In this document: positions 1-58,950 of the stretch, piece by piece
Position numbering within the stretch: position 1 is the first letter of the stretch
How the letters are laid out: each line of letters begins with the position of its first letter
From: Candidatus Zixiibacteriota bacterium
Lineage (GTDB): Bacteria; Zixibacteria; MSB-5A5; UBA10806
Assembly: GCA_020348065.1 (NCBI GenBank)
Contig: CP070742.1
Coordinates: 2,605,539-2,664,488, forward strand
Direction of reading: 5' to 3'
DNA length: 58,950 nucleotides
Notes under the pieces: model-generated
Seen by the model: the letters and a program-made list of their open reading frames with translations, nothing else
What the model was told of the DNA's origin: nothing
The model's database searches: none
Program-made: the position numbers and the translations under genes

Positions 1-1
1 A

Positions 2-220
2 ACCTGAAAGTCTCTGGTTCTCATGCCCAAGTCTTCCGAAATCCGAATTTTCATCGATTCCGTAAACTGATTCTATTACAATAATTATTCCACCGTTTTT
101 CGTCTTGTTTTTAGCTTCAATTAGGGTATGCAGTGGGTATGAACTGTGATGCATTACCGTGAGCAATAAGGTATTATCGAATAACCCATTTTGAAGATTC
201 AATTTATTCTCTTGAACCTT
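2..220 (-). pseudogene. 5'-truncated SAM-dependent methyltransferase remnant (also runs off the window)
   Basis: On the minus strand the frame is open from 220 to the left edge, with an in-frame TAA at 221-223 just upstream. The translation contains FDNTLLLTVMHHSSYP followed by GGIIIVIESVYG. This is the usual post-core arrangement of class I methyltransferases (acidic strand, HH before a helix, then the K.GG..I.E strand). The N-terminal half with the glycine-rich SAM loop is missing: its place is taken by the divergent gene starting at 226. No ATG precedes the conserved part; a TTG is the only upstream start. I read it as the tail of a methyltransferase gene cut by a rearrangement. The distal end lies outside the window. 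An assembly join at this point would look the same. Confidence 0.45.
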
Positions 221-225
221 TTATT

Positions 226-1845
226 ATGGATAAGGACAATAATTTATATAAAAAACATAAATCGACTATAAGTAATTTACAGGAACGCGGCCAGCTAATA
301 GATTCTTTAAATGATTTAACGATCTGGAAGGAAAGCAAATCAAATTTTATCGAAAGTATTAAAGGAGAATTATCAGTGGAAGATTATAAAGAGTTAAATT
401 TAATTTTAGATAGACTGTCCGACTATTTTGAACATCTTTATAAAACAAAAAACCTAAAGAATATTATATTTATTATGGGCGCATTTTGCTGGTATAAAAA
501 AAGAATTGATTATATTAAATATTTATGGGAATATAAACAGCCTCCGGATTCCGATACTACATGGCTTGGGCCAGCTATTTTACCGGACACTATAGGACAA
601 TTAATAGAATACTATTTTAATACAGATTTTGAGGAAAAATTACGACTTTTTCGTGACGATAGACATGGCATAAGAATCTATTTTGACGAGTTCTTTATTC
701 TGTTTTTATTAAGGTATTCCGTATTGTCGTATTCGTCTAATAATAATGTTAGATCTCATTTAGGATCTTATATTTTGCAGGATTTTAAATCGCATATTCT
801 TTCTGATATTATAAATTCCGTACCAAAGCTAATTGACGTAAACAATGGTCTCATTGAAAAAAAGAATATAATACTTGAGCTAGGTTTTAAAGAAGAAGAA
901 ATTCAACGAACTTTAACTAAAACAATTCCTGATTTTCTAAATAAAATTAAGGGGCAGGCTGAAAAGCAATTGGGAGACAAAGAGAAAATTACAAAGATAA
1001 GCGGAAAAAGAATAGAGGAATTCAAAAGAGAATTTTTAGAGGAGTATAAGAGCAGGGAAAATGAATCTTTTATAGAAATTCTAAGCCACTTTAAAAATTT
1101 TAAAGATAAATCTAACGAAAGCGATTATCCTAAGAATATCGAAAGAAAAGGCCTAAATAATATAATTGATAAAGCTGCATTTTTCGAGGACTGGCATATA
1201 AATTACGCTGGCTTTGGTAGCGAATTTGGCAGAAATATGGCATCTGGCAAGGACTTCCGTACATTTGTTGATATATTTGAAAGATGTACCGTGGTTTCAG
1301 ATTATGGCGGATTAGATAGAATTTTATCAGAAATTTCAGATATTCATAAATCCTATATTCTTCTAATCAACTTTTCGGATTATAGGTTTAAAGAAAAATA
1401 CGCCGGTTATATTCCAAAATGGCATACCGAAATTCCGAGTAAAATTGATATTTCGGGCTTTGAAGGGATTTATAAATTTGGAAGCTATAATATCCCCGTT
1501 TTTGGTTTTTATTTTAGAGGCCTCGGGAAGAATATTGTAGTATTAAATTCCGCCAAATTAGGAGAACTCATACAGTATAATCCCTCAAAAGAGAATGATG
1601 AAGAAAATACAAGGGAAGATATCTTCTATTTTAATGTTCGAGTGTATTCAGATAATCCTGATTTGGTAGATGCAATAATAAAAAAACCCCCTCCATGGCT
1701 AAAAGAAATCGGCGATGAGTCCAAACAAAGGGAGTATTTAGAAAGTAAAGCCCTTCTTCATGTGTTTGAAAGATATGAATTTAAAATTGCCCCGGTCTTT
1801 GAAGGGTATAAAATCAAAATTCCTGAAGAACGGGATCTTCTATAA
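226..1845 (+). CDS. Unrecognised AT-rich 539-aa protein
   Basis: I do not recognise this family. The protein is soluble by appearance, with no signal peptide or clear membrane span. The first ~300 residues are highly charged and helical, rich in Lys, Glu, Asn and Ile. The last ~200 residues are more globular, with aromatic-rich stretches such as FFEDWHINYAGFG and FGFYFRGLGKN. Base composition is clearly more AT-rich than every neighbour, and codons such as AAA, AAT, ATA and TTA dominate. No Shine-Dalgarno precedes the ATG at 226. It abuts a truncated methyltransferase on the left and a GC-richer housekeeping gene on the right. Composition and the broken neighbour suggest horizontal acquisition. 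A role in an accessory or defence function is possible but not shown by any motif I can see. Confidence 0.75.
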   Translation: MDKDNNLYKKHKSTISNLQERGQLIDSLNDLTIWKESKSNFIESIKGELSVEDYKELNLILDRLSDYFEHLYKTKNLKNIIFIMGAFCWYKKRIDYIKYLWEYKQPPDSDTTWLGPAILPDTIGQLIEYYFNTDFEEKLRLFRDDRHGIRIYFDEFFILFLLRYSVLSYSSNNNVRSHLGSYILQDFKSHILSDIINSVPKLIDVNNGLIEKKNIILELGFKEEEIQRTLTKTIPDFLNKIKGQAEKQLGDKEKITKISGKRIEEFKREFLEEYKSRENESFIEILSHFKNFKDKSNESDYPKNIERKGLNNIIDKAAFFEDWHINYAGFGSEFGRNMASGKDFRTFVDIFERCTVVSDYGGLDRILSEISDIHKSYILLINFSDYRFKEKYAGYIPKWHTEIPSKIDISGFEGIYKFGSYNIPVFGFYFRGLGKNIVVLNSAKLGELIQYNPSKENDEENTREDIFYFNVRVYSDNPDLVDAIIKKPPPWLKEIGDESKQREYLESKALLHVFERYEFKIAPVFEGYKIKIPEERDLL

Positions 1846-1856
1846 AACGCACCCCC

Positions 1857-1885
1857 TTGACAAACCCTTCCCCGCATCCTAAATC
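1857..1885 (+). promoter_or_regulatory. Putative sigma-70 promoter giving a leaderless mRNA
   Basis: Perfect -35 TTGACA (1857-1862), 17-bp spacer, weak -10 TAAATC (1880-1885). The seventh base after the -10 is the A of the ATG at 1892, so the predicted transcript begins at the start codon. This fits the absence of a Shine-Dalgarno sequence. Confidence 0.45.
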
Positions 1886-1891
1886 ATCCCT

Positions 1892-2356
1892 ATGAACAAA
1901 ATCATAATCGGCGTAATCGGGGGGTCGGCGGGGAATGAGAAGGTGCGCAAGACAGCGTACGAAGTCGGCAAGCTGATCGCCGAGGCCGGCGCGCTCCTGG
2001 TCTGCGGCGGGCTCTCCGGGGTCATGGAGGCGGCTTGTAAAGGCGCCAGGGAGGCCGGAGGCACGACTATTGGTATACTCAAGGGGCGATCCATCGAGGA
2101 TGCCAATCCATACGTCGATATCCCTGTCGCCACCGGGTTGGGGCATGGCCGCAACCTGGTCATCATCAACACCGCTCGGGCACTCATCGCGATATCCGGG
2201 CGTTACGGTACTCTTTCGGAAATCGCCTTCGCCATCCAGTCCGGCAAGCCGGTTTTCGGCCTCGGCACCTGGGATATCGAGGGTGTGATAAAATGCGATT
2301 CCCCGGAGGAGGCGGTTAAGAAGGCGCTGGAGGCGAGCCGGAATCTGCAGATATAA
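1892..2356 (+). CDS. TIGR00725/SLOG-family Rossmann nucleotide-binding protein
   Basis: A 154-aa single-domain Rossmann protein resembling the TIGR00725 branch of the SLOG/LOG superfamily, which also includes lysine-decarboxylase-like cytokinin activators and DprA. The N-terminus IGVIGGSAG is a nucleotide-binding loop. The middle has GGLSGVMEAACKGA, the family PGGxGT-equivalent is GRYGTLSEIAFA, and GLGTWDIEG lies near the C-terminus. Length and motif order fit the family. These proteins bind nucleotides, but the physiological substrate of this branch is not established. The gene is monocistronic by spacing and appears to have its own promoter immediately upstream. GC content returns to the window average here, in contrast to the preceding gene. 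Confidence 0.85.
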   Translation: MNKIIIGVIGGSAGNEKVRKTAYEVGKLIAEAGALLVCGGLSGVMEAACKGAREAGGTTIGILKGRSIEDANPYVDIPVATGLGHGRNLVIINTARALIAISGRYGTLSEIAFAIQSGKPVFGLGTWDIEGVIKCDSPEEAVKKALEASRNLQI

Positions 2357-2392
2357 ATAATCGATATTTCTAACTATTTTTTTCAAGAACTA

Positions 2393-2421
2393 TTGCATAG
2401 TGTAAAATAAATTAGTATATT
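2393..2421 (+). promoter_or_regulatory. Putative promoter of acylphosphatase gene
   Basis: TTGCAT (2393-2398), 17-bp spacer, TATATT (2416-2421, five of six consensus bases). The distance from the -10 to the ATG at 2432 is 10 nt, giving a leader of only about 3-4 nt. The -35 is poor. Confidence 0.35.
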
Positions 2422-2431
2422 ATCGGGTTCT

Positions 2432-2758
2432 ATGACGGACTATTACTCAGCACCCAACGGGGATTCAAAGCCAATGTCGGGCGAAAATAAGGCCGTACGC
2501 ATAGTTGTGAGCGGACTGGTGCAGGGTGTCGGTTTTAGATGGTACGTAAAACGTGTGGCTGACGATTACCGGGTTAAGGGATTTGTGCGCAATATGGACG
2601 ATGGTTCGGTAGAGACCCTGGCGGAGGGCGACAGTTCGGCGGTTCACGGCTTCGTGGATGAGGTTAAGGTGGGTCCGTCATCGGCGCATATAACCGGCAT
2701 TAATATCGAATGGCTGGAGTATGCGGGCGATTACAAGGGCTTCAATATACAGCTATGA
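2432..2758 (+). CDS. acyP: Acylphosphatase
   Basis: Small alpha/beta ferredoxin-like enzyme that hydrolyses carboxyl-phosphate bonds of acylphosphates in the cytosol. The phosphate-binding loop with the catalytic Arg is visible as GLVQGVGFRWYVK, and the catalytic Asn lies in GFVRNMDDGSVE. The protein is 108 aa against about 90 for the family. The extra 14 residues at the N-terminus would disappear if the ATG at 2474 were used. I kept 2432 because a promoter-like pair sits directly upstream of it and neither ATG has a convincing Shine-Dalgarno. The stop codon overlaps the next start as ATGA, so apt is probably translationally coupled. Confidence 0.9.
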   Translation: MTDYYSAPNGDSKPMSGENKAVRIVVSGLVQGVGFRWYVKRVADDYRVKGFVRNMDDGSVETLAEGDSSAVHGFVDEVKVGPSSAHITGINIEWLEYAGDYKGFNIQL

Positions 2759-3285
2759 AACTTGAAGACCTTAAGGGTAGAATAAGAAACATTCCCGATT
2801 TTCCCATAAAAGGCGTTATATTTCGAGATATCACCACTCTTATAAGCGATCCCGAGGCTTTTAAATTTACTATAGATCATCTGCATGATAGATATAAAGA
2901 CAACAAGCCCGATCTCATTGTGGGCATAGAGTCGCGCGGTTTTATTTTCGGCGGGGCTCTAGCGGATCGTCTGAATATCGGTTTTATTCCTGCCAGAAAA
3001 CCGGGCAAGCTCCCCTGGAAAACAGTCGAAGAATCCTACGAGCTGGAGTACGGTAAAGCGGCTTTGCAGATCCACTCCGATGCTATTAATAAGGGGCAGA
3101 GGATCCTGATCCTGGACGATTTGTTGGCCACCGGGGGAACCATCGGCGCGACGGTGAAGCTGGTTGAAAGGCTTGGCGGGATAATCGAGGAAATAGCGAT
3201 TATTATTGAATTAACTTTTCTTAAGGGCCGGGACAAACTACAGGGCAAAAATATTCACTCTCTGGTGCGGTACGATTCGGAATAG
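2755..3285 (+). CDS. apt: Adenine phosphoribosyltransferase
   Basis: Purine salvage enzyme converting adenine and PRPP to AMP. The 176-aa length is normal. Features include the N-terminal IRNIPDFPIKGVIFRDITTL hood and substrate-binding segment, ESRGFIFG, the flexible-loop region ARKPGKLPW, and the PRPP-binding motif ILILDDLLATGGT at about residues 117-129. The start is the ATG that overlaps the acylphosphatase stop (ATGA); the longer open frame reaches into acyP and is not needed for the fold. Coupling of apt to acylphosphatase has no obvious metabolic logic and may just be compaction. Confidence 0.95.
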   Translation: MKLEDLKGRIRNIPDFPIKGVIFRDITTLISDPEAFKFTIDHLHDRYKDNKPDLIVGIESRGFIFGGALADRLNIGFIPARKPGKLPWKTVEESYELEYGKAALQIHSDAINKGQRILILDDLLATGGTIGATVKLVERLGGIIEEIAIIIELTFLKGRDKLQGKNIHSLVRYDSE

Positions 3286-3332
3286 AACCGAAGATCCTCT
3301 ATCATAAATATATTCTTGGGGAACTATTTTCC

Positions 3333-3362
3333 GGGACAGGCCGTTATTGCTATCGTTATAAT
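3333..3362 (+). promoter_or_regulatory. Putative sod promoter
   Basis: GGGACA (3333-3338), 18-bp spacer and a perfect TATAAT (3357-3362). Predicted transcription start is about 40 nt upstream of the superoxide dismutase ATG. The -35 is partial (four of six). Confidence 0.35.
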
Positions 3363-3410
3363 TGAATATCGTTTTCAAAATGAGTTTTGGAAATAGAGAG
3401 GATCGGGGAA

Positions 3411-4037
3411 ATGGCTTACGAATGGAAATTCAATAAACGTCCCTACTCGGACGATGAAGCGAAGAAATTGTTGAAAAACGTGGTCTCGCCGGAGACCACC
3501 GACTGGCATTACAACAAGCACCACAAGGGCTACGTGGCGGCGTTGAATACCATCGAGAAGGGTCTGGAAAAGGCCGATCCGGCGGACGCCAACGGCAATT
3601 ACTCCGAAATCGGCGAGCTCAAACGTCAGCGCAACTGGAACCATGCCGGCGCGCTTCTTCATGACATCTACTGGGAGGTTCTCGGCGGCGACGGCGACCC
3701 CAAAAAGGGGCCCGAGGTGCTGGCCGCCATCGAGAAAGAGTTCGGCAGTTTCGAGAAATGGAAAGAGGATTTCAAGGCCACCGCGTTCGCGGCCAAATTA
3801 TCCGGCTGGGGAGTACTGGTTTTCGATAAGCTTTACAGCGAACGGTTGATCAACGTCCTGGTCGATCACCATCATCACGGCGCCATGTGGGGCGGGATAC
3901 CGCTCATCTCCTGCGACGTCTTCGAGCACGCTTACTACCATAAAGACGGTCCCGGCCGCGCTACTTACATCGATAACTTCCTTAATAGCCTGCATTGGGC
4001 GCGCATTAACGAGCGCTTTAAAAAATTCGTCTCCTGA
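3411..4037 (+). CDS. sodB: Fe/Mn superoxide dismutase
   Basis: Dismutates superoxide to O2 and H2O2 in the cytoplasm; no signal peptide. Metal ligands are visible in family order: His in WHYNKHHKGYV near residue 30, His in NWNHAGALLHDIYW, and the Asp/His pair in ISCDVFEHAYY near the C-terminus. The dimer-interface segment is WGVLVFD. I chose the ATG at 3411 because GGGGAA precedes it at good spacing; the longer in-frame start at 3387 adds only eight residues upstream of the fold. Iron versus manganese preference cannot be decided from sequence by eye. It is followed by a strong terminator, so it is a single-gene unit. It suggests the organism meets oxygen despite the anaerobic Hdr/Kor cluster. 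Confidence 0.93.
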   Translation: MAYEWKFNKRPYSDDEAKKLLKNVVSPETTDWHYNKHHKGYVAALNTIEKGLEKADPADANGNYSEIGELKRQRNWNHAGALLHDIYWEVLGGDGDPKKGPEVLAAIEKEFGSFEKWKEDFKATAFAAKLSGWGVLVFDKLYSERLINVLVDHHHHGAMWGGIPLISCDVFEHAYYHKDGPGRATYIDNFLNSLHWARINERFKKFVS

Positions 4038-4069
4038 GCAATTTGGCGAACTGAATCCTGATGCCTGAT

Positions 4070-4100
4070 CCCCGGAGGCTAAACCTCCGGGGATTTTTTA
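4070..4100 (+). terminator. Rho-independent terminator of sod
   Basis: Perfect 9-bp stem CCCCGGAGG / CCTCCGGGG with loop CTAAA, followed by ATTTTTTA. It lies 32 nt after the superoxide dismutase stop codon. Confidence 0.9.
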
Positions 4101-4212
4101 TTAAATTAAGCATAAGCTCATCAGGACTATGTACTTTTCATTAGATTCCGAAAACAGCCGTATCCGCCTGGAGCGGATTGGGTTGCGGCTGGATGACTAA
4201 AACAAAGACCCG

Positions 4213-4494
4213 CTAAATAAACTCGTAGAGCTCCTCGAGCGGCATGATGGGGTAGGTCTCGCATTCCAGCGCCCCCAGCGTGCCGATCATGGTGGTAAGC
4301 TCAAAAGCGGTATGTAGATCCGGGGCCTCGGTTATGAAAAGCAGGTCGTATTGGCCCATAACGGCGTAAGCATTGAGGATTTTTGAGTCCTTTGCCATGA
4401 ACATCCCGCCGAGCTTCTCAAAGCTTTTTTTGGCCTCTTTTAAATTTTTCTTGGTCTCGATTGTCCCTCTGGCCAGTACCGCAAATCGGGGCAT
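4213..4494 (-). CDS. GYD-domain protein
   Basis: A 93-aa protein of the GYD family (small alpha/beta ferredoxin-like fold, function unknown). Diagnostic segments are GQYDLLFITEAPD and the C-terminal ALECETYPIMPLEEL. The start is chosen as the ATG at 4494, because AGGAGT lies 5 nt before it, whereas the in-frame TTG at 4500 is too close to that site. The gene stands alone between the sod terminator and the tRNA-Arg region and is transcribed towards sod. Confidence 0.82.
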   Translation of the reverse strand: MPRFAVLARGTIETKKNLKEAKKSFEKLGGMFMAKDSKILNAYAVMGQYDLLFITEAPDLHTAFELTTMIGTLGALECETYPIMPLEELYEFI

Positions 4495-4699
4495 AACCAA
4501 CTCCTTTCACTTTTCGGCGGCCAGGAAAAATTACATGTCTCCTATCGCCTTTGCTTCTCCCAAGACGAGAACACCGAGCCGTGCCATGATATTAGGGGTT
4601 TTGGGAAAATAGTTCAAGGGGAAAATATAAAACACTATTATCTTGCCAATATTAAAAAGCGCTCTTATCTTTTTATCGAAAAGCAACTTTCACGCGTGC

Positions 4700-4718
4700 C
4701 GCAGCTTGTTGTGACCGC
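4700..4718 (+). repeat. Hairpin repeat, TT-loop/CCGC family (copy 1, imperfect)
   Basis: CGCAGC-TT-GTTGTG pairs with two G-T wobbles and is followed by ACCGC. It has the same architecture as the copies at 4733-4753, 40661, 52325 and 52363. Confidence 0.5.
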
Positions 4719-4732
4719 TGCGAAACCGAGTT

Positions 4733-4753
4733 GCGGTCATAATAAATTATGAC
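4733..4753 (-). repeat. Hairpin repeat, TT-loop/CCGC family (copy 2)
   Basis: Read on the minus strand: GTCATAAT-TT-ATTATGAC followed by CGC. Perfect 8-bp stem. The arm sequence is identical to the copy at 40661. It lies 23 nt upstream of tRNA-Arg(CCG). Confidence 0.7.
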
Positions 4754-4776
4754 ATGCATCAGCGCGTAAAGCATCC

Positions 4777-4848
4777 GCCCCCGTAGCTCAGAGGATAGAG
4801 CGTCGGCCTCCGGAGCCGTGTGCGGCCGTTCGAGTCGGCCCGGGGGTA
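4777..4848 (+). tRNA. tRNA-Arg (anticodon CCG)
   Basis: Full cloverleaf: acceptor GCCCCCG / CGGGGGT plus discriminator A (first pair G-T), D-stem GCTC/GAGC, anticodon loop CTCCGGA with anticodon CCG, T-arm GGCCG-TTCGAGT-CGGCC. The outer anticodon-stem pair is a T-T mismatch. No CCA is encoded. It is flanked on both sides by palindromic repeats. Confidence 0.93.
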
Positions 4849-4961
4849 TTTTTTTAGGCCGGCAATATGTTCCTCATTCTGTTTCCCAAGCGGCGTTTGG
4901 GAACCAGGTAAAAACTGCCGGTAAAGCATGCCGCCACGGACCACCTGCTCAATACCCGGTA

Positions 4962-5081
4962 GGCCAGACATTCTTGTCTGGCCGAAATTTGGATTACGGC
5001 ATTAAAGGACAGACAGGAATGTCCGTCCTCCCATATGAAAAACCTCTTGGGTTTTCCCGGCGCCCCAAAGCTTGCTGTGGG
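4962..5081. repeat. Cluster of intergenic hairpins downstream of tRNA-Arg
   Basis: The 4849-5168 gap holds no gene I can support. It contains a perfect 9-bp hairpin GGCCAGACA-TTCT-TGTCTGGCC (4962-4983) and a near-inverted relative GGACAGACA-GGAA-TGTCCGTCC with one mismatch (5007-5028). It also has an A/T-rich hairpin at 5037-5056 and CCCAAAGC-TT-GCTGTGGG with one mismatch (5064-5081). They look like dispersed palindromic elements rather than terminators, because none has a T-run. Confidence 0.65.
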
Positions 5082-5168
5082 TTGGATTCAATAAACCTAC
5101 ACATCCAATTTTCAATTGACAATCCATGCCCCGTTTACGTACCCTGCCTGCAGGGAAAGGGAGATGGT

Positions 5169-5864
5169 ATGGCGTCCATTGAAGCGATCATAGAACGGCA
5201 GTTGAAGCGCTGGGAGCTCCAGCAGCAGATGCTCAAAGAAAAACCAAAGGAGAAACCGCGGCTTCGTCCCATAATCACCGTATCGCGCGGGTATGGGGCG
5301 CACGGGGAGGAGGTGGCGCGAAAACTTTCGGAGCTGACCGGTTTCCAGTTGCTCGACCGGGAAATCCTCGATGCCATCATCAACGATATAGGTATCCAGA
5401 ACAAAATGGTGGAGCTTTTCGACGAGGACACCCGCTCCGAACTGGAATCGTGGTTTTACGGCATGATCACCGGCCGTATCGTCGATAAATCGGATTACCT
5501 GAAGTCGCTTACTAAAACTATCGGATCCATTTTGAAATACGGCGAGGCGGTTATAGTCGGACGTGGGGCCAACGTTATAGTGGGGCAGGATAAAGGGTTC
5601 CATCTCCGTGTCACGGCCTCGATGAAAAGGCGGGCTAATACCATAGCTGAACGGTTAGGAATCTCATACGAGAAGGCTTTCAAGCAGATAGAGGAAAGCG
5701 ATAAAAGAAAAGCCGCCTATTTCAAAAAATCGTTTGGCGTCGATATAAACGATCTCACATTATATGATCTGGTGATCAGCACCGATAGTCTCAGCGTCGA
5801 TGATGTCGTGGAGCTGGCGCTTCTGGCCTACGGCAAAAAAGAGCGGGCGCTCTGGGGCAAATGA
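5169..5864 (+). CDS. Cytidylate-kinase-like family protein
   Basis: 231-aa P-loop kinase-like protein of the Cytidylate_kin2 type. After a charged ~35-residue N-terminus comes ITVSRGYGAHGEEVARKL, the modified phosphate-binding loop, then LLDREIL, the regulatory-lid helix region and VIVGRGANVIV. The C-terminal half has helical segments ending in DLVISTDSLSVDDVVE, the usual terminal strand and helix. The substrate of this branch is unknown; it is not the canonical cmk. Start: the ATG at 5169, preceded by AGGGAAAGGGAG. The open frame continues upstream through the tRNA and repeats, which cannot be coding. Confidence 0.85.
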   Translation: MASIEAIIERQLKRWELQQQMLKEKPKEKPRLRPIITVSRGYGAHGEEVARKLSELTGFQLLDREILDAIINDIGIQNKMVELFDEDTRSELESWFYGMITGRIVDKSDYLKSLTKTIGSILKYGEAVIVGRGANVIVGQDKGFHLRVTASMKRRANTIAERLGISYEKAFKQIEESDKRKAAYFKKSFGVDINDLTLYDLVISTDSLSVDDVVELALLAYGKKERALWGK

Positions 5865-5898
5865 TAAATCCATTTCAATAATAAAAATCCCTCAGACA

Positions 5899-6333
5899 AT
5901 GCAATACCAAATCCGTAAACTTAAAGTCGATGATTACTACGATCTGATTGCCCTGTGGGTAAGATCCGATCTGGAGCACCGCCCCGGAGGCCGGGACAGC
6001 CGGGAGGCCATAAGATCCGAGATGAAACGTGAGGAAACCATATTTTTGGGCATGTTCGACGGCGATAAGATGATCGGTTCCATACTGGGCAGCTCCGACG
6101 GCCGCAAAGGCTGGATAAATCGGCTGGCGGTCGATCCCGATTACCGGGGAAAAGGTCTGGCCGGCATCCTGATCGAAGAATGCGAGAAATATCTATATGA
6201 TTTAGGCCTGAAGGTAATAGCCGCCCTTATCGAAGGTGACAATAAACCATCAGAATCCGCATTCTCAAAAGCGGGATATACTTACGGTAAAGGTATAAAG
6301 TATTACTCAAAGCGGTTTTCGGACGAAGATTAG
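5899..6333 (+). CDS. GNAT family N-acetyltransferase
   Basis: 144-aa acetyl-CoA-dependent acetyltransferase. It has the GNAT core: IGSILGSSDGRKGWINRLAVDP (strand 4 region), then DYRGKGLAGILIEECEKYL, where RGKGLA is the acetyl-CoA pyrophosphate loop, and the C-terminal AFSKAGYTYGKGIKYYSK. The substrate cannot be told. I chose the ATG at 5899 because the fold starts immediately after it; the longer frame overlaps the previous gene. It lies 34 nt after the kinase-like gene with no recognisable Shine-Dalgarno, so it is likely co-transcribed. Confidence 0.88.
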   Translation: MQYQIRKLKVDDYYDLIALWVRSDLEHRPGGRDSREAIRSEMKREETIFLGMFDGDKMIGSILGSSDGRKGWINRLAVDPDYRGKGLAGILIEECEKYLYDLGLKVIAALIEGDNKPSESAFSKAGYTYGKGIKYYSKRFSDED

Positions 6334-6505
6334 GGCCGGAACACGAATCAAAATATTAATTTGAATATTCCTGTATCGATAATCTTATCTTGCGGAATTA
6401 TTCTCATACCTTTATAATGCAACTCATGTTTTTTTGATTTTTGTTGTGGACTGTAACTGAATAAACAGTTTAAACTTCGGAAAATTTAGACGAAAATAGG
6501 TAAAG

Positions 6506-8221
6506 ATGCGCTGGACTAAGACTTATATACCGACCTTGCGGGAAGACCCCGCCGACGCCGTTATAGACTCGCATAAACTGCTCTTAAGAGCCGGGCTGGT
6601 TCGCCAGCTTACGGCCGGCGTTTATACCTATCTGCCGCTGATGCAGAAAGTTCTTCAAAAGATTGTTGAAATTGTCAGGGAAGAGATGGACGCTTCCGGG
6701 GCTATCGAGGTTACTATGCCGGTGCTTCATCCAGCGGAGATATGGCAGAAATCGGGCCGCTGGGAGGTTCTGGGTAAAGAGCAGATGCGGATGAAGGACC
6801 GGCACAACAGGGACCTGGTGCTGGGCGCAACCCACGAAGAGGCCATAACCACCATGGTTCGCGGAGAGCTGAAAAGCTATCGTCAGGTGCCAATGAATAT
6901 GTACCAGATACAGGTCAAATTCCGGGATGAAATACGTCCCCGGTTCGGGCTTATGAGAGGCCGCGAGTTTATCATGAAGGACGCTTACACCTTCGATGTT
7001 GATGAAGCCGGACTAAAAGTGGCCTATAATAAAATGGCTGAGGCATATTACAAGATCTTTACCCGCTGCGGATTCAAAATAAAAATGGTCGAATCGGACG
7101 TCGGCGCCATGGGCGGAACCGGTGCGCATGAGTTCATGGTCTTGGTCGATACGGCCGGCGGGGAAGAGGTGATACTCGCCTGTGAGAGGTGCGATTACGC
7201 CGCCAATATCGAAAGGGCTACATCGCTGGTGATGTCGGATGAGCCCTCGAAGGAATCCAAAAAGGAGAAGGCCCTGGTTCATACTCCAAACATGAAGACG
7301 GTTGAGGAAGTAACTTCTTTTCTAAAGGTCGGCCCGGAAAGGTTGATAAAAACTTTACTTTATCAGTCCGACGGCGAAACGGTGGCGGCGCTGATACGCG
7401 GTGATCGCGATATAAACGAAATCAAACTGAAAAACCATCTCCGCTGCCTGGAGCTGGAGATGTCGCCCCCCGATATCGTGATGAAGGTAACCGGCGCCCT
7501 GGTAGGTTACGCCGGACCCATCGGCCTTTCGGGAGTGAGAATTATCGCCGATCCCGAGGTGAAATCGATGGTGAATTTCGTAGTGGGCGCCAACAAGGAC
7601 GATACCCATATAATTAACGTTAATATCAACGATTTTACAATCGATGAAGTAACAGAAATCCGCAAAGCCGAGGCGGGGGAGATATGCCCCCGATGCAATC
7701 AGGGCAGGTTGAGTGCGTATTCCGGCATAGAGGTGGGCAATATCTTCATGCTGGGGACCAAATACTCTAAAGCGCTTGACGCCATGTATGTCGACGCCGA
7801 AGGAAACGAAAAACCGTTTGTCATGGGATCGTACGGCATAGGGATAACCCGTACCGCCCAGGCCGCGATCGAGGCGTTTCATGATAAAAAGGGTATCATC
7901 TGGCCCAAGACAATAGCGCCGTATGATTTTCATATCATCCCCATTAATATTGAAGACGAAGAGCAGAAGAGGATCTCCTTCGATTTATATGAAAAGTTGA
8001 AAGAACTCGGTTTCAGTGTCCTTATCGACGACCGCAATGAAAGACCCGGCGTGAAATTCAACGACGCCGACCTCGTCGGTATTCCGGTCAGGATATCGGT
8101 GGGCGAGCGGGGATTGAAGGAAGGCGCCGTCGAAATAGTAATACGCCGCACAATGGAGGTTGAGAAAGCGCCGGTCGAAAAGGCCGCATCCCGGGCCACC
8201 GAGATCTGGGAAAATCTTTAA
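6506..8221 (+). CDS. proS: Prolyl-tRNA synthetase (bacterial type)
   Basis: 571-aa class II aminoacyl-tRNA synthetase charging tRNA-Pro. Motif 1 region lies at residues ~40-75, motif 2 is FRDEIRPRFGLMRGREF at ~137-153, and motif 3 is GSYGIGITRTAQAAIE at ~437-452. The stretch of about 150 residues between motifs 2 and 3 corresponds to the YbaK-like editing insertion (it contains LIRGDRDINEIKL), so this is the long bacterial form that clears mischarged Ala. The C-terminal anticodon-binding domain begins near residue 470. The start ATG is preceded by a weak AGGT at 6499. It precedes the rimP-nusA operon but is separated by a leader hairpin. Confidence 0.96.
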   Translation: MRWTKTYIPTLREDPADAVIDSHKLLLRAGLVRQLTAGVYTYLPLMQKVLQKIVEIVREEMDASGAIEVTMPVLHPAEIWQKSGRWEVLGKEQMRMKDRHNRDLVLGATHEEAITTMVRGELKSYRQVPMNMYQIQVKFRDEIRPRFGLMRGREFIMKDAYTFDVDEAGLKVAYNKMAEAYYKIFTRCGFKIKMVESDVGAMGGTGAHEFMVLVDTAGGEEVILACERCDYAANIERATSLVMSDEPSKESKKEKALVHTPNMKTVEEVTSFLKVGPERLIKTLLYQSDGETVAALIRGDRDINEIKLKNHLRCLELEMSPPDIVMKVTGALVGYAGPIGLSGVRIIADPEVKSMVNFVVGANKDDTHIINVNINDFTIDEVTEIRKAEAGEICPRCNQGRLSAYSGIEVGNIFMLGTKYSKALDAMYVDAEGNEKPFVMGSYGIGITRTAQAAIEAFHDKKGIIWPKTIAPYDFHIIPINIEDEEQKRISFDLYEKLKELGFSVLIDDRNERPGVKFNDADLVGIPVRISVGERGLKEGAVEIVIRRTMEVEKAPVEKAASRATEIWENL

Positions 8222-8268
8222 AAAACGCTTGCTTTTAATAAGTTAAAGGGGTATTATTTGAGGTTCGG

Positions 8269-8291
8269 GAGTGGGTGTGACCCACTCTTTT
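8269..8291 (+). promoter_or_regulatory. rimP-leader-like hairpin
   Basis: GAGTGGG-TGTGA-CCCACTC with a perfect 7-bp stem followed by TTTT, located 24 nt upstream of the rimP start. The same kind of terminator-like stem precedes rimP in many bacteria (rimP-leader). It could attenuate the operon or end the proS transcript. Confidence 0.6.
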
Positions 8292-8314
8292 GGCTATTGA
8301 TCGGGAGTTTTTCG

Positions 8315-8764
8315 GTGAGGCGACCGGATCTGGAAATGTTAAAAAAGCGGCTCGGAACAATTGTGGAGTCTCTGGGGTTTGAACTGGCGGAGGTTTCGGC
8401 GCCTGTCGTTGGCGGCAGATTGACCCTTCGGCTTTTCGTGTATTCGCCCGATGGGGTAACCCTTGACGATTGCGCCGCCATCAGCAGGACGGTATCCGGG
8501 AAACTCGATAGTGATGATCCCATCGAGGGGAGATATACGCTGGAGGTATCGTCCCTGGGTTTGGACAGGCCGCTTTTATCAGAAAAAGATTACCGAAGAC
8601 GGATAGGGGAGCAGGTAAAGATCACTTTTTACGATGGCGGGAAGAAGAATTCCGTGTCCGGTATTTTGAAAAATATCGATGAGAAGATGATTGAAATCGA
8701 AAACAAGGACGAAATTGTAAAGGTTCCTGTTAAGGCTAATCCTCGCGGCAAGATAATTATTTAG
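8315..8764 (+). CDS. rimP: Ribosome maturation factor RimP
   Basis: 149-aa 30S assembly factor, first gene of the nusA-infB operon. N-terminal domain: LGTIVESLGFELAEV and LRLFVYSPDGVTLDDCAAISR. Then comes LEVSSLGLDRPL, the signature that follows the alpha/beta domain, and a C-terminal SH3-like domain. I use GTG at 8315 with GGGAG 7 nt upstream; the frame extends to 8258 but that stretch is the leader hairpin. It ends 25 nt before nusA. Confidence 0.93.
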   Translation: MRRPDLEMLKKRLGTIVESLGFELAEVSAPVVGGRLTLRLFVYSPDGVTLDDCAAISRTVSGKLDSDDPIEGRYTLEVSSLGLDRPLLSEKDYRRRIGEQVKITFYDGGKKNSVSGILKNIDEKMIEIENKDEIVKVPVKANPRGKIII

Positions 8765-8789
8765 CGTGGGTTTTAACAGGGAGGAAAAA

Positions 8790-10142
8790 ATGAATTACGA
8801 TATAATAGAAGCTTTCGGGCAGATCGCCGCGGAGAAAAACCTGGCCCTCGATTATGTGCTTGAAACCGTGGAATCGGCCTTGATTTCGGCGGTTAAGAAA
8901 AAGTATCCCAGCGTCGAGGATAATATCAGGGTGGAGATCAATCGCAGCGAAGGCGAGATAAACGTTTACATGACTAAAGAGGTTGTCGAGAAAGTCAACG
9001 ATCCCGGTCTCCAGATGACTGTAGAGGAAGCATCAGAGTTTTACGAAGATGTTGAGGTAGGGCAGCAACTCGAGGTGCCTCTTCCTTTCGAGGAATTCGG
9101 CAGGAATGCCATCGCCACCGCCAAGCAGATCCTGATCCAGAAAGTAAGGGAAGCCGAAAGGGAGAAAATATTTAACGATTTCAAGGATAAAGTCAACCAG
9201 TTGATAACGGGAAATGTTCAACAGGTCGAAAAATCCGGCATTCTGGTTAACCTGGGCAGGGCGGAGGCTATTATCCCGCTGCGGGAGATGATTAAAAAGG
9301 AAAAATTCAGGCAGGGTGATCGAATCAGGGCTATTATTACGGACGTGCAGAATTCCAATCGCGGGCCGCAGATATCGCTATCGCGGGCGTCGGACGATTT
9401 TCTCCGTAAACTTTTCGAGCATGAGGTGCCCGAAATCGCCGAGAAAATCATCGACATAAAGGCCATAGCAAGAGAAGCGGGTGAACGTTCAAAAGTGGCG
9501 GTATACTCCAACGACGATAGAATCGACGCGGTCGGCGCGTGCGTGGGGGTTAAAGGCGTCAGGGTTCAAAATATCGTAAGGGAGTTGAATAATGAGAGAA
9601 TAGATATTGTTCCCTGGTCCTCCGAACCGATGATATTCGTCACCAAGGCCCTGGCCCCCGCCAAAATCGCCAGCGTCGATGTTTTTCCGGAAGATTCCAA
9701 GATGCTGGTCGCGGTAGCTGACGACAAACTTTCGCTGGCAATAGGCAAAGCGGGGCAGAACGCACGGCTGGCGGCCAAATTGACGGGGTGGAAAATAAAT
9801 ATTATGTCGGAAACCGAATACGAAGCCCTGAAGAAATCTGAAGAGGAAGAGAGGATAGATATCGAAGCGGTCACCGATATCGCTCCCAGGATGATCCAGA
9901 AATTGATTCAGGCCGGCTTCGAAACTGCGCAGGATGTGGTAGGGGCGAATATTGAGAAACTAATGAAGATTGAGGGTATCGGAGAAAAAACCGCGCAGAA
10001 ATTAAGAGCCCTCTGTGAAGCGGCGATATCCACGGCCGCCGAAGAGAGAGCCGTGCTAATGGCCGAGGAAAGCGACGCTTCGCCGGGAGAAATGGAGTTT
10101 TCTCCGGACGATGAAGTTGCTCCGAGAATGGAGGATTATTAA
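8790..10142 (+). CDS. nusA: Transcription termination/antitermination factor NusA
   Basis: 450-aa RNA polymerase-associated factor for pausing, termination and antitermination. N-terminal RNAP-binding domain residues 1-125, S1 domain about 130-200 (GILVNLGRAEAIIP), then two KH domains (DDRIDAVGACVGVKG; LSLAIGKAGQNARLAAKL). A helix-hairpin-helix region lies near 355-405 (IEKLMKIEGIGEKTAQKL), and the tail is acidic. Start: ATG at 8790 behind GGGAGG at good distance. The stop codon overlaps the next start (TAATG). Confidence 0.97.
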   Translation: MNYDIIEAFGQIAAEKNLALDYVLETVESALISAVKKKYPSVEDNIRVEINRSEGEINVYMTKEVVEKVNDPGLQMTVEEASEFYEDVEVGQQLEVPLPFEEFGRNAIATAKQILIQKVREAEREKIFNDFKDKVNQLITGNVQQVEKSGILVNLGRAEAIIPLREMIKKEKFRQGDRIRAIITDVQNSNRGPQISLSRASDDFLRKLFEHEVPEIAEKIIDIKAIAREAGERSKVAVYSNDDRIDAVGACVGVKGVRVQNIVRELNNERIDIVPWSSEPMIFVTKALAPAKIASVDVFPEDSKMLVAVADDKLSLAIGKAGQNARLAAKLTGWKINIMSETEYEALKKSEEEERIDIEAVTDIAPRMIQKLIQAGFETAQDVVGANIEKLMKIEGIGEKTAQKLRALCEAAISTAAEERAVLMAEESDASPGEMEFSPDDEVAPRMEDY

Positions 10143-10444
10143 TGGAAAAACTTATCGGCTTACTGCATTTATGCAGGAAAGCCGGGAAGTTGAAAATCGG
10201 GCAGAAAGCCGTTCTTTCCCTGCGTACGGGAGTTCATCAACCCTTGATTCTCATGGCTGTTGACGCAGGTTCGGGATTGAAAAGAAAATTGGCGGGATGC
10301 GGGACTCTTACTGTCGGATGGTCGTCGGAGAAAATAGGCGTGATTCTCGGCAGGGAAAAGGTATCTGTTCTGGGGATTACCGACTGCGGTTTTGCCGCCG
10401 AAATTAAGAATGTTATGAAGTCGGAAGGGCTTCTGGTGATTTAA
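10142..10444 (+). CDS. L7Ae-family RNA-binding protein (YlxQ-like)
   Basis: 100-aa protein at the position where ylxQ/rplGA sits between nusA and infB. The L7Ae-like core shows as LIGLLHLCRKAGKLKIGQKAV, a putative ligand-binding region LILMAVDAGSGLK, and VSVLGITDCGFAAEI at the C-terminal end. Family members bind kink-turn or related RNA. Translationally coupled to nusA by a one-base overlap (TAATG). Confidence 0.85.
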   Translation: MEKLIGLLHLCRKAGKLKIGQKAVLSLRTGVHQPLILMAVDAGSGLKRKLAGCGTLTVGWSSEKIGVILGREKVSVLGITDCGFAAEIKNVMKSEGLLVI

Positions 10445-10481
10445 AGTTTGATATTATAAAGTGGATTTCGGGCAGGTAGTT

Positions 10482-12722
10482 ATGGCGAAAAAGAGAATTT
10501 ATGAACTCGCAAAAGAATATAATGTTTCTTCCAAGGCAATGTTGAATATAATCAAAGAGCTTGGCTTTACCGTAAAATCGCATTCCTCCACCGCGGATGA
10601 ACAGATATTATTGGCGGTTAAAAAGAAGTTTGCCTCTGAGAAAGAAGAAGTAAAAAAGGAAATCGAAAAAAAGAAGGAGAAGGCGAAAGCTCGCAAGATA
10701 ATCGAAGAGGATGAGCTATCCCGTAAAAAGGCCATCGAGCGCAAAATGCAGGCTGAATTACGCAAGGTCAGGAAAAAAGATATTAAAAAATTCGATACCA
10801 GACTGACCGCCAAAAAGAAAAAAGACCGTCGCAGAAAGAAAAAAGAACGCGTGGTTGATCTGAAAGCCGTAAAGGCAACTTTTAAAAAGACCATGTCCAG
10901 CCTCGACGTCGCCAAAAAGAAAAAGTATAGAAGATCTGATACCCGATTGGGAGAGGAAGTCGGAGTCGAGGAGGACGGCAAAGTATTAAAGGTTACCGAG
11001 TATATGACGCTTTCAGAACTCGCCGATTTAATGGGTGTAAAGCCCGCCGTTCTTGTCGCCAAGTGCATGGAACTCGGAACCATGGCCACCATCAATCAAA
11101 GACTCGATCTGGATACCATCGGCACCCTTGCTCTCGAATTCGGATTTACCGTAGAGGAATCCAAATTGGTGGGCGAGGAAGAGGATGAGGTGGAGGTGGA
11201 AGCCGAGCTCGAAACACGTTCCCCGGTGGTGACCATCATGGGACATGTCGATCACGGCAAAACTTCCCTGCTTGATTTCATAAGGGAATCGAACATAATC
11301 GCGGGCGAATCGGGAGGCATTACACAGCATATAGGGGCATACGAAGTGAAACTGCCGAACGGCAATATAACCTTTCTGGATACTCCCGGACATCAGGCGT
11401 TTTCCTCAATGAGGGCGCGGGGGGCTCATGTCACCGACATAGTGGTCCTGGTTATCGCCGCCGACGATGCGGTCATGCCTCAGACGGTTGAGGCAATCGA
11501 TCACGCCCGCGCTGCCGGCGTGCCCATAATAGTCGCAATAAACAAAATCGATCTTCCCGCCGCAAACCCCGAAAGGATTAAAGAACAGCTCACAAAACAT
11601 AATCTCCTTGCTGAGGATTGGGGTGGCAAGACGGTAATGGTCGAAATTTCGGCCAAAAAAGGCCAGAATGTTGACAAACTGCTCGAAATGATTCTTTTAC
11701 AAACGGAGATGATGGATCTAAAGGCGGCAAGGAACACCAAAGCCAGAGGCACCATAGTAGAATCCAGGCTTGATCGCGGCAAGGGTCCGGTCTGCACGGT
11801 TCTGATTCAGAAGGGAACCCTCATGGTTGGTGATTCATTTGTTACCGGCACTCATTTCGGAAGAATCAGGGCGATGTTGAATGAGAGAGGAACAGCCGTG
11901 GAGGAAGCTCCTCCGTCCACCCCGGTATTGATTCTGGGATCCAACGGGGTCCCCCAGGCCGGCGATTCGTTCGGTGTCGTTGACGGAGAGAGCGAAGCCA
12001 GAATAATCGCCCAGAAAAGATTGAGGCTCAAAAGGGAAAAAGATTTCAGGTATCTTAAGAGAATGACATTGACTGAAGTTTACGACCGTATCAAGGAAGG
12101 TCAAATACGTGATCTAAATCTAATTATCAAAGGCGACGTTGACGGTTCGGTCGAGGCCTTGTCGGACGCTCTCGGGGCGATACAGCATCCGGAAGTACAA
12201 ATAAATATCATTCGTCGGAGCGTCGGAGATATTTCCGAATCCGACGTGCTTCTGGCGGCGGCCTCTCAGGCCGTCATTATCGGATTTCACGTGCGGGCTG
12301 AATCCAAGGCGGCCGAACTCGCCGTGAAGGAAAAAGTGGATATCAGATTTTATAAAATCATATATGAGGCGGAATCGGATATCAAAGCCGCGCTTGAGGG
12401 ATTGCTCGCTCCGGAAATCATAAAGATCGAGATCGGCGAAGCGGAAGTGAGACAGGTATTCAAAGTACCCAAAATCGGATTTATTGCCGGCAGCTTTGTA
12501 AAAAACGGAACCGTGAAACGCGGCGCGCTTGTCGAATCATATCGCAACGAGGAACTTCTGGGAAAAGGAAAAATATCATCGTTAAAGAGATTTAAAGATG
12601 ACGTAAGGGAAGTAGCGTCCGGATACGAATGCGGTATCGGCATAGAACCCTTCCCGGATTTGATTGAAGGCGATATGATCAGAGTCTACCAGGAAATCGA
12701 AGAGGCTCGGAAACTCGAATAA
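10482..12722 (+). CDS. infB: Translation initiation factor IF-2
   Basis: 746-aa GTPase that delivers initiator tRNA and promotes subunit joining. The N-terminus has the IF2N helix (IYELAKEYNVSSKAML) followed by a ~90-residue Lys/Arg-rich linker. A second IF2N-like segment lies near 175-220. The G domain starts near 250: G1 GHVDHGKTS, G3 DTPGHQAF, G4 NKID, G5 ISAKKG. Domains II-IV follow, including the C-terminal EVRQVFKVPKIGFIAGS region. Start: ATG at 10482 after GGCAGG; the upstream in-frame GTG at 10461 has no better site. Confidence 0.97.
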   Translation: MAKKRIYELAKEYNVSSKAMLNIIKELGFTVKSHSSTADEQILLAVKKKFASEKEEVKKEIEKKKEKAKARKIIEEDELSRKKAIERKMQAELRKVRKKDIKKFDTRLTAKKKKDRRRKKKERVVDLKAVKATFKKTMSSLDVAKKKKYRRSDTRLGEEVGVEEDGKVLKVTEYMTLSELADLMGVKPAVLVAKCMELGTMATINQRLDLDTIGTLALEFGFTVEESKLVGEEEDEVEVEAELETRSPVVTIMGHVDHGKTSLLDFIRESNIIAGESGGITQHIGAYEVKLPNGNITFLDTPGHQAFSSMRARGAHVTDIVVLVIAADDAVMPQTVEAIDHARAAGVPIIVAINKIDLPAANPERIKEQLTKHNLLAEDWGGKTVMVEISAKKGQNVDKLLEMILLQTEMMDLKAARNTKARGTIVESRLDRGKGPVCTVLIQKGTLMVGDSFVTGTHFGRIRAMLNERGTAVEEAPPSTPVLILGSNGVPQAGDSFGVVDGESEARIIAQKRLRLKREKDFRYLKRMTLTEVYDRIKEGQIRDLNLIIKGDVDGSVEALSDALGAIQHPEVQINIIRRSVGDISESDVLLAAASQAVIIGFHVRAESKAAELAVKEKVDIRFYKIIYEAESDIKAALEGLLAPEIIKIEIGEAEVRQVFKVPKIGFIAGSFVKNGTVKRGALVESYRNEELLGKGKISSLKRFKDDVREVASGYECGIGIEPFPDLIEGDMIRVYQEIEEARKLE

Positions 12723-12736
12723 GCTCAAGTGATAAC

Positions 12737-13018
12737 ATGGTTGTGGCAGTATTGAAAATCTCTTTATCGATACCGCACGCGGGTTCCTTAAAGGATAAGA
12801 GAAGAGTTTTAAAGAGCGTTAAAGATAAATTGCGGAATAAATACAACGTATCAATCGCCGAAATCGGTGATCAGGATGTCTGGAAAACCGCCCGGCTGGG
12901 GATCGCAATTGTCTCCGGCGACTCGACCTATGCCAACGGCGTGATATCGAGAGTACAGGATCTTTGCGCGAATCTTCGAGAAGCCGTTATGACCGAATGC
13001 GAACTGGAATGGCGGTAA
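12737..13018 (+). CDS. DUF503 (YlxP-like) protein
   Basis: 93-aa member of DUF503, a small family that often lies between infB and rbfA. Typical segments are LSIPHAGSLKDKRRVLKSVKDKLRNKYN and VSIAEIGDQDVWKTARLGIAIVS, given here as flanking parts of one alpha/beta domain. A role in ribosome or RNA biology is inferred from context only. It ends one base before rbfA. Confidence 0.9.
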   Translation: MVVAVLKISLSIPHAGSLKDKRRVLKSVKDKLRNKYNVSIAEIGDQDVWKTARLGIAIVSGDSTYANGVISRVQDLCANLREAVMTECELEWR

Positions 13019-13019
13019 A

Positions 13020-13376
13020 ATGAATTTTTCACGAGGTGACAGGCTTCAAAGCCAGATGATAAGAGAACTGGCATTGATCATGGAGGAAGAACTGAAAGAT
13101 CGTCCGCCTTATATGATTACCTTTACCAGGAGCGAGATCTCTAAAGACCTGCGGTACGCCAAGGTGTATTTCTCGGTTCTGGGAGAGGATGACCAAATAG
13201 ATGCCAGCATGGAATTCTTGAAACGTCATGCGGGAATAATAAAAAAAATAATAGGCAAAAGAATGAGATTAAGACACATGCCCGAAATACGTTATATATA
13301 CGATAAAACCGGCGAAAGCGTCTCCAGAATCGGCGAGATTCTGGATCGCCTGAAAAGTGAATCAGATGACGAATAA
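13020..13376 (+). CDS. rbfA: Ribosome-binding factor A
   Basis: 118-aa KH-fold 30S maturation factor. Recognisable by RGDRLQSQMIRELALIMEEE, ISKDLRYAKVYFSVLG, and the C-terminal RMRLRHMPEIRYIYD, which is the family signature near the end. It is tightly packed: ATG one base after the DUF503 stop, and its end overlaps the start of the DHH phosphoesterase. Confidence 0.95.
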   Translation: MNFSRGDRLQSQMIRELALIMEEELKDRPPYMITFTRSEISKDLRYAKVYFSVLGEDDQIDASMEFLKRHAGIIKKIIGKRMRLRHMPEIRYIYDKTGESVSRIGEILDRLKSESDDE

Positions 13377-14343
13377 GCTGGCTGAAATAAACGCGGTTAT
13401 TGAAAAATATAACCGTTTCCTGATAACATCGCATATGGATCCCGACGGTGATTCCATAGGCTCCCAGATGGCGCTCTATTATTCTTTGCTGAATCGCGGC
13501 AAAATTGCGGCGGTTGTCAATCAAGGATCGATTCCGGCGAAATACAGATTTCTGGACTCCGATAATATTATAAAGTTTTCATCGGATAAGCTTCCCTATA
13601 CGCCCGAGGTCGTAATCGTGCTGGAATGTCCTTCGCTGGATAGAATAGGATTCGTCAGGGAATTGATTCCCGAATCGGCGATTTTACTTAACATCGATCA
13701 TCATAACGATACCGAAAACTATGCCCGCGTTAATATCGTGGATAAAGAGAGCAGTGCGGTCGCCGAAATTTTGTATTTCCTGTTTGAAGAAGACGGATCA
13801 AAGATCACTCCCGAAATCGCCAAACAACTTTACGCCGCCATATCATCCGATACCGGGCGATTTCGTTTTGGCTCGACCACCTCTCGAAGTATGTACGTGG
13901 CGTCTAAATTAATCGAAAAAGGAGCCAATCCAAAGGAGATTGCCGACAATCTTTATTCGGGCATGGCGCCCGGTACCATTAAGCTCCTGGGATACACGCT
14001 GGCGAGTTTGAAGATCGAAGCGGGAGGCAAAATCGGTTATTTTGCCATTACCAGGGAAAACTTGAGAAAATCGGGAGCCATGATCGAAAACTCCGAAGGA
14101 TTCGTAGATTTTATTCTATCGATAAACGGGGTAAGAATGGGATTCCTCTTCAAAGAGTTGTCCGACGGTGTGGTTAAAGTATCGGTTAGATCTCAGAACG
14201 GTTATGATTCCGCGGAATTCGCGTCCCTTTTTAACGGCGGCGGTCATACAAACGCGGCCGGATTTTCCAAAAAAGGCGAATTCGGAACCGTTGTAAATAA
14301 CATCATCGAAAAAGCCCGGGAGTATATTCGTGAATGTAACTGA
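13366..14343 (+). CDS. nrnA: DHH/DHHA1 family phosphoesterase (NrnA-like)
   Basis: 325-aa bifunctional oligoribonuclease/pAp phosphatase-type protein. Mn-binding motifs: HMDPDGDSIGS near residue 25, VLECPSLDR, and IDHHNDT near 110. The DHHA1 substrate-binding motif FNGGGHTNAAGF is near residue 290. The family degrades nanoRNAs left by RNase and PNPase action, which suits its operon with pnp. Start: ATG at 13366, inside the rbfA 3' end; a GTG nine bases earlier is possible. Confidence 0.92.
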   Translation: MTNKLAEINAVIEKYNRFLITSHMDPDGDSIGSQMALYYSLLNRGKIAAVVNQGSIPAKYRFLDSDNIIKFSSDKLPYTPEVVIVLECPSLDRIGFVRELIPESAILLNIDHHNDTENYARVNIVDKESSAVAEILYFLFEEDGSKITPEIAKQLYAAISSDTGRFRFGSTTSRSMYVASKLIEKGANPKEIADNLYSGMAPGTIKLLGYTLASLKIEAGGKIGYFAITRENLRKSGAMIENSEGFVDFILSINGVRMGFLFKELSDGVVKVSVRSQNGYDSAEFASLFNGGGHTNAAGFSKKGEFGTVVNNIIEKAREYIRECN

Positions 14344-15280
14344 CGGGATAATTCTTGTCGATAAACCGGCGGGGATGACGTCCCATGATGTAGTGGATTA
14401 TATAAGAAGAGCTTTGAAAATAAAGAGAGTGGGGCATACCGGTATTCTGGACCCCAATGCCACCGGTCTCATGGTAGTGCTTGTCGGTAAAGGTACTCTA
14501 TTGTCGAATTTCCTTACCGGTATGTCGAAAAGATATGTTTCCAGATTCGTATTCGGGCGGGAAACGGATACTTTTGACGCCGACGGTACCGTTGTGGCAT
14601 CATCCAGTCCCGGAAAAATCAGTTCCGGAGATTTCGAGAAATTGCTGGATAATTACAGGGGCGAGGTGGAACAGATTGTCCCTCCTTTTTCCGCCGTCAA
14701 AAGAAACGGGATTGCATCTCACAGGTTGGCGCGCCGCGGGGAAAAGATCAGCCCCAAGCATAAGGTCGTCAGAATCGAGGGAATAAAAATTATCGATTTT
14801 GATTGGCCCGAAGTATCATTGGATATCAGATGTCAATCGGGGACTTATGTCAGGAGTATCGCTCATCAGATAGGCCGGACTCTTGGTTGCGGAGGCTATT
14901 TGAAAAACCTCCGGCGGCTGGGGGTGGGCCCCTTCCAGGTCACCGCGGCGACCACTCTTGAGGAAATTTCAGGCTCCAAGAATATTACAGATATTCTGAA
15001 GCCGTTAAAAAATGCGCTGCCCGCCGCCCCCATGATCGACATTAAGCCGCAGTATTACGGGGCCGTATTGAACGGCCGTCCGCTTTATAAAAAATATATT
15101 AGCGGAGGCAACTATGCGGGCGACGGCGGAGTTTTATCTTTATTAATGGGCCCGGAAAACAAAGTGCTGGCCCTGGCAAACTTGAATATGCACTGGAGGG
15201 TCTTAAATAAACTCGGGCCGTCCGAAATCATGGGATCTTATATTAGGGTGATAGATGAAGGTCGTCTCCGGTCTGAATAA
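14330..15280 (+). CDS. truB: tRNA pseudouridine-55 synthase
   Basis: 316-aa enzyme modifying U55 in the T-loop of tRNA. N-terminal GIILVDKPAGMTSHDVV, then the catalytic motif RVGHTGILDPNATGLMVV with the nucleophilic Asp in LDP, and RCQSGTYVRSIAHQIG. The C-terminal region resembles a short PUA-like extension. GTG start at 14330 overlaps nrnA by 14 bases; no better ATG exists before the conserved N-terminus. Confidence 0.95.
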   Translation: MNVTDGIILVDKPAGMTSHDVVDYIRRALKIKRVGHTGILDPNATGLMVVLVGKGTLLSNFLTGMSKRYVSRFVFGRETDTFDADGTVVASSSPGKISSGDFEKLLDNYRGEVEQIVPPFSAVKRNGIASHRLARRGEKISPKHKVVRIEGIKIIDFDWPEVSLDIRCQSGTYVRSIAHQIGRTLGCGGYLKNLRRLGVGPFQVTAATTLEEISGSKNITDILKPLKNALPAAPMIDIKPQYYGAVLNGRPLYKKYISGGNYAGDGGVLSLLMGPENKVLALANLNMHWRVLNKLGPSEIMGSYIRVIDEGRLRSE

Positions 15281-16181
15281 TATCGAATCCGCGGGATTGA
15301 AAAATGTGGCCGCGACTCTCGGCACTTTCGACGGTGTACATCTCGGCCACAGGAAGATTATAGAAACCTTGATGAAAATCGGCGTGGAGCAAAAACTCAA
15401 CGCCACGCTAATTACATTTAAACCTCACCCGCAGTTGGTTCTTGGAAAAAGAGGCCCCATCGAGCTTTTGACCACGTTTGAAGAAAAGATGAAACTTCTG
15501 GAGAATACCGGTATTGACACGGTGGTCGTACTGGAGTTTAATTCGCAGCTTGCGTCATATCCGCCCGAGGATTTTATAAAGGAGATACTGATAAAAAAAC
15601 TGGATATGAGAGCCCTGGTATTCGGGTATGATCATGCTTTCGGCAAGGATCGCGCCGGCAATAGGGAATTGCTGGAAAATATGGCGAAATTCAATGGATT
15701 TTCATTTACGGTGGTTCCGGAATATAAAATCGACGGCCTTAGACTGAAATCGACCCCTATCAGGAAAGAGTTAAAATCGGGCGATTATAAAAGAGCCGTC
15801 GCGGCGCTGGGATACAATTATTTTATCACCGGAAAAATTATCAAGGGTCACGGGGTCGGGAAAAAGTTGGGATACCCGACTGTAAACCTCGCCCTGCCAT
15901 CGGGAAAACTGTTGCCTAAAGAAGGCGTCTATGCGGCAACAGCGCGTTTTGATGGACAGAATTATGCCGGCATGGCCTATATTGGCCGAAGGCTGACTTT
16001 TGATGACGAAACTATATCGGTCGAGATCAACCTTTTCGATTTTTCCGGCAAAATCGAATCCGATACCGCCGTCCTCGAACTTCTGGAATTTATCAGGCCG
16101 CCGGGGAAATTCGGCTCGCCCGATGAGTTGGCGAGTAAGATAAAAGAAGACGAAAAAACTATCAGGGATAGAATAAATTAG
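15255..16181 (+). CDS. ribF: Bifunctional riboflavin kinase / FAD synthetase
   Basis: 308-aa enzyme making FMN and FAD from riboflavin. The N-terminal nucleotidyltransferase domain has LGTFDGVHLGHRKII (HxGH-type) and VFGYDHAFGKDRAG, followed by the KSTPIRKELKSGD segment. The C-terminal riboflavin-kinase domain has GHGVGKKLGYPTVNLALP and GVYAAT. It overlaps truB by 26 bases and is preceded by GGGTGATAG as ribosome-binding site. The gene order truB-ribF-rpsO is the common bacterial one. Confidence 0.95.
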   Translation: MKVVSGLNNIESAGLKNVAATLGTFDGVHLGHRKIIETLMKIGVEQKLNATLITFKPHPQLVLGKRGPIELLTTFEEKMKLLENTGIDTVVVLEFNSQLASYPPEDFIKEILIKKLDMRALVFGYDHAFGKDRAGNRELLENMAKFNGFSFTVVPEYKIDGLRLKSTPIRKELKSGDYKRAVAALGYNYFITGKIIKGHGVGKKLGYPTVNLALPSGKLLPKEGVYAATARFDGQNYAGMAYIGRRLTFDDETISVEINLFDFSGKIESDTAVLELLEFIRPPGKFGSPDELASKIKEDEKTIRDRIN

Positions 16182-16193
16182 GAGGAATGAAAG

Positions 16194-16463
16194 TTGTCTC
16201 TGGCAAAAGAAAAAAAACATGAAGTGATCGATCAATTCCGTCTGCATGAAAGCGATACGGGATCAGTCGAGGTTCAGGTCGCGCTGTTGACCGCCAGGAT
16301 CAATGACCTGACGGAGCACCTTAAAGACCATAAGAAGGATCATCACTCAAGGCTGGGTTTGCTGAAAATGGTCGGCAAACGGCGCAGGCTGCTGGAATAT
16401 CTTAAAAGAACCGAAATCGACGCTTACCGGGCGTTGATCGAAAATCTTAACCTCAGAAAGTGA
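16194..16463 (+). CDS. rpsO: 30S ribosomal protein uS15
   Basis: 89-aa helical 16S rRNA-binding protein of the platform. Conserved blocks are [38 protein letters not shown] and [12 protein letters not shown]. The start is TTG at 16194 behind AGGAGGAATGAAAG; there is no in-frame ATG nearby. The first of three consecutive genes here with TTG starts. Confidence 0.96.
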
Positions 16464-16488
16464 GGATTTCCATTCTGGAGGAATAATT

Positions 16489-18615
16489 TTGGAAACTGTA
16501 GAACTTCAACTTGACGATGGTCGTATTCTGTCGATTGAAACCGGTCGGATAGCTAAACAGGCCGCCGGCTCGGCGTTAGTCCGTCTCGGCGATACCATCA
16601 TTCTCGCCGCCGTCACATTTGCCACCACAAAAGAGGAACGGGATTTCTTCCCGCTTTCGGTCGACTATCGTGAGAAACAATATGCCGCCGGCAAAATACC
16701 GGGAGGATTTTTTAAAAGAGAGGGGAGACCCAGCGAGAAAGAAATATTGTCCGCTCGTTTGACCGACAGACCCCTGAGACCGCTTTTCCCGGAGGGATTT
16801 GCCGATGAAGTCTCCGTGATGATACAGGTGTTATCGTCCGATCAGGAGAACGACGCCGACATGCTCGGAATTATAGGCGCCTCGACCGCATTGTCGATAT
16901 CCGAAATTCCCTTTTATAATCCGGTGGGAGCCGTCAGGGTGGGGCGCGTCGGCGGTAAGTTCAAGGCCTTTCCTCTTTTCTCCGATACGGAAAATTCCGA
17001 TATCAATATTTCCATGGCCGGTACTGCGGAATTCATAAATATGGTAGAGGGCGGAGCCCGAGAGATTTCGGAAAAGGAAATGGTTGAGGCATTGGCCTTC
17101 GGACACGAAATCATTAAGAAAGTAGCGGCCGGAATCGACGAATTGAAGCAAAAGGTGGGAAAACCGAAAATTGAGGTCGAGCCGCCTGTAATCGATCCGG
17201 AAATCAAAAGCGCCGTTACCGAGCTGACCCTGGAGAAGATTAAAAGCGCCAACAGGATCAAAGATAAGCTCGAAAGAGGCGATGCCATAGAAAAGATAGT
17301 AACAGACGCTCTCGAGGAGCTGGCGGAGAAATTTCCCGAAGAGGAAAATTCCATAAAAACGGTTATCGCCGGACTCGAAAAGGACGATCTTCGAGATATG
17401 ATTCTCAATGAGGGAATAAGATCGGATGGCCGCGGTTATGAGGACATTAGAGATATCAATATCGAAATCGGTGTTCTTCCAAGAACTCACGGTTCCGCCA
17501 TATTCGCCCGGGGGCAAACCCAGGCGCTGGCGGTAACGACCCTCGGCACCAAAATGGATGAACAAAAAATCGATGATCTTTTCGGAGAATCTTTTAAAAG
17601 CTTCATGCTTCATTATAACTTCCCGTCATTTTCTGTCGGCGAGGTTAGACCGAACAGGGGACCGGGCCGGCGGGAGATAGGTCATGGCGCTCTGGCGGAA
17701 AGGGCGCTGGAGCCCATAATACCCGCTGAGGACAGGTTTCCATATACCATCAGGATTGTCTCCGACATAATGGAATCCAATGGTTCGTCCTCAATGGCCA
17801 CCGTTTGCGGGGGTTCTTTGTCTTTGATGGATGCCGGCGTGCCGTTAAAATCTCCCGTTGCGGGTATAGCCATGGGACTTGTCATGGAAGGTGGAAAGAT
17901 GGCAATCCTCACCGATATTCTGGGAATCGAGGATCATCTGGGAGATATGGATTTCAAGGTGGCCGGGACGTATGACGGGATTACTGCTTTCCAGATGGAT
18001 ATAAAGATATCCGGGCTGACTCTCAATATTATGGAAAAGGCGCTGGAGCAGGCCCGAAAGGCTCGATTCGCAATACTCGATAAGATGAAAGAGGTCATTC
18101 CCGTGCCCAGAGCCGAGTTATCGCAGTACGCTCCCAGGATTATTACCATAAAAGTCCCGATAAGCAAAATCGGGGATGTAATCGGTCCGGGCGGAAAAAT
18201 GATAAGAAGCATAGTCGAGAAAACCGGCGCGAAGGTCGATATCGAGGATGACGGTACCGTGTTAATAGCCTCCGTGGATCAGCTTGCCGGCGAGACCGCC
18301 AGAGATATGGTGCTGGCCTTGGTGGAGGAACCGGAGATTGGCAAAGAATACACCGGTACGGTCAGGAGAACGGCGGCATTCGGGGCTTTCGTGGAAATAC
18401 TGCCCAATACCGACGGACTTCTGCATATTTCGGAAATCGACCATAGCCACATCAATAAGGTTGAAGATGTTTTGAATGTCGGTGACCAGGTGAAGGTAAA
18501 GGTTCTGAGTATCGATCCTGACGGCAAGATCAGGCTTTCGAGAAAAGCGTTATTGGCAGGAGCCAGAGGAGGCAACAATTCGTCCAGAACCAATCGTTCC
18601 GGCGGCAGGAGATAG
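16489..18615 (+). CDS. pnp: Polyribonucleotide nucleotidyltransferase (PNPase)
   Basis: 708-aa phosphorolytic 3'-5' exoribonuclease. Two RNase PH domains flank a helical domain: the first starts with LDDGRILSIETGRIAKQA, and the second has EGIRSDGRGYEDIRDI and ATVCGGSLSLMDAGVP. A KH domain (ISKIGDVIGPGGKMIRSI) near 555-615 and an S1 domain (GTVRRTAAFGAFVEILP) near 620-690 complete the usual architecture. TTG start at 16489 with GGAGGAATAATT upstream. The C-terminal tail is Arg/Gly/Ser-rich. Confidence 0.97.
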   Translation: METVELQLDDGRILSIETGRIAKQAAGSALVRLGDTIILAAVTFATTKEERDFFPLSVDYREKQYAAGKIPGGFFKREGRPSEKEILSARLTDRPLRPLFPEGFADEVSVMIQVLSSDQENDADMLGIIGASTALSISEIPFYNPVGAVRVGRVGGKFKAFPLFSDTENSDINISMAGTAEFINMVEGGAREISEKEMVEALAFGHEIIKKVAAGIDELKQKVGKPKIEVEPPVIDPEIKSAVTELTLEKIKSANRIKDKLERGDAIEKIVTDALEELAEKFPEEENSIKTVIAGLEKDDLRDMILNEGIRSDGRGYEDIRDINIEIGVLPRTHGSAIFARGQTQALAVTTLGTKMDEQKIDDLFGESFKSFMLHYNFPSFSVGEVRPNRGPGRREIGHGALAERALEPIIPAEDRFPYTIRIVSDIMESNGSSSMATVCGGSLSLMDAGVPLKSPVAGIAMGLVMEGGKMAILTDILGIEDHLGDMDFKVAGTYDGITAFQMDIKISGLTLNIMEKALEQARKARFAILDKMKEVIPVPRAELSQYAPRIITIKVPISKIGDVIGPGGKMIRSIVEKTGAKVDIEDDGTVLIASVDQLAGETARDMVLALVEEPEIGKEYTGTVRRTAAFGAFVEILPNTDGLLHISEIDHSHINKVEDVLNVGDQVKVKVLSIDPDGKIRLSRKALLAGARGGNNSSRTNRSGGRR

Positions 18616-18617
18616 TA

Positions 18618-19886
18618 TTGGAACATAAAGATTCCGTAATATACAAAAAGTCGGTTTTGCCGAACGGCCTGACCATTATTACAGAATCGATTCCCTACGT
18701 GCGTTCCATATCTCTGGGATTGTGGCTCAATGTCGGGTCTCGCGATGAATCGTCCATTTCCAACGGTATCTCGCACTTCGTCGAGCATATGGTTTTTAAG
18801 GCCACCAAGAATAGAAACGCCTCTGAAATAGCCTCATTTCTGGAATCTGTCGGAGGAACTCTAAACGCTTTTACCAGTAGAGAACAGACCTGTTACTATG
18901 CCAAATTCCTTGACATTCATCTCGACAGGGGCGTTGAAATTCTGAGCGACCTCGTTAATAACGCCAATTTTTCCAACTCAGATATTGAAAAGGAAAAGAA
19001 GGTTATTCTGGAGGAAATCGGCGATATCGAGGATTCCCCGGCCGATCTGGTACACGATCTATTCGCCGCAACGGTTTTTGGTAAACACCCTCTGGGACGT
19101 CCTATCATGGGGGATAGAAAAACCGTAAAAAATATGAATCGCGCGAAAATTCTGCGGTATGTAAATAAGCACTATCGCAGTAATAGGATGGTTCTGGCGG
19201 CATGTGGGAATCTGGATCACAATGCTTTACTGGATCTGGCGGTAAAATATTTCGGAGATCTTTCTCCTGTCGAACATAAAAACGGCCGCTCGAAGCCTTT
19301 GATAAAACCGATTTACAAAACGTTCAATCGTAAAACCGCCCAGACTCACATTTGCCTCGGGTTGCAGGCGCTGCCTTTCAATCATAAATCGAGGCCCGCG
19401 ATGCTGATTCTAAACTCGATTCTGGGCGGCGGAATGTCGTCGCGTTTTTTTCAGCGCCTGCGGGAGAATCTGAGCCTGGTTTATACCGTTTTTTCATATG
19501 TCGATTTTTTCGCGGACGTCGGATTATTCGGCATTTACCTGGGTACCGAAAAGAAAAACATTAAGAATGCTCTTTCCGCAATCAAAATGGAAATCGAAAC
19601 TATCTGCACCAAAAAGCTATCGCCTGACGAATTGAAAAACGCGAAAGAACAGCTCAAAGGCGGACTTGTACTGGGACTGGAAAATACGTCAAACAGGATG
19701 AACAGACTCGCGAAACATGAGTTTCTGGCTGAACGCCATATTAGTATCGATGAAACTATCGCCGGGATCGACGCGGTTGAAGCCGATGAGATCATCGAAA
19801 TCGGCCAAACCCTTTTCGCCGGGAAAAGATTTTCCGGTGTATCTCTCGGATCAGCCAAAAAAGGTATCCTTTCCGCCCTTGAGTAA
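18618..19886 (+). CDS. M16 family zinc peptidase (processing-peptidase-like)
   Basis: 422-aa insulinase-family protease. The inverted zinc motif is ISHFVEHMVF near residues 51-60 (HxxEH), and the third ligand lies in VILEEIGDIEDSPADL about 75 residues later. The second, inactive M16 domain has LGGGMSSRFFQRLRE and YTVFSYVDFFADVGLF. A single ~420-aa chain with this position after pnp is common in bacteria (ymxG-like). TTG start two bases after the pnp stop, with GGCAGGAG upstream. Confidence 0.92.
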   Translation: MEHKDSVIYKKSVLPNGLTIITESIPYVRSISLGLWLNVGSRDESSISNGISHFVEHMVFKATKNRNASEIASFLESVGGTLNAFTSREQTCYYAKFLDIHLDRGVEILSDLVNNANFSNSDIEKEKKVILEEIGDIEDSPADLVHDLFAATVFGKHPLGRPIMGDRKTVKNMNRAKILRYVNKHYRSNRMVLAACGNLDHNALLDLAVKYFGDLSPVEHKNGRSKPLIKPIYKTFNRKTAQTHICLGLQALPFNHKSRPAMLILNSILGGGMSSRFFQRLRENLSLVYTVFSYVDFFADVGLFGIYLGTEKKNIKNALSAIKMEIETICTKKLSPDELKNAKEQLKGGLVLGLENTSNRMNRLAKHEFLAERHISIDETIAGIDAVEADEIIEIGQTLFAGKRFSGVSLGSAKKGILSALE

Positions 19887-19925
19887 ACATTTAATTAAAA
19901 GGACGACTTATTAATAATCGGCAAT

Positions 19926-20288
19926 ATGAACAGTTCGAAATTCCAGAGATTTTTAATAAAACTCCTGGTCACCATAGCGGCGCTATTGATCGTTGTGAAA
20001 ATCTCTCCCTGGGCCGAGGTCGAGGGTCCCGGTGCGTTGATAGTAACCGCTTTGTTGCTCGGTATTTTCAATACCGTTCTCAGGCCGCTGCTAATTTTAC
20101 TCACGCTGCCGATAAATATTCTAAGTTTCGGATTGTTTATTCTGGTAATAAACGGTCTGATCCTTTACATAATATCATTGTTGGTACCGGGTTTTAATCT
20201 ATCGGGTTTCGGTTCGGCGGTTTTGACGTCGATACTGGTCTCTTTGACCGCCTGGGCCATAAACATGCTGATCAGGGACAGGCAATAG
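19926..20288 (+). CDS. Phage-holin-4-superfamily (YvlD-like) membrane protein
   Basis: 120-aa integral membrane protein with four hydrophobic segments at about 10-25, 37-60, 65-88 and 96-113. NTVLRPLLILLTLPINILSFGLFILVINGL matches the family in its PLL..L.LPIN..S.GLF pattern. Members are called holin family 4 by homology but usually sit in ordinary chromosomes, as here between a protease and leuS; no prophage genes are nearby. It ends six bases before leuS, suggesting co-transcription. Confidence 0.85.
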   Translation: MNSSKFQRFLIKLLVTIAALLIVVKISPWAEVEGPGALIVTALLLGIFNTVLRPLLILLTLPINILSFGLFILVINGLILYIISLLVPGFNLSGFGSAVLTSILVSLTAWAINMLIRDRQ

Positions 20289-20294
20289 GCAGGA

Positions 20295-22787
20295 ATGTCG
20301 GAAACAAAACAGAATATCGCCCCCTCATATCCGTTCGAGAGAATTGATTCAAAATGGCGCCGTTACTGGGAAGATACCAGATTCCACGAAACAGATCTTT
20401 CCCGATATCATAATAAACTCTATTCCCTCGTGATGTTTTCCTATCCGTCCGGCGATAAGCTCCATGTCGGACACAGCTACGCGTTTGCCCTGCCGGATAC
20501 CTGGACTCGCAAAAAGAGAATGGAGGGTTACAACACCTTCGAACCGATGGGCTACGATTCTTTCGGCCTTCCGGCGGAAAACTATGCCATTAAGACCGGC
20601 ATACATCCCAGGGTATCGATCGCGGAAAACATTCAATATATTCGCAAACAACTCAAAGAAATGGGCGCCATGCTCGACTGGTCAAAAGAGCTGGCGACCA
20701 GCGATCCCCGGTATTACAAATGGACCCAATGGCTGTTTCTGAAATTTTTCGAAGAGGGGATGGCCGTAAGAAAGATAGCTCCGGTAAACTGGTGCCCGTC
20801 ATGTAATACCGTGCTTGCCAACGAGCAGGTTGTCGACGGTTCATGCGAGCGTTGCGAAACCGAAATCATCAGAAAAAACCTCAGACAATGGTTTTTTAGA
20901 ATAACCGAATACTCGGATCGTTTGCTCGAAGGACTCGATAAAATCGACTGGCCGGAACGCACCAAAACCATGCAAAGGAACTGGATCGGGCGCTCGGAAG
21001 GCACCGAGATAGTTTTTACTGAAGAAAATACAGGCGAGAAAATACCGGTTTTCACCACCCGCGCCGATACCCTCTTCGGCGTTTCCTATCTGGTTCTGGC
21101 GCCCGAGCATCCATTGGTCGAATCGGTCACTACCCCCGACAATAGAAGTGAAGTCGACGATTATATTTATCAGGCAAGCAAATTATCCGAAATCGACCGC
21201 CAGTCGACAGTAAAGGAGAAGACCGGCGTCTTTACCGGAAGTTATTGTATAAATCCTATAAATGGCGACAGGGTCCCTATCTGGATAGCCGACTATGTGC
21301 TGGTTTCATATGGTACCGGGGGCGTTATGGCTGTTCCCGGCCACGATCAAAGAGACTGGGAGTTCGCCACAAAATTTAATCTTGAGATAAGGGAGGTCAT
21401 TAAACCTACAGGCGGCCTGAAATCAGATTTGAACAAGGGCGCATTTGAGAATTACGGTATTATGATCAATTCTGCGGAGTTTAGCGGCCTGAACTCCAAA
21501 GAGGGGATGAAAAAGGTAACTGAAAAACTCAAGTCGATAAACTCCGGCGACTTTAAAATTACTTTCAAACTGCGGGATTGGCTTATTTCAAGGCAAAGAT
21601 ACTGGGGACCGCCGATCCCGATAATATTCTGCCCCAAATGCGGAGAGGTCCCGGTTCCGGAAAACGAGCTCCCGGTTCTTCTGCCCGATATCGATGATTT
21701 CATGCCCACCGGAGATGGTAGATCACCGTTGGCAAAGTCTGAGGAATTCGTAAAAACTGATTGCCCGAAGTGTGGCGGTAAGGCCGAACGTGAAACCGAA
21801 ACGATGGATACCTTTGTCGATTCCTCGTGGTATTTCCTCAGATATTTGGATCCCGACTATGAAAAGGGCCCCTGGAACCCGGAGTTAGCCAAAAAATGGC
21901 TTCCCGTAGATATGTACATCGGAGGAGCAGAACAGGCCGTAATGCACCTGCTGTACGCCAGATTTTTCTGTATGTTTTTGAATGATTATGGTTTACTGCA
22001 TTTTGATGAACCTTTCCTTAAACTGCGTCACCAGGGGACGATTACCCGCGCGGGCGCCAAAATCTCAAAATCCAAGGGTAATATCGTAAATCCGGATGAG
22101 TTCATTGAGCTTTACGGTTCCGATACATTCAGGATGTATCTGATGTTTATGGGGTCTTACAGCCTGGGTGGCGATTGGGATGATACCGGGATAATAGGCA
22201 TAGCCCGTTTCCTTAATAGAATATACAGAATCATAGAAAAGCATTCAAAAAGCCTCAAAAAATACATGAGTTCGAAATATGCGGGTATCGAGAATAAAAA
22301 TCCCGATCTGGACTACCGTCTGAATCTAACTATCAAGCGGGTCTCCGAAGATATTGAATCGCTTGAGTTTAATACAGCCGTAGCGGCCCTGATGGAATTG
22401 CTCAACGATTTGTATAAGGTTGATGAGCAAAATGCTATGGAATCCGAATTATTTTATTATTCTCTTAAGACCTTGATTCTTCTAATCGCTCCCATGGCTC
22501 CTCATCTGGGCGAAGAACTATGGGAGATGGCTGGAGGTAATCCCAGCGTATTCAATCAAAAATGGCCGGAATATGATAGATCTGCCTTGGACCTGGATAA
22601 AATTACCATGGTTATTCAAATTAACGGGAAGCTGCGGGGCTCTTTTAATGTCGCGGCCGGCATGTCTGAAGAATCGCTATTTGAATTGGCCCTGAAAGAG
22701 GAAAAAATATCAAAACACCTTGGCGGCAAAAAGGTAGTTAAGAAAATATTTGTCCCCGGAAAATTATTAAATATAGTGGTAAAATAG
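20295..22787 (+). CDS. leuS: Leucyl-tRNA synthetase
   Basis: 830-aa class I synthetase. HIGH-type motif in SGDKLHVGHSY near residue 55, KMSKS-type motif KISKSKGN near 589. The CP1 editing domain lies about 225-420 and includes TRADTLFGVSYLVLAPEHP. Two zinc-binding knuckles are visible: CPSCNTVLANEQVVDGSCERC near 175 and CPKCGEVPV...CPKCGG near 450-495. The C-terminal anticodon-binding and LSVD-type domains follow. The ATG has GGCAGGA upstream. Convergent with the GH57 gene; no clear terminator in the 75-bp gap. Confidence 0.97.
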   Translation: MSETKQNIAPSYPFERIDSKWRRYWEDTRFHETDLSRYHNKLYSLVMFSYPSGDKLHVGHSYAFALPDTWTRKKRMEGYNTFEPMGYDSFGLPAENYAIKTGIHPRVSIAENIQYIRKQLKEMGAMLDWSKELATSDPRYYKWTQWLFLKFFEEGMAVRKIAPVNWCPSCNTVLANEQVVDGSCERCETEIIRKNLRQWFFRITEYSDRLLEGLDKIDWPERTKTMQRNWIGRSEGTEIVFTEENTGEKIPVFTTRADTLFGVSYLVLAPEHPLVESVTTPDNRSEVDDYIYQASKLSEIDRQSTVKEKTGVFTGSYCINPINGDRVPIWIADYVLVSYGTGGVMAVPGHDQRDWEFATKFNLEIREVIKPTGGLKSDLNKGAFENYGIMINSAEFSGLNSKEGMKKVTEKLKSINSGDFKITFKLRDWLISRQRYWGPPIPIIFCPKCGEVPVPENELPVLLPDIDDFMPTGDGRSPLAKSEEFVKTDCPKCGGKAERETETMDTFVDSSWYFLRYLDPDYEKGPWNPELAKKWLPVDMYIGGAEQAVMHLLYARFFCMFLNDYGLLHFDEPFLKLRHQGTITRAGAKISKSKGNIVNPDEFIELYGSDTFRMYLMFMGSYSLGGDWDDTGIIGIARFLNRIYRIIEKHSKSLKKYMSSKYAGIENKNPDLDYRLNLTIKRVSEDIESLEFNTAVAALMELLNDLYKVDEQNAMESELFYYSLKTLILLIAPMAPHLGEELWEMAGGNPSVFNQKWPEYDRSALDLDKITMVIQINGKLRGSFNVAAGMSEESLFELALKEEKISKHLGGKKVVKKIFVPGKLLNIVVK

Positions 22788-22862
22788 TAAATGGGGAACA
22801 GGGCAAAAAGATCCATTTAGAGTAATAGTTTACATAATATATCTTATAGGACTAAGAAAAAA

Positions 22863-25004
22863 TCAAACAATCCATGGTATTTCGCCGGAACCCTCCTTCG
22901 GAATCGGAATTACGAGAGAATCGGCCGGAGGCCAGCTTTCCAATAGTTTTCCATCCTTTTTTATGAATATCCTCAAGAATATGTTATTGTCATCGCTTAA
23001 TGGAAAATTGTTTAACGGGACGGCGATTTCCATTATTTGCTCAAATCCGAACTTGAAATCCTCTATTTTTTTTCCAGCAATAACGAATTCAACGGAACCG
23101 CCTTTTATAATGATATGGTTTTTCGTCGGGTCCTGAAATTCTATTTCGATATCGAGGGCTTTAAGCCTGTCGGGATCTACTGTTATTCCGCCTTTCATCA
23201 TTAAATAAAGATTTTCACTATCGTACCCGAACCAAATACCCTGCAACATATTTTCCGATTTATGCATGGTTGACCCGGCTTTCATGCAATCGAAAAACCC
23301 CGCCTGGTTCCATTCATAATAATGCGTCAGGCGGCCGTCTATGGTCGGAGTTATATAGTCTATCGGTTTTGAGATATGGGCCAGAATAAAACTGGACCGG
23401 ACCGGCCTGAATAGTTCCTCCGGTGGTTCGCGTCCCGTAAAATAGTATACGTTCGCCAGATGAGATCTGTATAGGCTGTCGAATTCATCATTGTTCGGAC
23501 CTACATGATCGTCTCCGAACCACCAGCACCAATCGGAACCTTCGGCTATATATATTTCCCGCCAGGCGCTAACGAGTTTTGATTCCTCGAAATCAGAGTT
23601 AAGCTGTTGGAATTCAACGAGTTCATTACGCGCCCTCGACAACAAATCCCAGGCCTTATTATCCTCTTCATGGCCGATCCAGACCGAGAAATTATGATTT
23701 ATCCAGCTGCCGGGAAAGAGCTTTTTTAGTTTTCCGCCTTTCGGTTTTCCGGATAAGAAATCTTCATAAGTAGTAGTTTCTATCCATGGTTGTTTAGAAA
23801 TCCTTGCATATATGGCTTTTAAAAAATCGTGACCGTCATTTTTATAATACTCCCAGGCGTTTTCGCCGTCGAGAATTATGGAGACAATGGGAGCGGCAAC
23901 GTTTTTTTTCGTCAGGTTTTTGTCTATCGCTTTAAGCTTGCTTATGAAATCATCCGCAGCCTTTTCCGGATCCCAGGCGGAATAGACGAATCCGATATTG
24001 TCTGAAAGGGCATGATCTCTGAAAAATATCGCCATCCTGGTTTTTTCTTTTTGAAATTTATGACATCTGTATAACTCTCCGGACGATACAAGATCGCCGC
24101 GACCGGTTGACCGGGAGGGTGCGGACTTGCTTTCGGCAAGAATTTCCTCGTCCGTTGCAATCCATTTTATGCCATGTTTCTGTAAAATAGGCAAAATCTC
24201 CTCGGATACCGAGCCTTCCGACGGCCACATGCCCACAGGAAGTTTACCGAATAGTCCCTGGTATAAATTTGCTGCCATCTCAACCTGTTTATCCACGTCT
24301 TCAGGATGCCTGAATCGGTTTTGCGGCATGGGGGCGTGCGGCATTGCGGTTAAGGCGCAGGAGGTGTCGTAAAGAAGCGGCATTATCGGGTGAAAGAACG
24401 GGGTAACTGAAATTTCGATCTGCCCCGACTGCATGTACTGTTTTAATGTCGGGATAATCCTGGAAATGATCTCCAGCTGGAACCTGAGGATTTCATGTTT
24501 ATCTTCTTCGGAGTAACTCTCCCCTTTTCCAGTCAAATCTTTAAGTCTTCCCTTTTTCCTGAACAGGGGATCGATCCAGGATAGGTTCGCGAGGCACTGC
24601 AGATCTCTCCAGTCATCCTCTGTCCATTCGCTGATGGCATTTTCCCTGGAACTATAAAGAGACCTGTATTTCCTGAACGGCGCGATAAGGTTATCATAAT
24701 TGGCCTGGAAAAGTAATTTTATCATTTGATTTTTTTCCTCGGCGCTCAATTCCGAGGCTTTCTTTTCGCTCAGCTTCAAATGGGGATCGGTAGCCGTGCC
24801 CGCGGCGTAATCCATTATCTGCTCGAGCAACGAGGGAACCATGTTGAATACCTGCCGGATCGACGGATAATCTCCGAGGATTTCCACCATATCGAGATAG
24901 TCTTTTACCCCGTGAAGCCGGACCCACGGCAACATATAATCGCCCGTCAGGAGGTTTTTATAATAAGGCTGGTGCTGGTGCCAGAGGAACGCGAGCTTTA
25001 TCAA
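22863..25004 (-). CDS. Glycoside hydrolase family 57 (amylopullulanase-type)
   Basis: 713-aa GH57 enzyme, expected to act on alpha-glucans. Conserved regions: HQHQPYY at residues 9-15, GQIEISVTPFFHPIMPLL near 195-212, MWPSEGSVS with the likely nucleophile Glu near 265, and IILDGENAWEYY with the likely acid/base Asp near 380. The last ~170 residues form an extra beta-rich domain (SSFILAHISKPIDYITPTID onwards) as found C-terminal to some GH57 cores. No signal peptide, so cytosolic action on storage glycogen is plausible. TTG start at 25004 behind GGGGGG. It follows the TPR gene by 29 nt. Confidence 0.92.
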   Translation of the reverse strand: MIKLAFLWHQHQPYYKNLLTGDYMLPWVRLHGVKDYLDMVEILGDYPSIRQVFNMVPSLLEQIMDYAAGTATDPHLKLSEKKASELSAEEKNQMIKLLFQANYDNLIAPFRKYRSLYSSRENAISEWTEDDWRDLQCLANLSWIDPLFRKKGRLKDLTGKGESYSEEDKHEILRFQLEIISRIIPTLKQYMQSGQIEISVTPFFHPIMPLLYDTSCALTAMPHAPMPQNRFRHPEDVDKQVEMAANLYQGLFGKLPVGMWPSEGSVSEEILPILQKHGIKWIATDEEILAESKSAPSRSTGRGDLVSSGELYRCHKFQKEKTRMAIFFRDHALSDNIGFVYSAWDPEKAADDFISKLKAIDKNLTKKNVAAPIVSIILDGENAWEYYKNDGHDFLKAIYARISKQPWIETTTYEDFLSGKPKGGKLKKLFPGSWINHNFSVWIGHEEDNKAWDLLSRARNELVEFQQLNSDFEESKLVSAWREIYIAEGSDWCWWFGDDHVGPNNDEFDSLYRSHLANVYYFTGREPPEELFRPVRSSFILAHISKPIDYITPTIDGRLTHYYEWNQAGFFDCMKAGSTMHKSENMLQGIWFGYDSENLYLMMKGGITVDPDRLKALDIEIEFQDPTKNHIIIKGGSVEFVIAGKKIEDFKFGFEQIMEIAVPLNNFPLSDDNNIFLRIFIKKDGKLLESWPPADSLVIPIPKEGSGEIPWIV

Positions 25005-25033
25005 AAGTACTATCCCCCCGATTCAATTAAGAT

Positions 25034-25705
25034 TTATATTTCGATTTCGGATAAAAATCTTTTTGCGTTATTGATCTCTCGTGATTCTTTATAACTGTCT
25101 ATTATTTCGTTGAAAACCATCCTGGCCGATTCAAGATCCCCGGCGGCTATGTAATTTCTGCCGGCATTCAACAGGTTTTGCGGCGCCCACAACCTATCCG
25201 GATAGAGATCGGCGGCCATTTTATAATATCGTCCTGCTTCCAGAGGATCGCCTTTCTGTTCATGGCATGCCGCCGCTCCCGCCGCGGAGGACGCCAGCTT
25301 CATTTTATCGTCAGGATAATTATCAATCATAATAATAAAATATCTTAGCGCCTCCTCATAATTTCCATTTTCGAAATAAATGTCGGCCAGTTTGAAACAC
25401 GCCAGGGCTGCTGCTGAGGTATTCGAATAATTATCCACTACTGACTTAAGATCGATCAGGGCGTCGTCCCCGAATCCCCGGTCATACGATATCTGGGCTC
25501 TGGCCAGATACCCGGCAGCCTGCGTATTCTTTTTATCGATATTCCATAAAAACAATATTACCGCGATAAAAATCACCGCCGCCGCGGTACCTCCGATTAT
25601 AAATGGTTTGGGATTTTTCTGTATAAACTCACTGGTCTTAAAAACGGAACTGACCAGCCTGTCTTCTTTCATCTGTTTTTTTGTAATTCTTTTAGCGGGA
25701 CTCAT
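25034..25705 (-). CDS. Membrane-anchored tetratricopeptide protein
   Basis: 223-aa protein: basic cytoplasmic N-terminus, one transmembrane helix at about residues 35-53 (PFIIGGTAAAVIFIAVILFLW), then TPR-like repeats from residue ~63 onward (YLARAQISYDRGFGDDALIDL; ACFKLADIYFENGNYEEALRYF; LLNAGRNYIAAGDLESA). The architecture is like YfgM/ancillary translocon proteins and Bacteroidetes-type TPR_21 proteins. Role unknown. ATG preceded by GGAGATGTAA. Likely co-transcribed with the GH57 gene. Confidence 0.82.
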   Translation of the reverse strand: MSPAKRITKKQMKEDRLVSSVFKTSEFIQKNPKPFIIGGTAAAVIFIAVILFLWNIDKKNTQAAGYLARAQISYDRGFGDDALIDLKSVVDNYSNTSAAALACFKLADIYFENGNYEEALRYFIIMIDNYPDDKMKLASSAAGAAACHEQKGDPLEAGRYYKMAADLYPDRLWAPQNLLNAGRNYIAAGDLESARMVFNEIIDSYKESREINNAKRFLSEIEI

Positions 25706-25790
25706 TTACATCTCCTTAGAAATCGCGTTCGAATCCGCAATCTATAATAATATCGTCACTTAGGCAAGAATATTTTAAGATGTGAAACGC

Positions 25791-25830
25791 TATAAAAAAA
25801 GCGGGTCCGGATTCCGAACCCGCTTTTTTT
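25791..25830 (-). terminator. Bidirectional rho-independent terminator after outer-membrane protein gene
   Basis: Stem GCGGGT-C-CGG with ATT loop and CCG-A-ACCCGC (one mismatch), bordered by seven A on the left and seven T on the right, so it can work on both strands. It ends the minus-strand barrel gene. Confidence 0.88.
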
Positions 25831-25843
25831 ATTTTACCTTTAT

Positions 25844-27352
25844 CTAGAAATACATTCCCACCGAGAAAAACAGCCTGCTGTAATCCACTTTGAATTCATG
25901 CGTATCGTCATAACGGGTCTCGGTCGGCGCGCCCGGATCATCCGAGATATCGGTATATAAATATCTTATGGTGCCATCATAGGAATAACTTCCGAATTGA
26001 TAACCGATATCGAACCAAATTTTTTCAAAAGCCAGGCCGGTCCCAAAGGTTAGAATATTGGTGGAAATCTGATCGCCTTCTTCAACATCGTAATCTGCAA
26101 AATCAGCAGAATATCCGGTCGAATCCTGTACATTGACATCGACGGATATCAATTCCTTTAAAACCAGAGGTTCGTTTCTCATTCCCAGGCGTAAGGGAAT
26201 ATCTGCGAACCGGGCATCGATTACATATTCGACTCCGATTCTATATTGATTTACGTCTTCCCATTCGGCACTGCGCGTGGTATCCATAAAGGACAAAGCG
26301 GTCTGTTCCCAATCAATTTGAATATCCACTTTGGATAAGGGCCTGTATACGTAATCGAAAACCAGCGATAATCTCTCTACCGGAATAAGCGCAAGCCCGA
26401 AAGAGGCGCTCAACGGCATATCATACGCATAGGAAATCCTGTCTACATTTCCGATCGGCTCTGGAGGAATGACAATTCGATATGTGCGCAGAGCCTTCTG
26501 ATATAATTTATATGGCGTATGCACAACGACTCCCGCCCTGACCATATTATAATTGGCGGAGAGGCCAATATCCATATTGAATCCTGAGAAAGTCGATTTC
26601 AGTTTAGTCCATTCCGCCACAATGGTATCGGCTCTGTTGTCGTTTATAAATTGCGAGATTTCAGCGGTTTCTCCGCTTATCAAGTTATATTCGGTTCCCC
26701 TGACATAGGCATTCATAATCCATCCGAACCCGATGCCCTCGCTGATCTTGGTCGCGATTCCAAGACTTATGGCGTCCAGTCCCCTGTGCTGGTCGAAAGT
26801 ATTTCTCGAATTCTCAAATCCGGGATGCTCGAATTCGGCCGTCATGTCGAATATGTGACGATAACCGCCGCCAACCGTCAGCTGTAAATCCTCCGAGGGC
26901 GAAAAAGTCATAGGCAACAGTGCCAGGGGAAGCAGCGGAACCATAACGAGCCTGGCATCGCTGTCGGAATCAAGGGAAAACGGCGCCGAAAATCCGCCGT
27001 AATTCAAACTTGTATGGGTAAGGTCTGCTTCATAAGATTCAACCAGTGGATTTCCCAGATCCCAGTACCTGAAATCAAGCCAAACATCATTGATCTTATC
27101 CTGCCTGGAAAGAAAATCCAGCCCGAATTTTGTTCTATCGGTATAAATCATGGCGGCCGGGTTCCAGGAATAAGCCATTTCGCCTTCGGCCATAGCTATG
27201 AACGCACCACCCATTCCGGCGGCTCTGGCGCCTCCCCCGGGAGTGTTAAATATAAGATAATTACTCCCATATCCGGCCAGCTGCGCAAAAGAGGCCGCGG
27301 GACAAATAAACAACACCGCGATGAAAATCAAAACAAATAACGATTTCTTCAT
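25844..27352 (-). CDS. PorV/FadL-type outer-membrane beta-barrel protein
   Basis: 502-aa exported protein. Signal peptide MKKSLFVLIFIAVLFICPAA with cleavage near SFA-Q. The mature N-terminus has GGGARAAGMGGAFIAMAEGE and SWNPAAMIY, the pattern of PorV/PorQ and the FadL/OmpP1 family (GARAxGMGGA...NPA). The rest alternates aromatic and polar residues as in a barrel and ends in RLFFSVGMYF with the C-terminal Phe used for BAM recognition. The ATG at 27352 was chosen because GGAGGAGTG precedes it and it gives a clean signal peptide; the longer frame adds 13 residues. Function (transport of hydrophobic ligands or a secretion shuttle) is inferred from family only. Confidence 0.85.
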   Translation of the reverse strand: MKKSLFVLIFIAVLFICPAASFAQLAGYGSNYLIFNTPGGGARAAGMGGAFIAMAEGEMAYSWNPAAMIYTDRTKFGLDFLSRQDKINDVWLDFRYWDLGNPLVESYEADLTHTSLNYGGFSAPFSLDSDSDARLVMVPLLPLALLPMTFSPSEDLQLTVGGGYRHIFDMTAEFEHPGFENSRNTFDQHRGLDAISLGIATKISEGIGFGWIMNAYVRGTEYNLISGETAEISQFINDNRADTIVAEWTKLKSTFSGFNMDIGLSANYNMVRAGVVVHTPYKLYQKALRTYRIVIPPEPIGNVDRISYAYDMPLSASFGLALIPVERLSLVFDYVYRPLSKVDIQIDWEQTALSFMDTTRSAEWEDVNQYRIGVEYVIDARFADIPLRLGMRNEPLVLKELISVDVNVQDSTGYSADFADYDVEEGDQISTNILTFGTGLAFEKIWFDIGYQFGSYSYDGTIRYLYTDISDDPGAPTETRYDDTHEFKVDYSRLFFSVGMYF

Positions 27353-27718
27353 CACTCCTCCAAATTTCGGTAACCAGTCCGTTTTTTTCAAATACAGGGG
27401 GCAATAATCCCCGCCGGGAACGTCTAACTAATTGATGCCCTTTAGATATTACAAAAAAGCCACAAGACTATTCCCGTAAAACGGGACAAATTTAACTCCA
27501 ATGCAGCTCATTTGCAAGTAAATTTTGTCAAAATAATCGGGAATATTTCTTTTTACAATCCCCTGAAATCGGTTGAATTTATGTCTTAAAACAAAAATTC
27601 CCGCTAATTACAGGATAGCCGGGAATAGCCTGAAAAAAATAATCCCGATTATAAAATTATATATCTATATTGGGTATTAAGCCGACCTTAAAAAATTGAA
27701 TTTTGGACAAAACCCGGT
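27353..27718. other. 366-bp intergenic region
   Basis: AT-rich; I see no credible gene on either strand. It contains the terminator-like hairpin listed separately and must hold the promoter of the outer-membrane protein gene. A TTGACA occurs on the minus strand (+ strand TGTCAA near 27526) but no convincing -10 follows at normal spacing. Confidence 0.6.
27592..27626 (-). terminator. Putative terminator downstream of PilZ gene
   Basis: Minus-strand stem ATTCCCG...CGGGAAT with additional inner pairs (CTA/TAG), followed by TTTTTG. It lies about 90 nt after the PilZ-gene stop, so it could end the Hdr/PilZ transcript. Confidence 0.45.
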
Positions 27719-28105
27719 CTAATATTCCATTGGAAAAGTCTGGTCTTCGGTTGGCCAGCAGTGGTCGTAGACGGTAACCTCAATAAGTTTCTCTATGATT
27801 TTCTGTTCGTGTTCCTCCAAGTCCAAAAATTGCGTACCTATATCATAATAATTGGGATTGAATGCGGTCTCGCACCAGACCGCCTTGGATTTAAACGATA
27901 TTTGCTGGCACTCCATGGGGGGGACAGGCAATATCATTCGGCAATTCAGGATCTCGTCCACTTTTACCGGATTCCTGCAACATAATCTCATTCCGGAGGA
28001 TGATAAATCCATCACGCTTCCTATAAATTTCTTTGTTTCATTGCAGTATATTTCCAGATAGAATAACAGGAATATTCTTTGATCGGTTCGTTCGTCTTTT
28101 TTCAT
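27719..28105 (-). CDS. PilZ-domain protein (c-di-GMP receptor type)
   Basis: 128-aa protein consisting of one PilZ domain. The c-di-GMP-binding signature is present: RTDQR (RxxxR) near residue 6 and DLSSSGMRL ([DN]xSxxG) near 33. A beta-barrel segment FKSKAVWCETAFNPNYYDIGTQF follows. Binding of cyclic di-GMP is expected; the output is unknown. Start ATG behind GAGAGA. It lies 42 nt after the zinc-ribbon gene and may be the last gene of the Hdr operon or an independent gene. Confidence 0.82.
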   Translation of the reverse strand: MKKDERTDQRIFLLFYLEIYCNETKKFIGSVMDLSSSGMRLCCRNPVKVDEILNCRMILPVPPMECQQISFKSKAVWCETAFNPNYYDIGTQFLDLEEHEQKIIEKLIEVTVYDHCWPTEDQTFPMEY

Positions 28106-28147
28106 ATAATCTCTCTCCCGAGATTTTTCAGAGCGAGCAAATCAGAG

Positions 28148-28297
28148 CTATTTTTTTAATTTTTGTACCGGTAGCCTTCGTACGCTGTTGGATCGGCACC
28201 GGGGACATGATCTTTCGGTTACATTATCGGCGTCATAGACGCCCTCATATTCGTGCCCGCAATTCAGACATTTAAATAATACCGGTCTGGGCGCCAT
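28148..28297 (-). CDS. Small zinc-ribbon protein at the end of the Hdr operon
   Basis: 49-aa protein: MAPRPVLFKCLNCGHEYEG, then SCPRCRSNSVRRLPV. Two CxxC pairs 21 residues apart form a rubredoxin/zinc-ribbon-like metal site. AGGAGG precedes the ATG at good spacing, and the start lies 15 nt after the stop of the HdrA-MvhD gene, so co-translation is likely. A zinc or iron site cannot be told apart. It may be an assembly or electron-carrier accessory of the complex, by position only. Confidence 0.75.
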   Translation of the reverse strand: MAPRPVLFKCLNCGHEYEGVYDADNVTERSCPRCRSNSVRRLPVQKLKK

Positions 28298-28312
28298 TTG
28301 CAATACCACCTC

Positions 28313-30757
28313 CTATCCTTTCTTCTCCTTCTTCTCTTCCTCTTCCCGCAAAACCTTCATAGTATGTTCTATTTCTTCGACAGATACTTGCTTAACCTTT
28401 TCCTCGAGAGTGCGCATCACGCGGGCGAATTTCTGGCCCTCCGCCGCCGAGATCCATTCCAGCTGCAGCCTGTCAACGCGAATTCCGAGTTTCTCAATTT
28501 TATTCCAGAGCTTATCCATTCTCTTCTGGGTCCAATGCACGGCGTTGATATAGTGGCAATCGGCGAAATGGCACCCGGAGACCAGAACCATAGGCGCGCC
28601 AAGTTTGAAAGCGTGCAAAACGAATTTCTCGTCAACACGCCCGGAGCACATGGTTCTTATTAACCTGGAGGATGTCGGGTATTGCAGCCTCGAGGTTCCG
28701 GCCATATCGCCGCCGGCGTAACTGCACCAGTTGCAGGCGAATGTGACCAGCTGTTTATAAGGATCCCGGGCCAGGATCGCCTCCACCTGCGCCATTATTT
28801 GATCGTCGGTGAAATGGTTCATGGCGACAGCATCTTGCGGGCACTCCGCCGCGCAGGCGCCGCACCCGGCGCAGGCCGCCGATATTACGACCGGAAGTTT
28901 CCTGGTCTTCTTATCGGACGCGAGTATAGCGTTATACGGGCAAACCCTTGAACACAATCCACAGAAATTGCATTTTTCGGGGACAATCTTGGATGTAATC
29001 GCCTCGATTTTAGTCTTTCCGGCATTCAACAGAATGCTGGCCCTGGCCGCGGCTGCGCTGGCCTGGGTGACACTGTCTTTAACGTCCTTGGGCGATTCCA
29101 GGCAGCCAGCTATGAACACACCCTTGGTAGGGGCGTCCACCGGCTTGAGCTTGGGGTGAGATTCCATTATAAAACCATCCGAAGTGGTAGAAAGGGTAAG
29201 TAATTTTTTTATGGCATCCCCATCCTGCCGGGGAATTACGCCTTGAGACAGGACAAGAAGATCCAGTTCATGCTTTTCTATCTTGCCGGTGGTGGTATTT
29301 TCCACGGTTAAAAATAGATTCTGATTTTCGGGATTCTCCATGACTTCGCCCGGGATGCCGCGTATGTATTTAACGCCCTCTTCGCGGCTGCGGACATAGA
29401 GATCCTCAAAGCCCTTGCCGAAAGCCCGAATGTCCATATAGAAGACCTTGGTTTCGACTCCGGGATAATGATCGCAGAGCAACAGGGTATCCTTGACCGT
29501 ATTCATACAGCAGATATTGCTACAGTAAGGATTGCCCCGGCCGTCCTTGCTGCGGGAGCCGACGCATTGGATAAAGCCGATGCTCTGAGGCTGTTGTTGA
29601 TCGCTGGGCCTGATGAAATGGCCTCCGGTGGGTCCGCCCGCGCAGATAAGACGTTCGAATTCCATGCTGGTTATGACGTTTTCAAACCGGGTATACCCAT
29701 ATTCATCGTATGCGGTGGGATCGTAAACGTCCATACCGGTGGCGGCGATAATCACGCCTACCTCAATATTAATAAGCTCGTCCTGATCGTCGTAATTGAT
29801 GCATTTCTTTTCACAGGCATCCGCGCATTTACCGCAGGCTATGGGATTGTTGCCGAGGCAATTTTTCATATCGAGAACATATGATGAAGGCACTGCCTGA
29901 GGGAATGGCAGATAGATCGCTTTTCGCGACGAGAATCCCTGCTGGTACTCGTCAGGGACCGCCTGCGGACACACGTCGGCGCAATCACCGCAGGCATTGC
30001 ATTCCTTGGGGTCAACGTAGCGGGCTTTTTTGCGTACGGTTACGCTGAAATTGCCCACAAATCCGGTAACCGATTCAACTTCGCTGAAAGTCAGCAGTTC
30101 GACATTCGGATGTCGACCGACATCCATCATTTTGGGACCGAGTATTCATATAGAGCAGTCCATTGTGGGGTAGGTCTTGTCCAGCGCCGCCATGATCCCG
30201 CCTATGGTCGCTTCTTTTTCGACCAGGTAGACCTTATGACCACCATCGGCCAGATCCAGCGCGGCCTGTATGCCCGCAACACCACCGCCTATTACCAGCG
30301 CCGCCTTGGTTACCGGAACCACGGCCTCTATTTGCGGCTCCAGGAATCTCGCCCTGGCTACCCCGCTCCGCACCAGGTCCTTGGCCTTTTCAGTGGCCGC
30401 ATCCTTTTCGCTCTGGTGAACCCAGCTCACATGTTCCCTGATATTCACCATCTCGAACAGGTATGGATTAAGGCCCGCATCTGCGACGCATTCTCTGAAC
30501 GTAGGCTCGTGGATTTTCGGCGTACAGGATGCGACCACCACCCTGTTCAGCTTGTATTCACCAATAGCCTTTTTGATTTCGTTCTGGCCGGGATCGGCGC
30601 AGGTGTACTTGTTCTGAACTACCGCGACTACGTCGGGCAGCGTTTTAGCATACTCGCTGACCGCGGCACAGTCGATGGTGCCCTGGATATTCAAGCCGCA
30701 TTCACATACAAAAACACCTATGCGTAACCCTTCGGCCTTCGCTACATTTACTGCCAT
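28313..30757 (-). CDS. hdrA: Selenocysteine-containing HdrA-MvhD fusion (UGA read through at 30146)
   Basis: 814 residues if the in-frame TGA at 30146-30148 is read as Sec. Order: a CTP-containing N-terminal domain ([26 protein letters not shown]), FAD-binding loop [16 protein letters not shown], then [19 protein letters not shown] at residues ~194-214. Two [4Fe-4S] insertions follow ([25 protein letters not shown]), then the rest of the FAD domain and a ferredoxin pair near residue 585-650 ([24 protein letters not shown]). The C-terminal MvhD-like domain has [16 protein letters not shown] and GCHFADCHY. Canonical HdrA has Cys where U stands (DCxxC). The ATG at 30130 after the TGA is not a plausible start: it would remove the flavin domain. 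GGGAG precedes the ATG at 30757. Predicted role: flavin-based electron bifurcation or confurcation, with electron exit through the MvhD domain. Confidence 0.85.
30108..30125 (-). promoter_or_regulatory. Bacterial SECIS-like stem-loop in hdrA-mvhD
   Basis: Minus-strand GGATGTC-GGTC-GACATCC: perfect 7-bp stem with GGTC loop, starting 21 nt after the TGA. The GGTC loop recalls the GGUC apical loop bound by SelB in E. coli fdhF. The homologous stem in the second hdrA differs by a compensating T-A to C-G change. Confidence 0.75.
30146..30148 (-). other. In-frame TGA, predicted selenocysteine codon (residue 204)
   Basis: Context TGC TCT ATA TGA ATA CTC GGT CCC AAA ATG reads D-C-S-I-U-I-L-G-P-K-M. 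The family consensus has Cys here. Confidence 0.85.
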
Positions 30758-30816
30758 TTTATCTCCCTCAACATGCCGAAATCGCTGTTGTTATGTTATC
30801 CTCAAAATTCTTTCGC

Positions 30817-31968
30817 CTATCCCTCGACTAAAGCCGAAGCGATAAAATTAACAAAATCGGTAAATTTCAGTTCCGTCTTGTCGGAATCCCCTTCTTCCGT
30901 ATCTCTGGCGGTGCAACGGAAATGAATCTGGCATTTCGGACACGACGTTATAAGCGTATCCGCGCCCGTCTTGGCCGCTTCGTTTATTCTGCTCTGCTGG
31001 ATCATGCGCGATGTCGTATCGCAATTCATCCAGTTTGTGGTCCCGCAACATATCGCTCCGCGTCTGCTGTGAGCCATCTCCTTCAATTCCACGCCGGGTA
31101 TAGACCGCAGAGACTCCCTCGGCTGATCGTATACGCCCATATATCTACCGAGGCGGCAGGGATCCTGAAAGGCGGCGGTAATATCCAGATTCTTGAACCT
31201 GAATTTGCCGATATTCTCATAGACCATTTCGGTAATATGTTTTACCTCAAAATCAAACCCGCCCAGTCTTTCCGAATATAACTTTTTTAACGAGAGCGCG
31301 CATTCCGGGCAGGCCGTAACTACGGTCTTGGCCCCGCTCTCCGCTATCATATCCAGGTTCAGCCGTGCGAGCTCGTCGAACTTCTCAAGCTGTCCCAGCC
31401 AGTATAGATCATGACCGCAACATCTCTCATTATTTAAGACAACCGGTTCTATATGCAGATAATTTAATATTTTCACAGTATCAATGGCAATGGAGTTTGG
31501 CGAGAAATCTAAATCCTTGGCGAAGAAATCCTGGTAGTACGGAAGACAGCCGACGAAATAAAGCACATCGCCTTTCTGTTTTACCCTAAGGTCTTTCTCT
31601 ATCCATTCGGTTCTTTTTTGTTTTAAGTTGGGAGAGGAGCCGATCTCCATGATGTAATGTAGCACGCCTCCATGCGAAGGATTGCCCCACATTCCGGCAT
31701 CGTAGGCCTCAGCTCTATAATCTCTCATCATCTCGGAAAATCTGACATCGACCGGACAGCGTTGAGAACATAGCTGGCATGTCAGACACGACCATAACAA
31801 CCTGTCGTTTATAAGATTATCGGTTCCATAAAAAAGGCCTTCAGCGATCATCCTGCGAGGCGAGAAGCTGTTATTATAGGATGATATGGGACAGACGGCA
31901 GTACATTTTCCGCATTCCAGACATAAAAACGCACGATTTTTTTTAAGATTATTAACAGTACTTTCCAT
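30817..31968 (-). CDS. HdrD-like (GlpC-type) iron-sulfur protein
   Basis: 383-aa protein combining HdrC and HdrB features. N-terminal two [4Fe-4S] motifs, CLECGKCTAVCP near residue 16 and CLTCQLCSQRCP near 62. These are followed by two CCG domains: FVGCLPYYQ / NNERCCGHD / TACPEC, and QDPCRLGRYMG / GAICCGTTNW / TSCPKC. In HdrB/HdrD the CCG domains bind noncubane [4Fe-4S] clusters and reduce disulfides; whether this one does is not known. It starts 9 nt after mvhD without an obvious Shine-Dalgarno, consistent with reinitiation. It provides a second HdrB-like active site in the cluster besides HdrB itself. Confidence 0.88.
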   Translation of the reverse strand: MESTVNNLKKNRAFLCLECGKCTAVCPISSYNNSFSPRRMIAEGLFYGTDNLINDRLLWSCLTCQLCSQRCPVDVRFSEMMRDYRAEAYDAGMWGNPSHGGVLHYIMEIGSSPNLKQKRTEWIEKDLRVKQKGDVLYFVGCLPYYQDFFAKDLDFSPNSIAIDTVKILNYLHIEPVVLNNERCCGHDLYWLGQLEKFDELARLNLDMIAESGAKTVVTACPECALSLKKLYSERLGGFDFEVKHITEMVYENIGKFRFKNLDITAAFQDPCRLGRYMGVYDQPRESLRSIPGVELKEMAHSRRGAICCGTTNWMNCDTTSRMIQQSRINEAAKTGADTLITSCPKCQIHFRCTARDTEEGDSDKTELKFTDFVNFIASALVEG

Positions 31969-31977
31969 TATGTTTGA

Positions 31978-32445
31978 TTAATGCCTTTCATTGTTTCCCA
32001 ATGGACTCGGACCTAATTGGGTGATCTGCTCGACAAATTCGTTCATCAGTTCCGCCCATCGGGGGCCCTCCGCCGCGGAAACCCATTCCAACCGCACGCG
32101 CTTTTCGTCGAGTCCCAGAGTCTTAACCAGGGCCTTCGTTTTTTCGAACTGCTCAACGGCCCTGTAATTACCGAAAATATAATGGCAGTCCCCGAAATGA
32201 CATCCGGAAACCAGCACTCCGTCGGCTCCAAGCTTCAAGGCTTTTATAACGAAACCGGGAGTGACCCTGCCCGAACACATGGTGCGGATTATTCTGAAAT
32301 TCGGATTGTGCTGCAGCCTGTTAACCCCGGCGTTATCCGCTCCGGCATAACTGCACCAGTTGCATGCAAAAGCCACGATATTGGGCACGAAATCCTTTGT
32401 CTTTGGTTTTTTGGTCTGCTTTTTGGCCGCTGTTTTGGTTGGCAT
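31978..32445 (-). CDS. mvhD: MvhD/hydrogenase iron-sulfur delta subunit
   Basis: 155-aa MvhD-family protein, a [2Fe-2S] electron-transfer subunit that normally joins a hydrogenase or formate dehydrogenase to HdrA. The N-terminus is a ~20-residue Lys/Thr-rich tail. Conserved Cys: [28 protein letters not shown]. All positions that are Sec in some methanogen VhuD proteins are Cys here. It duplicates the MvhD domain fused to the neighbouring HdrA. No hydrogenase large or small subunit is in this window, so its electron donor must be another protein. GGAG lies 9 nt before the start; it begins 3 nt after the tandem hdrA stop. Confidence 0.9.
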   Translation of the reverse strand: MPTKTAAKKQTKKPKTKDFVPNIVAFACNWCSYAGADNAGVNRLQHNPNFRIIRTMCSGRVTPGFVIKALKLGADGVLVSGCHFGDCHYIFGNYRAVEQFEKTKALVKTLGLDEKRVRLEWVSAAEGPRWAELMNEFVEQITQLGPSPLGNNERH

Positions 32446-32448
32446 ATA

Positions 32449-35400
32449 TCAGGACTCCTCCAAAAGCAAAGCGTCAAGCATGGAGTTTATCTGGCTCTCG
32501 GTGAAATGATGAGCGTCGATTGCCCCCGTAGGACAGAGACTGGCGCAGGTACCACACCCTTTGCACAAAGCCTGGTTAATCTCCGCGGCCTTCAGACCGG
32601 GAGCCACATCGACCAGAGACGGCGCGTGGTATTCGCAGACTTTGACACATTCCCCGCATGCTCTGCATAGATATTGCTCGACATAACAGGTTATGGGATC
32701 GAGAGAAGCACTGTCGCGAGAGATTACGGACGCGACCTTGGCGGCGGTGGCCGATCCCTGCGCTACTGAATCCGAGATATCCTTGGGCCCGCCGGCGCAG
32801 CCGGCGAGATATACTCCCTCGGTAGTCGTTTCCACAGGTCCGAGTTTGGCATGCCTCTCCATAAAAAAGCCATCTTCTCCAAATGGGACCTTTAAAATAT
32901 CATGAAGCTTTTTAAAGCTTTCCTCCTTAGGAACCATACCGCAGGCCAGGACAACATAACCGGTATCGATCACAAGAGTTCGGTTCAAGGCTAATTCCAG
33001 TATTTCGACATGATCTGCTTTTCCGTTTTTCCCCCTTACCACGGGCAATCGCTCCGGTGTATACCTGATAAACTTAACGCCTTTCGCCCGGGCCTGCCGA
33101 TATTGCTCCTCCGCTTTTGAACCGACGGTGCGTATGTCGCGATGAAGCACGACCACATTTACGCCGTTTTCTCTTAGTTTGATGGCCTGCTTTATGGTCG
33201 TGGGACAACAATATCGGGAACATCCCGGATTTTTCCCGGGATTCCTCGAACCGATACACTGGATGAAAACGACTGTCTCGGGGATTTTACCCGATATCTT
33301 TATCTCATCTTTAGATTCTCTTAATATATCTTCCAGTTTCTGATTGGTGATCACGTTCTCAAATTTATTGTAACCAAATTCCTGGTCGGGGATATAGACA
33401 TCCGAGCCAACAGCCATCACGATTGTGCCCACCTCGAAATTGCCCTCGGTAGTGTTAACATTGAAATTGCCGAAATAGCCGGTAATGGAATTGACCTCGG
33501 CGGATACCATTACGTTGACATGGCTTTTATTGAGCCTGTTTATCAGGGATTCCGCCAGATCTTTCGAGGAAATATCCGCCGGATAGATCCGGGTCAGGCT
33601 GTTCAATCGCCCGCCGAGACGGCTGTCCTTTTCAATAAGATGGACTTTGAATCCCTGGGCATCGAGATTGAGCGCGGCGGTTATTCCGGCGATTCCCCCG
33701 CCTATGATCATGGCGCTTTGCTTTACGGGAATATCTGTTTTATAAAGAGGTTTCAGGTGTCGGGCTTTGGCCACGCCCATCCTGAGCAGGTCTTTTGCCT
33801 TATTGGTGGCGATTTCCGGCACCCGGCTGTGAACCCAGGAACATTGATCGCGAACATTCACCATTTCGAAAAGATAGGGATTCAATCCCACTCGCTCACA
33901 ACTCTCGCGGAAAATCGGATCGTGGGTGCGAGGTGTGCAGGCAGCCGCGATTACGCGATTCAGATTGTTTTCCTGAATCTTTTCCTGCATCATCCGCTGT
34001 CCTTCATCGGAACAAAGGAATAGGTTTTCTTCAACATATACGACGTTCGGTATTCTTTTAACATAATCCTTAAGATCATCTATGCCAAGAACTCCGGCTA
34101 TGTTTATACCGCAGTGGCAAAGGAATACCCCTACCCTGGGATTGCCCGAGGCGTCTATCTCCTCGACTTCCTCCGGCTTTTCCTCCAGAAGCATTTTAGC
34201 GGCGTGTTTCTCGGCTTCTGCGGCAGCGCCCGATCCCTGGGCGACCGAATCCGAGATATCGTTAATGCCGGCCGCGCATCCACAGACGTAAATTCCATCT
34301 CTGGTGGTATATAAAGGAGAAGCATTATTGGCGTTGGTTTTGAAAAAACTATTTTCATCCAGCTCGATCCCCAGCGTCTCGGCCAGCCTGATATTCGATT
34401 TATTGGCGACCGCGCCGGCCGAGAGAACCGCCATATCGGCTTTATATCTCGTCACCTCGCCGGTTTCCCCGTTTTCCACGGAGACAATCAAATCCTTGGT
34501 TTCCGGATCTTCGATAATTTTCGATGGCCTGCCGCGGACATATTTAAGTTCCGGCATATCGAAGGAACGCCGGTAAAATTCCTCGAAACCCTTACCGGCG
34601 GCCCGCATATCGATATAGAAAACCGTAAGCTCCTTTAATCCCGGCGCGTGCTGTTTTACCAGCATACAATCCTTGACCGTGTTCATACAGCAGAAACGGG
34701 AACAGTACTTACAGCCTGCCTCTCCACCCTCTCCACGGGAACCGACGCACTGTATGAAAGCGATATTTTCCGGCGGTTTATGGTCCGATGGCCTTACGAT
34801 ATGCCCCTGAACGGGACCGGAAGCGTTGAGGACGCGCTCGAGCTCCATGTTGGTCAATACATTATCATATAAACCATACCCGTAACTGGCGATCGCCGAA
34901 GCATCATAGACGTCAAAACCGGTGGCCACAATCACGGAGCCGAGTTCCAACTCGACCTCCGAGCCGGAATCATCGAAATTGATGGCGTTTCTATCGCATT
35001 TATTAACACAATTCTGACAAACCAAAAACTCGTCGTTCAAGCAATTTTCCCTGTCAATAATATATGTGTTAGGAACCGCCTGGGCGAAAGGCGTGTAAAT
35101 GGCCTTGCGCGCCCCCATGCCGACCTCAAATTCGTTAGGCAGAACCACCGGGCAATGCTCGACACATTGACCGCAACCGGTGCACAGAGCCTCGCTGACA
35201 TAACGAGGGTGTCTCTTAACCGTCGCGCGAAAATTACCGCTTTCGCCCATAAGACTTACTATCTCGGAGTTGGTCAGGATATTGACATTGGGATGCCGAC
35301 CGGCATCCAGCATACGCGGCCCGAGTATTCATATGGAGCAGTCCATGGTGGGAAAGGTCTTATCGAGCTGGGCCATCCTTCCCCCTATGGATGGTGACTT

Positions 35401-35550
35401 TTCAATAAGATAAGTCTTTACGCCCGCGGCGGCGAGATCCAGCGCGGCCTGAATGCCGGAGATTCCTCCGCCTATAACCGCCACGCTTTTACCCTTTTTC
35501 CCCCCGGCGGGAATGCCGTTGTCTTTGGTTTTTGATGTTTTTTTGCTCAT
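32449..35550 (-). CDS. hdrA: Selenocysteine-containing tandem HdrA (UGA read through at 35329)
   Basis: 1033 residues with the TGA at 35329-35331 read as Sec (residue 74). First module: [33 protein letters not shown], [4Fe-4S] sets [12 protein letters not shown] and [11 protein letters not shown]-domain remainder to about residue 380. The second module from ~385 repeats the HdrA fold: [40 protein letters not shown]. It has [13 protein letters not shown] where the DCxxC motif should be and lacks the inserted ferredoxin, so it keeps flavin binding but not that motif. The C-terminal pair of [4Fe-4S] motifs is [11 protein letters not shown] and [12 protein letters not shown]. The start follows korC by 9 nt with no Shine-Dalgarno. 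I expect a scaffold for two flavins in a bifurcating complex; this is inference. Confidence 0.85.
35291..35308 (-). promoter_or_regulatory. Bacterial SECIS-like stem-loop in tandem hdrA
   Basis: Minus-strand GGATGCC-GGTC-GGCATCC: perfect 7-bp stem with GGTC loop, again with exactly 20 nt between the TGA and the stem. It covaries with the stem of the other hdrA. Confidence 0.75.
35329..35331 (-). other. In-frame TGA, predicted selenocysteine codon (residue 74)
   Basis: Context TGC TCC ATA TGA ATA CTC GGG CCG CGT ATG reads D-C-S-I-U-I-L-G-P-R-M, the same position as the TGA in the other hdrA. Confidence 0.85.
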
Positions 35551-35559
35551 AATAAATAT

Positions 35560-36123
35560 TTAAGCCGTCGCCACAGTCTCCTTTTTCAAGCTTAAACCGT
35601 ATTCAAATCCCTTATCAAATGCTTTTAGGTTCAATCCCTCGGTGCCCGAGGGAACGGAGGTCTCCACGGCTTTTCGCAGCGCTTCCCTGGGAAGAATCTC
35701 GGAAACGGCGCCGAAAAATCCCAGCATCACGATATTTAGTACAATCTTGCGTCCCAGTTCTTCGGCTATCCTGGTCGCCGGAACACCGTAAGTTTTTACC
35801 TTCGGGCCATGCTTCTCAAGTTTTACAAGATCTTTATCATACACGATAATGCAATCTTCGGCAATTTTATCCTTATGGGTAAGGTAACCGTCCTTCGACA
35901 TCGCTATCAATATATCCGGCGCGGTTACATAAGGATACAATACCCGCTCGCCGGAAATTATGACCTGTGCGCTACAGGCGCTGCCTCGGGCTTCCGGCCC
36001 AAAACTCTGGGTCAGGGTGCTGTGCTGATCGTTAAAAATCGAAGCCGCCTTGCCGATTATATAGCCGCACAGAATTACGCCCTGCCCTCCGAATCCCGTT
36101 ATCCTGATCTCAGTAACTGCCAT
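35560..36123 (-). CDS. korC: 2-oxoacid:ferredoxin oxidoreductase, gamma subunit
   Basis: 187-aa gamma subunit of a 2-oxoglutarate-type (Kor/Vor) ferredoxin oxidoreductase. N-terminal ITGFGGQGVILCGYIIGKAA is the family signature; SFGPEARGSACSAQV follows near residue 40. Start: ATG at 36123 behind GGAGG with 5-nt spacing; the 17-residue longer frame overlaps korB further and is unnecessary. It overlaps the korB end by 14 nt. The subunit order delta-alpha-beta-gamma is typical for four-subunit enzymes. Confidence 0.93.
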   Translation of the reverse strand: MAVTEIRITGFGGQGVILCGYIIGKAASIFNDQHSTLTQSFGPEARGSACSAQVIISGERVLYPYVTAPDILIAMSKDGYLTHKDKIAEDCIIVYDKDLVKLEKHGPKVKTYGVPATRIAEELGRKIVLNIVMLGFFGAVSEILPREALRKAVETSVPSGTEGLNLKAFDKGFEYGLSLKKETVATA

Positions 36124-37003
36124 CGCTGCCTCCATAGGGCTTGTACTTATCGCCGAAGACATGTTTATTGGCATCGTTCAGACATTCGATATAGGTCGGC
36201 TTTTCGATATCGATAAACTTACCTACGACGATCTTGGATTGGAAATCGATATCCGCGTCTTTCGGCTCTATGCCATGTTTTATCACGCTGTTATCATGGT
36301 AAAACTTCATTAAATCCAGTCCCGTCCCCAGCCTGTTTAGCCTGGCATACAGCGTAGAACAGGGGGCTATGACCTCGACAAATGAAAATCCCGGTTTGGC
36401 TATGGCCTCTTTGAAGGAATTGGTCATTCTGCGAATATGCAAAGCGGTCCACCTGGCCACGTAGGTCGCTCCCGATGACGCCGCCAATCGGGGGAGGTTG
36501 AATGGGTGTTCGTAACATCCGTATGGCGTCGTGGATGATTTCGCCGTTACCGGGGTCGTCGGAGCAACCTGACCGCCGGTCATGGCATAAATGAAATTGT
36601 TTACGCAAATTACCGTTATATCCACATTTCGCCGCGCCGTATGGATAAAGTGATTCCCGCCGATGGAGATCAGATCGCCGTCACCCGAAAAAACTATGAC
36701 TTTCATGTCGGGTCGGGAGATATGAAGACCGAGTGCGAAGGGCAGGGCTCTGCCGTGAGTGGTATGGAATGAATCGAGTTTCAAATAACCTGCCACCCTG
36801 CCGGTGCAGCCTATTCCGGAGACGACAGCCATCTTATTCGTATCCAGTCCCAGCTGATTTATAGCGGTTGCCAGAGCCGTTACCGTCGTGCCGAGTCCGC
36901 AGGTAGAACACCAGATATGCGGCATTCTATCCATCCTGAGGAGGCCTTCCATGGGATGTTCTTTGATTTCTTGAGCAGTATCTTTAACCTGTTTAGCGCT
37001 CAT
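36110..37003 (-). CDS. korB: 2-oxoacid:ferredoxin oxidoreductase, beta (TPP-binding) subunit
   Basis: 297-aa beta subunit carrying thiamine pyrophosphate and a [4Fe-4S] cluster. Features: WCSTCGLGTTVTAL near the N-terminus, SGIGCTGRVAGYLKLDSFHT, the TPP/Mg motif FSGDGDLISIGGNHF, and VICVNNFIYAMTGGQ. The cluster-ligand Cys residues are in WCSTC and in the C-terminal half (EVIAPCSTLY). It oxidatively decarboxylates a 2-oxoacid to acyl-CoA and reduces ferredoxin, or runs in reverse. Overlaps korA by 4 nt. Confidence 0.93.
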   Translation of the reverse strand: MSAKQVKDTAQEIKEHPMEGLLRMDRMPHIWCSTCGLGTTVTALATAINQLGLDTNKMAVVSGIGCTGRVAGYLKLDSFHTTHGRALPFALGLHISRPDMKVIVFSGDGDLISIGGNHFIHTARRNVDITVICVNNFIYAMTGGQVAPTTPVTAKSSTTPYGCYEHPFNLPRLAASSGATYVARWTALHIRRMTNSFKEAIAKPGFSFVEVIAPCSTLYARLNRLGTGLDLMKFYHDNSVIKHGIEPKDADIDFQSKIVVGKFIDIEKPTYIECLNDANKHVFGDKYKPYGGSDGSY

Positions 37004-38157
37004 TTTGCGGCCTCCTTAATAATTTGATAAATATCTTCAGGCTTATGGACTGTTCCGCCCGCATGACCCGCGAGATAGGTCTTACATCTTCCCCGCGCGA
37101 TCCTGTCCATTTCCAGAAAAACTTGACCGTAATTCATTTCCACCATAATCAAGCTTTTAACTTTGCCCGCGAGTTCGGCAATCCGTTTTTCGGCGAAAGG
37201 CCATACGGTTACCATTTTTATCTGGCCGACTTTAATGCCTTCTTTTCGCGCTCTGGCGATGGCAGGCTGCATTACCCGGGAGGAGATTCCATATGAAAGC
37301 ATAACTATTTCGGCGTCATCTGTATCTTTTTCCTCGATCCAGATAATATCATCGACATTTTTGTTAATTTTATCGACGAGATGCTTGACTTTAAGCTTCT
37401 GCGCCTCGGCGTTGATTACAGGATAACCCCTATAATCGTGAGTCAATCCGGTGACATGAAACTTATATCCTTTGCCTACCGGAAGCATCGGCGCGATATC
37501 GCCGTTTGTGGATTCGTACGGCCAGGCCTCGCCGGGTTTTTTATCGGTATATTTTCGTTCAACCAGCTCTATCTCTTCCGCAGGAGGGATAATAACTTTT
37601 TCGGTCATGTGCCCGACACATTCATCGGTCATTACCAGAACCGGCATCCTGTATTTTTCGGAGAGATTGAAAGCGTGTATGGTCAATTCGAAAGACTCCT
37701 GAGGCGAATCGGGGGCAAGGGCGATAACTTCATAATCGCCGTGAGATCCCCATCTGGCCTGCATCATGTCCGCCTGACCCGGCAGGGTCGGAAGCCCGGT
37801 CGAAGGGCCGCCCCTCTGAACGTTAACGAGCACGGTGGGTGTCTCCAGCATGATTCCCAGGCCGAAATTTTCCATCATCAGGGAAAAGCCGGGACCGGAG
37901 GTACAGGTCATCGATTTCAACCCGCCCCAGGAGGCGCCCAGGATGGCATTCATGCTGGCGAGCTCGTCCTCCATCTGAATGAAGACGCCGCCCAGAAGAG
38001 GAATCCGTCGGGCAAAACGTTCCGCGATCTCGGTGGACGGGGTAATAGGATATCCCGCGAAAAATTTGCATCCCGCGGCGATGGCGCCCTCGGCGGAGGC
38101 ATGATTTCCGTCGAGATAATTCGCTCCGGTAAGGACATTTCTGGGATCAGCTTTCAC
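37000..38157 (-). CDS. korA: 2-oxoacid:ferredoxin oxidoreductase, alpha subunit
   Basis: 385-aa alpha subunit. The N-terminal pyrimidine-binding domain has GCKFFAGYPITPSTEIAE and QMEDELASMNAILGASWGG, with the conserved Glu for TPP activation. Then TCTSGPGFSLMMENFGLG and NVQRGGPSTGLPTLPGQAD are hallmarks of KorA/VorB. The C-terminal domain ends the chain near IYQIIKEAAK. 2-oxoglutarate is the most likely substrate by similarity of architecture, but Vor- or Por-type use cannot be excluded. ATGA overlaps with both neighbours. Confidence 0.93.
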   Translation of the reverse strand: MKADPRNVLTGANYLDGNHASAEGAIAAGCKFFAGYPITPSTEIAERFARRIPLLGGVFIQMEDELASMNAILGASWGGLKSMTCTSGPGFSLMMENFGLGIMLETPTVLVNVQRGGPSTGLPTLPGQADMMQARWGSHGDYEVIALAPDSPQESFELTIHAFNLSEKYRMPVLVMTDECVGHMTEKVIIPPAEEIELVERKYTDKKPGEAWPYESTNGDIAPMLPVGKGYKFHVTGLTHDYRGYPVINAEAQKLKVKHLVDKINKNVDDIIWIEEKDTDDAEIVMLSYGISSRVMQPAIARARKEGIKVGQIKMVTVWPFAEKRIAELAGKVKSLIMVEMNYGQVFLEMDRIARGRCKTYLAGHAGGTVHKPEDIYQIIKEAAK

Positions 38158-38432
38158 CTGGCCACCTCCTTTTCATCCTCGACCCTTGTACAGTAGATCG
38201 CAAAATCGGGGCAAAGCATCTCACAAAGATCGCAATTTACACAGTTCTCCGGCCTCGCAGCCACTGGCGGATGATACCCTTTGCTGTTGAATTCGTCGGA
38301 TAACTCCAAGACGTCCTTGGGACAGTACTCAACGCAGAAGCCGCATCCCTTACACCGCTCTTTTATGATATGAAGTTCTCCCCTTGGAATTTTCAACTTA
38401 TCGATATCCAGGGGAGTTCGCCAGTATTTCAT
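38154..38432 (-). CDS. korD: 2-oxoacid:ferredoxin oxidoreductase, delta (ferredoxin) subunit
   Basis: 92-aa 2x[4Fe-4S] ferredoxin subunit: CKGCGFCVEYCPKDV and CVNCDLCEMLCPDFA, each with the C-x2-C-x2-C-x3-C-P pattern. It passes electrons from the TPP site to external ferredoxin or, possibly, to the Hdr proteins encoded next to it. The start ATG overlaps the stop of a possible 54-aa upstream ORF (ATGA), with GGAGA upstream. Confidence 0.92.
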   Translation of the reverse strand: MKYWRTPLDIDKLKIPRGELHIIKERCKGCGFCVEYCPKDVLELSDEFNSKGYHPPVAARPENCVNCDLCEMLCPDFAIYCTRVEDEKEVAR

Positions 38433-38593
38433 AATAGGTCTCCGTTTTCATCCCTACATTTATAGATTATATTTCCGTATTCTTCTTTAGAACTAAAACG
38501 GTAATCCGACTGGAATCCGAATGGATATTCCAAAACAGAGGCTTTCGAAATCGAGAGCGGATAAATCCGCCGCTGTCTCTGTCGCTCGCTCAT
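38429..38593 (-). CDS. Possible 54-aa protein coupled to korD
   Basis: An open frame starting MSERQRQRRIYPLS and ending CRDENGDLL, whose TGA overlaps the korD ATG as ATGA. AAGAAGAG lies right before the ATG, a weak and close ribosome-binding site. The protein is soluble, basic at the N-terminus and acidic at the end, with one Cys. I recognise no family. The coupling to korD is the main support; the length is short enough for chance. It would be part of the Hdr/Kor cluster if real. Confidence 0.35.
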   Translation of the reverse strand: MSERQRQRRIYPLSISKASVLEYPFGFQSDYRFSSKEEYGNIIYKCRDENGDLL

Positions 38594-38794
38594 CTCTTCT
38601 TACCGCTTCCTTTTACTTTTTGAATCATATCAGATCATCGAATCTTGCTGCACCGTAATCTTAAGGCGTATTTAACCGCAATTTTTCGAGATCTTTTAAA
38701 CATCGATAATTCTTCTGTCTCTTTAACTGTCTGAATCTATTTAAATGCCTTAGAATTTCTAATCTCAAATACTAACAAACCTCTATTATCTTAT

Positions 38795-39667
38795 TCAGGC
38801 GGCCACCTTTTCCATCAGTTTGTCCAGACTGACCTTGTGCAAATGCAATCCCACCTCGCCGGTATCGCATCCCTGGGCGATAGCCAGTAATTGAAAATAG
38901 TAAACAATGGGAATTTCGAATTTTTTCTGGTATTTTCTGCCAAGCAAAATCTGGCCCACATCGAATTCGTCAAAACACGTCGGACAGATAAGTCCCATGC
39001 AGTCGGCATCGTGAGCCTGGATGTTTTCCAGGATATCCATTACCATTTGATCCGGTATGGAATCGGTGGTGCACGCTCTTCCGCAGCAAAGCAGGGTTTT
39101 TTCGTGATGAATCGGCTCGGCGCCGATGGCCTTCAAAAGGTTTTCCAGGATTGTGGGCCGGTCGGGATCGTCCACACGCATCACCCGCGACGGTTTAAGC
39201 AGATGGCACCCATAATGAACCGCCACTTTCAAGCCGCCCCGAGGCCTGATTACAGTTTCGGTTATCTTATCCAGACCGAAATCGTCGCGCAATACCGTTA
39301 CCGCGTGCCTGACATTTATCGATCCTTTGAACTCCCTGCCGATCTTTTTCAGGTTTTTATTCACCTCGTCTTTCAGACCCGAATCCTCTCTGAGAGCCAG
39401 GTTTACCTCCGATAATGTCGCCGTACACCCCGAGCAGGTGGTGATGATATCGTGACCCACATCTTCGGCCAGCGAAAGGTTGCGGGCGGCTACAGTATAC
39501 CAATCCATTTTGTTGCTGGCGTGAAAATAAATCGGATCGGGGCAGCAGCTGAAACCTTCCACATCCACCAGCTCCATGCCCACCTTAGTCACACTCTTGC
39601 GCACCGCCGCCTCGAATTGCGGATATTTGGTGGTCATCATACAGCCGAAAAAGGGAGTGTATTTCAT
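38795..39667 (-). CDS. hdrB: Heterodisulfide reductase subunit B (HdrB)
   Basis: 290-aa protein with two CCG domains that bind noncubane [4Fe-4S] clusters in characterised HdrB. Motif 1: FFGCMM, then FSCCPDP and TTCSGC. Motif 2: HYGCHLL, LLCCGRAC, LICPTC. In methanogens HdrB reduces the CoM-S-S-CoB disulfide. This is a bacterium, so the substrate is different and unknown (other thiols, quinone via partners or a protein disulfide). The start lies immediately after the hdrC stop with no gap. A 200-360 bp gap follows before korD, so the hdrCB pair may form its own transcript or a common one. Confidence 0.92.
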   Translation of the reverse strand: MKYTPFFGCMMTTKYPQFEAAVRKSVTKVGMELVDVEGFSCCPDPIYFHASNKMDWYTVAARNLSLAEDVGHDIITTCSGCTATLSEVNLALREDSGLKDEVNKNLKKIGREFKGSINVRHAVTVLRDDFGLDKITETVIRPRGGLKVAVHYGCHLLKPSRVMRVDDPDRPTILENLLKAIGAEPIHHEKTLLCCGRACTTDSIPDQMVMDILENIQAHDADCMGLICPTCFDEFDVGQILLGRKYQKKFEIPIVYYFQLLAIAQGCDTGEVGLHLHKVSLDKLMEKVAA

Positions 39668-39668
39668 A

Positions 39669-40166
39669 TCAATCCAGCCCGATCATTTTCTTCAATTCCT
39701 CCACAGGCACATCCTTTACAGGACGAAGCCCGAACTCCTCCCGGCGTTTCGCCACCAGCGATGACATCTTGGTGGTAATACCGGACGCCATCACCGATTC
39801 ATAGACCTTCCCCACGAATTGCGGAGCCTTCCTTTCCCTGACGCAGATGTTCTTCAGAGCGATAATGACGTCTATAGGACGAACGTCCTGAGGACAGCGC
39901 TCGGAACAGGTATAGCAGTTGGTACAGTCCCAGATTTCGGATTCCGCGCTAATGAGCTCATTTTCGAAGCCCAGTATAGCCTTTAGAAGAATTAATCTCG
40001 GATTAAAGACTTCAGAATAATTGCCCGCGGGACAATCGGCCACGCAGGCGCCACATTGATAACAATAGTTATGCCGGAAACCCTCGGCAACGCTATTCAG
40101 TTTTTCGCGAAATGCAAAATTCAATCCGGCCTTCTCCGACCGAACTGACTGCATCTCAGAACCCAT
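39669..40166 (-). CDS. hdrC: Heterodisulfide reductase subunit C (HdrC)
   Basis: 165-aa ferredoxin-like subunit linking HdrA to HdrB. Two [4Fe-4S] motifs: CYQCGACVADCPAG near residue 32 and CTNCYTCSERCPQDV near 74, spaced by about 42 residues as usual. The C-terminal ~60 residues are helical and charged. ATG at 40166 with GGAG seven bases upstream. A promoter-like pair about 75 nt upstream suggests this is the first gene of the cluster. Confidence 0.92.
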   Translation of the reverse strand: MGSEMQSVRSEKAGLNFAFREKLNSVAEGFRHNYCYQCGACVADCPAGNYSEVFNPRLILLKAILGFENELISAESEIWDCTNCYTCSERCPQDVRPIDVIIALKNICVRERKAPQFVGKVYESVMASGITTKMSSLVAKRREEFGLRPVKDVPVEELKKMIGLD

Positions 40167-40240
40167 TACTATACTCCAAGTGAGGTGCGACCAAAGTTGT
40201 CAAACAATGGTGACTATCTTTAATTGTCAATACCCTCGCG

Positions 40241-40269
40241 ATAATAACGTTAATATCGTCAAAAGTCAA
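40241..40269 (-). promoter_or_regulatory. Putative promoter of the hdrCB-kor-hdrA cluster
   Basis: Minus-strand TTGACT (40264-40269), 17-bp spacer, TATTAT (40241-40246): five of six consensus bases in each box. Downstream are two further TTGACA copies (+ strand TGTCAA at 40225-40230 and 40198-40203) without good -10 partners; they may be a regulator site. The leader would be about 68 nt. Confidence 0.5.
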
Positions 40270-40389
40270 TACTTTTTATAATAAATCGGCAGGGTAAGTC
40301 GAAAAATTACAGGATATTATGAGTGGATCTATATCAAGCCGTTAGGGCGATATTGATAAGAAAATCCCGAGCTAAATCGTACAGGAAAC

Positions 40390-40463
40390 TACCCCCGGCC
40401 CGACTCGAACGGGCGACCTGCGGTTTAGGAAACCGACGCTCTATCCTCCTGAGCTACGGGGGC
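40390..40463 (-). tRNA. tRNA-Arg (anticodon CCT)
   Basis: Acceptor GCCCCCG / CGGGGGT with discriminator A, anticodon loop TTCCTAA, T-arm with TTCGAGT loop. The acceptor stem is the same as in tRNA-Arg(CCG) at 4777, including the terminal G-T pair. No CCA encoded. Confidence 0.93.
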
Positions 40464-40802
40464 GTAAAGCCAATATACGCTGCATCGTTGATTAAGTCAA
40501 TATGAGAGAATGAATGCGGATCATGCGCCGCCAGATCAATTTTATACGGCGAAAATGTAGGCGGCCATTTTTTTTACGGCGTCAGGAACCCATTCCTGAT
40601 ACCAACCATACCCGAAGGGATCGTGGGCGGTCGGCTTATCCGGCCGTAATCTCGCCGCGTGTCATAATTCATTATGACCGCGAACCAGGTTTTAGTGTCT
40701 CCCGGACTTGATCCGGGATTCATAATCGCCGGCCCTCATGGATTCCCGATCGGTCGACCCGGCGGCTCCCGACGGGTTAGAGATTTCGGGAATGACAGCG
40801 TA
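40464..40802. repeat. 339-bp intergenic region packed with palindromes
   Basis: No gene seen. Hairpins: TCAGGAA-CCCA-TTCCTGA (40582-40599); GTCATAAT-TC-ATTATGAC followed by CGC (40661-40681), same arms as at 4736; TCCCGGA-CTTGA-TCCGGGA (40700-40718); long-range ATTCCCGA / TCGGGAAT (40742-40749 and 40786-40793). The last two resemble dispersed intergenic repeats seen in many bacterial genomes. It lies next to tRNA-Arg(CCT). Confidence 0.65.
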
Positions 40803-41306
40803 TCATAATTCAATTACCTCGCCCCAAATCCCTTCGCTATCAAGATGCAGAAGTCCGAAGCTATCCGGCCCCCGCCTGCTTTGGGAAAGGCTGCCGGGGT
40901 TGAAGAAAACCGTGCCGTCGGATTTCGCGTGATAAGGGCTGTGCGTATGGCCGAACAGGGCGACATCGACTTTGCCCTCAAAATCCCTTTTTACTCTCTG
41001 GACCGTCTCGGTCTGCCCTCCCCAACCATGCGAAAGCGCGATTTTAACTCCCGAAATCTCAATTATTCTTTCAAAAGGAAAACTTTTTCTAATGGATGGG
41101 GGATCGCAATTGCCGCTGATAGCCTCCAGCCGAGCTATCGTTTTAAGTTGCTTTATTATCTCCGGGGAAACAAAATCACCGAGATGAATAATAATATCCT
41201 CCCGTCCCGCCCGCCTTGTAAAAGCGTCCGGGAGGATTTGACCCGATCTTAAATGCGTATCCGAGATGACCCAGATATTCGCGGGGCCGTCTCGTAAGTT
41301 AAACAT
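40803..41306 (-). CDS. YfcE/MJ0936-family metallophosphoesterase
   Basis: 167-aa calcineurin-like phosphodiesterase. Metal ligands in order: ISDTHLR, HLGDFVSPE, ISGNCDPP (GNCD type), LSHGWGG and FGHTHSPYH. The compact size fits the YfcE/MJ0936 branch, which hydrolyses phosphodiesters in vitro; the natural substrate is unknown. The ATG overlaps the stop of the upstream 31-aa gene (TAATG), making it the last gene of the sppA-HU operon. Confidence 0.9.
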   Translation of the reverse strand: MFNLRDGPANIWVISDTHLRSGQILPDAFTRRAGREDIIIHLGDFVSPEIIKQLKTIARLEAISGNCDPPSIRKSFPFERIIEISGVKIALSHGWGGQTETVQRVKRDFEGKVDVALFGHTHSPYHAKSDGTVFFNPGSLSQSRRGPDSFGLLHLDSEGIWGEVIEL

Positions 41307-41401
41307 TATTTATTTTTCTTTTTATGACGGTCTTTGCGTAATCTCTTCTTGCGCTTGTGCGTTTTGATTTTATGTCTTTTCCGCTTTTTACCGCTGGGCA
41401 T
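41306..41401 (-). CDS. AURKAIP1/COX24-domain small basic protein
   Basis: 31-aa protein MPSGKKRKRHKIKTHKRKKR followed by LRKDRHKKKNK. The PSGKKRxRHKI.THKRKKRLRKxRHKKK pattern matches the bacterial members of the COX24/AURKAIP1 C-terminal family, best known from Bacteroidetes; the eukaryotic homologue is mitoribosomal protein mS38. A ribosome-associated role is therefore likely but inferred. AGGA precedes the ATG. It sits between HU and the phosphoesterase with a TAATG overlap. Confidence 0.85.
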   Translation of the reverse strand: MPSGKKRKRHKIKTHKRKKRLRKDRHKKKNK

Positions 41402-41407
41402 TCAGTC

Positions 41408-41701
41408 CTACATTCTATTCTTCTCTGAGTTCATCACCAAATTCTTGAATTCGTTTGAGGGTTTAAATACCGGTATCTTCCTGTCCGGTACCGGTACAAC
41501 ATCGCCCGTCCTCGGATTCCGCGCCTTCCGGGCCTTGCGCGGTTTGATCTTAAATGTTCCGAAACCTCTTATCTCGATATTAGATCCATTCTCCAAACTG
41601 CGCTTGACAGCGTCGAGAAAAGCGTCAACCGTGGCGGCAACGTCTGTTCTGGTAAGTCCTGTTTTCTCGGCAACCTGTTCAACCAGATCAGCTTTAGTCA
41701 T
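41408..41701 (-). CDS. hup: HU/IHF-family DNA-binding protein
   Basis: 97-aa histone-like protein. N-terminal MTKADLVEQVAEKTGLTRTD, DNA-binding arm around GFGTFKIKPRKARKARNPRTG and VPVPDRKIPVFKPSNEFKN. The Arg/Lys arm with the NPRTG tip and Pro is intact. Whether it acts as HU homodimer or IHF subunit is not decidable. GGAGGTGG provides a strong ribosome-binding site. Confidence 0.95.
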   Translation of the reverse strand: MTKADLVEQVAEKTGLTRTDVAATVDAFLDAVKRSLENGSNIEIRGFGTFKIKPRKARKARNPRTGDVVPVPDRKIPVFKPSNEFKNLVMNSEKNRM

Positions 41702-41733
41702 CTATCCACCTCCAAGAGAAATAGTTTTATTAT

Positions 41734-41952
41734 TTAATGCTTGCATCCTACACAACTATCGCTTTTACATCCTCCACACGACGAAACCGACGAAGAATGA
41801 AATCCCGACGAGCTCTTCATCCCGAAAACGGAGAACTTCTTTTTCACATCCTTTGATCCACACGCCGGGCAGGCTGAATCGGAATTCCCTCCCATAATTA
41901 AAAGCTCAAAATCGTTTCCGCACGCATGACATCGATATTCATAAATAGGCAT
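41734..41952 (-). CDS. FmdB-family zinc-ribbon protein
   Basis: 72-aa protein beginning MPIYEYRCHACGNDFEL and continuing CPACGSKDVKKKFSVFGM: the FmdB regulatory-protein zinc ribbon (two CxxC). The tail is Ser-rich with CGGC, CVGC and a C-terminal Cys-Lys-His, giving extra potential metal ligands. Function unknown. It starts 7 nt after the sppA stop. Confidence 0.9.
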   Translation of the reverse strand: MPIYEYRCHACGNDFELLIMGGNSDSACPACGSKDVKKKFSVFGMKSSSGFHSSSVSSCGGCKSDSCVGCKH

Positions 41953-41959
41953 CGCTCAG

Positions 41960-42865
41960 CTAATAACTATACCTGTATTCGATATAAGGCCATAGTCCCT
42001 TATTTAAAATGTCCTCGCCCAATCCCAATAGGTTTTTGACGTATTCCCACAAAAGCGGTCTTCTTCGAATACTTTCCTTGACGGTTCTGGGATCATCGCC
42101 GAGATCCGCCATCTCGCCAGCCATTGAAATGGCGTCGTTGAGAGTCCCGAACTCGTCGATCAAACCGAGTTCAAGCGCCTGTCGCCCGGTAAAGATCGAT
42201 CCATCCGCTATCTTGTGAACCTCTTCAAGGTCAAGTCCCCTGGTTTCAGATACCACATTGACAAATTGTTCATAGGTATCGTCAATCGCCGCCTGCAACA
42301 TCTTCCTCTCTTCGGGAGTAACCTCCCGGGAGTAATTCCCGGCATCCTTGAGTTCGCCGGATTTGAAAACCTCAAGCTTGATCCCAATAGTGTTCATCAG
42401 CTTTTCAAAGGTAGGAAAAGAAAATAAAACTCCGATGGAACCTGTAAGGGTACCGGGATTGGCTATAATCGTATCCGCGGCACAGGCGATATAATAACCG
42501 CCGGAGGCCGCCATAGCGCCCATAGAGGCAATTACAGATTTACCGCTATCTCTGAATTCCAAAACCCCTTCGTAAATCTCTTGAGAAGCGGCAACTCCCC
42601 CTCCCGGGCTGTCAATCCTCAATACCAATGCTTTGACCGAGTTATCGTCTTCATATTTATTAAGTTGACGAACAATATCCTCTGAATCCTCGATTACACC
42701 CTTTACATCGATTATCGCCACCCTCCCTACAAGACTATATTTATCAAGGAAATACCCATCGGAACCACGCATGACAGCCAAAAATATTATAAACATGAAT
42801 AAAATAAACATGAAAGCGGAGAATAATATAATCCCGATTATTATTTTGTTTCCGGTTTTACTCAT
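41960..42865 (-). CDS. sppA: Signal peptide peptidase SppA (short type)
   Basis: 301-aa membrane-anchored serine protease degrading leftover signal peptides. One N-terminal transmembrane helix (IIIGIILFSAFMFILFMFII), then VALVLRIDSPGGGVAASQEI-like core (KALVLRIDSPGGG). The nucleophile Ser is in MGAMAASGGYYIA, and the catalytic Lys is expected in SGELKDAGNYSRE. Length fits the 36K SppA type rather than the 67K double-domain form. ATG at 42865 was preferred over an upstream TTG because a promoter pair places the transcript start about 5 nt before it. Confidence 0.92.
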   Translation of the reverse strand: MSKTGNKIIIGIILFSAFMFILFMFIIFLAVMRGSDGYFLDKYSLVGRVAIIDVKGVIEDSEDIVRQLNKYEDDNSVKALVLRIDSPGGGVAASQEIYEGVLEFRDSGKSVIASMGAMAASGGYYIACAADTIIANPGTLTGSIGVLFSFPTFEKLMNTIGIKLEVFKSGELKDAGNYSREVTPEERKMLQAAIDDTYEQFVNVVSETRGLDLEEVHKIADGSIFTGRQALELGLIDEFGTLNDAISMAGEMADLGDDPRTVKESIRRRPLLWEYVKNLLGLGEDILNKGLWPYIEYRYSY

Positions 42866-42877
42866 AATACGGACTTG

Positions 42878-42906
42878 AAAATATTCCAAGGGATAGCTAA
42901 TGTCAA
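42878..42906 (-). promoter_or_regulatory. Putative sppA promoter, near-leaderless
   Basis: Minus-strand TTGACA (42901-42906), 17-bp spacer, TATTTT (42878-42883). Twelve bases separate the -10 from the ATG at 42865, giving a leader of about 5 nt. Confidence 0.5.
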
Positions 42907-42924
42907 ATGTTTTTTAAAGTTACC

Positions 42925-44940
42925 TTAATAAATCTTTAGTTTGTTGCCGGGATAAAGCCGGCTGTTACGACCTATATTGTTCCAGCGAGCGAGATCATCA
43001 ATGGTCACATTAAACGCTTTAGCTATTTCCCAGAGCGAATCCCCCTTTTTAATCGTATATATAATAAAATCTTTATCCGCCAGATTTCCAGTATTACTTG
43101 AAGTCCTCGCTGGAACCATAAGCGACATACCGGGATAGATCTTGTTCGATGTTAGACCGTTGGCCCTTTTTATTACGGATACGGTGGTGCCGTTTCTACT
43201 GGCGATCTTCCATAACGTATCCCCTCTTTTAACAGTATATTTATTATATCTGGAGCTATCGTTATAGCCCTCGGCCCTGTTGCCGGGGATAGTCAATATT
43301 CTCCCGGCGTAGATTTTATTGGACGACAGCCTGTTGGCCCGTTTTAATCGCGATACGCTTACGCCATGAGCCACCGCGATATCCCATAGAGTATCGCCAT
43401 ATTTCACGCGGTATTTTCCGTCGTCACTGGGGACTATTTTCTTTTTGGCCTTCGCAGTTTTCGAACTAGAACTATATTGCGATCCGTTCACGGTAGGAAT
43501 CATCAATGTCTTTCCAGCATATATTCTTTTCTTGCGACCCAGGCTGTTTGCCTGAACTATCGAAGCCTGCGAGACGCCGTATTTTCGAGCGATAGTCGAA
43601 ACCGTTTCGCCTCTTCTTATCTTGTGCCTGACCCAGTTTGTATTTTGCTCCGATGGTATATCATCATAGGCGGCGAGAAACTTTGATTGGTAGCCATTTG
43701 GTATTCGTAATTTATAATTTTTTATATTGGGTGGCGTAACCCCCCGTCTCAGTTCGGGATTCAACAATTCCAGGTCTGCTACTGAGATGCCGGTCTTGGA
43801 TGATATGTTATTAAAGGAAATACACTTGGAAACATCGACCACCTCAAATTCCAATCGCGGTTCATATTTGGGATAAAAGCCATATTTTTCGGGCTGTTTC
43901 GCGATAATTGTCGCGGCCATAAAAAGCGGCACATAATTCCGCGTCTCCCTGGGCAATCTCAATTTCCAAAAATCTCTGGTTTTTTTCTTTCTGATTTCAC
44001 GGCTGACTCGCCCCGCACCGGTATTATAAGCCGCCAGCGCCAATTCCCACGATCCGAACTGCTTGAGCAGATCTCTCAAATGCCTGGCCGCAGCTCTGGT
44101 CGATTTTTCAAAATCGCGGCGTTCATCATACCACCAGTTATGATTCAGCCCGTATATCCTGCCGGTAGATGAAATAAATTGCCACATACCTACTGCCCGC
44201 GCCCTCGAATAAGCGTGAGGATTATAGCCTGATTCAACCAGAGGAAGATAAATTATATCGTCGGGAAGCTCCTCTTCTTTCAATATCTTTTCCACAATCG
44301 GCATATAACGGGAGGATCTGTCGAGATAGGTGGAAAAAGCCTCCCGTGCCACCGTTTGCAAATAAGCGAGGGAGTTCTCCACCCGCTCGTTCATAACTAT
44401 AGGAATATCGTAGATAATAGTATCGGATTTATCAAAAGCGCGAAAGGCATCTGATTCCTTCAACTTTTTAAAATTTTTCAAATCATCGAAAAGCTCCCGG
44501 AACGCCATTACGGATGATTCGGAGTAAAGCACGCCCGTGCTCATCAGGGATAGTCGGTAATCCTGTTCTATTTCATTAAGCAATATCTCGATCCTGGCGG
44601 CCTGCTCGGGCCTGTCATTGGGATCGACGTCAAGTTCGGAAAGTACCAGCAAGGCCTGCTCATATACCTCCTGGGCGGAATCGGGAATTCCCAGCTGAAA
44701 ATACTGGACTCCCCGGGCATAAAAATACTCGGCCTTATTGATGGCTTCGTTAATATCAATATCACCGTTTCCGTTCCGGTCTATGTCCAAATCGAGATTT
44801 TCTTCAACCTTAACAGCAGTTTTCCCGGCATCCGACCTATCAGCGTTATGTTTCATTAATCGATCGGGATCGGGATGGGAACATACCGAGATCAATAAAA
44901 GCATTAAAATTGAGAAGAGTATCAGGTCGGATTTCCTCAT
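42925..44940 (-). CDS. Lytic transglycosylase with four LysM repeats (MltD-like)
   Basis: 671-aa cell-wall enzyme cleaving the MurNAc-GlcNAc bond. N-terminal hydrophobic export signal (SDLILFSILMLLLISVC) with an imperfect lipobox, then ~200 residues of helical region. The GSLT domain has IYLPLVESGYNPHAYSRARA with the catalytic Glu in ESG, GMWQF, and AYNTGAGRV. Four LysM repeats follow from about residue 440 (RGETVSTIARKYG; YGDTLWDIAVAHG; RGDTLWKIASRNG; KGDSLWEIAKAFN). ATG at 44940 is supported by a promoter directly upstream; a TTG 21 bases earlier would overlap the -10. Confidence 0.92.
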   Translation of the reverse strand: MRKSDLILFSILMLLLISVCSHPDPDRLMKHNADRSDAGKTAVKVEENLDLDIDRNGNGDIDINEAINKAEYFYARGVQYFQLGIPDSAQEVYEQALLVLSELDVDPNDRPEQAARIEILLNEIEQDYRLSLMSTGVLYSESSVMAFRELFDDLKNFKKLKESDAFRAFDKSDTIIYDIPIVMNERVENSLAYLQTVAREAFSTYLDRSSRYMPIVEKILKEEELPDDIIYLPLVESGYNPHAYSRARAVGMWQFISSTGRIYGLNHNWWYDERRDFEKSTRAAARHLRDLLKQFGSWELALAAYNTGAGRVSREIRKKKTRDFWKLRLPRETRNYVPLFMAATIIAKQPEKYGFYPKYEPRLEFEVVDVSKCISFNNISSKTGISVADLELLNPELRRGVTPPNIKNYKLRIPNGYQSKFLAAYDDIPSEQNTNWVRHKIRRGETVSTIARKYGVSQASIVQANSLGRKKRIYAGKTLMIPTVNGSQYSSSSKTAKAKKKIVPSDDGKYRVKYGDTLWDIAVAHGVSVSRLKRANRLSSNKIYAGRILTIPGNRAEGYNDSSRYNKYTVKRGDTLWKIASRNGTTVSVIKRANGLTSNKIYPGMSLMVPARTSSNTGNLADKDFIIYTIKKGDSLWEIAKAFNVTIDDLARWNNIGRNSRLYPGNKLKIY

Positions 44941-44948
44941 AACTTTAC

Positions 44949-44977
44949 TTATTACAGTCAAATGCGCTGACTGTCAA
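44949..44977 (-). promoter_or_regulatory. Putative promoter with overlapping inverted repeat
   Basis: Minus-strand TTGACA (44972-44977), 17-bp spacer, TAATAA (44949-44954), eight bases before the ATG at 44940. An inverted repeat ACAGTCA-N7-TGACTGT (44954-44960 and 44968-44974) fills the spacer, as expected for a repressor operator. Confidence 0.5.
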
Positions 44978-45927
44978 GTCCTTTTAAGATAGTCGTCTAT
45001 AAGCTCGAAAACTTTACCGTGAAAACCGCTCTCGAGTGGATTTACCCATTGTGGCGATAGCCTATTGCGAAACCAGGTCATCTGTCTTTTGGCGTAATTT
45101 CGTGTATGCTGCTTGATAAGGCTCAGCGCTTCCGGGATCGAATATTTGCCCTCAAAGGCATCAATGATTTCAGTATAACCTACTATTTTTTTCTTCCTCA
45201 GAATCCCTCCCATTCCGTCATCGACAAACTTTTTCACCTCTTCTATTAATCCCGCTTCAACCATTTCGTCAACTCGAGAGTTAATTCTCTCGTAAAGCAT
45301 CTCCCTGGGCAGATCGATTCCGATCCATAAAAACTCAACGTCCGGAACAGAATAATGCCCTGTTTTTCTAATTAAACTCGGAGTCTCTCCCGTAAGTTCG
45401 AATATTTCCAGGGCTCGCGCCACCCTCACCGGATCGTTAGGCGAAATATCGTCGGCGGACTCGGAATCGATCCGGCGTAATTCCTCATGTAATTTCTCGC
45501 TGCCTTCTTCCTTGATTCTTCTTTCCAATTCATTACGAATTTCATCGTCCTTTGGCGGCGCTTCCACGATACCCCTGGTAAGAGCCTCGAGATAAAGCCC
45601 GGCTCCGCCCACTATTACCGGTATACGCCCCGGACCAAGAATCTGTTCTATATAAACTTTTGCCAGTTCCGCGAATCTTACCGCGCTGAACTCCTCGTTG
45701 ATTTCCACAATATCGATCATATAATGGGGAATTTTGCCCATATCCCTTGCGGACGGTTTCGCCGTACCGATATCGAGTCTCTTATATATTTGCCGGGAGT
45801 CTGCGCCTATAATCGATCCCTTGAATCGTTCGCATACAGCTAAACCCAGAGCAGATTTGCCCGATGCTGTGGGGCCGCAGATTATAACCGCTTTTTTATT
45901 TTCTTTTAAATACTTTTTCGAGATCAT
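44974..45927 (-). CDS. miaA: tRNA dimethylallyltransferase
   Basis: 317-aa enzyme adding the isopentenyl group to A37 of tRNAs reading UNN codons. P-loop IICGPTASGKSALGLAV near residue 15, DSRQIYKRLDIGTAKPS, MIDIVEINEEFSAVRFA, VGGAGLYLEALTRG, and the C-terminal tRNA-contact region IKQHTRNYAKRQMTWFR. ATG at 45927 overlaps the mutL end by 32 nt. The mutL-miaA order is common in bacteria. Confidence 0.96.
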   Translation of the reverse strand: MISKKYLKENKKAVIICGPTASGKSALGLAVCERFKGSIIGADSRQIYKRLDIGTAKPSARDMGKIPHYMIDIVEINEEFSAVRFAELAKVYIEQILGPGRIPVIVGGAGLYLEALTRGIVEAPPKDDEIRNELERRIKEEGSEKLHEELRRIDSESADDISPNDPVRVARALEIFELTGETPSLIRKTGHYSVPDVEFLWIGIDLPREMLYERINSRVDEMVEAGLIEEVKKFVDDGMGGILRKKKIVGYTEIIDAFEGKYSIPEALSLIKQHTRNYAKRQMTWFRNRLSPQWVNPLESGFHGKVFELIDDYLKRT

Positions 45928-47629
45928 CGCGATTCAAGACCGCTATGGTCGGGCGGCCGTGAGGGCATCGAAAAGGCTCTTCGCATTTTAAAAGATCGGA
46001 GCAGAGCCCTCTCATGTGAGGTTCCGAGAGTTTCTCGCCCGCTCTCACGGCGCCGCGACAGGCGACCGCAGCGGCAAAGGCTTTCTTCGATTCCAACCCT
46101 TCTTTCTTGTATTCGATATAGTCAGAGAGAAGCGATTTTAACGCATTCCCCGGAGAATTGGCCGAGAACTCCTGGGGCATGCCGGAAACAATTATTTCGT
46201 CGGGGCCAAACTCCCTTATTTCAAACCCGGACCCGGTCAGAAGACTATCAAGGGTTTGAACAAGATGAGATTCATCCGGCGTCAGCTTGACTCTTTCTTC
46301 AAAAAGAAGTTTCTGCGAGGGAGCCTTTTGCCTGTTTATGGCATTTAATGTCTTCTCGTATAAAATCCTTTCGTGGGCCGTATGTTGATCGATAATTATA
46401 AGCTCGTTTTCCTTTTTCATAATTATATAGGTATTGAAAACCTGAAATGAGAAAACTTCATCGGTAACTTCAAAAACGGTTTTTACAGGACCTTCATCAG
46501 TTTGAGACTGGCCTCGAGATAACTCGTACCGTTTTTCCCCGGTAAAAATGGTGGAAAAAATCTCCTGCTTGGCCTGCTCAGAAGAGATGGCGTCTTTTCC
46601 GATTGCTCTTTTCCCTTTAATATCAACGGGGATTCTAACGGGAACGGACAACGTTTTTTCAAGGGCCTTTTTTATGGTTGAAAATATAAAACCCTCATCG
46701 GAAAATCTCACCTCCGTTTTGGCGGGGTGCACGTTTATATCGACAAACGACGGTTCTATATCGAGGAATAACGCTACGTAGGGAAATTTGCCCGGCGAAA
46801 CATAATTGGAATACGCCGCGGTAATGGCTCCAAACATAGCTTTTTCCAGTACCGGCCTGCTATTAACAAACAGATAGATCTCCCCGCGGTTTCCCCTGGT
46901 GGTCTCCGGTGTTGATATGAAACCGCTGATTCTAAGAGGGCCGGCAGTCTCGGTATCGATTCTTAATAGCTCTCTTGCTATCTGAGATCCCCAGATATCT
47001 TTAAGTCTGTCTATAAGGTGTTCGGTTGGTTTATAGGTTCCCACCTGCCTTCCATCGCGGCCGATCTTGAAACCGACATCCGGCCTTGAAATCATATATC
47101 GCCTTACTATTTCCGAGACCTTTCTCTGTTCGGAAGAATCCGATTTCATGAATTTCCGCCTGGCAGGCACGTTATAAAACAGGTTCCTGACCGAAAATGC
47201 GCATCCTTTTCTGGGAGGGGCGGGTCCGAGGTAAACCTGTTTGCCCCCCTCGATCCTTACGGCGGTGCCGACATTTTCGGAATGATAGCAGGTTTGCAGT
47301 TCGAGAATTGAAACCGAACTGACCGACGGCAAGGCTTCACCACGAAAACCGAAACTCAACGTTTTTAGAAGATCGTTCCAGTTTTTTATCTTCGAGGTAG
47401 CATGCCGCATGAAAGCGATTTCCACCTGATCCTTGGGAATACCTTCGCCGTCATCGACGATGTTTATCTCGTCTTTGCCCCCGCATTTTGTTGATATCTC
47501 AATATTCGACGAGGAAGCGTCGAGGGCGTTTTCCACCAGTTCTTTGACGACTGACGCCGGATTTTCGATAACCTCCCCCGCAGCAATTCTATCGATCAAT
47601 CCTTCCGGCAATATCTTTATAAATCTCAT
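45896..47629 (-). CDS. mutL: DNA mismatch repair protein MutL
   Basis: 577-aa GHKL ATPase of mismatch repair. N-terminal motifs AAGEVIENPASVVKELVENA, DDGEGIPKDQ and LKTLSFGFRGEALPS. The C-terminal domain carries DQHTAHERILYE (close to the DQHA-x2-E-x4-E endonuclease motif), ACRGAVRAGE and FRCPHGRPT. This pattern suggests the nicking type of MutL used by bacteria without MutH. ATG lies 2 nt after the TAA of the decayed cysteine-desulfurase fragment. Confidence 0.96.
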   Translation of the reverse strand: MRFIKILPEGLIDRIAAGEVIENPASVVKELVENALDASSSNIEISTKCGGKDEINIVDDGEGIPKDQVEIAFMRHATSKIKNWNDLLKTLSFGFRGEALPSVSSVSILELQTCYHSENVGTAVRIEGGKQVYLGPAPPRKGCAFSVRNLFYNVPARRKFMKSDSSEQRKVSEIVRRYMISRPDVGFKIGRDGRQVGTYKPTEHLIDRLKDIWGSQIARELLRIDTETAGPLRISGFISTPETTRGNRGEIYLFVNSRPVLEKAMFGAITAAYSNYVSPGKFPYVALFLDIEPSFVDINVHPAKTEVRFSDEGFIFSTIKKALEKTLSVPVRIPVDIKGKRAIGKDAISSEQAKQEIFSTIFTGEKRYELSRGQSQTDEGPVKTVFEVTDEVFSFQVFNTYIIMKKENELIIIDQHTAHERILYEKTLNAINRQKAPSQKLLFEERVKLTPDESHLVQTLDSLLTGSGFEIREFGPDEIIVSGMPQEFSANSPGNALKSLLSDYIEYKKEGLESKKAFAAAVACRGAVRAGEKLSEPHMRGLCSDLLKCEEPFRCPHGRPTIAVLNRDDLEKVFKRK

Positions 47630-47631
47630 TT

Positions 47632-48126
47632 TTAAAAAACCCTTGCCGATGGAAAATGGAAGTTTTTTGGGAACGCCTCGCCGGTGGCGTGATAATGATC
47701 GTTTATTTCGTTATGCTCGGTTCCGGCCGCCGCCCGCCGGGGAAGGTCTTTGGAATGATGTTCCCTCAGGCTTGAAAAGACGACGTCTTCACGTTTGAAT
47801 TCGATCCTCCTCGCCGGCTTGTTTATGGTGTCGGAGGTGTTTTTCATAAAAATGGCAGTATAGCAGCCCGGATCGGCGCCGACTAATTTCAGCGCCTTCA
47901 AATGGGCGTCGTTATACGCTTTGGTCGAAATAATGGATTTAAAACCTGTTCCCCGATGTACCGATGAATAATAATCCTTAAATTTATGAAGCGTCTCCCG
48001 GACATGTTTAAGAGGAGGGGTGGAAGCGGCGTTATCGAAGTTGATATATTTTTTCGTCGCCCCTCCCAGCACCGGAAGGCGAACATCAGCTCCCACCACG
48101 GCATTTTTAAAACTATGTTTTTTCAT
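47632..48126 (-). pseudogene. Truncated class-V aminotransferase/cysteine desulfurase
   Basis: 164 residues corresponding to the N-terminal third of a SufS/CsdA-type protein: NFDNAASTPPLKHV, YSSVHRGTGFKSI, AYNDAHLKAL, MKNTSDTINKPARRI and SSLREHHSKDLPRR. The PLP-binding His/Lys region and all the rest are absent, and the last ~30 residues (after AAAGTEHNEINDHY) look unrelated to the family. The complete protein would be 400 aa or more. It directly precedes mutL (2-nt gap) and may now act only as a leader for it. It could also be a short functional domain, but no such family is known to me. Confidence 0.65.
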
Positions 48127-48160
48127 AAGCTTTTATATAAAATATAAAAAGAAAATTAAA

Positions 48161-49570
48161 TCAAGGTTTTTTAGGAATGGAATAACGATCCATTTTGCGA
48201 TATAGGGTGGAAAGATCTATGCCCAGGATTTTGGCCGCCTTGCTTTTGTTCCAGTCAGTCTGATAAAGAACGTAGTGAATATAAGCCTTTTCCACGGTTT
48301 CCAGATCGGGAGAGACCGAAATCTTTCGGGTAATATTCTGTATTAAGGACGGTTTCGATTCGATAGCTTTTAGAATGTCTTCCGGCAGGTCATCTATCTC
48401 GATTACGCTGCCTTTGGTAAGCATCAAGGTTCTTTCCAGCATATTTTCCAGTTGCCTGACGTTCCCCGGCCAGCCGTATGATTTAAGCGCCCCAACGGCG
48501 TCCTCGGAAAAAGACAATTCATCGATTTTCATCCTGGCGCAGTGACGTTTTATAAAATAGCCGGCGAGAATTTCAATATCCTCTATTCTCTCCCTAAGTG
48601 GCGGAATATGTAATGAAAATACATTGAGCCGGTAATAAAGATCCGATCTAAACGTGCCCTGGTCGACCATCTCCTGCAGGCCGGCGTTGGTCGCCGTTAT
48701 AAGACGGACGTCGACAGGTATGGCCTTGGTGGCGCCTACGGGGGTAACCTCGCGTTCCTCCAATGCGCGTAGAAGCTTGGCCTGGATTGTGGGGCTGGTT
48801 TCCCCTATTTCATCCAGAAAGAATGTGCCCCCGGCGGCGGCGTTAAAAAGCCCGGTCTTATCCTTAACAGCTCCGGTAAATGAACCCTTCACATGACCGA
48901 AGAGTTCGGATTCCAAAAGAGTTTCCGGTAGTGCAGCTGAGTTTATGGAGAGGAACGGCCCGTTTGCACGTCTGCTTTCTGCATGTATCGCTCTGGCCAG
49001 AACCTCTTTTCCGGTCCCGGACTCGCCCGTGATCAATACCGTAACGTCCGAGGACGCCGCTTTGGCCGCGTGCTTCTTGATTTTGACAATAGAGGGCGAA
49101 TTCCCGATGAAAGAGTCAAAGCCGGTTTTTATGGTCTCTTTCAACGAGATGTTTTCTTTTTTTATTCTCTTGTTTTCCACGGCCTTTTTAATGGCGATTT
49201 TTATCTCTTCCACCTTGAACGGTTTGGTTACGTAATCATGGGCTCCCTTTTTCAAAGCCTCTACCGCGGTGTCGATAGAGCCGAAAGCAGTCATTACTAT
49301 AACGTCAATATCCGGATCGATTTTCTGGGCCTTCGTTAGAAGATCCAATCCCGACATCTCCGGCATCATCAGATCGGTTATCATAAGGTCGTAACGTTTC
49401 CGGGCATCGGACTGTGATTCGGAAAAATTCTGAAGGGCGTGCTGAGCCGAGGTTTCAAACGTAACTTTGTAGCCCTCTTTGCCCAGCATAATCTTCATGA
49501 ATTCACCCATGCTGGTTTCATCGTCAATAACCAGAATACGGGTATCAGCAGACTTCATCTTATAGGTCAT
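48161..49570 (-). CDS. Sigma-54-dependent response regulator (NtrC/ZraR type)
   Basis: 469 aa. Receiver domain 1-125 with phosphoacceptor Asp in YDLMITDLMMPEMSG and Lys in TKPFKVEE. AAA+ domain ~150-385 with Walker A GESGTGKEV, the sigma-54-contact loop as GSFTGAV, and Walker B TFFLDEIGE. C-terminal Fis-type helix-turn-helix (AAKILGIDLSTLYRKMDRY). It activates sigma-54 promoters when phosphorylated. No cognate histidine kinase is adjacent. The ATG has a TATAAT (49581-49586, minus) 10 nt upstream but a poor -35. Confidence 0.95.
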   Translation of the reverse strand: MTYKMKSADTRILVIDDETSMGEFMKIMLGKEGYKVTFETSAQHALQNFSESQSDARKRYDLMITDLMMPEMSGLDLLTKAQKIDPDIDVIVMTAFGSIDTAVEALKKGAHDYVTKPFKVEEIKIAIKKAVENKRIKKENISLKETIKTGFDSFIGNSPSIVKIKKHAAKAASSDVTVLITGESGTGKEVLARAIHAESRRANGPFLSINSAALPETLLESELFGHVKGSFTGAVKDKTGLFNAAAGGTFFLDEIGETSPTIQAKLLRALEEREVTPVGATKAIPVDVRLITATNAGLQEMVDQGTFRSDLYYRLNVFSLHIPPLRERIEDIEILAGYFIKRHCARMKIDELSFSEDAVGALKSYGWPGNVRQLENMLERTLMLTKGSVIEIDDLPEDILKAIESKPSLIQNITRKISVSPDLETVEKAYIHYVLYQTDWNKSKAAKILGIDLSTLYRKMDRYSIPKKP

Positions 49571-49617
49571 AGGGGTACCTATTATATAAATCGGTTTATG
49601 ACTTTATCGGCTTTAAG

Positions 49618-50985
49618 TTATTTTACCTTATTAAAGGTTTTAATAGGATATTTTCCGGTAAAGCAGGCAGCGCAGAATTCGTCCTGGGGTAACGCGGGAA
49701 GTGTCAGCATCCCCTCAAGCGATAGGTAACCTATGGAATCGGCTCCCAGATACATCCTTATGGCGGACACCGACTTTCTGGATGCCAGCAGCTCTTTTTT
49801 GGTGGGCATATCGATTCCATAGAAACAGGGGCTAATGATAGGCGGGCAGGATAATCTGAAATGAACTTCCTTCGCTCCCGCCTCCCTCAAAATAGCCACC
49901 AGCTTTTTCGAGGTCGTCCCCCGCACAAGAGAATCATCCACGACCACGACCCGCTTCTTTTTGACGACACCCCGTACGATATTGAATTTCTTCCTGACGT
50001 CGAGGTTCCTGATTTCTTGTTCCGGCTGAATAAAAGTACGGCCAACATAGTGGTTCCTGATAAATCCTATATCAAACGGAATTCCCGATTCTTCCGAATA
50101 TCCCAGGGCGGCGGTGTTGGAGCTATCAGGGACAGAGATTACTATATCTGCATCTACCGGGTGCTCACGCGCCAGCTGTCTTCCCAGACGCCTGCGCACT
50201 TTATCCACATTCATTCCGTAAATCATCGAATCCGGACGTGAGAAATAGATAAACTCAAAAATGCAGAACGCGTGTTTACGCTTTTTCATAATATCGTAGC
50301 TTCTTATGCCGTTGCCGTTAATCACGATTATTTCCCCGGGTTTAACATCGCGGACATAATGCGCGCCGATCATATCGAAGGCGCAGGTTTCGGATGCCAC
50401 AACCCAGGCCGAACGCCTTTTTCCCAGGGCCAGAGGGCGAACGCCTGCCGGATCCCTCGCGGCCACCAATTGCCTGGGGGTCAAAAGCACCATGCTGTAT
50501 GCTCCCTCCATCTTGCCCAGCGCTTCCGCAAGCGCCTGCTCAATTCTCTTCTTGCGCGATCTTGCCAAAAGATGAAGAACGGCTTCGGTATCCGACGTGG
50601 TCCGGAATATCGAACCCGATTTTTCCAGATATTTCCTGATTTTTATGTAATTGGTAAGGTTTCCGTTATGGGCCAGGGCCATGTGGCCGCGATGATAGTT
50701 AATAATAAGCGGTTGAACATTTTCGGAGCTGGATAAACCGGTCGTGGAATAACGGTTATGGCCGATGGCCGAATACCCCTTCAGACCCGCCAGATCCTTC
50801 TCGGATTCGAAAACATCATGCACCAACCCCATGCCGACTTTATGGTGAAATGTACCGTTCTCGGCTGAAACAATTCCGGCGGACTCCTGTCCTCTATGTT
50901 GAAGACCATACAGCCCTAAGTATGTAAGGTTACTGGCGTTCCTGGTGCCGTAAATACCGAAAACGCCGCATTTATCGTGAATCAT
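49618..50985 (-). CDS. purF: Amidophosphoribosyltransferase
   Basis: 455-aa first enzyme of de novo purine synthesis (PRPP + Gln to phosphoribosylamine). Short propeptide MIHDK then the nucleophile Cys in CGVFGIYG, GLYGLQHRGQESAGI, and GHNRYSTTG of the glutaminase domain. The PRPP loop is VVVVDDSLVRGTTSKK. The C-terminal FCAACFTGKYP carries Cys residues of the [4Fe-4S] type found in the Bacillus enzyme, so an oxygen-sensitive form is likely. It is divergently arranged to the HisKA protein gene. Confidence 0.97.
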   Translation of the reverse strand: MIHDKCGVFGIYGTRNASNLTYLGLYGLQHRGQESAGIVSAENGTFHHKVGMGLVHDVFESEKDLAGLKGYSAIGHNRYSTTGLSSSENVQPLIINYHRGHMALAHNGNLTNYIKIRKYLEKSGSIFRTTSDTEAVLHLLARSRKKRIEQALAEALGKMEGAYSMVLLTPRQLVAARDPAGVRPLALGKRRSAWVVASETCAFDMIGAHYVRDVKPGEIIVINGNGIRSYDIMKKRKHAFCIFEFIYFSRPDSMIYGMNVDKVRRRLGRQLAREHPVDADIVISVPDSSNTAALGYSEESGIPFDIGFIRNHYVGRTFIQPEQEIRNLDVRKKFNIVRGVVKKKRVVVVDDSLVRGTTSKKLVAILREAGAKEVHFRLSCPPIISPCFYGIDMPTKKELLASRKSVSAIRMYLGADSIGYLSLEGMLTLPALPQDEFCAACFTGKYPIKTFNKVK

Positions 50986-51125
50986 CGAGTCTTCACCCCG
51001 TTAAAAGCCAATTTTCCACAGCCGATAAATGATTAAGGGGTCATTTACGGCCAAAAAACTGAATCATATTGACCGTTTTCGATTGTGTCAAGTATAATAT
51101 TTGCTAATGGCCGCGGGTGAAAAAG

Positions 51126-52298
51126 ATGAAAGAGAATAAGAACATCCAACAAATAATAAATGATCTAAATGGCCTCGGAAAGAGTCGTATCGGGAGTCTT
51201 GCCGAAACCTGCGGTGAGGCTATAAAAGCGTTGTCAAATCCCGCGGCCCTGAAGGTATATCTGCAAATACCCGGCCTGAAACCGGAATCATACGATGACG
51301 GGAAAAGACGATATCGAGAATACCTTTCGGGATTTTTAAAAAAACTGGGCTTTGAAAGCAAATCCGATGGGATAAAAGGAGCGGGATTTATCACGGTTTT
51401 CACCGAGACCGACGAAATTGTCTGTGTTGGCGTTATTAGACATCTCGGTAATGCGCTTGGTTATGCCGCCGCGGTCGCCACCCTTCCCGAATCGGGCCCC
51501 GTTACGCTTCCCGACGGTATGAGTCTGGTCATTTCGCAGATTGAAGCCCGGATTAACGCGCTATTGACGCCGGGCAGTCCATCATCTATAGAGATCTTCG
51601 CCCGACGGCTGCTTGACACGTTATCGGCTATAGGAGTTTGCGCTATATGCGTAAAGCCCGAAACCCCCGCCCACATTGTCGTCTCCATCGCCGGGACGGA
51701 TAAGGAAACGTCGCTTTGCGAAGCAGAGGAATTCCCGTATGAGGAGCCGCATCAGGTCGAAACCGGAACTGTTATAAATAAAAACGAGATTTCGCTCCTA
51801 TGGTCCGGCGTGGCCGGAATAGCCGCCGCGATATGGATAAGAGATTCTCAGAACCGCCTTATCGCCTTCGGGTTTTCGGATAAGAAGCTTCTGAATAAAT
51901 CTGCACGCGAAAAAATCGATCGACAGCTGGAATTATTGGCGGATGACGATATCGAATACATTGTAAAATCGTTTGAAAAGCTGAAGGCCGATTTCAAAAA
52001 AATGGTGAATTCCGAAAGGGCCGCCGCGGTTACGGAAACCGCGGTAACGGTCAATCACGTGATAAACAATCCCCTCACCGCCATTCTGGGCAATACCCAG
52101 CTTCTCTTAATGAACAAGGATAAGCTATCAAAAGAGACCGTCTCGAAGCTGGAGACGATCGAGAAATCGGCGATTCAGATCCGGGAAGTGACGGATAAGT
52201 TAATGACCATAATCGAACCGGTCAGGAAACATTACGCCTCGGGCCTGGAGATGATCGACATCGAGAAGAGCAAGAAGAAATCCGACGAAGAGAAATAA
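51126..52298 (+). CDS. HisKA dimerisation-domain protein lacking the kinase ATPase domain
   Basis: 390 aa, soluble. The first ~300 residues look like a GAF-like sensory region of unrecognised type (AALKVYLQIPGLKP; SLVISQIEARINAL). The last 80 have a histidine-kinase phosphoacceptor domain with VNHVINNPLTAILGNTQLLL (H-box, His followed by NNP) and helix 2. The chain then ends in a charged tail: there is no HATPase_c domain (no N, G1 or G2 boxes). It cannot autophosphorylate alone; it might dimerise with, or be phosphorylated by, another kinase, or be a remnant. ATG at 51126 preceded by GGTGA; GTG at 51117 is possible. Confidence 0.78.
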   Translation: MKENKNIQQIINDLNGLGKSRIGSLAETCGEAIKALSNPAALKVYLQIPGLKPESYDDGKRRYREYLSGFLKKLGFESKSDGIKGAGFITVFTETDEIVCVGVIRHLGNALGYAAAVATLPESGPVTLPDGMSLVISQIEARINALLTPGSPSSIEIFARRLLDTLSAIGVCAICVKPETPAHIVVSIAGTDKETSLCEAEEFPYEEPHQVETGTVINKNEISLLWSGVAGIAAAIWIRDSQNRLIAFGFSDKKLLNKSAREKIDRQLELLADDDIEYIVKSFEKLKADFKKMVNSERAAAVTETAVTVNHVINNPLTAILGNTQLLLMNKDKLSKETVSKLETIEKSAIQIREVTDKLMTIIEPVRKHYASGLEMIDIEKSKKKSDEEK

Positions 52299-52324
52299 TC
52301 CTAAAATATATTTCATAATGCATA

Positions 52325-52443
52325 TCGCAATTTATTGCGACCGCATATACCTTGCCGTGCGAGTCACAGCTTGCTGTGACCGCAAAATGGGCGTGCGAAT
52401 TTTGCAATATGCCGTCAGGCCACGCTTCGCCACGACCTGACGG
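52325..52443. repeat. Hairpin-repeat cluster upstream (+) of tRNA-Pro
   Basis: In the 52299-52575 gap, which holds no gene I can support: TCGCAAT-TT-ATTGCGA followed by CCGC (52325-52344); GTCACAGC-TT-GCTGTGAC followed by CGC (52363-52383); GCAAAAT / ATTTTGC (52382-52388, 52399-52405); CCGTCAGG / CCTGACGG (52412-52419, 52436-52443). The first two belong to the TT-loop/CCGC family found beside both tRNA-Arg genes. Confidence 0.7.
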
Positions 52444-52575
52444 AACTGGCAAATGGTGGGCGGTAGAGTATAATTGATATCCGCCTTGGGGCGTCAGGAT
52501 GTCATTTATTCTATCCTGACGCATAACGAATTCGTTTTCATATTTAATCATTTCGAATCAAAAAAGATGAAAATA

Positions 52576-52649
52576 TCGGGGCGAGAGGATTTGAACCTCC
52601 GACTCCACGGACCCGAACCGTGTGCGCTACCAGACTGCGCTACGCCCCG
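52576..52649 (-). tRNA. tRNA-Pro (anticodon CGG)
   Basis: Acceptor CGGGGCG / CGCCCCG plus discriminator A, anticodon loop TTCGGGT between CACGG and CCGTG, T-arm GGAGG-TTCAAAT-CCTCT. No CCA encoded. Confidence 0.93.
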
Positions 52650-52734
52650 TATTCTTCGGCTGCCGCCCGAAGGCGACGATTTAAAATAGAAAGAGCCCGC
52701 CAAAAGTCAATATCAATCTGGGACATCTCCCCTG

Positions 52735-53145
52735 TCATAAATCGGGATTTTTCAGCAATTCTAAATACTTTCGAGGCAGGCCGCATGGTTTTCCCGTTCC
52801 GATCCGGGAACAGAGCAGGCCGGTCTCGGCGAAAATCGCCCTTTCCCCTTGCTGATTATAAATCTCATATTTCAGTATGAAGCTGGCTCTCTTTATAGAT
52901 TTCACTTCAACATAAACGTCGATTATCTCATCGAAAGTGAGAGGGCTGGCATACTCGACATTAACGCCGTTTATAATAAACTCATAGCCCTCGCTTCTCA
53001 TGGTCTTGTAAGATATTCCCAGTTGGCGCCAGAACTCCACTCTCGCGATTTCAAGGTATGTGACTATATTGGTATGGTGAACTACCCCCTGAAGATCCAC
53101 CTCATCGAAACGCACTCTCCAGGAGACATGGAATCGCCCGCTCAA
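52735..53145 (-). CDS. YbgC-type acyl-CoA thioesterase
   Basis: 136-aa hot-dog fold thioesterase. Active-site region FDEVDLQGVVHHTNIVTYLE matches the 4-hydroxybenzoyl-CoA thioesterase/YbgC signature (Asp, G-V, then Y-x-E-x-A-R). Hydrolyses short-chain or aromatic acyl-CoA in the family; substrate here unknown. ATG overlaps the stop of the upstream GAF-receiver gene by four bases. Confidence 0.9.
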   Translation of the reverse strand: MSGRFHVSWRVRFDEVDLQGVVHHTNIVTYLEIARVEFWRQLGISYKTMRSEGYEFIINGVNVEYASPLTFDEIIDVYVEVKSIKRASFILKYEIYNQQGERAIFAETGLLCSRIGTGKPCGLPRKYLELLKNPDL

Positions 53146-55148
53146 GCCGACGATTTCTCCCGCAGCAGATCGGCTATGACCTCCGAAAGCTGCTCGATCC
53201 TGAACGGTTTTCTCAGCACTCTATCGACTCCGCTGCCGTCGATTTCAGTCTGCTCCGGCTCCTGCCCCCATCCGGATATGAGAACAAAGCTGATTTGGGG
53301 GTCAATCTCCTTGAGCTTCGATGACAGCTCCAGCCCACTGATCCTGTCGAGGATGTTATCGGCCACGACTATCTCAAATCCGTCGTTTCCCTCCGCCGCT
53401 TTTTGAAATTCGCTGATCGCTTCCTCCGATTCGGATACTACCACAGCATTATAACCCATTCCCGTAAGCATACTGGTTAAAAGCTCGCGAATCACATCCT
53501 GGCTGTCGACGGCGAGAATACGTATCGGTTTCGAATCCGCGGTAACCTTTTTTTCCGCTTTCCTTTCGAGAGCGATATTCTCTGCACTGACGACTTTTCG
53601 CCGCACCGCCTCTGTCGGGGTTGACGGCCTTTCGGCGGATCCGGGTTTTGCCGGCTCCGAAAGCAGGCGAGCGGTGCCTATACCCTCATTCGCGGATTGC
53701 TTTATAATCTCCAGCCAGCTGATCAGGCTTTTCATCCCCGGATCGCCGTCGGTACCGGAATAGTCATCTATCAGTTTTTCCAGATCACCGCCGATTTTCT
53801 CGAATTTCTCGGAGATTTGCTCCATTGCCTCAGAGGTTTCCGGACTGCGCTTTAAGGTCACCGAGCGAATAGAATCAATGCCCGATTTCTTTGCCGGCTT
53901 TCCGGAATCTAAAAGGCGTAGTGACAATCCCTGGATAATTTTACAGGCGTTATAGAAAAACTCAAAGTCAACGGAAGGGCTACGTCGACTTTCCATACGG
54001 ATAAAAAGAATTGCGGTTTTATCGGGCATGGCGCAGAAAGCGTAAGATCTTCTTTCAGCAAACTCTTTAAACGGCGGTTTTTGATTCCAGCTGATAAGCC
54101 CCGACGGCGCCGTCTCTATATCGAAATCGAGCTGATCGTTCAGATTTAACACTCTCCCGGCGGCATCGGGTTCGGACGACAGAATTATTTTCCAGGTCCT
54201 TCCCGGTTTTTCAGCCAGGTCGAATCGATCGCCGCCCAGGATACGCGTCAGGGTCCATGTAATTCCTCTGATGGCGCCCTGACCGGTGCCCGCCAATCTT
54301 GACGTGACATAAATCTCATCCCCCAATGATGCCAGAAAGGCCCGGGTTTTTTCCAACGAGTTCGCGGTGGAACGCATTTTTCGGCCCAGGACAAGGGCCG
54401 CGCCCAGCTGCTCCCCAAACTGCTCTAAGAGATCGACTCGCAACTTCCCGGGTCTGTATGGGCCCCTGCCGAATAAGGTTATTACGCCCCAGTGCTCGCC
54501 ATAAGAGACAATGGGAATTAGGGCCATATGCGTGAATCCATCGATTTTACCGCCGAATATCTCATAATCGTGGCTTAGCCTTAAATTCCGGATTATTAAA
54601 AGACGTTTATTCTTTGCGGTCCTGCCGATAGCCGTATCTTCGAGACCTAACGTCTCCAGCCGACGGGCCATGCGCGCCGAAAGACCGATATACGAACCCA
54701 GAACCAGATTCTGCCTGGCGGCGTGAAATATATGCGCCGCACCCGCCGACATTTTCAAGATAGATATTATTTTGTCCAGGGCGAAGTTTAAAAGCTCCAT
54801 TAAACTACCGCTGGAGGCCGCCAACTGGGTTATTTCGCTTATGGCCCGTTGCTGTCTCTCCTCGGAAAGCTCGGCGTAGATAGCTGATTTGCCAATAATA
54901 ATGGCCAGAATTCTAGAGATGATTAAGCTGCAAAAACCGATTAAAATGATTTTCTGATAAAGCGGAAACGGCCTTAAATCCTGATCAAACAGGGTAATAG
55001 ATTTATAAAAATAGAGACTAAATAAAATTAAAATCAGGCCGGAAATCCAGAATATATGAAAAATAATACCCCTGGCGCGCTTCTCCGAACCCCAGTAAAT
55101 TATCGCTGAAAAACACAATCCGGATATCATCAAAAGATAATGACCCAT
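53142..55148 (-). CDS. Membrane GAF protein with C-terminal receiver domain
   Basis: 668 aa. Three N-terminal transmembrane helices within residues 1-95, a short coiled segment (LSEERQQRAISEI), then a GAF domain about 105-255 (ILKMSAGAAHIFH...THMALIPIVSYGEHWGVITLFGRG). A long central region follows with low conservation. The C-terminal receiver domain (~545-665) has phosphoacceptor Asp in IVVADNILDRISGLEL and the conserved Lys in RVLRKPFRIEQL. No histidine-kinase core is present. It may be phosphorylated by a separate kinase; the HisKA-only protein 1 kb away is a candidate partner by proximity. Confidence 0.8.
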   Translation of the reverse strand: MGHYLLMISGLCFSAIIYWGSEKRARGIIFHIFWISGLILILFSLYFYKSITLFDQDLRPFPLYQKIILIGFCSLIISRILAIIIGKSAIYAELSEERQQRAISEITQLAASSGSLMELLNFALDKIISILKMSAGAAHIFHAARQNLVLGSYIGLSARMARRLETLGLEDTAIGRTAKNKRLLIIRNLRLSHDYEIFGGKIDGFTHMALIPIVSYGEHWGVITLFGRGPYRPGKLRVDLLEQFGEQLGAALVLGRKMRSTANSLEKTRAFLASLGDEIYVTSRLAGTGQGAIRGITWTLTRILGGDRFDLAEKPGRTWKIILSSEPDAAGRVLNLNDQLDFDIETAPSGLISWNQKPPFKEFAERRSYAFCAMPDKTAILFIRMESRRSPSVDFEFFYNACKIIQGLSLRLLDSGKPAKKSGIDSIRSVTLKRSPETSEAMEQISEKFEKIGGDLEKLIDDYSGTDGDPGMKSLISWLEIIKQSANEGIGTARLLSEPAKPGSAERPSTPTEAVRRKVVSAENIALERKAEKKVTADSKPIRILAVDSQDVIRELLTSMLTGMGYNAVVVSESEEAISEFQKAAEGNDGFEIVVADNILDRISGLELSSKLKEIDPQISFVLISGWGQEPEQTEIDGSGVDRVLRKPFRIEQLSEVIADLLREKSSA

Positions 55149-55281
55149 GAAAAAATTATGCCATTAATACGTGAACATTGTCAATTTATTTCTTCCATTT
55201 ACGGCGTTTTAGAAATTCCTTTTTCGCAAACACCTGAAATAATTATAAAAATAAATCTTTGCGAAAACGTCCAAAAAAAAC

Positions 55282-55310
55282 TTGACGAAACAAATCCGGT
55301 GAAATAAAGT
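55282..55310 (+). promoter_or_regulatory. Putative promoter of the arsR-P-type ATPase operon
   Basis: TTGACG (55282-55287), 17-bp spacer, TAAAGT (55305-55310), about 30 nt upstream of the arsR-like ATG. An ArsR operator would be expected to overlap it, but I see no clean 12-2-12 palindrome. Confidence 0.45.
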
Positions 55311-55347
55311 TATATTTACGTATCTACAGGTATTAATGGGAGGATTT

Positions 55348-55704
55348 ATGCCCGAAGAAAAGAATGATTTTCTGGTTGTCGACCACGACAGGGTCAATAA
55401 GATAAAGGAATCCCTGGTTCCCGAAAATCTGATTGTGGCCATGTCAGAGAACTTTAGAGTCCTTTCCGATCCTACCAGAATCAGAATACTTCTCGCGCTC
55501 GAAAATGGGGAGTTATGTGTATGTGATATAGCCGCTTTAATCAATTTACCTCAACCGTCAGTTTCACATCATTTAAAGGCCTTGAGGCAGCTGGGTATTA
55601 TAAAATTCAAAAAATCCGGCAAAATGACTTTATACTCCTTAAAGGATATACGAATTTCCGGTCTTCTGGCCGTAGCGCGAGATTTTTCCAGGAATCATGT
55701 CTGA
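55348..55704 (+). CDS. ArsR/SmtB-family metal-sensing repressor
   Basis: 118-aa winged-helix repressor. Core: LSDPTRIRILLALENGELCVCDIAAL, where ELCVCDIA is the Cys-x-Cys metal site in helix alpha-3 typical of CadC/ArsR sensors, then the recognition helix QPSVSHHLKALRQLGII. It likely represses its own operon and releases DNA on binding Cd, Zn, Pb or As. ATG at 55348 is preceded by GGAGGA at 3 nt; the in-frame ATG at 55336 lacks a site. Located 65 nt before the P-type ATPase gene. Confidence 0.93.
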   Translation: MPEEKNDFLVVDHDRVNKIKESLVPENLIVAMSENFRVLSDPTRIRILLALENGELCVCDIAALINLPQPSVSHHLKALRQLGIIKFKKSGKMTLYSLKDIRISGLLAVARDFSRNHV

Positions 55705-55768
55705 CCTATGATGAATTATCAAATGGAGCGGTATTAATATATTGACAGGGGGAATAACGGCTTAAAGT

Positions 55769-57907
55769 ATGACTTCAAAGAAGGAAAATAAGCAGAATCA
55801 AAATCGGTCATGTAAAATCAGTTTCGGAATCCAGGGTATGGATTGCCCGGACTGCGCCATGAAGCTGGAGAAAAATATATCCAGAATGCGGGGAGTCGAT
55901 TCCGTAAACATCGATTTTATTTCCGGTAAAATGACCGCGATCGGCGAGGGTATCCGCGAAAGCGATATTGCCGATAAGGTAAGCTCTCTCGGCTATAAAG
56001 CAGTCAGCTACAGGGATTCTGTTCTGGATAAGGATGAGATAGACCGAAAGACTCGAAGAAGGCAGCTTTTGGAGGTTATTATTGCCGGAATTCTGGCGGT
56101 ATCAGGCGGCATTCTCTTAAATTTCGAAAACCTCTCCTTTATCGGCAAATCCTTGATACTTGCAGGAATAATCATCAGCGGGCATAACATAGGAAAAAAA
56201 GGATTGCTGGCGCTCCGTAAGCTAAGTCTGGATATGAACTTCCTGATGTCCGCCGCGGTTTTAGGGGCGATTTTTATAGGTGAATGGCTGGAGGCAGGAG
56301 TTGTTATTATTCTTTTCGCGATCGCGCAGCTTCTCGAATCATATAGCCTTGCCCGCTCCAACCGGGCTGTAAAATCGTTGATGGACCTCTCCCCTAAAAA
56401 AGCCGTCGTAAAAAGAAACGGGGAAGAAATTATCATAGATATCGAAAAGATAATTATCGGAGATATCGTTTCGGTCAGACCAGGCGAACAAATTCCCGTC
56501 GACGGCAATGTCATAAGGGGTTTTTCATCGGTAAACCAGGCCAATATCACCGGAGAATCGATTCCCGTACTTAAAAACACAGGCGAACAGGTATATGCGG
56601 GCACGATAAACGGTGATGGTTTTATGGAGATAGAAACTCTGAAGACCCCGGACGATTTTAAGCTAAGCAGAATTATAAGGCTGGTGGAGGAAGCCCGGAC
56701 CAAAAGAGCGCCGTCGCAAAGTTTTGTCGAGAAATTTGCCGCTATCTATACTCCTATTGTTACGGCTTTAGCGGTTCTTGTGGCCGTTATTCCCCCGTTG
56801 TTATTCGGGGCTTTGTGGATCGATTGGATTTACAGGGCCCTGGCCCTGCTTGTCATTGCCTGCCCCTGCGCGCTGGTGATATCGACGCCGGTAACCGTGG
56901 TCTCCGCGTTAACCAACGCTGCCAGAAATGGGGTGCTTATCAAGGGCGGTATTTTCATCGAGAATCTACATAAAATAAAGGCAATTGCCTTCGACAAAAC
57001 CGGCACGATCACAAAGGGGAGATTATCCGTTGATAAGATCCTGAGTTTCAGCAACGCTGACGAAGAAAAAATCCTCCGATTTGCGGCCTCCATCGAGAAG
57101 ATGAGCCAGCATCCCATAGGAAACGCCATCGTTAGACATGCCGAGGAGATGGGGCTGTCTTTAAAGCGAGTAGACGGATTTCATTCTATTCCCGGCAAAG
57201 GCGCCCGCGGAAAAATCGGGGAGGATGAAATTTACGCGGGTAATCTCGCACTTTTTAAAGATTTTAGCGCTTTAAAAAACAAGGATATCCTCGAAAAAAT
57301 CAAAAAAGAGGCCAAAACCGCCGTAATCGTGGGCACAAAAGAACAGATATTGGGACTCATATTAATATCTGACGAGATACGCCCCGGGACCGGAAAGGTC
57401 ATAGATGAGATAAAGTCCCTGGGGATTAGAAACTCTATCATGATAACCGGCGATAATGATCGAATAGCCGGAGAGGTCGGGAAAGAGGTCGGGATCGATA
57501 AAATTGAAGCCGATTTGATGCCTGAGGAAAAGGTCCGATTTATCGAAAAACTAAAAAAAAGATATGATTCTGTCACGATGATCGGAGACGGCGTAAATGA
57601 CGCGCCCGCCCTGGCGGCAGCAAACATCGGTATCGCTATGGGGGCTATCGGCTCGGATGTAGCGCTGGAGACCGCCGATATCGCGCTCATGTCGGACGAT
57701 CTTTCGCGAATTCCCTGGGCTTTCAGGCTTTCGAAAAAATCCTACCGGATAATTGTAACCAACATTGTAATGGCTATAGGCATTAAGGCGGTATTCATAG
57801 GATTGGCTTCGGTCGGGCTGGCGACACTTTGGATGGCTGTTTTCGCCGATATGGGCGTTTCCTTGATGGTTATTATTAACGGCATGCGGGCCTTGAGATT
57901 GCATTAA
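55769..57907 (+). CDS. Heavy-metal P1B-type ATPase (Zn/Cd/Pb exporter type)
   Basis: 712 aa. N-terminal HMA domain with GMDCPDCAMKL, transmembrane segments around 95-160, phosphatase/TGES motif as TGESIPV. The transport motif is CPCAL in VIACPCALVIS, the phosphorylation site is DKTGTITKG, followed by HPIGNAIVRH, and the hinge is GDGVNDAPALAAANIGIAMG. The last helix has FADMGVSLMVIINGMR; the Asp-x-Gly there is typical of the P1B-2 (Zn/Cd/Pb) group. Pumps metal out of the cytoplasm. The ArsR neighbour supports metal-induced expression. Confidence 0.95.
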   Translation: MTSKKENKQNQNRSCKISFGIQGMDCPDCAMKLEKNISRMRGVDSVNIDFISGKMTAIGEGIRESDIADKVSSLGYKAVSYRDSVLDKDEIDRKTRRRQLLEVIIAGILAVSGGILLNFENLSFIGKSLILAGIIISGHNIGKKGLLALRKLSLDMNFLMSAAVLGAIFIGEWLEAGVVIILFAIAQLLESYSLARSNRAVKSLMDLSPKKAVVKRNGEEIIIDIEKIIIGDIVSVRPGEQIPVDGNVIRGFSSVNQANITGESIPVLKNTGEQVYAGTINGDGFMEIETLKTPDDFKLSRIIRLVEEARTKRAPSQSFVEKFAAIYTPIVTALAVLVAVIPPLLFGALWIDWIYRALALLVIACPCALVISTPVTVVSALTNAARNGVLIKGGIFIENLHKIKAIAFDKTGTITKGRLSVDKILSFSNADEEKILRFAASIEKMSQHPIGNAIVRHAEEMGLSLKRVDGFHSIPGKGARGKIGEDEIYAGNLALFKDFSALKNKDILEKIKKEAKTAVIVGTKEQILGLILISDEIRPGTGKVIDEIKSLGIRNSIMITGDNDRIAGEVGKEVGIDKIEADLMPEEKVRFIEKLKKRYDSVTMIGDGVNDAPALAAANIGIAMGAIGSDVALETADIALMSDDLSRIPWAFRLSKKSYRIIVTNIVMAIGIKAVFIGLASVGLATLWMAVFADMGVSLMVIINGMRALRLH

Positions 57908-58000
57908 TTATACTGCTTTATTTTCAGCATCGATTTTTTCTTTGCGGCCAGCATAAAAAATATTGCCCATAATTATTGATTTCCGTATATTTCCTGGCAG

Positions 58001-58222
58001 ATGAAAGATCCTATTTTCATACCGTCGCTTTTTTCAAGGGTTATTGCGGTAGTTATGGTTTTGGCCATACTTATTATTTTAGCTGTCGTTTTAGTCGCAG
58101 GCCATATTACCACTCTCGATCTTGCCGGTACGTTGATCAGCGCTGTGATCATCGCCTATATAGTTCATCTCTGGATTTATTATTGGAAGAAACCGGGCCC
58201 CGAAGAGGAAAGCGACCGGTAG
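58001..58222 (+). CDS. Small two-helix membrane protein
   Basis: 73 aa, unrecognised. Two hydrophobic stretches, about 13-34 (VIAVVMVLAILIILAVVLVAG) and 42-60 (GTLISAVIIAYIVHLWIYYW), then a charged tail KKPGPEEESDR. The ATG is preceded by a weak GGCAG. It lies 93 nt after the P-type ATPase and may belong to its operon, perhaps as an accessory, but nothing beyond position supports this. Confidence 0.6.
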   Translation: MKDPIFIPSLFSRVIAVVMVLAILIILAVVLVAGHITTLDLAGTLISAVIIAYIVHLWIYYWKKPGPEEESDR

Positions 58223-58228
58223 AATGAA

Positions 58229-58256
58229 AAAGGACGCCCGAAGCGCCCTTCTTTCT
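58229..58256. terminator. Putative bidirectional terminator between convergent genes
   Basis: AAGG-A-CGC / GCG-C-CCTT hairpin with a 5-nt loop (one mismatch), bordered by AAAA on the left and TTCTTTCT on the right, in the 51-bp gap between two convergent genes. Confidence 0.4.
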
Positions 58257-58273
58257 AAAATATTTATATAATA

Positions 58274-58948
58274 TTAATCTATCTTCTTTTCCTCTTCCAC
58301 CTCGACATTGATCTCGCGTTTGCCGTCCGGACGATCTTTTATGGTAATTTTGGGATTTTTCAATCCTTTCTCGGCCAGTTTTTTCTTCAACTCCTCTTTT
58401 ATCTGCTCGTTGGTTTTTCCCTTGGTATCGATGTCGAGGTTTTCTTTGACCGGGGATTTGATTTCTATCTCTCCCCCTTCGCCCACCACTAGCTCCATTA
58501 CCTCAACGGTCTCGAACTCTTTGGCCTCGCCTTCAGACAATTCAACATTTTTAATTGCTATCCGCCTTTGCCCTTCCGGGTTCGTAGTAACTGTTACGCG
58601 GGGATTTTTATATCCCCGTTTCTTCAACCCCTCTTCTAATTCTTTTCTCACCTCTTCGTCGGTCTTGCCCTCCGTTTCCACCTTCAAATCGATCTTATCC
58701 TTCGCCTGGGCATAAAGACTACCTGTCGCCTCTACGATTATGGGAGTTATTATAATATCCAAAGTGGAGCGCATCAGAGAGGATATGGCCGAGGATATCT
58801 CCCTGGCCACTTTTTTCGATGGTATATTCCTGATGTGATATTTGACCTGATTTCCATCGACTTCAAAGGTAAATGCAGCTTCACCATACCCCAGCGCCGT
58901 TACAATATCAGCCGCTACTTCTTTATCGGCGGCATCTTCAGAGCCTAT
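58274..58948 (-). CDS. Tandem-repeat protein of unknown function (5' end beyond window)
   Basis: The frame is open to the right edge, so at least 224 residues; the start is not in the window. N-terminal part is a folded segment (VAADIVTALGYGEAAFTFEVDG). From about residue 88 there are two ~60-residue repeats. The first contains VETEGKTDEEVRKELEEGLK, GYKNPRVTV and PEGQRR. The second contains IDTKGKTNEQIKEELKKKLA, GLKNPKITI and PDGKRE. Each has beta-helix-beta character. I do not recognise the family. Highly charged and probably soluble. GTG at 58810 inside the frame is not needed as a start, since coding continues past it. Confidence 0.7.
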   Translation of the reverse strand: MGSEDAADKEVAADIVTALGYGEAAFTFEVDGNQVKYHIRNIPSKKVAREISSAISSLMRSTLDIIITPIIVEATGSLYAQAKDKIDLKVETEGKTDEEVRKELEEGLKKRGYKNPRVTVTTNPEGQRRIAIKNVELSEGEAKEFETVEVMELVVGEGGEIEIKSPVKENLDIDTKGKTNEQIKEELKKKLAEKGLKNPKITIKDRPDGKREINVEVEEEKKID

Positions 58949-58950
58949 TC

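Follow-up and report, generated by a model that had tools for sequence, protein, structure and literature searches.

The closest described systems are the REPtrons, REPINs and BIMEs of Pseudomonas, Stenotrophomonas and E. coli, in which, according to the accessible parts of PMC2817692, PMC3116915 and PMC3686654, a RAYT gene is flanked by palindromes, the palindromes are dispersed between genes, and inverted doublets, compensatory changes and several systems per genome are found. The short hairpins described here, from a member of the Zixiibacteriota with a single-contig genome of 3.74 Mb (G000), share all of these features and differ in a few others: the foot is TGCG or TGGG instead of GT[AG]G, it pairs with the 3' side, one base is bulged, GTC/GAC is conserved and the copy number is modest, whereas REPs usually have more than 100 copies (PMC2817692, accessible part). 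Because no GT[AG]G tetranucleotide marks the 5' foot (TGCG in 35 of the 59 copies with flanks, and TGGG in a relative), we class the family as a RAYT-associated REP-like variant and not as a canonical REP.

Three further systems are comparable. Subclass 2.6 (Bacteroidetes) and class 3 of the TnpAREP proteins also combine a RAYT-like gene with flanking repeats that lack GT[AG]G, but the RAYT found here, P0001, keeps the equivalents of residues W94, Q95, E100 and R104, a region that is not conserved in subclass 2.6, and the foot of class 3 is CnGA (PMC6006769, accessible part). The E. coli REP resembles our element in having an interrupted hairpin, the bulge of which is recognised by TnpAREP, and a motif 5' of the hairpin; there the stem has two mid-stem mismatches, here a one-sided single-base bulge near the foot (PMC8266576, accessible part) and a nearly invariant TT loop. 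The CGTC-tagged REP superfamily likewise consists of short hairpins that are often heterodimers, but has loops of 4-5 bases, according to the accessible part of PMC3733652; membership was rejected, as the element has a loop of 2, no CGTC tag and an associated RAYT. A literature search pairing "Zixibacteria" with "repetitive extragenic palindromic" (one wording, subscription journals aside) returned no paper.

The window, i.e. the whole stretch of 58,950 nucleotides that was analysed (G000:C1:2605539-2664488), contains three tRNA genes, which are its only matches to known RNA families, and five hairpins for which a common plan had been proposed in the preliminary description (Table 1). A degenerate pattern, RTCRYARYTTRYTRYGACCGC, matched all five with 0-1 mismatch; a sixth match (56597) had 3 mismatches and was dropped, as only 5 of its 8 stem positions pair. 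Shuffled versions of the window gave 0.13 matches on average and 1 at most. Since the pattern was derived from the five hairpins themselves, the whole genome is the fairer test, and there, with up to 3 mismatches allowed, the pattern matched 85 times and its reversed version 12 times. The common plan is thus real and the five hairpins belong together.

Table 1. Coordinates of the hairpins, neighbouring genes and compared intervals (window numbering for the tRNA genes, the REP-like hairpins and interval 40661; genome numbering, G000:C1, for the others).
Feature	Position	Strand	Remark
tRNA-Arg(ccg)	4777-4848	+	neighbour, outside the element
tRNA-Arg(cct)	40390-40463	-	neighbour, outside the element
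tRNA-Pro(cgg)	52576-52649	-	neighbour, outside the element
REP-like hairpin	4693-4719 (pattern match 4698-4718)	+	inner stem GCAGC with wobbles; left half of inverted doublet
REP-like hairpin	4733-4758 (pattern match 4733-4753)	-	inner stem ATAAT; right half of doublet
REP-like hairpin	40657-40682 (pattern match 40661-40681)	+	inner stem ATAAT, loop TC
REP-like hairpin	52320-52346 (pattern match 52324-52344)	+	inner stem GCAAT, 5' foot degenerate
REP-like hairpin	52358-52385 (pattern match 52363-52383)	+	inner stem ACAGC, bulge A
P0001 (RAYT gene)	248487-249158		copies at both ends
Element near P0001 gene	249173	-	just upstream
Element near P0001 gene	249217	+	just upstream
Element near P0001 gene	248561	+	overlaps 3' end
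Interval without copies in G001	40661		about 80% identical DNA
Interval without copies in G001	2358270		about 80% identical DNA
Interval without copies in G001	3452336/3452424		about 80% identical DNA
Interval without copies in G001	2340648		about 80% identical DNA

When folded as DNA, the segment 40646-40690 formed the bulged hairpin with a stability that none of 200 shuffles reached (z=-3.7), and for 52315-52395 one of 200 shuffles was as good. The doublet beside tRNA-Arg(ccg) was weak in this respect (4687-4766; 11 of 200 shuffles as good, z=-1.8) and not convincing, its left hairpin taking another register in the 80-nt fold. The two halves of this doublet start 35 nt apart, have their tags outward and are unlike each other, and the two hairpins near tRNA-Pro are neighbours in the same orientation.

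Across the genome, a covariance model found at least 60 sites at E<=0.01, a floor, since scoring was limited to 150 of 1316 candidates; of the 60 sites, 30 are among its 31 training copies. The merged and filtered set comprises 76 elements in 56 clusters (the 85 pattern matches minus 13 in which at most 5 of the 8 stem positions pair, plus 4 matches of the model). The broader pattern GTCN5TTN5GACCGC with 2 mismatches was useless, as it matched 1105 times against 1181 in the control. The palindrome is multi-copy and mainly intergenic, 29 of the 31 sites examined for gene context being located between genes (11 convergent, 15 tandem and 3 divergent, with 1 inside an ORF and 1 at an edge; some of these sites are neighbours of one another). 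Convergent gaps make up 4,567 of 33,257 bp in control stretches that were evenly spaced and not cleared of elements, at least two of them containing some. The copies at 3585432 and 3586756 (G000:C1; loci L021 and L024) share about 40 bp of one flank but not the opposite flank, which would fit duplication of a larger unit.

Most copies form a bulged hairpin of the form TGCG-x-GTC-N5-TT-N5'-GAC-CGCA, and 31 copies align without gaps. Flanks were analysed for 61 of the 76 elements, two of which lack full flanks. In the remaining 59 copies the foot contains GCG in 50 and the stem is followed by CGC in 53, while at x, the single unpaired position between the outer and inner stem, 30 copies have T and 29 have A or C. 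The loop TT is nearly invariant, and the half-sites GTC...GAC are conserved and almost perfectly symmetrical. The CCGC described earlier as a constant flank is indeed shared, but it is not an unpaired flank: it consists of the final C of GAC plus CGC, and as CGC pairs with the 5' GCG in most copies, it is partly the 3' strand of the outer stem.

The compensatory variation that had been noted in the window holds for the 31 aligned copies, in which inner-stem pairs change on both strands. None of these copies has a broken pair among the innermost five, and at four of these five positions both bases are changed in 8-12 copies. We counted 69 cells with both sides changed, against 30.4 (sd 4.1) in shuffles, a number that 0 of 500 shuffles reached, and 87% pairing in register against 25-56% when one strand was slid along the other; the copies were picked by a pattern with R opposite Y, which favours pairing, and the shuffles keep this constraint. 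The slide control weighs more, because relatedness of the copies inflates the shuffle statistics, and the covariation is partly due to shared descent of a few subfamilies. The subtype with inner stem ATAGC has 11 copies, nine of them with identical cores. Beyond CGC its locus-specific arms are complementary to one another at 42 of 55 positions, where 33.4 are expected (P=0.001), with pairing at or below chance further out; in the same test arm pairing in the other subtypes was weak (P=0.03-0.04). The arms of the ATAGC copies could have arisen in any of three ways: the element inserted where a palindrome already stood, an imperfect palindrome was repaired, or a longer hairpin was favoured by selection.

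The suggestion to look for a RAYT was productive: the P0001 gene has family copies at both of its ends. The protein scores 108.5 bits with the model for REP-associated tyrosine transposases (NF047646, cut-off 80) and also matches PF01797 and PDB 4er8; assignment to an IS200/IS605 insertion sequence was rejected (NF033573, 23.9 bits, cut-off 55). H61-x-H63 and Y143, the predicted HUH motif and catalytic tyrosine, are invariant in all seven aligned RAYTs, and W122, Q123, E128 and R132 align with W94, Q95, E100 and R104 of E. coli TnpAREP (4er8), the roles of which are treated in the accessible part of PMC6006769. The reading frame of P0001 continues through its downstream element (L036, 1120-1217), so that this element may encode part of the C-terminal end of the protein. 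An automatic finder of matching flanking hairpins misses the P0001 locus, as its hairpins differ and one is inside the ORF.

P0001 is not the only Y1 transposase of the genome. There are eight such ORFs by PF01797, one of them below its cut-off, and all eight exceed the cut-off of NF047646; with P0001 as query 10 places were found in its own genome. A RAYT of the P0001 type is present as a single copy. At least three of the seven other RAYT-model ORFs are flanked by other repeats (L031, L034 and L035). The RAYT in L031 (1282-2166) is flanked on either side by four hairpins, which are arranged in inverted pairs and belong to a GTAG-tagged type (CCGGGGTC). Family elements are also found about 370 bp from the RAYT in L034 (element 2837660) and about 830 bp from that in L038 (element 2150604), so that proximity alone cannot single out one transposase.

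Some repeats of other types were observed in the window. Beside tRNA-Arg, at 4958-5032, there are two facing hairpins (GGCCAGACATTCTTGTCTGGCC and GGACAGACAGGAATGTCC), and a similar hairpin is present in L035. Positions 40696-40800 hold a repeat of about 100 bp with 13 further partial copies among the matches listed and others in G001, a genome of the same genus; it contains a hairpin, CCCGGACTTGATCCGGG, that by eye resembles CGTC-type REPs. With one pattern no CGTC-type palindromes were found in the window, though CGTC-like hairpins are visible by eye.

Among 117 relatives, the covariance model found the element in all five members of the family and in none of the 112 others, with a model trained on G000 and stricter filters, by which copies with other inner stems would be missed. 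The two genomes that have a RAYT of the P0001 clade carry 48 and 19 copies; the other three, in which the best match is much poorer (E 9e-11 to 9e-15), carry 8, 4 and 12. The phylum of G000 agrees with five genomes of its class (G010, G026, G036, G088 and G111), which at the loci compared have the same sequence as contigs named candidate division Zixibacteria or Candidatus Zixiibacteriota. In a tree of 113 RAYTs P0001 belongs to a clade of six rows, all from genomes of its class (SH-aLRT 95); the tree was a quick one, without a mixture model and with 10 of 123 rows omitted as duplicate, short or broken, L037 and L038 in it are one gene, and one of the genome's own RAYT ORFs is absent from it.

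Hairpins in the same frame, with other inner stems, surround three of the five other RAYTs of the clade (L094, L095 and L096), as TGC[GC]-footed hairpins of the form GTCAGCCC, with loop TT in L094 and L096 and, in L095, a stem one pair longer and loop CC. Of the remaining two, L123 is flanked by no hairpin that could be recognised as an element, and L093, which has a stop, adjoins a TGGG...CCCA palindrome (by eye). A further RAYT, L124, is truncated where its contig in G003 ends, and an element lies 11 bp from it. Of six loci in G004, five have GGG/CCC as outer stem and one has GAG/CTC, with matching changes on the two sides.

Inverted doublets, the arrangement known from REPINs, recur: 89 sites include 11 pairs within 80 bp that have their tags outward, against one tags-inward pair (at the RAYT) and one same-orientation pair (in the window), while by this count most copies are singletons. 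Partners differ more than expected. In the nine doublets with two well-formed hairpins the inner-stem Hamming distance sums to 21 against 12.8 (sd 2.9; P=0.0035), and in 11 hand-listed doublets, of which one includes a hairpin that is not in the element list and another a degenerate hairpin, to 25 against 15.7 (P=0.003); identical inner stems occur in 0 of 9 doublets against 1.9 expected, which is not significant by itself (P=0.12). Other elements pair with a longer CCACGCC hairpin. A preference for heterodimers is known from other REP families (PMC3733652, accessible part).

Comparison with G001 also points to mobility. Copies are missing from G001 in all four syntenic intervals that could be assessed, among them the hairpin beside tRNA-Arg(cct), which is located in DNA absent from G001. 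None of these four intervals showed an exact insertion junction or a target duplication; the alignments are gappy (the missing piece at 2340648 measures 2.7 kb) and the gaps take in other repeats as well, so that deletion in G001 is possible. At 2346716/2346750, 2356387, 3453094 and 52324/52363 synteny breaks and the copies could not be assessed. In the window this break is within 52303-52535, at the two REP-like copies before tRNA-Pro, and its flanking blocks map to about 2.54 Mb and about 0.965 Mb of G001. The P0001 locus is syntenic on one side only, G001 having other sequence there, and G001 carries 8 copies of its own. The family is probably mobile.

The preliminary description also held that the hairpins are concentrated at, and make use of, tRNA-flanking DNA. 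Inside the window hairpins of any kind are concentrated there (6 hairpins in 1,247 bp of tRNA gaps against 3 in 2,697 bp of other gaps; by a cruder gene call, 4 in the three tRNA gaps and 3 in ten other gaps), but this does not extend to the genome, where outside the window 29 tRNA gaps with a total of 11,854 bp contained 21 hairpins of any kind (1.77/kb) and 89 other gaps with 29,779 bp contained 62 (2.08/kb). A copy of the family is located within 500 bp of only 4 of the 44 tRNA genes, among them all three in the window; outside the window it is 1 of 41 (tRNA 1978967-1979040, with a copy about 15 bp away), and 1 of 53 clusters is in a tRNA gap. Random intergenic placement predicts 1.4-2.5 of the 56 clusters in tRNA gaps and 4 were seen, with a Poisson chance of at least 4 of 0.24 or 0.05 before allowing for a test that the window itself prompted. 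The higher expectation follows from a first gene call (24.5 kb in 41 tRNA gaps, some clipped at stretch ends or inflated, and about 556 kb of intergenic DNA) and the lower one, a low estimate, from a second (13.1 kb in 29 gaps outside and three inside the window, and about 520 kb), gap lengths being approximate since genes were called by a home-made codon-score method. Among 44 tRNA genes and 56 clusters there is thus no clear genome-wide excess beside tRNA genes, while the copies do share flanks as had been described. Mobile elements with a preferred insertion beside tRNA genes, suggested by the copies at all three tRNA genes of the window and at one further tRNA, are rejected on these genome-wide counts and are highly improbable; copies occur near tRNA genes because tRNA gaps are intergenic DNA.

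Other explanations place the function of the hairpins in regulation or in RNA. Conserved GTC...GAC half-sites with near-perfect symmetry are what one might expect of palindromic operators of a DNA-binding regulator, yet the inner pairs vary on both sides, unlike a fixed dimer site, divergent gaps hold only 3 of the 31 examined sites, and three copies at the RAYT ends and the recurrence of doublets do not fit, which makes operators extremely improbable. Very unlikely, too, are intrinsic terminators or mRNA-end hairpins kept for an RNA function and not for mobility: the excess in convergent gaps (11 of 31 sites) and the stable hairpins at two of the three places in the window agree with them, but no T-run terminators were seen in 4400-5200, the sole stretch scanned, a terminator has no need of a shared sequence foot, and the association with a RAYT speaks against them as well. 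A secondary RNA role could still exist beside mobility.

The hairpins might also be fossils, i.e. true REP-like elements of a system that is no longer mobile, in line with the degenerate copies (52324 and 4698), the many singletons and the single RAYT of the P0001 type. We consider this unlikely in view of the nine copies with one identical ATAGC core, the HUH motif and tyrosine predicted in P0001 and the presence or absence of copies between genomes of the same genus. The proposal of structure-driven, REP-like elements fared better, with one plan genome-wide, compensatory stems, a RAYT with copies at its ends and presence or absence relative to G001. Together with the hairpins at other RAYTs of the clade and the doublets, these observations lead us to conclude that the hairpins are very probably copies of a RAYT-associated REP-like element that was spread within the genome by P0001, mobilisation by this particular transposase being what we infer.

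Under this REP/RAYT reading the hairpins would be short non-autonomous DNA, spread by an HUH/tyrosine single-strand transposase encoded elsewhere in the chromosome. The transposase would bind the single-stranded hairpin via the conserved foot (TGCG-x-GTC), the bulged base and the TT loop, and would cut and rejoin at the ends of doublets. The inner five pairs would be free to drift as long as pairing is kept, the halves of a doublet would diverge so that each folds alone, and copies would accumulate in intergenic gaps, above all convergent ones. Rather doubtful at present is the idea that the foot is written twice, the 3' CCGC being a cleavage or target tetranucleotide that is matched by a 5' guide, with guide and target co-evolving; it is suggested by the pairing of 5' TGCG with 3' CGCA and by a relative that reads TGGG/CCCA or GAG/CTC on both sides.

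The repeats at all three tRNA genes of one window illustrate how chance sampling can produce a conspicuous local pattern. If the foot does act as guide and target, the guide-target code of IS200/IS605 would be readable from sequence in a RAYT system, and the complementary arms of the ATAGC subtype would be a trace of the insertion reaction. The findings give the Zixiibacteriota, a little-studied phylum, a REP/RAYT pair whose foot is non-canonical and paired into the stem, and the fixed and free positions of its hairpin, which can be read from natural variation, yield direct predictions of what the transposase recognises.
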